Program-made: the position numbers and the translations under genes | Virus record (IMG/VR): IMGVR_UViG_3300021137_000095 | Location: 1-24,446 of that record | Source of the DNA: a virus | Length of the DNA: 24,446 nucleotides | Strand: one strand, 5' to 3' | Notes under the pieces: model-generated | Seen by the model: the letters and a program-made list of their open reading frames with translations, nothing else | Told to the model about the DNA's origin: nothing | Database searches by the model: none | In this document: one piece after another, positions 1 through 24,446 of the stretch | Layout: each line of letters opens with the position of its first letter | Numbering within the stretch: position 1 is the stretch's first letter

Positions 1-96
1 CTTTTGCTTTCACTTCAAGCTTGGGGCGCATCATCTAAAGCAGATGCAAAGAAGAAGGCCGCAGCTATCTCTAAGCGTAATAAAGGCAAAAAGTAA
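1..96 (+). CDS. C-terminal end of an upstream basic protein (5' partial)
   Basis: Frame 1 is open from the window edge to a TAA at 94-96 and encodes 31 residues. The tail is rich in Lys and Ala (it ends SKRNKGKK), which suggests nucleic-acid contact, but no family can be named from this fragment. The stop shares one base with the ATG of the next gene (TAATG), the same coupling used elsewhere in this window, which supports a real gene. A similar Lys/Ala-rich tail occurs in the small protein at 4492-4770. Confidence 0.6.
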   Translation, partial: LLLSLQAWGASSKADAKKKAAAISKRNKGKK

Positions 97-359
97 TGGG
101 GCGCAACAACACGGATTTTGAAGTAGGTAATACTGAGCATGAAACGCTACCTAAACCGGATAATGCTACCGGAGACGATGATAGCTTAAACTATGCTCAT
201 TTTTGGAAAGCCGGTACAACACCACATACGCATCCGGCTCTTTGTGGAACTGTTGACAAAGAGCCAAATAAATCTGAATACTTAGGATCTGTTGGAGAAA
301 ACGCACCTGTTAGAGATTGTCCAAAATGTGTTGAGAAACAGTTGTTAGGAGGCTATTAA
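96..359 (+). CDS. small Cys/His-rich hypothetical phage protein
   Basis: 87 aa, acidic N-terminal half. The C-terminal half has His and Cys residues spaced like a zinc-binding site: HTHPALCG at about 43-50 and CPKC at about 75-78. Small proteins of this kind are common in actinobacteriophages and usually have no assigned function. The start overlaps the preceding stop by one base, with AAAGG just upstream as a modest ribosome site. The stop overlaps the ATG of the HNH gene by one base, so the two are probably co-translated. Zinc binding is inferred from the pattern; nothing shows a role. Confidence 0.7.
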   Translation: MGRNNTDFEVGNTEHETLPKPDNATGDDDSLNYAHFWKAGTTPHTHPALCGTVDKEPNKSEYLGSVGENAPVRDCPKCVEKQLLGGY

Positions 360-652
360 TGACTACTAAGAAAAAAGAAGTAGCTGGCGGCAAAGAGTAT
401 AAAGGCTCTGCCGCTAATGGCGGCCGCAAAATTATTGTTGAGCATTATAAGAAAGACGGTAAGTGGCACACTACTTCAAAGAATGCTGCTAAGGCTAAGT
501 ACGAGAAGAAGCACGGCAAGCTACCTAAGGGCACTGACGTAGATCATAAAGATAACAACCACGATAATGATTCCGCCAGCAATCTGCGCCCGCTCAAGCA
601 TGGCAAGAATACTGCCAAGGAGAACAAGCGCAGAGCTGGTAAGAAGGCTTAA
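359..652 (+). CDS. small HNH endonuclease-like protein
   Basis: 97 aa, very rich in Lys. Residues about 53-89 match the HNH layout: LPKGTDVDHKDNN, with the D62-H63 pair as the likely general-base position, then NLRPL (N75) and a downstream His/Asn run (H81, N84, N89). Free-standing HNH proteins near terminase genes are known to assist genome packaging and cohesive-end cutting in many phages; others are homing nucleases. The nearby TerL at 2364-3947 favours a packaging role, but seven small genes and a minus-strand gene lie around it. A strong AGGAGG site sits 6 nt before the ATG. The gene ends inside a palindrome shared with the stop of the opposite-strand lysozyme gene. Confidence 0.75.
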   Translation: MTTKKKEVAGGKEYKGSAANGGRKIIVEHYKKDGKWHTTSKNAAKAKYEKKHGKLPKGTDVDHKDNNHDNDSASNLRPLKHGKNTAKENKRRAGKKA

Positions 653-657
653 GCCTT
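644..657. repeat. 14-bp perfect palindrome spanning two convergent stop codons
   Basis: AAGGCTTAAGCCTT is perfectly self-complementary and centred between 650 and 651. Its core TTAA supplies the TAA of the + strand HNH gene (650-652) and the TAA of the - strand lysozyme gene (649-651). There is no loop and no long T-run, so it is not a standard hairpin terminator, although CCTTT follows on the + strand. Confidence 0.6.
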
Positions 658-1170
658 TAGATATTTAGGGCAGAGTTTCATCCACTGCTGAACTAGCCAG
701 TGATCACGCTCACCTGGGTTAGCGTGCCAAGGTGACCAATTAGTACCCCCAGAACTCATTTTGTAGGCGATCTGAGCGTTTGTAATCGGATCTGTAAGGT
801 CTTTAGCTGACTTAAGTCCAAAAGCCTTCACACGGCCCTTTAAAGCCCCGTAAAGGTTAATCTGGAAGACCCCATAGGAGTCGTCTTGAGTCGTATTGCT
901 AAAGTTGTGTGCTACAGGGTTTCCATGAGTTTCTTTCATGGCCACAGCCCAAGCTACCTTAAGGGAATGACCCTTAAACCCAGCAAACTGCAATACCTGG
1001 TAAAGCTGTTTTGGGTTTAGTTTTTTAGCTAATTTGTATTCCCCTAGCGGGGTTAGGCACTTTCCTATTACGGGAGCCGCTGCCCTAGCAGGCGCAGATA
1101 TAAGGTTCCCAAAGGACAGAAGTATTACGAGTCCTATTACTAGATAATTCCTTTTGTCATATAAATTCAC
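649..1170 (-). CDS. secreted lysozyme / SLT-type lytic transglycosylase (putative endolysin)
   Basis: 173 aa from the GTG at 1170. This start is chosen because AGGAG (1180-1176) lies 5 nt upstream; a TTG at 1212 in the same frame gives a 14-residue extension with no comparable site. Residues about 9-32 form a hydrophobic segment (YLVIGLVILLSFGNL) ending in ARAAA, a probable Sec signal peptide or signal-arrest segment. The catalytic domain resembles lysozyme-like transglycosylases of actinobacteria: AVAMKETHGNP with E80 as likely catalytic acid, SYGVFQIN at about 98-105, NAQIAY at about 131-136 and WSPW at 145-148. It would cut peptidoglycan glycan strands at lysis or entry. No binding domain and no adjacent holin are visible. 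It is the only minus-strand gene here, so it must have its own promoter. Confidence 0.85.
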   Translation of the reverse strand: MNLYDKRNYLVIGLVILLSFGNLISAPARAAAPVIGKCLTPLGEYKLAKKLNPKQLYQVLQFAGFKGHSLKVAWAVAMKETHGNPVAHNFSNTTQDDSYGVFQINLYGALKGRVKAFGLKSAKDLTDPITNAQIAYKMSSGGTNWSPWHANPGERDHWLVQQWMKLCPKYLKA

Positions 1171-1388
1171 ACTATCTCCTAGGCTAGAGAGCCAACCCGA
1201 ATCTTTACCCAACTGTCACTTGGATAAAAACAGCCCAGCGTCTGTCTGCCAGGCTAGTTGCAACTCTTTTTGTTTCGTTGTTAGTGTCGAGGCTTTTACC
1301 CCTCTAATTAATATTCTACCAGTAAATACAGGGCTCAAGCAACGTAGAAGTGTGAGATACTAATATCTTACCGTTGAAAGGGTAATAT
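1171..1388. other. divergent intergenic region, probable promoter region for both directions
   Basis: 218 bp between the divergently oriented lysozyme gene and the small zinc-finger gene at 1389. It carries the AGGAG ribosome site of the lysozyme (minus strand, 1176-1180) and a GAAAGG site for the rightward gene. A promoter for the leftward gene must lie here or just beyond. I could not find a convincing -35/-10 pair in either direction; GATACT at 1356-1361 is a weak rightward -10 candidate without a good -35. Confidence 0.4.
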
Positions 1389-1598
1389 ATGTCAAAATGT
1401 GATAATTGCCACAATCCGGCTGAATACAAGGTTGAGAGCACTTGGGCGGCTATTCAGCACTTTTGTGACCACCATTTGCCTGTGCAATACAACAAGAAGT
1501 CACTTCCAGACTTCGTAAAGCGTGCTGAAAGAATTATGATTCCTGTTGTAGAAGAGGTTAAGCCTAAGCGTGTTAAGAAGACAGCAAAGGCTGAATAG
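1389..1598 (+). CDS. small zinc-finger-like protein
   Basis: 69 aa. The N-terminal 30 residues carry CDNCHNPAEYKV and then FCDHHLP, giving a CxxC...CxxH pattern (C4, C7, and C/H near residues 26-29) typical of a zinc knuckle. The C-terminal 25 residues are basic (KPKRVKKTAKAE). The form suggests a small nucleic-acid or protein-binding factor, but there is no functional assignment. GAAAGG lies upstream at normal spacing. The TAG stop overlaps the GTG of the next gene (TAGTG). Confidence 0.7.
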   Translation: MSKCDNCHNPAEYKVESTWAAIQHFCDHHLPVQYNKKSLPDFVKRAERIMIPVVEEVKPKRVKKTAKAE

Positions 1599-1870
1599 TG
1601 CGCATACAGAGGGTAATAACTAAACAAGGTCATGCGGTACCTAAAACTGCGGGCTACCCAAAAGGCCCATTTCCACCAGAGATCTACCAACGTCCAGAAG
1701 TAATTACCGACTATATACCGGTAGATGAAGACGTTGCTATAGGTGGTACAGCTCAAAATAACTTTGTAGAGCCTAGAATATTTCGTTGCAGGTTCTGCGA
1801 TGAAACTCTTTATGAGCATAAAACAGTCGATCATAAGTGTGAAGGTATATTAAATGGCGAAAACTCATGA
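1598..1870 (+). CDS. small hypothetical protein with C-terminal Cys/His motif
   Basis: 90 aa, starting at a GTG that shares one base with the preceding TAG. The first 60 residues are Pro-rich and unrecognised (KGPFPPEIYQRP). The C-terminus has RCRFCDETLYEHKTVDHKC, a CxxC...HxC pattern suggesting zinc binding. It overlaps the next gene by 17 nt. Function is unknown. It is the third small Cys/His protein in the first 1.9 kb. Confidence 0.65.
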   Translation: MRIQRVITKQGHAVPKTAGYPKGPFPPEIYQRPEVITDYIPVDEDVAIGGTAQNNFVEPRIFRCRFCDETLYEHKTVDHKCEGILNGENS

Positions 1871-2147
1871 CATCGGTAATTTTTACTGGCATACAATGGT
1901 GTATCCGGTAAAACCGCCCGTAGTATTTGATAGGGCGGAAACCCAGGAAATTGAAGAGCCTTATCGTGGAGGTAATGGTTGGGCAGTAAGACTTCCTTTT
2001 ACTAGACTATCTTTGGTAGTAGGTATGTGGAAAGAGCGGTATAGTGAGGGAGTGGCACTTACTAGAGCTATAAATGGCAGGGGCATTGAAGAAAATGCCG
2101 TTGATTGGGACACAGTAAGATACGGGGCAAACTATGAAGATATTTAA
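1854..2147 (+). CDS. hypothetical phage protein
   Basis: 97 aa with no recognised domain. It is Trp/Tyr-rich (FYWHTMVYP, GNGWAVRLP, VVGMWKERY) and has no membrane segment or Cys. The start overlaps the upstream gene by 17 nt, with GAAGG about 8 nt before the ATG. It overlaps the next gene by 14 nt. Co-directional tight packing with TerL suggests expression with the packaging genes. Confidence 0.65.
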   Translation: MAKTHDIGNFYWHTMVYPVKPPVVFDRAETQEIEEPYRGGNGWAVRLPFTRLSLVVGMWKERYSEGVALTRAINGRGIEENAVDWDTVRYGANYEDI

Positions 2148-2367
2148 GAGCAAGCATACTAAGGAACTTACTCGTGTACAACGTAGAGTTAAGTCACTAC
2201 CTACCGCTGAACTTCTAGCGTGGACAGATCAAATCATGTATTCGGTAGGTCGCAACCTATCTGCATGGCAGAAGAGTCAAAACAAGGCTTCTTTAGAAGA
2301 AGCAAGACTAGGCGCTGAGTCCTTACACGCTATATTGGATACAATTAATGAGAGAGTCTCTATATGA
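2134..2367 (+). CDS. small helical hypothetical protein upstream of TerL
   Basis: 77 aa, basic at the N-terminus (MKIFKSKHTKELTRVQRRV) and predicted almost entirely helical after that (ELLAWTDQIMYSVGRNL, EEARLGAESLHAIL). Similar short helical proteins often precede terminase genes in actinobacteriophages. Its position immediately before TerL, with an ATGA overlap, makes it the nearest candidate for a terminase partner. However, it is shorter than most small terminase subunits and has no visible helix-turn-helix, so I do not name it TerS. Confidence 0.65.
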   Translation: MKIFKSKHTKELTRVQRRVKSLPTAELLAWTDQIMYSVGRNLSAWQKSQNKASLEEARLGAESLHAILDTINERVSI

Positions 2368-3947
2368 GTGACCTTGATGAAGAGCTAGATAACGAATATG
2401 AAGGTAGTGAAGACCTTGATATGGAGTCTGATCTTCCTCCTGAGCCTGTAGAAGAGCTTGATGAGCTCTCTAAAGAATTTGTAAAGGCTCTTGTAGATAA
2501 AATTATGCAGTTTATGGAGATGTTGGTGGGCCATGAGCTCCACAACTACCAGAAACCGCTTGCACGACGCGTTATTGAGTCTGTGATTATCAATGATGGT
2601 GAAGAAGTTACCGCATTAGCCTCTCGTCAGTCCGGTAAGTCAGAAACTATCGCTAACACAGTTGCAACTTTGATGGTAATTCTCCCTCGTCTTGCCGTTA
2701 TCTACCCAGAGTTGCTAGGAAAGTTTGGTGATGGTATTTGGGTGGGTATGTTTGCACCTGTTCAGAATCAGGTTGAAACCCTATACGGCCGCACAGTATC
2801 TCGCCTAACCTCTGAAAGAGCTATGGAGCTCTTTGGTGACCCCGAGATTGACGATATTCCTACAAAAACTCCTGGTGTAACTAAGAATCTAAAGCTTAAG
2901 AAGTCGGGATCGACTCTTATGATGATGACAGCTAACCCACGAGCTAAGATCGAATCTAAGTCGTTTCACTTAATTATCATTGATGAGTGTCAAGAAGCAG
3001 ACGATTTTGTGGTTTCTAAATCTATCGCACCTATGGGTGCTTACTACAACGCTACTATTGTAAAAACCGGAACACCTACAACTCACAAGAACGGCTTCTA
3101 CCGTTCTATTCAGCTAAACAAACGCAGACAAACCGGAGCAAGGGCTAAGCAGAACCATTTTCAATGGGACTGGAAAGACGTATCTAAAGTTCAGCCGAAC
3201 TATGAAAAGTTCATTAGAAAAGAAATGCTTCGCATTGGAGAAGATTCAGATGAGTTCCAACTTTCGTATAACTGTAAGTGGCTCCTCGAAAGAGGAATGT
3301 TTATCACATCCTCAATCATGGAAGACCTTGGAGATACATCTCAAGAAATCGTTAAGAGCTACTTTAAGTCGCCGGTTGTTGTGGGTGTCGATCCCGCTCG
3401 CAAGATGGACTCGACGGTTGTCACGGTGGTTTGGGTAGACTGGGATAGGCCGGATGAGTATGGTTACTATGACCATAGAGTTCTTAACTGGCTTGAGATT
3501 CAGGGAGATGACTGGGAAGAGCAGTACTTCCAGATCCAGCAGTTCCTGTCTAACTATGACGTTCTAGCTATCGGGGTAGATGCCAATGGTGTAGGAGATG
3601 CGGTTGCTCAGCGACTCAAGATCCTTATGCCTAGAGCAGACGTAATCTCGGTTACTTCTAGCCCTACAGAGCAATCTAAGCGCTGGAAGCACCTACAAGC
3701 CCTAGTTCAACGTCAGATGGTCTCCTGGCCAGCTCATGCTAAGACTAGGCGCCTTCGTATCTGGAAGAAGTTCTACCAACAGATGACAGATGCTGAAGTG
3801 CAGTATAAAGGCCCTAATTTCTTAGTGGCTGCCCCAGATGAGGCCCATGCCCATGATGACTTTGTAGACTCATTGGCCCTAGCCTGTTCTCTAACTCAAG
3901 AAATGGTTATGCCTACTATTGAAGTAAGCGCCAATCCTTTCTTTTAA
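2364..3947 (+). CDS. terL: terminase large subunit (ATPase/nuclease)
   Basis: 527 aa, a normal length for TerL. The N-terminal 38 residues are strongly acidic. The ATPase domain has Walker A SRQSGKS at 87-93, Walker B LIIIDE at 203-208 and the coupling motif TGT at 235-237. The C-terminal RNase H-like nuclease domain has its acidic residues in GVDPARK (D343), GVDANG (D406) and HAHDDFVDS (D498/D499). The enzyme docks on the portal, powers DNA translocation into the prohead and cuts the concatemer. The ATG overlaps the previous stop (ATGA). All motifs are intact, so it appears functional. Confidence 0.97.
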   Translation: MSDLDEELDNEYEGSEDLDMESDLPPEPVEELDELSKEFVKALVDKIMQFMEMLVGHELHNYQKPLARRVIESVIINDGEEVTALASRQSGKSETIANTVATLMVILPRLAVIYPELLGKFGDGIWVGMFAPVQNQVETLYGRTVSRLTSERAMELFGDPEIDDIPTKTPGVTKNLKLKKSGSTLMMMTANPRAKIESKSFHLIIIDECQEADDFVVSKSIAPMGAYYNATIVKTGTPTTHKNGFYRSIQLNKRRQTGARAKQNHFQWDWKDVSKVQPNYEKFIRKEMLRIGEDSDEFQLSYNCKWLLERGMFITSSIMEDLGDTSQEIVKSYFKSPVVVGVDPARKMDSTVVTVVWVDWDRPDEYGYYDHRVLNWLEIQGDDWEEQYFQIQQFLSNYDVLAIGVDANGVGDAVAQRLKILMPRADVISVTSSPTEQSKRWKHLQALVQRQMVSWPAHAKTRRLRIWKKFYQQMTDAEVQYKGPNFLVAAPDEAHAHDDFVDSLALACSLTQEMVMPTIEVSANPFF

Positions 3948-3953
3948 TTTACT

Positions 3954-4022
3954 ATGACAAAACCCTCAGTACAAGACAGAATTAACCCTGAGGACCTCAA
4001 TCCCAACCCTATAGGAGAATAA
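3954..4022 (+). CDS. possible 22-residue mini-ORF between TerL and the 135-aa gene
   Basis: ATG at 3954, TAA at 4020-4022, with no clear ribosome site upstream. Its peptide contains SVQDRINPED. The next protein (4027-4434) ends in RMNPASVQD, so the two share an SVQD and an R[IM]NP element. The last codons (ATAGGAGAATAA) carry the ribosome site of the next gene. It could be a coupling leader, a remnant of a duplicated C-terminus, or chance. Confidence 0.3.
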   Translation: MTKPSVQDRINPEDLNPNPIGE

Positions 4023-4026
4023 ACAA

Positions 4027-4434
4027 ATGGCAATGGAAAATATTGCACCTACACCTCAGTTCCCTGAGAAGGTAGGCACAAGCTATGAGCGCAAGTTCAG
4101 CCCAGCAACACCTGGCCTACGTGGCCCACTTCGCTTTGAAGAAGGTGTTGCAACAGACACAGACGTTCCAAATGATTTCCAAGTTGGCTTGGATCAAGGT
4201 TACGATGTACCAGCTGGTCGTCCTAACCACAACATGAACGTTTTCGAGAAGTACCCTGAAGAGACTATGAAGGAGCGTGCCCACGTTGGTTCAGCTGCTT
4301 GGGTCGAAGCACCAACATACCTTGGTGAGTTTGCACAGGGCAACTTCGGTGACCACTCTGTAGTAGTTATCGAAGAAGAAGTTCGTAGCGGTGGTCGTTA
4401 TAGCCGTATGAACCCAGCATCAGTACAAGACTAA
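4027..4434 (+). CDS. hypothetical protein between terminase and portal
   Basis: 135 aa, acidic, without Cys, membrane segment or recognised domain. Notable segments are GLRGPLRFEEGV, YDVPAGRPNHN and HSVVVIEEEVRSGGRYSR. Placed between TerL and portal, it may be a minor head protein or packaging accessory, but that rests on position only. AGGAG lies 8 nt before the ATG. Its C-terminus (RMNPASVQD) resembles part of the mini-ORF immediately upstream. A perfect GC-rich hairpin follows 20 nt after the stop. Confidence 0.75.
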   Translation: MAMENIAPTPQFPEKVGTSYERKFSPATPGLRGPLRFEEGVATDTDVPNDFQVGLDQGYDVPAGRPNHNMNVFEKYPEETMKERAHVGSAAWVEAPTYLGEFAQGNFGDHSVVVIEEEVRSGGRYSRMNPASVQD

Positions 4435-4454
4435 TACTGTATACTAATAGTGTT

Positions 4455-4472
4455 CGGCCCCGTAAGGGGCCG
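4455..4472 (+). terminator. GC-rich hairpin, 7-bp perfect stem with GTAA loop
   Basis: CGGCCCC (4455-4461) pairs perfectly with GGGGCCG (4466-4472) around GTAA. It is followed by GCATTATTG rather than a T-run, so a full intrinsic terminator is unlikely. It may instead protect or process the mRNA, or tune the next gene, whose GAGGGAG ribosome site starts about 10 nt downstream. Confidence 0.5.
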
Positions 4473-4491
4473 GCATTATTGAGGGAGACTA

Positions 4492-4770
4492 ATGCCAACT
4501 GTTCCAACTAACCCAAAGCTTCTTGAAGCTATTGAGGCTAGCGCTAAAGCTAAGTATCCTAAGCGCAGAGGAAAAGGAACTACTCCTCAAGCAAATAAAT
4601 TAATTAGCCAGCAATACGCTGCAGCTGGCGAAGGTTATACAAATTCAATAAAGAATGTAGATCCTAAGAAGCGTGATCTTAAAGCAGAAGCTAAAAAGCG
4701 CGAAGCTGCTAAAGAAGCAAGAGCTAAGAAAAAAGCTAAAGATACAAACACACTGTATATTAAAAAATGA
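4492..4770 (+). CDS. small basic Lys/Ala-rich protein
   Basis: 92 aa, strongly basic. The first half contains YPKRRGKGTTPQANKL; the second half is a Lys/Ala/Glu helix (AEAKKREAAKEARAKKK). It probably binds nucleic acid or an acidic virion partner. Similar composition is seen in the partial gene at 1-96. No family is recognised. The ribosome site is GAGGGAG, 4 nt before the ATG. Expression may be affected by the hairpin at 4455-4472. Confidence 0.7.
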   Translation: MPTVPTNPKLLEAIEASAKAKYPKRRGKGTTPQANKLISQQYAAAGEGYTNSIKNVDPKKRDLKAEAKKREAAKEARAKKKAKDTNTLYIKK

Positions 4771-4778
4771 GGGCAAAC

Positions 4779-4796
4779 ATGATTGGACTTAAATAA
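4779..4796 (+). promoter_or_regulatory. five-codon leader ORF (MIGLK) coupled to the portal start
   Basis: A good ribosome site, GAGGG (4769-4773), lies 5 nt before ATG 4779. The ORF is five codons and stops at TAA 4794-4796, sharing its last A with the portal ATG (TAATG). The portal itself has only a weak GGA 8 nt upstream. This layout suggests that ribosomes load at the mini-ORF and restart at the portal. It is inferred from layout only. Confidence 0.4.
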
Positions 4797-6520
4797 TGGC
4801 TGGTGGTATGGATTTTAGTCCTCCGTCGTATAGAGCGGCGTCGAGTGACTTAACAATCTCAATTTCTCCACTAGGTCTTGTAGAACTAGCGGATGAAGAG
4901 TTCGAAGTACACGGTCCACGTCTAAACCGTTACTCGCTTAACTGGGCAATGTATCTTGGACATCACTGGTCCTATCGCCGTGAAGTAGGCGAATCACAGA
5001 TGGTATATAACTACTATCGTGCTTTTACAGATTTTATTATTAACTTTACATTTGGACGTGGCGTTTCATTCCGAAGCCCTCTAGCCACAGAGGCAATTAT
5101 CCCAGACATTCTAAAGCGCGTGTGGGAGATCGATAATAACAAGCACGGAATCCTATGGGAGATGGGCCAGCAAGGCGGAGTCTCAGGAGACTGCTTTGTT
5201 AAAGTAGCTTATGAAGAAGCCTATGAAGATTCAGTAGGAGCTGTACACCCAGGTCGTGTACGTATTCTTCCTCTTAACGCATCATTTGCTTTCCCTGAGT
5301 TCCATCCACACGATCGTAGCCGTTTGATCCGCTTCAAGCTCAAGTATCGTTTCTGGGGTACATCTGTAGAAGGTACACGCCAGGTCTACACATACACTGA
5401 AATTCTTACCGATGATCGCATTGAGGAGTACATCAATGACGAGCTTATTGACTCTCGCCCTAATCCTATTGGAGTCGTACCGGTCATTCATATCCCCAAC
5501 ACCCTAGTTTCGGGCTCACCTTGGGGACTATCTGATTGCCACGACGTTATCACCCTTAATCGTGCCTATAACGAAACAGCAACTGATGTAGCTGACATTG
5601 TCAACTACCATGCTGCCCCAGTTACCGTTATTACAGGAGCTAAAGCCTCTGCCCTTGAGAAGGGCCCTAAAAAGGTCTGGGGAGGTCTTCCAAAGGACGC
5701 ACAGGTCTTTAACCTAGAAGGTGGCGGACAAGGCCTCACAGGGGCTTTGGAGTACCTTAAAATGGTTAAAACGGCCATGCATGAGATGATCGGTGTACCA
5801 GAGACTGCACTTGGCCAGGTTCAGCCTATTTCTAACACTTCAGGCGTTGCCCTTTCTATCCAGTACCAGCCATTGATGAACAGGTACCAACAAAAGCTTG
5901 TACAATATGGTGAGGGACTACGTCGTATCAATGAGCTTGTACTTCGTACCTTGGCCTTTAAAGAGCCTGAGATGTTTACATACAACCCAGTCTTTAATGG
6001 TCCTATCAAGGAAAACCAGCTCACACAACTAGATTTGAACAGCCCTCTCACCTATGAGACGATCGTTCACTTCCCACAACCTCTTCCACTAGATAAGCTT
6101 ATCGTACTTAACGAAATCCAGCAGAAGATGAATATGAACCTTGAAAGCCGTGAAGGTGCTCTACGTCAGCTTGGCGAAGAGTTCCCAGCAGAAAAGCTCG
6201 AAGAAATTCGCGCAGAGCTCATCAAGGATGCTAAGGCTGATGGAGCTATCAACCTTATCAAACAACAGATTAACTCCGCAATTACCTCCCTAACCGGAAT
6301 GATGCCAGACGGTACAACACCTCCTGGAGCACAGCCTGGAGATGGAACTGGTCCAGGACCTCTTGGACAACCTGGAGTTATCACGCCGTTTGAAGAGCAG
6401 ACCCTCGCTCAGATGCAGTCCGACTTGGTCACGGAAGCCTATGGCACTAAGATGCCACAGTGGCGTTCGGCCGATAAAGACGGTGGAGCGATGGATGATT
6501 TCAAGGGGCAAACAAACTAG
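4796..6520 (+). CDS. portal protein (SPP1 gp6-like)
   Basis: 574 aa, within the usual range for portals. Typical regions are an N-terminal block with LNWAMYLGHHWSYRR and YNYYRAFTDFIINFTFGRG, a central YNETATDVADIV segment, and the helical stretch EMIGVPETALGQ followed by SNTSGVALSIQYQPL, as in SPP1 gp6-type portals. It forms the ring at the unique capsid vertex, where TerL docks and DNA passes. Residues 500-527 are a Pro/Gly-rich linker before a short acidic tail, probably exposed. The start overlaps the stop of a five-codon leader; an internal ATG at residue 5 is an alternative. It follows TerL and precedes scaffold and capsid genes, the normal head order. Confidence 0.93.
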   Translation: MAGGMDFSPPSYRAASSDLTISISPLGLVELADEEFEVHGPRLNRYSLNWAMYLGHHWSYRREVGESQMVYNYYRAFTDFIINFTFGRGVSFRSPLATEAIIPDILKRVWEIDNNKHGILWEMGQQGGVSGDCFVKVAYEEAYEDSVGAVHPGRVRILPLNASFAFPEFHPHDRSRLIRFKLKYRFWGTSVEGTRQVYTYTEILTDDRIEEYINDELIDSRPNPIGVVPVIHIPNTLVSGSPWGLSDCHDVITLNRAYNETATDVADIVNYHAAPVTVITGAKASALEKGPKKVWGGLPKDAQVFNLEGGGQGLTGALEYLKMVKTAMHEMIGVPETALGQVQPISNTSGVALSIQYQPLMNRYQQKLVQYGEGLRRINELVLRTLAFKEPEMFTYNPVFNGPIKENQLTQLDLNSPLTYETIVHFPQPLPLDKLIVLNEIQQKMNMNLESREGALRQLGEEFPAEKLEEIRAELIKDAKADGAINLIKQQINSAITSLTGMMPDGTTPPGAQPGDGTGPGPLGQPGVITPFEEQTLAQMQSDLVTEAYGTKMPQWRSADKDGGAMDDFKGQTN

Positions 6521-6525
6521 CTTTT

Positions 6526-6557
6526 AGCATGACTACAGGACAAATGTTTGTCATGCT
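6526..6557 (+). repeat. inverted repeat with two mutually exclusive folds between portal and scaffold
   Basis: AGCATGAC (6526-6533) is the exact complement of GTCATGCT (6550-6557). Inside it, GACAAA (6539-6544) is the exact complement of TTTGTC (6547-6552). Both cannot form fully at once, because GTC 6550-6552 belongs to each. There is no T-run, so it is more likely an RNA-processing or translation-control element than a terminator. Confidence 0.5.
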
Positions 6558-6630
6558 ATATACCAAACAAACCCGCAGGTCATCGTGGCACTAAATCGGA
6601 CAACGACCTCTTAAACCTAAAGGAACAATA

Positions 6631-7404
6631 ATGTCAGAACAAGCATCTCCAGTTGTAACGGATGCAGTGGCTCAAGAAGTTTTCCAAATGGAAGCTAAAG
6701 GAACCCCGGCCCCAGCAGCAACTAACACAGTGGCCTCTTCTCAATTCGTTGAGCAGAAGACCTACACTGAAGACGACATCAAGCGCGTACGTGAGCAAGA
6801 GAAGAACAAGCTCTACGACACAATTGAGTCACTAAAGGGAGAAGTTACACTTCTCGCTAAAGATCGTGAAGAACGCCTTGCTGAAGCAGAAAAGGCTAGA
6901 GCAGCTCTTGAAGAAGAGGCTCGCAAGAAGGCAGAAGCAGAGTTAAGCACACGTGAGCTACTTGAACTCAAAGAGAAAGAGTGGCAGCAACAGCTTGAAG
7001 AAGTACGTAACGAAAATGCACGCAATCTCGCATTAGTAGAACGTGAGCGTCAATATGCTGCGATTACAGAATATCGCAACCGTCGCGTTCAAGAAGAACA
7101 GGATAATATTATCCCTGAGCTTGTAGATCTAATCTCAGGAAATACTCCGGAAGAGATTGAACAAAGTATTACTAGCCTTAGAGATCGATCCTCTAAGATC
7201 CTAGATTCGGCACAGAGTGCTTTGCAGTCAGCCCGTCGTGAGATGGTTGGCACAAAACCTACTTTGCCTCCAACCATGGAAAACAATTCGGACCAACAAC
7301 AGTTCTCAGCGGAACAAATTGCCGCAATGTCGGTTACTGAATACGCAAAAGTTCGTGATCGTCTCGGAATGGGACGAAATGCGGACAAAGGAATCTTTGG
7401 TTAA
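6631..7404 (+). CDS. capsid scaffolding protein
   Basis: 257 aa, highly charged. Residues about 46-148 are a long Glu/Lys/Arg/Ala-rich coiled coil (DREERLAEAEKARAALEEE, LKEKEWQQQLEEVRNENA). The C-terminus has FSAEQIAAMSVTEYAKVRD, a short helical end of the sort scaffolds use to hold the capsid protein. The coiled coil and the position between portal and major capsid protein are the classic scaffold signature. No protease motif is seen, so proteolytic removal, if any, would need another protein. AAAGGAAC lies just before the ATG. Confidence 0.88.
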   Translation: MSEQASPVVTDAVAQEVFQMEAKGTPAPAATNTVASSQFVEQKTYTEDDIKRVREQEKNKLYDTIESLKGEVTLLAKDREERLAEAEKARAALEEEARKKAEAELSTRELLELKEKEWQQQLEEVRNENARNLALVERERQYAAITEYRNRRVQEEQDNIIPELVDLISGNTPEEIEQSITSLRDRSSKILDSAQSALQSARREMVGTKPTLPPTMENNSDQQQFSAEQIAAMSVTEYAKVRDRLGMGRNADKGIFG

Positions 7405-7440
7405 AAACTGAATAAGTAACAGCCCCATACCCTAACATAT

Positions 7441-7455
7441 ATGAACAAGGAGTAA
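7441..7455 (+). promoter_or_regulatory. tiny ORF (MNKE) containing the capsid gene ribosome site
   Basis: ATG AAC AAG GAG TAA. The AAGGAG at 7447-7452 is the ribosome site of the capsid gene, whose ATG at 7463 is 10 nt away, slightly long. No separate ribosome site precedes this ORF, so chance is quite possible. It is recorded because similar mini-ORFs precede the portal and 135-aa genes. Confidence 0.2.
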
Positions 7456-7462
7456 CACCGAC

Positions 7463-8557
7463 ATGGCATCAGCCGTAACAGGTACCGGCAATCTCGCCGC
7501 AGCACCTACAGCGTATTCTGGCGCAAACAGCCAGCTTACACAATCAATCCAGACCATCTGGTCTAAGGAAATTCTATTCCAGTCAATGCCTATCTTGCGC
7601 TTCGAGCAGTTCGCAGTCAAGAAGACAGAACTTGGCGTAGCTCCTGGTCTCCAGATCAACTTCATGCGTTACAACAACCTCGGCTTCGCAGCTCCATTGG
7701 TTGAAGGCGTTCGTATGTCAACAAATGCATTGACAGCGCAACAGTTCTCAATCACAGTTGCAGAGCATGGTTATGCTATCGCAGTATCAGAGCTTCTCCT
7801 CAACGCATCATTTGATGACGTTATGGCATCAGCTTCACGTCTTCTTGGACGTAACATGGCTCTCTACCTTGATGGCCAGGCTCGTGACACCCTCATGGCT
7901 GCTTCTTCAGTCATCTACGGTGAAGATCGTTCAGGTCTCTACTCATCAACTGCTAACGCAGCGGGTAACAACCTCTACGCATACGGTACAAACGGTACCT
8001 CACGTGCTTCTATGACAGGTAACAACTTCCTCTCAACTCGTACCGTTAAGGACGCAGTCGAGACCCTCGCAACCAAGAACATCCCAAGGCTTGGCGAGAC
8101 CTACGTTGCATTCGTTCACCCTCACCAGAGCCGTCGTCTCCGCGACAACTCAGAGTTCATTGAAGTAACGAAGTACGCAGCTCCAGGTAACTTCATGCTT
8201 GGTGAAATCGGTCGCTTGTACGACACAGTCTTCATCGAGACAACTCAGATCTCTAAGGTCACAAACGGTGCTGGTACTAACTACACAACCGATACAGCAG
8301 TGGCTCCAGGATCAATCTCATACCCAACTGGTGGAGGCTACACAACTCCAGTAACAGCAACCGGTAACGGTTCTGCTGACCGTTACTCAGCTATCTTCAT
8401 CGGAGATAACGCTTTCGGTCACGCTATCTCACTCCCAGTTGAGCTCCGCGATGGCGGAATCCTCGACTTCGGTCGTGAGCACGCACTTGCTTGGTACGCA
8501 ATCTACGGCCTCGGTCTTATCACCGATCAGTCTGTAGTTATCGCAGAAACCAACTAA
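7463..8557 (+). CDS. major capsid protein, N4 gp56-like (HK97 fold)
   Basis: 364 aa. The pattern matches the N4-gp56 type of HK97-fold capsid proteins: TQSIQTIWSKEILFQSMP near the N-terminus, LQINFMRYNNLG at about 63-74, a central helical stretch (SELLLNASFDDV, LGRNMALYLDGQARD), FVHPHQSRRLR at 217-227 and GEIGRLYDTVFIET at 247-260. It builds the icosahedral shell around the scaffold. Codons look more restricted (CTC, CGT, AAC, TAC preferred) than in neighbouring genes, as expected for very high expression. An AAGGAG site lies 10 nt upstream. A strong hairpin follows the stop, which could stabilise this mRNA. Confidence 0.92.
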   Translation: MASAVTGTGNLAAAPTAYSGANSQLTQSIQTIWSKEILFQSMPILRFEQFAVKKTELGVAPGLQINFMRYNNLGFAAPLVEGVRMSTNALTAQQFSITVAEHGYAIAVSELLLNASFDDVMASASRLLGRNMALYLDGQARDTLMAASSVIYGEDRSGLYSSTANAAGNNLYAYGTNGTSRASMTGNNFLSTRTVKDAVETLATKNIPRLGETYVAFVHPHQSRRLRDNSEFIEVTKYAAPGNFMLGEIGRLYDTVFIETTQISKVTNGAGTNYTTDTAVAPGSISYPTGGGYTTPVTATGNGSADRYSAIFIGDNAFGHAISLPVELRDGGILDFGREHALAWYAIYGLGLITDQSVVIAETN

Positions 8558-8566
8558 TTCAATACC

Positions 8567-8593
8567 GGGGGAGGCAGTAGCCCTGTCTCCCCC
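8567..8593 (+). terminator. strong 11-bp hairpin after the capsid gene
   Basis: GGGGGAGGCAG (8567-8577) pairs with CTGTCTCCCCC (8583-8593), all Watson-Crick except one G-T, around the loop TAGCC. It is followed by ACCCCAACT with no T-run. It therefore may not terminate well; a role as a 3' stabiliser or partial attenuator of capsid transcripts fits better. The true terminator lies one gene downstream. Confidence 0.65.
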
Positions 8594-8625
8594 ACCCCAA
8601 CTAATCTAACAGGAGAATAAAAATC

Positions 8626-8994
8626 GTGTCAAAAGCAAAAGTATCTGACGTTACAGGACGTCAACGTGAAGAACAACTCAAGGCAGTGGCTGAGCAGCAA
8701 GCCCAGCGTGCAACAGAGATCACCATGGCTACACAAGCCAAGGCGTACAAGGATGAAGTAGAAGTTACAGACTTAACTGTAAACCCAGCTGCACCTACAG
8801 TAATTGACGAAGTGGAAAGCGTAGGAGTATCTCTCGCTGATGACCAGGTCGTTATCCGTGTTCTAGAGAACCTAGACATGATGACATTCGGTGCAGGACA
8901 ATATTATTCATTTGAGGCGGGAAAGAAGTACAAGGTGTCTAAAGCCTTGGCTAACCACCTTGAAGAAAAGGGTTACGTCTCTAATCGTTTGTAA
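8626..8994 (+). CDS. small head-proximal hypothetical protein
   Basis: 122 aa from GTG 8626, with AGGAG 10-14 nt upstream. The N-terminal 45 residues are a charged helix (RQREEQLKAVAEQQAQRA). The C-terminal 50 residues form a compact module, VVIRVLENLDMMTFGAGQYY followed by SFEAGKKYKVSKALANHLEE. This Y-x-F-x2-G-x2-Y-x-V pattern is common in small phage proteins next to the capsid gene, but their role is not settled (head completion or decoration are possible). It is the last gene before the strong terminator, so it closes the head transcription unit. Confidence 0.75.
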   Translation: MSKAKVSDVTGRQREEQLKAVAEQQAQRATEITMATQAKAYKDEVEVTDLTVNPAAPTVIDEVESVGVSLADDQVVIRVLENLDMMTFGAGQYYSFEAGKKYKVSKALANHLEEKGYVSNRL

Positions 8995-9019
8995 GAGGAC
9001 ATAGATTCCTCTACAGTCC

Positions 9020-9063
9020 GCTCATCCCGACAACCGCCCTCCTGTCGGGATGAGCCTTTTTTT
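9020..9063 (+). terminator. intrinsic (Rho-independent) terminator
   Basis: GCTCATCCCGACA (9020-9032) pairs perfectly with TGTCGGGATGAGC (9043-9055), a 13-bp GC-rich stem with a 10-nt loop. It is followed by C and seven T (9057-9063). This is a textbook intrinsic terminator and the strongest in the window. It separates the head genes from the connector and fibre genes. Confidence 0.92.
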
Positions 9064-9066
9064 ACC

Positions 9067-9098
9067 TTGACTAATCAAGGGTTTTATTAGATGATTAG
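9067..9098 (+). promoter_or_regulatory. candidate promoter/operator upstream of the connector and fibre genes
   Basis: TTGACT at 9067-9072 is a good -35-like hexamer right after the terminator, but the A/T-rich sequence about 17 nt downstream (GATGAT, 9090-9095) is a poor -10. An inverted repeat CTAATCA (9071-9077) / TGATTAG (9092-9098) overlaps it and could be an operator. A promoter here is expected, because the genes downstream need one after a strong terminator. The exact element is uncertain. Confidence 0.4.
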
Positions 9099-9121
9099 CA
9101 CATAGCCTTTATGGAGGATCA

Positions 9122-10450
9122 GTGGCCACACTACAAGCTTTATCTGATAGATTACGAGCAGAGATCGGTGATACTGCCAGGTCGTTTGTAGACACCTTTA
9201 CAGGCGATGGCGTAACTTACCGCTACCAGCTTTCTCAGGCTCCTGTGCAGGGAGCTACCCTTGTCGTATCTGTGTACAGCCCTTCTATTGTGGCTACAGT
9301 TTCCGCAGCTTCCTATGCCAACGGAACCATCACATACACCTACACATCAAGCAACCCTATAACCGCTGGTAGGACCGTGACCATTACCGGACTATCTACA
9401 GCCGCTTTTAATCTAACTAACGCAATTGTTGCGTCTGCCACATCTACACACTTTACTATTACAAGCTCTACAGGAGGAACCGCAGTAACCGCGGCTACGG
9501 CAGTGGCCACAGTATCTGCCTCAACTGTAGACCAGTCCTCTATTTGCACCGTTGAAGAGGGCGGCGGAGTACTTAGCTTCCCATCAGCAAACATTCCTTT
9601 AAATAATTCAACCATTACAGTATCTGGTCAGGCTTACCGCTACTTTACAGATACTGAGATTGCATACTACATTAACACTGCCTTTACACAGCACACCCAA
9701 ACTGAGACTCTTCTTAGTGGTGCTCACGTTACTCAACTTGCTTTCTTGCCACCTATCGAAGAGTATCCAGTAGTTATCTTGGCATCTACTCTATCTCTTT
9801 ATACTCTTGCTAACGACGCCTCATTTGACATTGATATCATCTCCCCAGATGGCGTAAGTATTCCTCGCTCTGAGCGCTACCGTCAACTTACAGAGATTAT
9901 GATGCAGCGTAAAGAGCAATATGTAGAGCTATGTAGGATGCTAAACGTAGGTATGTATCGTATTGAGGTTCAGACTTTGCGTCGTATTAGCCGTCTTACA
10001 AACCGCTATGTTCCTGTATACCGTCCTCAGGAGATTGACGACTGGTCTATCCCACAACGCGTATACCTTCCTCTCCCTACCTATGGAGATCAGACTCTTC
10101 CATCAAGCGTTATGGAAATGGATCTTACAATGTACTCTGGAGACGACTTCTCCATGGAGTACGGCTTCAACATGGATCTAACCAACTACACGCCTGAAGC
10201 TCAGATTCGTCTTTATCAGAACTCTGAATTTTCACAGGTTGGACCAGTGTTGTTGGGAACCTTCTCTATCTCAAAGGTGACTGCTACAGGCAGTGCCTAT
10301 CCTACCTTGCTTCTTCTAACCCTACCTGCAAGCGTAACTGAAGCCCTGCCTAAGACGTCATATTGGGATCTTCAGCTTACAGACCAAAATGGTCTTGTAA
10401 GAACATATGTAACAGGTAAAGTCTTTACATCTCCACAGGTGTCAATGTGA
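9122..10450 (+). CDS. head-tail connector-like protein with inserted beta module and C-terminal baseplate-like domain
   Basis: 442 aa from GTG 9122, with GGAGG 4 nt upstream. N-terminal residues 1-56 (LSDRLRAEIGDTA, TFTGDGVTYRYQLSQAPVQG) and 136-300 (GGGVLSFPSANIP, YRYFTDTEIAYYINTAF) look like one connector/adaptor domain. It is split by a Thr/Ser-rich module at about 57-132 that contains AGRTVTITGLSTAAFNLTN and THFTIT. Residues about 330-442 form a further domain (SGDDFSMEYGFNMDLTNYTP, LPKTSYWDLQLTDQNG) like beta domains of phage baseplate or fibre-base proteins. It probably joins the portal to tail or fibre components. The fusion and the insertion are unusual. The stop overlaps the next GTG (GTGA). 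Confidence 0.7.
   Translation: MATLQALSDRLRAEIGDTARSFVDTFTGDGVTYRYQLSQAPVQGATLVVSVYSPSIVATVSAASYANGTITYTYTSSNPITAGRTVTITGLSTAAFNLTNAIVASATSTHFTITSSTGGTAVTAATAVATVSASTVDQSSICTVEEGGGVLSFPSANIPLNNSTITVSGQAYRYFTDTEIAYYINTAFTQHTQTETLLSGAHVTQLAFLPPIEEYPVVILASTLSLYTLANDASFDIDIISPDGVSIPRSERYRQLTEIMMQRKEQYVELCRMLNVGMYRIEVQTLRRISRLTNRYVPVYRPQEIDDWSIPQRVYLPLPTYGDQTLPSSVMEMDLTMYSGDDFSMEYGFNMDLTNYTPEAQIRLYQNSEFSQVGPVLLGTFSISKVTATGSAYPTLLLLTLPASVTEALPKTSYWDLQLTDQNGLVRTYVTGKVFTSPQVSM
9290..9517 (+). repeat. inserted beta module, copy in the connector-like protein
   Basis: Codes for residues about 57-132, which interrupt the connector-like domain. The core pattern is 'TI-TYT---PI--G--V-ITG-S--AFN-T-A-V---TSTHFTIT'. 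The same style of module is found in the proteins at 14629-17562 and 17575-20832. Boundaries are approximate and judged from protein pattern, not DNA identity. Confidence 0.5.
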
Positions 10451-10815
10451 CAAACGTCTGGTCTCCTGCCCCTATAGCGCCTTCAGATTCCCAGGCGTCT
10501 ACTTCTACACCCTCTACTTGCACATGTACTGGAACCTGCACATGCAGCCCTGCAGTAGTAACCGTAGTTGAGCCTCAACAGACAGTACTAACACTGTCTT
10601 CTTCAGGCAGTGCTACAGGAAACGTGTCTTTTAAGTATACGCAAGCTTCTGCGTCTACTACCTGGACTATATTTCATGGTCTTAACTTTAACCCAAACGT
10701 TATGGTAAAAGATACATCAGGCAACACCTGCGAAGGTGACATTACATATGTAGACGCAAATAACCTTACTATAACGTTTACTACAGCACTAGCAGGGGTG
10801 GCGTACTTATCATGA
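10447..10815 (+). CDS. small tail/fibre protein with N-terminal Cys cluster
   Basis: 122 aa from a GTG overlapping the previous stop by 4 nt. Residues 1-40 are Pro/Ser/Thr-rich and hold a CTCTGTCTC cluster (C25, C27, C31, C33). The C-terminal half (about 59-122) is a domain common in phage fibre-associated proteins: FKYTQASASTTWTIFHGLNF, then PNVMVKDTSGN, LTITFTTALAGVAYLS. The domain is thought to be a beta-structured receptor-side or attachment module. The Cys cluster could bind metal or form disulfides after release; that is inference. It overlaps the big fibre gene by ATGA, so the two products may act together. Confidence 0.7.
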   Translation: MTNVWSPAPIAPSDSQASTSTPSTCTCTGTCTCSPAVVTVVEPQQTVLTLSSSGSATGNVSFKYTQASASTTWTIFHGLNFNPNVMVKDTSGNTCEGDITYVDANNLTITFTTALAGVAYLS

Positions 10816-13800
10816 CACGTAAATTTTATACCGCAGTAGATTTTACTGGCGTACCGGTTTCTAACCTTATTCTTCAACAACTATCTGCGGATCCAACATC
10901 TCTTGGCAGTGGCCACATATACTTTAACACCTCAGCCGGTAGGATTCATTACAATACAGGCAGTGGCGGATGGGTTGCATTAACCGATGCCAATGACCTA
11001 AACACAGCCGTGTCTGCGGCAGTGGCTGCACTTGTTTCAACAGCCCCATCTACTCTCAATACTCTTGCTAAAATTGATACCGCAATTAACAATGATGCGA
11101 GTATCGCAGCAACCCTAACATCTTTGATTGGCACAAAGCTTAGCCTATCCGGTGGAACCATGACCGGCGCTCTTTATATGGGCACTAACAGAATTAAGAG
11201 CTCGTTCTACGCAACAGATCTTGACGATGTAATGAACAAGCAGGCCATGAATGATGCTATTAACGGTGGTGTAGGTTATGGAATTGGGGTAGCCCAAGGC
11301 TACGCCAATACGGCGCAGGCTAACGCACAAGCCTATACAGATACAAAGATTGCTCAAGAAGTATCTGACCGTAACGTCAACATTGCTAACGCTAAAAATG
11401 AAGCTATCGGTGTTGCTGAAACTTATGCCCTTGGAATTGTAAACACTGAGAACAGTAGAGCTTTGGCTGCTGAAGCCTTGCTTGCTCCTAAGGCAAGCCC
11501 TACTTTTACAGGAACCGTAAATCTTCCTCTTACAACTGCTGGCTACGTAACAACCACATCTAATGGAACTATTGGCTCAGTAGCTACTATTCCTAATTCT
11601 GGTCTTACGTACTCCAGTTTAACTGTTGGATCTACCTCAATTTCTTTGGGTTCTAGCTCTACTACACTAGGCGGATTAACTTCTGTTACATCCACTAGCT
11701 TTATTGGAGCATTAACTGGCAATGCCACTACCGTTACTAACGGTGTCTACACAACAGATACAGGCACAGTTACTAATACCATGCTTGCGGGTTCCATTAC
11801 AAATGCTAAGCTGGTATATTCCTCAACCACATTAGGTAGTACAGCACTTACTTTAGGTGCAACCAACACCACTATTACGGGACTTTCATCTGTAACTTCT
11901 ACAAATTTTGTTGGAAATATTACAGGTAACGTAACCGGTAACGTAACCGGAAATACCTCTGGTACTCATACCGGTAATGTAACCCTACCATTTGCTACAG
12001 CCGGATACCTAACCAACACCTCAACGGGTGTTGTTGGCACAGTGGCTACAATACCTAATGCTGGTCTTACATATTCAAACATAACCTTAGGTACTACATC
12101 AACTTCTCTTGGTGGAACCTCCCTTACTTTATCTGGGCTGACCTCTGTAACAGCTACCTCTTTTGTTGGATCATTAACAGGTAACGCTACCACCGTTACT
12201 AATGGAGTTTATACAACAGATACCGGAACCGTAACTAACACCATGTTAGCGGGCTCTATTGATAACTCTAAGCTTCTTAATCCTTCCCTAACTCTTGGAT
12301 CTACACCAGTAGCTCTTGGAAGTACAACAACTACTCTTTCTGGGTTCGCTTCTTTAACTTCTACAACTTTTGTGGGCGCACTAACAGGTAACGCCAGTAC
12401 AGCAACTAAGCTTGCTACTGCTCGTGCTATTAACGGAGTTAACTTTGACGGCTCTACTCCTATTACTATTAAGGCTTTTACAACCAACCCACTAACAATA
12501 GGTACCGGTCTTTCAGGAACATCATTTGATGGTTCTGGCGCAGTAACTATTGCGATTGATACGACGACAACTGTAGATAAAACTACGGCTCAAACTCTTA
12601 CAAATAAGAGCATGTCTGGATCTTCAAATACCTTTACAAATATTCCTAACTCCGCCCTTACAAACAGCTCACTTACAGTTAACGGTACGTTAATATCTTT
12701 GGGTAGTTCTGGAACTGTTGCAGCAAGTACCACCAATGCTTTGACTATTGGCACAGGTCTTACAGGCACATCGTTTACAGGTTCATCTCCGGTAACTATC
12801 GCTATTGATACCTCAGTAGTAACTACCCTTACCGGTACACAGACCCTTACAAACAAAACCCTCACTTCTCCTAAAATAAACGACACAACAGCTATTACTA
12901 CTACAGGTACTGAGCTTAATTATGTGGCGGGAGTCACATCCTCTATTCAAACCCAGCTTAATGCTAAAGCCGCTAGCTCTCAGCTTTCTTCTTACCAACC
13001 AATCAGCGCCGACCTTACCGCTATTGCGGCAATTAGTTCAGGTATTGGTAATCTAAAGCGCACAGGTACGGGAACCTGGGCTATTGATACTACTGCCTAT
13101 CTTCCATCTACTTCTGGAACAGTCTATACCTCTATCTTGGCAGGTACGACTACCCTTAACCTATTTAATACATTTGCTACAACTATTAACTTTGGTGGGG
13201 CAGTTACTGCCATGTCTCTTGGATCTAATGATCCTACCTCTGTATTGACTCTAAATGCCCCTACTATTGTAGGTAATCTTAACTATGTTAATCTTTATAA
13301 TACCTTAGCTACAACAGTTAATTTTGCTGGGGCTGCTACAAGCTTAACCATTGGTGGAACCCCTTCAGGCGCTATCACCCATAACTACTCCACTAACCCT
13401 ACCGCTAGCGGAGTAACCAAGACTGTAAACCTTGCTACTGGTAACGCCTCAGGCGGTATCAGCGTAGTTAACGTAGGCTCCACTACAGATGGTTCTTCTA
13501 GCTCGCTGAACGTAAACATACCTACGTCCTACAACTCAACCGTTACCGTACCTTACCCAACGCTATCTAATCAGGCGGCTAACAAGCAGTATGTAGATAA
13601 CGTAGCTGCTGGTATTATTATTAAAGCCCAGGTATACCTAGGAACTACGGGAAGTAACCTTAATGCGGTATACGCAAACGGAACCTCCGACTCATCTGGA
13701 GGCTTGGGTATTGGGGCAACCCTTACAGCAGCCGTAAATGGAGCTCTTACCCTTGATGGCATCTTAGCCCCGGTAAACAGCCGAGTAATTATTAAAGATC

Positions 13801-14612
13801 AAACAGATCAAAAGCAGAACGGCGTATACGTTGTAACTGCTGCCGGTGCCGGAGATGCTAAGTGGGTTTTGACCCGTGCCTCAGACTTTAACGGTGATGG
13901 AAATACCGGTGTAATTAAGCCTGGTGCCTACGTATTCGTAACTAACGGCACCTACTACGCTAACGCCTCATATGTGGTCTCTACCTCTGGAACGTCTACC
14001 AGCCCTAGCGGAGCTATCAAGGTAGGCACAGATATTATTACCTTTGCACAGTACTCTGGCGTACCACTAAATATCTCTACTTTGGGCAACGTAAGCATTG
14101 GTACCTGGCAGGCTACCCCAATTGCGGAACCATATATCTCAACCGCCATTGCCCGTACCGCTAGCCCTACCTTTACAGGTCACGTAACCGTCCCTGCTGT
14201 TCCTACAGCCACTACGGATGCAGCTAGCAAGAAGTATGTGGATGATCTGGTATTGGCAAGCTTGCCTTACCTTCCAGATATTATCCCACTTGATAGCTTG
14301 CGATATGTCTTTGATGGCCGCACTAGCAGGTTTGCCCCTAAGTTCCAAGGTATCCAGCAAACCCTTTACAACCCATATAAGCTAATGATCACCCTAAACG
14401 GTGTAATGCAGACCCCAAGTTACCCTGAACAAACCTGGCTTTCCCTGCTACCATATGACGGATTCATACTAGATAGTGATGGATACATCGCTTTTAGTCA
14501 GGTGCCGCCTGCTGGATCCACTTTTGATGGTAGAGTTATGCTAGGACCTAACATCAATACAATCCATAAGAGCTACCCATTTAACGCAGTAGACGTACTG
14601 CTAGGAATATAA
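10812..14612 (+). CDS. large repetitive tail fibre protein
   Basis: 1266 aa, Thr/Ser/Gly/Asn-rich, with no Cys seen. The N-terminus has a typical fibre attachment-type block (DPTSLGSGHIYFNTSAGRIH), then SGGTMTGALYMG. Residues about 230-560 carry repeated units of about 40 residues built on GLTSVTSTSF...LTGNAT and TLGSTxLTLG. The stock fibre motif QTLTNK occurs near 594 and 677, followed by GTELNYVAGVTSSIQTQLNA. Residues about 925-1080 hold a module with DQTDQKQNGVYVV and WVLTRASDFN. The C-terminal 116 residues (LDSLRYVFDGRTSRFAP, LMITLNGVMQTP) form a distinct end domain seen in other fibre proteins. It is likely a long trimeric adhesive fibre. It starts with an ATGA overlap. Confidence 0.88.
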   Translation: MTRKFYTAVDFTGVPVSNLILQQLSADPTSLGSGHIYFNTSAGRIHYNTGSGGWVALTDANDLNTAVSAAVAALVSTAPSTLNTLAKIDTAINNDASIAATLTSLIGTKLSLSGGTMTGALYMGTNRIKSSFYATDLDDVMNKQAMNDAINGGVGYGIGVAQGYANTAQANAQAYTDTKIAQEVSDRNVNIANAKNEAIGVAETYALGIVNTENSRALAAEALLAPKASPTFTGTVNLPLTTAGYVTTTSNGTIGSVATIPNSGLTYSSLTVGSTSISLGSSSTTLGGLTSVTSTSFIGALTGNATTVTNGVYTTDTGTVTNTMLAGSITNAKLVYSSTTLGSTALTLGATNTTITGLSSVTSTNFVGNITGNVTGNVTGNTSGTHTGNVTLPFATAGYLTNTSTGVVGTVATIPNAGLTYSNITLGTTSTSLGGTSLTLSGLTSVTATSFVGSLTGNATTVTNGVYTTDTGTVTNTMLAGSIDNSKLLNPSLTLGSTPVALGSTTTTLSGFASLTSTTFVGALTGNASTATKLATARAINGVNFDGSTPITIKAFTTNPLTIGTGLSGTSFDGSGAVTIAIDTTTTVDKTTAQTLTNKSMSGSSNTFTNIPNSALTNSSLTVNGTLISLGSSGTVAASTTNALTIGTGLTGTSFTGSSPVTIAIDTSVVTTLTGTQTLTNKTLTSPKINDTTAITTTGTELNYVAGVTSSIQTQLNAKAASSQLSSYQPISADLTAIAAISSGIGNLKRTGTGTWAIDTTAYLPSTSGTVYTSILAGTTTLNLFNTFATTINFGGAVTAMSLGSNDPTSVLTLNAPTIVGNLNYVNLYNTLATTVNFAGAATSLTIGGTPSGAITHNYSTNPTASGVTKTVNLATGNASGGISVVNVGSTTDGSSSSLNVNIPTSYNSTVTVPYPTLSNQAANKQYVDNVAAGIIIKAQVYLGTTGSNLNAVYANGTSDSSGGLGIGATLTAAVNGALTLDGILAPVNSRVIIKDQTDQKQNGVYVVTAAGAGDAKWVLTRASDFNGDGNTGVIKPGAYVFVTNGTYYANASYVVSTSGTSTSPSGAIKVGTDIITFAQYSGVPLNISTLGNVSIGTWQATPIAEPYISTAIARTASPTFTGHVTVPAVPTATTDAASKKYVDDLVLASLPYLPDIIPLDSLRYVFDGRTSRFAPKFQGIQQTLYNPYKLMITLNGVMQTPSYPEQTWLSLLPYDGFILDSDGYIAFSQVPPAGSTFDGRVMLGPNINTIHKSYPFNAVDVLLGI
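11712..11798 (+). repeat. intragenic fibre repeat, copy 1 (29 codons)
   Basis: Encodes residues 301-329 of the fibre (starts LTGNATTVTNG, ends MLAGSI). The amino acids are identical to copy 2 at 12174-12260, but 17 of 29 codons differ, all synonymously by my count. Confidence 0.8.
11925..11948 (+). repeat. tandem 12-bp repeat in the fibre gene
   Basis: GGTAACGTAACC occurs twice head to tail (11925-11936, 11937-11948), coding for repeated GNVT. Being identical at DNA level, it looks like recent slippage, unlike the diverged 29-codon repeats nearby. Confidence 0.75.
12174..12260 (+). repeat. intragenic fibre repeat, copy 2 (29 codons)
   Basis: Encodes residues 455-483 of the fibre, the same peptide as residues 301-329. 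It lies 462 bp (154 codons) downstream of copy 1 within a larger repeated block. Confidence 0.8.
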
Positions 14613-14628
14613 CGAAGGAAGACTAAAC

Positions 14629-17562
14629 ATGGCAAGAAAAGTACTGTTTGAAAACGGATACACCTTTACTCCGTCTACCCGTACCATCACCATCCCAAAG
14701 TACGTTGCCAGAGAGCGTATGGTTCTTATTACCAACGTCTCAACTAACCAGGTAATCTACAACTTCTCTGATCCTAGCCTCGTAGCAACCTCATATACAG
14801 CAACCATTGATGCAAGCAACAATGAGCTGACCACAATTGTTTTGAACTACAACACCACCGCTATGAACGTAGGAGACAAGCTCCAGTTCATCATTGATGA
14901 ATACAACGAGAAGTTCTACCCAGAAGAGTCACTGCTTGACCCAGTTCAGAAGCTTCGTGTCTCTGAACCACAGGCTTTGATGGATACCGACTTTGAATAT
15001 GGAACCCAGCCTACTAAGTGGGAAGTCCTATCTCTTGTCAACAACAAGCCTACCCAGTACTACGATATCCAGAACCCAGTGGCCCAACCTGCTGGTGGAA
15101 CAAACCCTATTGTTTCTCTCACAGGCACCGGTTCTTCCCGTTTAGTTACCGCTGTTACTACAGCCGCACATGGCCTTGTAGTTGGCCAGAAGTTCTTTAT
15201 CCAAGATACTCTAGACCCATATGCTAATGGCTGGTTTATGGTCAAATCTGTTTCTACAACCACAGTAACTAACGATACCTTTACCTACTACGCTCGTAAC
15301 ACAATCCTTACAAACGGTTCAATTTTAGATGCTACAAAGACCTTTATTTATTCAGCATCTGATTATTCTTCTTCCCCAATTCCAGTATCTACTACTGCTG
15401 GTGCGGCATTTACTAATACAGGAAATACTGTATCAGTGACTACAACAAACGCTCACGGTCTTGTTCCTGGAGATTTGATTTACGTATACGGAACAACAGC
15501 TACAACTAACCCACCTAACGGTGCTTGGGAAGTTGCAACAACCCCTACAACAACTACTTTTACATTTACTGTACTAGATACTCCAACAGGTACCATCACT
15601 GCAGTATCTAACTCTTTAACACCACGTGCTGGAACACAATCTATTCACCGTCCATTTGATGGCGGAGTAAAGTTTACAACAGGTGTTTCTGCTCCTGGCT
15701 CACGCGTTATTCGTCAAACACGTAAGTACTTCCGTTACCAGTCGGGTAAAGGTATTCAGTTCTCTACTGGTTCTATGATGAAGCCAGTATTTACTGTGGA
15801 CTCTGTAACCGCTGTTTCTAACGTAGTAACAGTTACAACTCACTACGAGCACTTCTTAGGTGTGGGAGCCCAGGTTGTAGTGTCTGGAGCTACAGACCCT
15901 GCTTATAATGGAACTTGGACAGTAACGTCTGTTCCAACACCTCTTTCATTTACTTATACTTCAACATCAGTACCTGCTACTACACCGGCTCCAGGATGGC
16001 CAATCAGCATTGCGCCAACCTCATGGTACGGCGCTCAAATTCGTTTGGGTATGTTTGATGACCAAAACGGCTTCTTCTTTGAGTTTGATGGTCAAAACTT
16101 TAACGCAGTACGTCGTGACTCTACTAACCAGATCTCAGGCAACATCTCAACTACTTTTGGTTCTCAGACAGTTACAGGAACTAATACAGCCTTCTCTAGC
16201 CAGCTAACACCTGGAGATAAGATTGTTATTCGTGGCATCACCTATTCCGTAGAATCTATCGTTAGTGATACCCAGCTCTACATCTTCCCAGAGTACCGCG
16301 GGCCATCTATTGCCTCCGGTGGAATTATCAGTAAGGTGACAGAGCTTCGTGTACCAAGCAGCTCATTTAACATTGATAAGCTTGATGGCACAGGCCCTTC
16401 CGGAGTTACTCTTAACCTGTCCAGGATGCAGATGTTCTACATTGACTATGCATGGTATGGTGCTGGAGCTATTCGTTTTGGTATTAAAGATGAGCGTGGA
16501 CAGGTTATCTATGTTCATAGAATGACCCACGCTAACGTTACAACTGCTGCCTATATGCGTTCAGGTAACCTACCTGCTCGCTATGAAGCATCTAGCGATA
16601 CTCCTCGCACAACTATTACAGCAACAGTTAACTCAACAGATACCTCAATGTCTGTGGCAAGCACAGCAGCATTTCCATCATCAGGAACTATCTTCCTTGC
16701 TCAATCAGGTGTTTCTAATAAAAACATTGAGTACATTTCATATACAGGAAAAACTGCTACATCGTTTACCGGCTTAACTCGTGGCCTTACTAACGTGGTT
16801 ATTAACCCAACCACAGGTGCAACTGGCGGAGGATCTGCAGCAACAACCTTTACATATGCCGCTACAGCTCCTATCTCAGTTCGCCTGTACTCACGTCAAG
16901 TAGCTACTGGAACCAGCCACTGGGGCTCATCCGTAATCATGGACGGTAAGTTTGATGATGATAAGTCATACATCTTCCAGACTCAGCAGAACACTGCTAT
17001 TAACGTACCACGAAGCACAACTACTCGTTATCCAGCACTTAGCTTGCGTGTAGCGCCTTCTGTAGATAATGGTGTGGTTGGAACCCTTGGTCAGCGTGAG
17101 TTGATTAACCGTATGCAACTTGCTCTATACCAGATGGACGTTCTTGCCTCTATCACCTCTTCTGCTGGTAGCCCAGGTTTGTTCATGATTGAAGTCGTGT
17201 TGAACGGTAAGCTAAGCACATCTACTGGAAACACATGGCAAAATGTTGGTGGATCTAGCCTTTCACAGGTTATGTATCACGCAGCTAACACCACAATCTC
17301 AGGTGGTGAGTCCATCTTCTCATACTTCCTCAACGTACTGGCTAATGACTCTAACGTAGGTTCTAACACCTTGACTCAGGTTAAGACTCTTGGTAACGCT
17401 ATCTACGCTGGCGGAACAACTACAACTGGCTCTACAGACGGAAGTAACATCTATCCAGACGGCCCAGACGTCGTAACCATCTGTATCCGTAACCTCTCAG
17501 GTACTGGTGTAACAGCCAATACAATCAATGCACGTCTATCCTGGCAAGAGGCTCAAGCTTAA
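14629..17562 (+). CDS. large virion structural/appendage protein with several inserted beta modules
   Basis: 977 aa, with GAAGGA before the ATG. The N-terminal 135 residues (KVLFENGYTFTPSTRTIT, ERMVLITNVSTNQVIYNFSD, MDTDFEYGTQPTKWE) resemble structural proteins known from cyanophages and other aquatic myoviruses. The backbone resumes at RPFDGGVKFTTG, RKYFRYQSGKGIQFSTG, YGAQIRLGMFDDQNGFFFE and the C-terminal FDDDKSYIFQT/LINRMQLALYQMDVL region. Inserted Thr-rich modules lie at about 171-218, 267-313 and 397-446 (each like 'AHGL--G----G-----NG-W-V-----FT'), another at 505-558 (TFGSQTVTGTNTAFSS) and one at 660-720 (TSMSVASTAAFPSSGTIFL). Only one Cys is present. It is probably a baseplate or tail-surface protein; the exact place in the virion is unknown. 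Confidence 0.8.
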   Translation: MARKVLFENGYTFTPSTRTITIPKYVARERMVLITNVSTNQVIYNFSDPSLVATSYTATIDASNNELTTIVLNYNTTAMNVGDKLQFIIDEYNEKFYPEESLLDPVQKLRVSEPQALMDTDFEYGTQPTKWEVLSLVNNKPTQYYDIQNPVAQPAGGTNPIVSLTGTGSSRLVTAVTTAAHGLVVGQKFFIQDTLDPYANGWFMVKSVSTTTVTNDTFTYYARNTILTNGSILDATKTFIYSASDYSSSPIPVSTTAGAAFTNTGNTVSVTTTNAHGLVPGDLIYVYGTTATTNPPNGAWEVATTPTTTTFTFTVLDTPTGTITAVSNSLTPRAGTQSIHRPFDGGVKFTTGVSAPGSRVIRQTRKYFRYQSGKGIQFSTGSMMKPVFTVDSVTAVSNVVTVTTHYEHFLGVGAQVVVSGATDPAYNGTWTVTSVPTPLSFTYTSTSVPATTPAPGWPISIAPTSWYGAQIRLGMFDDQNGFFFEFDGQNFNAVRRDSTNQISGNISTTFGSQTVTGTNTAFSSQLTPGDKIVIRGITYSVESIVSDTQLYIFPEYRGPSIASGGIISKVTELRVPSSSFNIDKLDGTGPSGVTLNLSRMQMFYIDYAWYGAGAIRFGIKDERGQVIYVHRMTHANVTTAAYMRSGNLPARYEASSDTPRTTITATVNSTDTSMSVASTAAFPSSGTIFLAQSGVSNKNIEYISYTGKTATSFTGLTRGLTNVVINPTTGATGGGSAATTFTYAATAPISVRLYSRQVATGTSHWGSSVIMDGKFDDDKSYIFQTQQNTAINVPRSTTTRYPALSLRVAPSVDNGVVGTLGQRELINRMQLALYQMDVLASITSSAGSPGLFMIEVVLNGKLSTSTGNTWQNVGGSSLSQVMYHAANTTISGGESIFSYFLNVLANDSNVGSNTLTQVKTLGNAIYAGGTTTTGSTDGSNIYPDGPDVVTICIRNLSGTGVTANTINARLSWQEAQA
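15139..15966 (+). repeat. three diverged beta modules in the structural protein
   Basis: Modules at 15139-15282, 15427-15567 and 15817-15966 (approximate) encode AAHGLVVGQKFF...ANGWFMVKS, NAHGLVPGDLIYVYG...PNGAWEVAT and YEHFLGVGAQVVVSG...YNGTWTVTS. They share order and spacing of the His-Gly-Leu/Phe-Leu turn, the Gly-x(2-3)-V strand, the NG-W turn and a final FTY strand. They are protein-level repeats; DNA identity is low. Confidence 0.65.
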
Positions 17563-17574
17563 GGAGGATTTACC

Positions 17575-20500
17575 GTGGCGCTAAACACGCTCAATCACAA
17601 TTACGGTCAACCCCTTGTAGTTAGCTCACTAAATGTAACGGGTAACGAGGTCATTGACGGTAACACTACCGTCCTTGGCTCCGCTACCCTTGCATCAGCA
17701 TCTATCGGGTCAGTAACTAATGCCCAGATTCAATACCTTACCGGTCTTACAGGTAACGTACAGTCTCAGATCAGTGGGCTTCTTACTCCTGCCCAAGCAT
17801 CGGCTCTGTATTTAACCTTAACTTCTGCAGCATCTACCTACCTAACTCAAACCTCTGCATCTAATACGTATGCTGCTATTGCAGGTACCACTTTTACTGG
17901 CGGCGTAACAATACCAACTCTTACACTTACCAATGCACTTTCAGTGGTTAATGGTGGTACAGGACTTACCGCTACAACTAAAGGCGGCATTTATGTAGGA
18001 ACTGGTACTACTGCTTTTGTAAACGTACCCACTACTACAGACGGCTACATTCTTACTGCAGACTCTACTCAAAGCGCAGGTCTTAAATGGGCTGCTGCTC
18101 CAGTTAGCCTACCTTCTCAAACAGGTAATTCTGGAAAGTATTTAACTACAGATGGAACAACCGCTTCATGGGCTACCGTTACATCAGGTGGATCAGGTAC
18201 CGTAACTAATATTGCTACAAGCACAGGTCTTACAGGTGGACCTATTACCACCACAGGTACTCTAGCAATCGATACAACAGTGGTTCCCCGCCTTGGTGTA
18301 GCAAATACCTTTACTAACGCTATTACCCTGGCCCCATCTTCTACAAGCGTTGCGCCTTTGGTTATCAACGCTCCAAACGGAACAACTGTAAACCCATTAG
18401 ATGTACAGATAAATAGCTCAAGCTATCTAACAGTATCCTCAGCAGGAGCAACCACCCTAGCTGGAGCAGTAACTGCTAACTACAGCTTGGCTCTTAATAG
18501 CGGTCTTTCTACAGGCGTAGTTGCCACAATTAAAGGTGCAGCTTCTCAAACAGGCAACCTAGTTCAATACCAGAACTCTTCAGGCACGGTTCTAGGTGGG
18601 GTTAACGCCGCTGGACAAGGGTACATTGGTACCACACCAGCTACTGGTTCAGCTACTTTTTCTCACACCTCAGCCTCTGCTTCTTCTACAACTGTCGCTA
18701 CATTTACCCTTAATATAGTTTCTACAGCCAACCCGGTTGTGGTTGGTGGGTCAGTCACTACTACAGGTTTTACTCCTAGCTATTTTAATGGAACATTTCC
18801 TGTTAGCTCAACAGGCGGCTCATCAGGAGCTTGGACCTACACCGTATATAACGCAGCAGCAACATTCACTGCTTCAGGTACATCTACTGCTCAAGGAACT
18901 GCTAAAGTAAGCGGAACGCTAACTGTTCAAGGTTCAACAATTTACTCAGTCCCAATTGTTGTTCAAGGCGTTTCTTCATCATCAGCAAACTTACAAGAGT
19001 GGCAAAACTCATCTGGAACACCTTTAGCGACTGTAACCGCTTCAGGAGGCCTAGCTGTTGGCGCCGGACTCATAGTAGTAGGGTCAGCTAACATAGCACA
19101 GCTTAATAGCTATACTTATAGCACCCAGTTAGCAAGCGTTAAGTGGAATGCCGCAGTAAATAACACAAATAATACTGGCGGTATGGTTCTTTCAGGAGGC
19201 TATAACAGCAACGCTGTAACTGTAATTATTAAAGCAACTGGTGGTTCACAAGCTACTACAGGTATAACTACCGCAACAGCCAACGGAACTACATCAGTTA
19301 CTTATACAACGGGTTATTCTGCTCAGTTAGTTGCTGGAGCCGTAGTAACTATTACAGGTATTGTTTCTACAGGTAACCCCAGTGCAACGGCGGGTTCTGG
19401 ATTTAACTTAACCGCCGCTACTGTTACTGCTGCCTCTGCAACGCAGTTTACAGCGACTGCTCCAAGCGCCCTTACAGATACATATACCTCAGGCGGTTAT
19501 GTAACTGCTGTATCGGGTATTGCCGATATAACTCAATGGCAGACTGCTCAGGGAACAACCCTTGCTAAAGTAGATTACCAAGGTAACCTAACCGCTACTA
19601 AGTTTGTTACTACCTCTGGTACATCTAGCCAGTTTGTTAAAGGCGATGGCTCTTTAGACTCCAGCACCTACCTAACTACAGGTACTGCTGCATCTACCTA
19701 TTCGCCTATTGCTGGCTCCTCTTCTCTTACTACTACAGGCACAGTCACTTCAGGTACTTGGTCAGCATCATTTGGTGCTGTATCTGGTGCCAACTTAACC
19801 AGTTTAACTGCTGGTAACTTATCTGGAACTATTCCTTCAGCTGTTTTAGGTAACTCAACTCATTACATAGGTACTACTGCCATAGCACTTAACCGCGCTT
19901 CGGCTTCCCAGACGCTGACAGGTGTAAGCATCGATGGTTCTGCGGGGTCTGTTTCTGCAAGCAGTGTTACAGGATCTACTTTAGCCTCAGGAGTAACTGC
20001 TTCTTCTCTAACCAGCCTTGGAACACTTACTAGCTTAAATGCAGGAGCTACCTTGATTAGCGCCGGCCTTTTGACCGTAGCAAACGGTGGGGACCAGATT
20101 CACCTACACGCCGCAAACAACGGTACATCTGCCCAAACTATTATTCTACGTAATGATGGCTCTAACTATTACAACCTTATCAGTGCAGCTAACACAGCCC
20201 CAGCTAGCGCATCGTGGAATACCCTTCGCCCATTCTATATCAACCTATCTAGCGGATTGCTACAATCTGATAATGGTCAGAACTTTAACGGCGGTACAAC
20301 TTTAGCTTCTGGAAACCTTACCTTATCTAGTGGAAACCTTAACTTTGGGGCAGCTAACCCGACTATTTATGCGTCAAGCTACGTAACATTTAATAATGGA
20401 ATTTATGTAAGCGGTGGGCCATCCCTATACACTGAAGCAGTTATCTCAGCTCGTGGAGGTATACGCAATGACACAGCAAGTTCCCTTACCATAACAGGTG

Positions 20501-20832
20501 GAACCTCTGGTCAAGTTACATTCACTGGTTACATAACAGTATCTTCTGATGAGCGTCTTAAGAAAGACATTGTAAAGATTGATGATGCCCTTACAAAGGT
20601 AGAGGCCCTTAATGGCTATACCTACATTAAGGAAGGACGCCCAGACCGTGAGATGGGCGTTATTGCCCAAGAAGTTATCAAGGTAGCCCCTGAATTGGTT
20701 TCAGAGAACGAAGATGATGGTATGCTATCTGTATCGTATCCAAACATGGTTGCGCTCCTTATTGAAGCAGTTAAAGAGCAGTCTACAAAGATTGCCGCTC
20801 TTGAGGAGCAAGTAAAAGAACTTAAGGGATAA
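17575..20832 (+). CDS. tail fibre/spike with C-terminal S74 intramolecular chaperone domain
   Basis: 1085 aa from GTG 17575, with AAGGAGG 8 nt upstream overlapping the previous stop. The body is Thr/Ser/Ala/Gly-rich with common fibre motifs (TNAQIQYLTGLTGNVQSQIS, VVNGGTGLTA, SSQFVKGDGSLDSSTYL). Three copies of a 'NL-QWQ-SSGT-LA-V---G' repeat occur near 327, 472 and 651; two beta modules are inserted at about 362-442 and 565-647. Residues 991-1085 are the S74 chaperone domain: SDERLKKDI with S991 and K996 as the expected Ser/Lys dyad, MGVIAQEV, SVSYPNMVALLIEAV and a final coiled coil (STKIAALEEQVKELK). In known relatives this domain trimerises the fibre and cuts itself off just before the Ser. 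No Cys seen. Confidence 0.92.
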   Translation: MALNTLNHNYGQPLVVSSLNVTGNEVIDGNTTVLGSATLASASIGSVTNAQIQYLTGLTGNVQSQISGLLTPAQASALYLTLTSAASTYLTQTSASNTYAAIAGTTFTGGVTIPTLTLTNALSVVNGGTGLTATTKGGIYVGTGTTAFVNVPTTTDGYILTADSTQSAGLKWAAAPVSLPSQTGNSGKYLTTDGTTASWATVTSGGSGTVTNIATSTGLTGGPITTTGTLAIDTTVVPRLGVANTFTNAITLAPSSTSVAPLVINAPNGTTVNPLDVQINSSSYLTVSSAGATTLAGAVTANYSLALNSGLSTGVVATIKGAASQTGNLVQYQNSSGTVLGGVNAAGQGYIGTTPATGSATFSHTSASASSTTVATFTLNIVSTANPVVVGGSVTTTGFTPSYFNGTFPVSSTGGSSGAWTYTVYNAAATFTASGTSTAQGTAKVSGTLTVQGSTIYSVPIVVQGVSSSSANLQEWQNSSGTPLATVTASGGLAVGAGLIVVGSANIAQLNSYTYSTQLASVKWNAAVNNTNNTGGMVLSGGYNSNAVTVIIKATGGSQATTGITTATANGTTSVTYTTGYSAQLVAGAVVTITGIVSTGNPSATAGSGFNLTAATVTAASATQFTATAPSALTDTYTSGGYVTAVSGIADITQWQTAQGTTLAKVDYQGNLTATKFVTTSGTSSQFVKGDGSLDSSTYLTTGTAASTYSPIAGSSSLTTTGTVTSGTWSASFGAVSGANLTSLTAGNLSGTIPSAVLGNSTHYIGTTAIALNRASASQTLTGVSIDGSAGSVSASSVTGSTLASGVTASSLTSLGTLTSLNAGATLISAGLLTVANGGDQIHLHAANNGTSAQTIILRNDGSNYYNLISAANTAPASASWNTLRPFYINLSSGLLQSDNGQNFNGGTTLASGNLTLSSGNLNFGAANPTIYASSYVTFNNGIYVSGGPSLYTEAVISARGGIRNDTASSLTITGGTSGQVTFTGYITVSSDERLKKDIVKIDDALTKVEALNGYTYIKEGRPDREMGVIAQEVIKVAPELVSENEDDGMLSVSYPNMVALLIEAVKEQSTKIAALEEQVKELKG
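18658..18900 (+). repeat. inserted beta module, S74 fibre copy 1
   Basis: Codes for residues about 362-442, with VATFTLNIV, NPVVVGGSVTTTGFTPSYFNG and AWTYTVYN. It lies between two fibre repeats of the QWQNSSGT type. Boundaries are approximate. Confidence 0.5.
19267..19515 (+). repeat. inserted beta module, S74 fibre copy 2
   Basis: Codes for residues about 565-647 (TSVTYTTGYSAQLVAGAVV, TITGIVSTGNP, FNLTAATVTAASATQFTAT). It appears to interrupt the third QWQ-type fibre repeat between IIKATGGSQATT and ADITQWQTAQGTTLAKV. Boundaries are approximate. Confidence 0.5.
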
Positions 20833-20835
20833 CAC

Positions 20836-21267
20836 ATGACTACTACTATTGACGGTACAAATATTACCTTTGTTGACGGCTCTGCCTTTAACGGAGCTAA
20901 CACGGCATCGCAGCTGGTTCCAGATACTAATAGCTCTGAAACAGCCACCACCTATAACATAGGGTATTTAGCCTTTGCTAATACTGTGTTCTCTGCTGGT
21001 GGAGGATTTATTGCGTCAGGCGCTTGGGCATTTGGATTAAACAAATCTTTAGGGGCATTTTCAGTTTCCGCTAGCTCAGGAACTATGTATCCATATGTAA
21101 ACAGTACTCAAGCAGCTAACGCCTACACTGGGTCTCAAAACTTTTATATGTTTAACGCTCAAGGCACTGGACCATGTGCCGGTACTTGGAAATATAGGGG
21201 GCAAGCTTTAAACACAGGTCTCTATCAATATTATGGTAACTTTTTACTTTTGGAGAGGGTAGCATGA
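20836..21267 (+). CDS. small tail-tip/fibre protein, paralogue 1 of 3
   Basis: 143 aa. The start block is TTTIDGTNITFVDGSAFNG. Next comes TNSSETATTYNIGYLAFANT (31-50), matching the third paralogue, then a variable aromatic/Gly-rich centre, and an end block GTWKYRG (116-122) ... LLLERVA. A GTW(R)xxG followed by a terminal RVA/RIA is typical of C-termini of phage fibre or tip proteins. It is likely a virion surface protein, perhaps receptor-binding. AAGGG lies 7 nt before the ATG, directly after the S74 fibre. The stop overlaps the next ATG (ATGA). Only one Cys (114). Confidence 0.7.
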   Translation: MTTTIDGTNITFVDGSAFNGANTASQLVPDTNSSETATTYNIGYLAFANTVFSAGGGFIASGAWAFGLNKSLGAFSVSASSGTMYPYVNSTQAANAYTGSQNFYMFNAQGTGPCAGTWKYRGQALNTGLYQYYGNFLLLERVA

Positions 21268-21707
21268 CTGTAACTATTACTGGTACAACTGTAACTACTT
21301 CTTCTGGAAATGCGTACACCTCTAGACCTAACTATATTACTGTAGGTGGTTATTGGTGGTTGGGGTATGATGTAGGGTCATATGTTATGACTATGCAGGT
21401 AAACCCTAAAACCCCACAATCATATATTAACGATACAGTAAACGTAAACGGTACTGCTGGGTACCTTATTCCTTGGCCTACATGGTACTGGCCATATACA
21501 AATGGAACTTACGGCACATATGTAAGCGCACCTAATACAACAACTGTAACTGGATTTATTACCTCGGTTTCCTCTGTATCTAACTTTGGACCTACTAATA
21601 CCAACTACTATGCTATGCCGGGTACCTGGAGAGCCTCAGGTTGGTGCGGTGATGGGGAGTATATTGACCAAGAATACTTCTATCAAGTATTTAGGAGGGT
21701 CGCATGA
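21264..21707 (+). CDS. small tail-tip/fibre protein, paralogue 2 of 3
   Basis: 147 aa, the most divergent of the three. It shares the MT-TI opening (MTVTITGTTVTTSSGNAY) and the end block GTWRASG (120-126) ... VFRRVA, but the centre is different and notably Trp/Tyr-rich (GGYWWLGYD, PWPTWYWPYTNGTYGTY). Such aromatic clusters are common at carbohydrate-binding surfaces, so glycan binding is possible; this is inference. Its ribosome site (GGAGAGGG) lies inside the end of paralogue 1, and it has 4-nt ATGA overlaps on both sides, so the three genes are translationally coupled. Confidence 0.7.
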   Translation: MTVTITGTTVTTSSGNAYTSRPNYITVGGYWWLGYDVGSYVMTMQVNPKTPQSYINDTVNVNGTAGYLIPWPTWYWPYTNGTYGTYVSAPNTTTVTGFITSVSSVSNFGPTNTNYYAMPGTWRASGWCGDGEYIDQEYFYQVFRRVA

Positions 21708-22111
21708 CCACCACTATTGACGCAAACTATATCTATTACCAAGATGGCACTACCCAGACTAACGCTAGATACAAAAGTATTGATACTAATACCTCCCCAA
21801 GCGCCACTAATTATGCAATAGGAACCTACCTATTATGTGATACCAGAACCTATAACGGAAAAACTAACCCGCTTCCGTTAGACGGTTGGAGCCGTTATTA
21901 CTCAGGACCTAATTTAATTAGTAGCCCAAGCTGGTCTGGAATAACAACCAATGGTGGGGTTTACTCCACTATAACAGATGGACTGGGCGTACAAGCGACC
22001 TACACTCAACCGTGTATAATGGATGGTGGCTACGGCGGCACAACTTTATCAGGCACCTGGGTATCAAGGGGATCCTCCCCAACCCAAGCTTTTGTAGTAA
22101 GAATCGCATAG
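21704..22111 (+). CDS. small tail-tip/fibre protein, paralogue 3 of 3
   Basis: 135 aa. It opens TTTIDANYIYYQDGTTQTN, continues DTNTSPSATNYAIGTYLLCDT (aligned with paralogue 1), and ends GTWVSRGSSPTQAFVVRIA. The centre (about 50-110) is Gly/Tyr/Ser-rich and unlike the other two. Two Cys (45, 104). AGGAGGG lies near the end of paralogue 2. It is followed after 9 nt by the assembly-chaperone-like gene, which suggests that these proteins or the nearby fibres need a folding helper. Confidence 0.7.
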   Translation: MTTTIDANYIYYQDGTTQTNARYKSIDTNTSPSATNYAIGTYLLCDTRTYNGKTNPLPLDGWSRYYSGPNLISSPSWSGITTNGGVYSTITDGLGVQATYTQPCIMDGGYGGTTLSGTWVSRGSSPTQAFVVRIA

Positions 22112-22120
22112 GAGAATAAA

Positions 22121-22591
22121 ATGGATAACAACCCGCTAAGTAATGTAAGAGATGTAATGCGTCTAATGGAAGGCTCTGATCAGCGCTTCCAGTGCACAGT
22201 AGACCTAACTATGAATGGGGTTATAGAAACAGTAGGATATATTGCTGACAAAGACGACGTAGCAGAAACTGGTCAGTGGGTCTATGATCAGATCATGAGC
22301 GGTGCGGCAGGCCCTATCGCAGAGTACACTCCGCCGCCACCACCAACTAATGAGCAGCTAGCTGAGCTTTACCGAGCAACAAGAGGCCATCTACTGCAGA
22401 GGCTTGATTCCATTGTTTCTAACCCTCTTCGTTGGCCAACATATACGCCAGAACAACAGGCTGAGGTAGCTGCATTTCGTCAGGCTTTGCTGGATGTTCC
22501 ACAACAGGAAGGCTTTCCTACAGACATTAAATGGCCAGAACCACCTAGCTATTTGAATATCCAGAACCCAATGGGGCAGACACCGGCTTAA
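22121..22591 (+). CDS. tail fibre assembly chaperone-like protein
   Basis: 156 aa, with AGGAG 6 nt before the ATG. The N-terminal part (about 1-70) is followed by a Pro run (TPPPPP) and a C-terminal domain with TRGHLLQRLDSIVSN, then TYTPEQQAEVAAFRQALLDV and GFPTDIKWPEPP. The order 'R--LL..D....W....Y R-AL-D.P-Q-GFP--I-WP--P' is the pattern of phage tail-fibre assembly (chaperone-type) proteins, which help fibre folding or trimerisation and are usually encoded next to the fibre they serve. Its partner could be any of the three small proteins or the fibres on either side. Confidence 0.75.
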   Translation: MDNNPLSNVRDVMRLMEGSDQRFQCTVDLTMNGVIETVGYIADKDDVAETGQWVYDQIMSGAAGPIAEYTPPPPPTNEQLAELYRATRGHLLQRLDSIVSNPLRWPTYTPEQQAEVAAFRQALLDVPQQEGFPTDIKWPEPPSYLNIQNPMGQTPA

Positions 22592-22631
22592 TTTTCAGGT
22601 ATTGTGAGGGGATTGATTTAAGGAGATATAA

Positions 22632-23561
22632 GTGGCAACTAACCCAAATGGATACCCTAACCAGGTACGAAGCTATACTGCTGAGGTTGATCTTGTAAGC
22701 ACAGTAGCTGCTGACAACATTAACTCTTTGCAGCAAGAAATTGTGGCTCTTGAGACTGCTTTGGGTACAGCCCTAACTACCAATCCCCTTACCTCTACCT
22801 TTTCAGGTACGTGGTCTACAGCCACAACTAACTGGAACACCATTGGTGATAGGCTTCTTAATATTGAAGCTGGCCTAGTTAACGGTGTATCTAATGCTCC
22901 GTATGTTCTTAAGACTGGTGGAAGCACTGTTACCTCTGCCAGCAACGTCGGCTTTACCCTCAGAATGGGCGCCGGATCTCTTAACCTTATGGAGACATAC
23001 TCTGCATCAAATAGCTTAGGCTTTAACATTGACCAGACAGGTACTCCTAAAGTAGGAACTAACAATGTTCTTTATGTAAACAGCGCAGATTACGCCAGCT
23101 TAGTGGGGAGTATTTCTTCTGCTTCAAGCACAGGCGGTGCTGCTATCCCTAAGTCTGCCTTTACAGCCGCTTATCAACTTCTTTATTCTACTGGTGCAGG
23201 AACGTACACTACGCTATCTATAGGAACTTCTGGACAGTACCTTACAATTGGCGCAAGTGCTCCTCAATGGACTACCCTTCCAAACTATCTTCTTGCTAGC
23301 ACCCTTACTACAAACGGCGATCTTCTTTACTACAACAGTGGAAATACCCGCCTTCCTATTGGAAGCTCTGGTCAAGTCCTTACTGTTGTAAGTGGACTTC
23401 CTGCTTGGCAAACTCCTTCATCAGCCTTCGTTTCTACAACAAACGGTACAGTCTCCACAGCCTCTACCTCATCAGGTGTTGTTCGTAATATTTGGACTTC
23501 TACCTCATCTCCAACTTCAGGTCAAGGGGCAGATGGGGATGTCTGGCTGGTTTACGTATAA
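22632..23561 (+). CDS. tail fibre protein
   Basis: 309 aa from GTG 22632, with AAGGAGATATAA just upstream. The N-terminal segment (TAEVDLVSTVAADNINSLQQ, then EIVALETALGT) is a helical fibre-base motif seen widely in phages. The middle is Ser/Thr/Gly-rich. Motifs ASTLTTNGDLLYYNSGNT and LPIGSSGQVLTVVSGLPAW (about 238-258) are stock fibre elements, and the protein ends ADGDVWLVYV, a common C-terminal closing strand. No Cys. Probably a short fibre or fibre segment. The stop overlaps the next ATG by one base (TAATG), so it is coupled to the Cys-rich adhesin and may be its shaft. Confidence 0.8.
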   Translation: MATNPNGYPNQVRSYTAEVDLVSTVAADNINSLQQEIVALETALGTALTTNPLTSTFSGTWSTATTNWNTIGDRLLNIEAGLVNGVSNAPYVLKTGGSTVTSASNVGFTLRMGAGSLNLMETYSASNSLGFNIDQTGTPKVGTNNVLYVNSADYASLVGSISSASSTGGAAIPKSAFTAAYQLLYSTGAGTYTTLSIGTSGQYLTIGASAPQWTTLPNYLLASTLTTNGDLLYYNSGNTRLPIGSSGQVLTVVSGLPAWQTPSSAFVSTTNGTVSTASTSSGVVRNIWTSTSSPTSGQGADGDVWLVYV

Positions 23562-24446
23562 TGGCTGGGCAAATTAAAGTAAGCGGTGCTTGGCATACTG
23601 CAGGTGCTGCTCTAGTCAAAGTGTCAGGATCTTGGCGCTCTGTAACCTCTGGTTGGGTTAATATTGCCGGTACCTGGAGACAGTGGTTTATTGGACTAGT
23701 TACAGATACCTTTACTCGCACTACTTCTGGTAGTTTAGGCACTGCTGACACAGGTCAATCTTGGGTAGCTAGGTTTGGTGTCTGGGCTGCTAACGGTGCA
23801 GCAGCAGCTTCCTCTAATGCGACCTCTTCATTAAATGCTGGAGCTTTAGCAGTAGTTGATATAGGTGATGCTAATGCCGTTGTTTACCTAGGAAACTCTA
23901 ATGCTTCTGGGGTTACTCCTGGAACAGGTATTGCTTTTTGGTCTACTGCCTCTGGTTCTTGGTGGGGCGCTATTTCTTATAGTGATACCTCAACCTCTAC
24001 TTATTCTTGTAACTGTAGCAACTATTGTGCTTCTTGTATTACCTGTGCATCCGTAACTACTACATCTACATATAACGCAGCATCGACTCCCGGTACAACC
24101 ACATATACATATGCTGGAAGCGCTACAGCTGTATCTGCCACAGTATCAACCCGTTACTGTACTTCAGCTGACGTTTCTAATCTAAGCAACCCATGTACTT
24201 CTACAGGCACCTGTAATGCGCAGGCTACAGGTGCGGTTTGTAGCTATACTTGTGGCAATGGCGGTGTAGGAAGCGGTGGAGGTACATGCTATGTGTGCTC
24301 TGGTGGAACAGTCAACGGACCTACACCTAGTGGTTCAGGATCTATTTCCTCTTGCTATACAGTGGGTACATCCGCCACTACCTATAGTTGTAATTATGGT
24401 GATGGTACCCCCGACGCTAACCACGTCTGTACCCACAGCGCTACCA
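23561..24446 (+). CDS. Cys-rich tail adhesin (3' partial)
   Basis: Open from ATG 23561 to the window end (295 codons, no stop). The N-terminus has three repeats spaced exactly 14 residues: VSGAW (7-11), VSGSW (21-25), IAGTW (35-39), a repeat style seen in tail proteins. Residues about 49-140 (DTFTRTTSGSLGTADTGQSW, AVVYLGNSN, IAFWSTASGSWWGAISY) look like a lectin/LamG-like sandwich. From residue 150 the protein becomes Cys-rich: 15 Cys by 290, starting with C150, C152, C156, C159, C162 (CNCSNYCASCITC), then C200, C212, C218, C227, C231, C243, C246, C265, C277, C290. It is probably a cell-binding appendage stabilised by disulfides or metal. The full length is unknown. Confidence 0.75.
   Translation, partial: MAGQIKVSGAWHTAGAALVKVSGSWRSVTSGWVNIAGTWRQWFIGLVTDTFTRTTSGSLGTADTGQSWVARFGVWAANGAAAASSNATSSLNAGALAVVDIGDANAVVYLGNSNASGVTPGTGIAFWSTASGSWWGAISYSDTSTSTYSCNCSNYCASCITCASVTTTSTYNAASTPGTTTYTYAGSATAVSATVSTRYCTSADVSNLSNPCTSTGTCNAQATGAVCSYTCGNGGVGSGGGTCYVCSGGTVNGPTPSGSGSISSCYTVGTSATTYSCNYGDGTPDANHVCTHSAT

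Follow-up and report, generated by a model that had tools for sequence, protein, structure and literature searches.

Exchange of a tail fibre together with its chaperone is already known in phages: the host recognition modules of Alteromonas phages A5 and V22 contain a fibre and a cognate chaperone that are common to distant phages (PMC10579305). In these modules one fibre is accompanied by a DUF4376 chaperone, whereas the locus considered here has three small tip genes (g1, g2 and g3), which we refer to as the trio, followed by one chaperone gene. The Pam3 gp24-gp25 pair (PDB 7YPX, PMC9608196) resembles the trio locus in that its fibre is small and stands alone and its chaperone has two domains; in that structure gp25 attaches to the fibre through its variable N-terminal domain and forms trimers through its conserved C-terminal domain. 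Pam3 gp24 differs from the trio in being one fibre, with a glycine-rich tip and a helical shaft, and no sequence match between the two was found. Adhesins of the S16/Pam3 type carry glycine-rich tip motifs such as GGGGxGG (PMC9608196), and Gly-rich runs of this kind (found in gp38 and gp24) are absent from g1-g3.

Further parallels are found among fibres that end in what we refer to as a GTW knob, in Pseudomonas phages (Pa193 gp47, KIL1, 16Q and Itty13), Aquamicrobium phage P14 and Vibrio phage VPs20. Like the trio, these knobs start with [IV]G[TSH]Y, carry GTW-x-x-x-G and R[IV][SAT] at or beside the extreme C-terminus, and are followed by a chaperone with the same N-terminal domain; unlike the trio, in which the three proteins are separate and small, the knob is the end of one long fibre. 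Protein 53 of Lentibacter phage ICBM2 (132 aa), encoded directly before chaperone 52, shares with the trio a stand-alone tip composed of an N-terminal block and a GTW knob, as well as the swapping of the knob and the chaperone N-terminal part as a unit (relative to ICBM1), but is present in a single copy where the trio has three genes. The non-subscription literature that was searched contained no description of a tandem knob trio, nor of a set of paralogous stand-alone knobs fixed at three.

Organization and conservation of the three-gene locus

The window, by which we mean the whole 24.4 kb virus record analysed, encodes terminase, portal and major head proteins upstream of the trio locus (Table 1). 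The S74 fibre gene and g1 are separated by 3 bases, and g3 and the chaperone gene by 9. Both internal junctions read gcATGAc, giving 4-base overlaps. Among the 12 genomes compared in detail, all retain the 4-base overlap of g2 and g3 and an AGGAG-type sequence at that junction; the g1-g2 overlap is 4 bases in the window and in the related contig L002, and 1 base in the other 10. A different spacing upstream was observed in L018, which has 112 additional bases between the S74 fibre gene and g1 (14567-14678), against 2-3 bases in the others compared; this insert is possibly the scar of an exchange.

Table 1 Coordinates of the trio locus and its flanking genes in the window.
Feature	Position	Strand	Basis
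S74 tail fibre gene	17575..20832	+	Peptidase_S74 56.1 bits (cut-off 22); tail fibre PHROGs
g1, 143 aa; predicted knob-like stand-alone tip protein, variable centre, GTW at 21181	20836..21267	+	ORF; 14 other contigs; knob profile match
g1/g2 junction: Shine-Dalgarno-like GGAGAGG within ERVA codons and ATGA overlap	21252..21267	+	Sequence
g2, 147 aa; predicted knob-like stand-alone tip protein, conserved Trp/Tyr-rich centre, GTW at 21621	21264..21707	+	ORF; relation to g1 96% (hhalign); centre 74% identical (12 genomes)
g2/g3 junction: Shine-Dalgarno AGGAGGG within RRVA codons and ATGA overlap	21692..21707	+	Sequence
g3, 135 aa; predicted knob-like stand-alone tip protein, variable centre, GTW at 22052	21704..22111	+	ORF; relation to g1 97% (hhalign); knob profile match
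Putative fibre-assembly chaperone, 156 aa	22121..22591	+	PF16778 (Phage_tail_APC) 44.7 bits (curated cut-off 26.6); isolate N-domain profile; co-inherited with trio

The three proteins begin with MTTTIDGTNITFVDG (g1), MTVTITGTTVTTSSG (g2) and MTTTIDANYIYYQDG (g3) and end in ERVA, RRVA and VRIA, respectively; g2 contains 7 Trp and 16 Tyr in its 147 residues. All three, and nearly all of their relatives, carry the C-terminal GTW-x-x-x-G ... R[IV][SA] motif, the departures being GVW in some g2 proteins, GSW in some g1 proteins and an RTA end in g3 of the related contig L031. Compared with shuffled sequences, the N-terminal 50 residues of g1 are related to those of g3 (z 10.2) and of g2 (z 4.8), and the single sequences of g2 and g3 show no significant relation over this region. 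Profiles built from relatives and compared with hhalign related g1 to g3 with a probability of 97% (N-terminal 50 residues) and to g2 with one of 96% (whole length); the probability for g2-g3 was 46%. These scores indicate that the three proteins are paralogues with diverged centres, rather than unrelated centres placed between fixed ends. The last codons of g1 and g2 double as the Shine-Dalgarno sequence of the next gene (e.g., TTT AGG AGG GTC GCA TGA), such that part of the shared end block may be a translation signal; g3, with a Shine-Dalgarno sequence located after its stop codon, still retains the R[VI]A end, and isolate knobs keep R[VI][AS] without this constraint.

Relatives of the trio were gathered by means of a neighbouring 977-aa virion protein, the chaperone, and profiles of g2 and g3. 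This yielded 14 other aquatic phage contigs, one of them from a phage ~99% identical to that of the window, and separate scans with the g2 and g3 profiles returned an identical set of 14. In each of these contigs g1, g2 and g3 occur once apiece and in a fixed order, each position forming its own orthologous group; in contigs long enough to show the flanks, an S74 fibre gene precedes the trio and the chaperone gene follows it. No trio homologues were recovered by direct search of the phage collection, apart from one weak match to a Klebsiella fibre, and none were found in bacterial or archaeal genomes; comparison with Pfam and PHROGs gave no reliable match, leaving the trio without a database family. 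A degenerate DNA pattern spanning the ATGA junction found just two phages, the remaining matches being due to chance.

Mean amino acid identity across 12 genomes was calculated for residues 1-20, residues 21-50, the centre, and the region from GTW to the end. The values in this order were 72, 49, 33 and 64% for g1, 58, 66, 74 and 83% for g2, and 66, 63, 45 and 82% for g3. The centre is therefore the fastest-evolving part of g1 and of g3, whereas in g2 the least conserved part is residues 1-20. Mean pN was below pS in every region of all three genes, indicating that coding constraint is kept; as no region had pN above pS, positive selection is without support.

An earlier note on this DNA had described three coupled genes with a common opening block and a GTW end, lying between an S74 fibre and a chaperone-like gene. 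The open reading frames, the ATGA overlaps, the z-scores and the hhalign probabilities bear out the first part, and the flanks were correctly named (S74 fibre at 56 bits before the trio, Phage_tail_APC chaperone at 44.7 bits after). Its phrase "unrelated centres" would be better worded as "centres diverged beyond recognition", since g1 and g2 align end to end. Variable centres between fixed ends, as it proposed, are found in g1 (33% against 72 and 64%) and g3 (45% against 66 and 82%) but not in g2. The copy number, which it had thought might differ between related phages, does not vary, with exactly three genes in 14/14 other contigs.

The surroundings of the locus differ among the trio phages. 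Two more fibre-like genes lie 3' of the chaperone in the window (22632-23561, 309 aa, and about 23559-24446), the second of which begins MAGQIKVSGAW and runs off the window end; counterparts are present in L018 and L023, but in L002 and L031 the chaperone gene is not immediately followed by them. In a sub-group of trio phages, glycosyltransferase-like genes of about 250-280 aa are located directly 3' of the chaperone (L021 12740-13573, L023 16449-18052, L024 6319-7074, L101 3613-5209), two of them in tandem in L023 and L101. L002 encodes, further downstream, a protein that is tail-sheath-like judged by its translation, which suggests a phage with a contractile tail.

Relation to the knobs and chaperones of isolated phages

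The chaperone provided a lead to the nature of the trio, as a number of related chaperones in isolated phages are encoded after a fibre or small protein with the C-terminal pattern [IV]G[TSQ]Y ... GTWR-x-[ML]-G ... R[IV]S or a near variant of it. The trio resembles the C-terminal knob of many isolated-phage tail fibres, [IV]G[TSH]Y ... GTW-x-x-x-G ... R[IV][SA]. We constructed a profile from 11 fibre knobs of isolated phages and one single-cell virus, none of them from the trio lineage, and compared it with 5386 ORFs. The top 36 places were all occupied by g1 or g3 genes (best E 2.6e-4), although the match was not significant once VPs20 and phiM9, the two closest knobs, were left out of the profile. 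The profile does not detect g2, which is tied to the knobs via g1 alone, and hhalign comparison of the isolate knobs with g1 and g3 gave 40%. Most isolate knobs carry an AGSxLxY motif in their centre, which the trio alignment lacks; VPs20 and phiM9 lack it as well, so that it is not universal. Given the absence of this motif, we class the trio proteins as working like GTW knobs, probably as a divergent branch rather than as secure members. We regard the sequence link to the isolate knobs as moderate.

AlphaFold produced poor models of g2 (11 sequences, pLDDT 35.6) and g1 (23 sequences, pLDDT 52.8), and Foldseek searches of BFVD and PDB returned no significant fold match for the trio; SIO1 gp6, a knob protein found independently, ranked second in the fold search at a non-significant E of 2.7. 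The knob family itself has a sequence match in PDB, to residues 881-961 of Pa193 gp47 (E 1.9e-10), but the deposited structure was built for residues 1-340 alone and the knob is unresolved (PMC11042391).

The chaperone of the window consists of an N-terminal domain of the putative knob-recognising kind (~residues 1-78) and a Phage_tail_APC C-terminal domain (residues 82-142). Among the isolated phages examined, the presence of the knob is predictive of this N-terminal domain, and vice versa. The gene after a knob-ended fibre encodes the N-terminal domain in P14, VPs20, ICBM2, ct7L, SIO1, 16Q, Itty13, NoPa, AG-345 and Pa193, the match being weak in phiM9, whereas chaperones that keep the C-terminal part alone come after knobless fibres (CRP-114, W2, pVa-21, ICBM1, ICBM2_51 and ICBM2_49, the latter two following the other two fibres of ICBM2). 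A profile of the isolate N-terminal domain identified all trio-associated chaperones among the 5386 ORFs (E 3e-5 to 5e-10), with no other ORF below E 3.7, and the N-terminal domain profile of the trio lineage weakly matches ICBM2, ct7L, NoPa and one phiM9 chaperone. Residues 1-80 of the window chaperone, used as a query, retrieved Pseudomonas phages with weak scores (E 0.05-0.9); in 5/5 of these matches that were checked the preceding fibre ends in a GTW knob, and their chaperones are without a Phage_tail_APC-like end.

Two further observations were made in the isolates. In Pa193 (L141, MK837009) an unannotated ORF directly after gp47 (about 3213-3640) encodes a chaperone N-terminal domain of the knob type, which is annotated in its relative R26 (L147 1441-1869). 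The Sinorhizobium phage phiM9 (L127 3244-4243) has tandem paralogous chaperone-like genes, phiM9_137 and phiM9_138, after a single fibre with a knob end, an arrangement opposite to that of the trio, where three knob-like proteins share one chaperone.

Block replacement of the trio and the chaperone N-terminal part

Comparison of three related contigs revealed that the trio and most of the chaperone gene are replaced as one block. Between L002 and L031, amino acid identity is 97% in the S74 fibre ends but 39, 55 and 41% in g1, g2 and g3, respectively, and 52% in the N-terminal part of the chaperone. Conversely, L031 and L018 share 87, 86 and 75% amino acid identity in g1, g2 and g3 and 92% in the chaperone N-terminal part, against 54% in the S74 end and 61% in the chaperone C-terminal part. 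At the DNA level, identity between L002 and L031 is 95-100% over most of the fibre gene, with a few stretches at 82-94%; it drops at the start of g1 to about 34-74%, stays there across the trio and most of the chaperone gene, and returns to 94-100% from the final chaperone codons onward. With the edges mapped at base level, the left edge of divergence coincides with the conserved MTTTIDGTN coding block.

The same unit emerged from identity matrices of 11 genomes. Those of g1, g2, g3 and the chaperone N-terminal part are correlated (Mantel r 0.74-0.87), and the matrix of the S74 end correlates poorly with them (r 0.13-0.25), indicating that the cassette comprises the trio and the chaperone N-terminal part and that the S74 fibre gene is a flank outside the swapped unit. 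ICBM1 and ICBM2, Lentibacter phages of the same host strain, show the same kind of exchange with a single-copy stand-alone knob: the tips are 74% identical over the N-terminal 46 residues and 25% over the rest, and the chaperones 21% in the N-terminal part and 70% in the C-terminal part.

These results also bear on what the earlier note had proposed about function. Its cassette exists, but the exchanged unit is the whole trio with most of the chaperone rather than the centres alone. The tip-like nature of the proteins is supported, in line with their GTW...R[VI]A ends and with the moderate knob profile match of g1 and g3, and so is their dependence on a chaperone, in line with the N-terminal domain of the knob-following kind and its co-variation with the trio; both assignments are predictions.

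Proposed function and alternative explanations

The explanation we favour, with a probability of roughly 70%, is that the trio represents three stand-alone fibre-tip knobs that are folded by one common chaperone and exchanged as a cassette. The g1, g2 and g3 proteins would be three versions of the distal receptor-binding knob that elsewhere forms the C-terminal end of one long fibre, and would presumably be present in the virion as trimers. Each would combine a short N-terminal strand block, for trimer register or docking, with a knob that extends over about 95-110 aa, from Y-x-[IV]-G-x-[YL] to the GTW...R[VI]A C-terminus; the centres of g1 and g3 would carry variable, probably receptor-contacting loops, that of g2 being conserved. 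The three genes are translationally coupled, and the downstream chaperone would fold all three products, its N-terminal domain recognising the knob and its C-terminal part being generic. Such recognition is suggested by co-inheritance and by analogy with the Pam3 gp24-gp25 structure, the domain roles of which would explain the joint exchange of knob and N-terminal domain. In the swapping between phages, one crossover falls within the chaperone gene and the other at the start of g1 or shortly upstream of it, with the S74 fibre and the downstream genes staying in place.

One may postulate that the three proteins instead form an obligate heteromeric tip, either a mixed trimer or a layered tip of fixed stoichiometry, for which one chaperone serves and only matched sets assemble; in one version, g2 is a conserved scaffold and g1 and g3 are variable receptor-binding subunits. 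The invariable presence of exactly one copy of each gene, coupled translation, the exchange of a matched set as a block, the N- and C-terminal blocks common to all three proteins and the conserved g2 centre as opposed to the variable centres of g1 and g3 would all be expected, but each of these points also fits three separate homotrimers that are co-inherited by linkage. Concerted evolution of the N-terminal blocks within genomes is at best slight (p 0.03 for g1-g3, 0.20 for g1-g2 and 0.09 for g2-g3), and we consider the heteromer unlikely.

Somewhat less probable still is a scenario in which the trio proteins are other small parts of the tail or baseplate, with the chaperone acting on the S74 fibre or on the products of the fibre genes downstream. 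The trio yielded no confident fold, its knob match is moderate, and the chaperone gene lies amid several fibre genes; against this, the chaperone N-terminal part tracks the trio (r 0.74-0.83) rather than the S74 end (0.13), the same type of N-terminal domain is found after GTW knobs in isolates, and the S74 fibre carries an intramolecular chaperone of its own at the C-terminus. The further suggestion of the earlier note, that additional knob copies are spare parts for recombination into the main fibre, is very improbable: paralogy of the proteins and recombination in the region would fit it, but copy number and order are invariant, the three positions constitute three distinct orthologous groups, no fibre of the lineage was found to end in a trio-type knob, and all three genes keep coding constraint and translation signals. 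We discarded this idea, together with that of copy-number variation, on the basis of the invariant trio in all contigs.

Which bacteria a phage infects is determined by the tips of its tail fibres, and block exchange of the trio and part of the chaperone would let a virus change its whole host grip in one step. An apparent set of three tip proteins with one chaperone, swapped without touching the main fibre, represents a clear host-range unit in uncultured aquatic phages. The pairing seen in isolates also offers a usable rule, in that the N-terminal domain of a chaperone tells the kind of knob that precedes it, even where the knob has diverged past recognition. Finally, the trio makes it testable whether phages build mixed tips from paralogous knobs.
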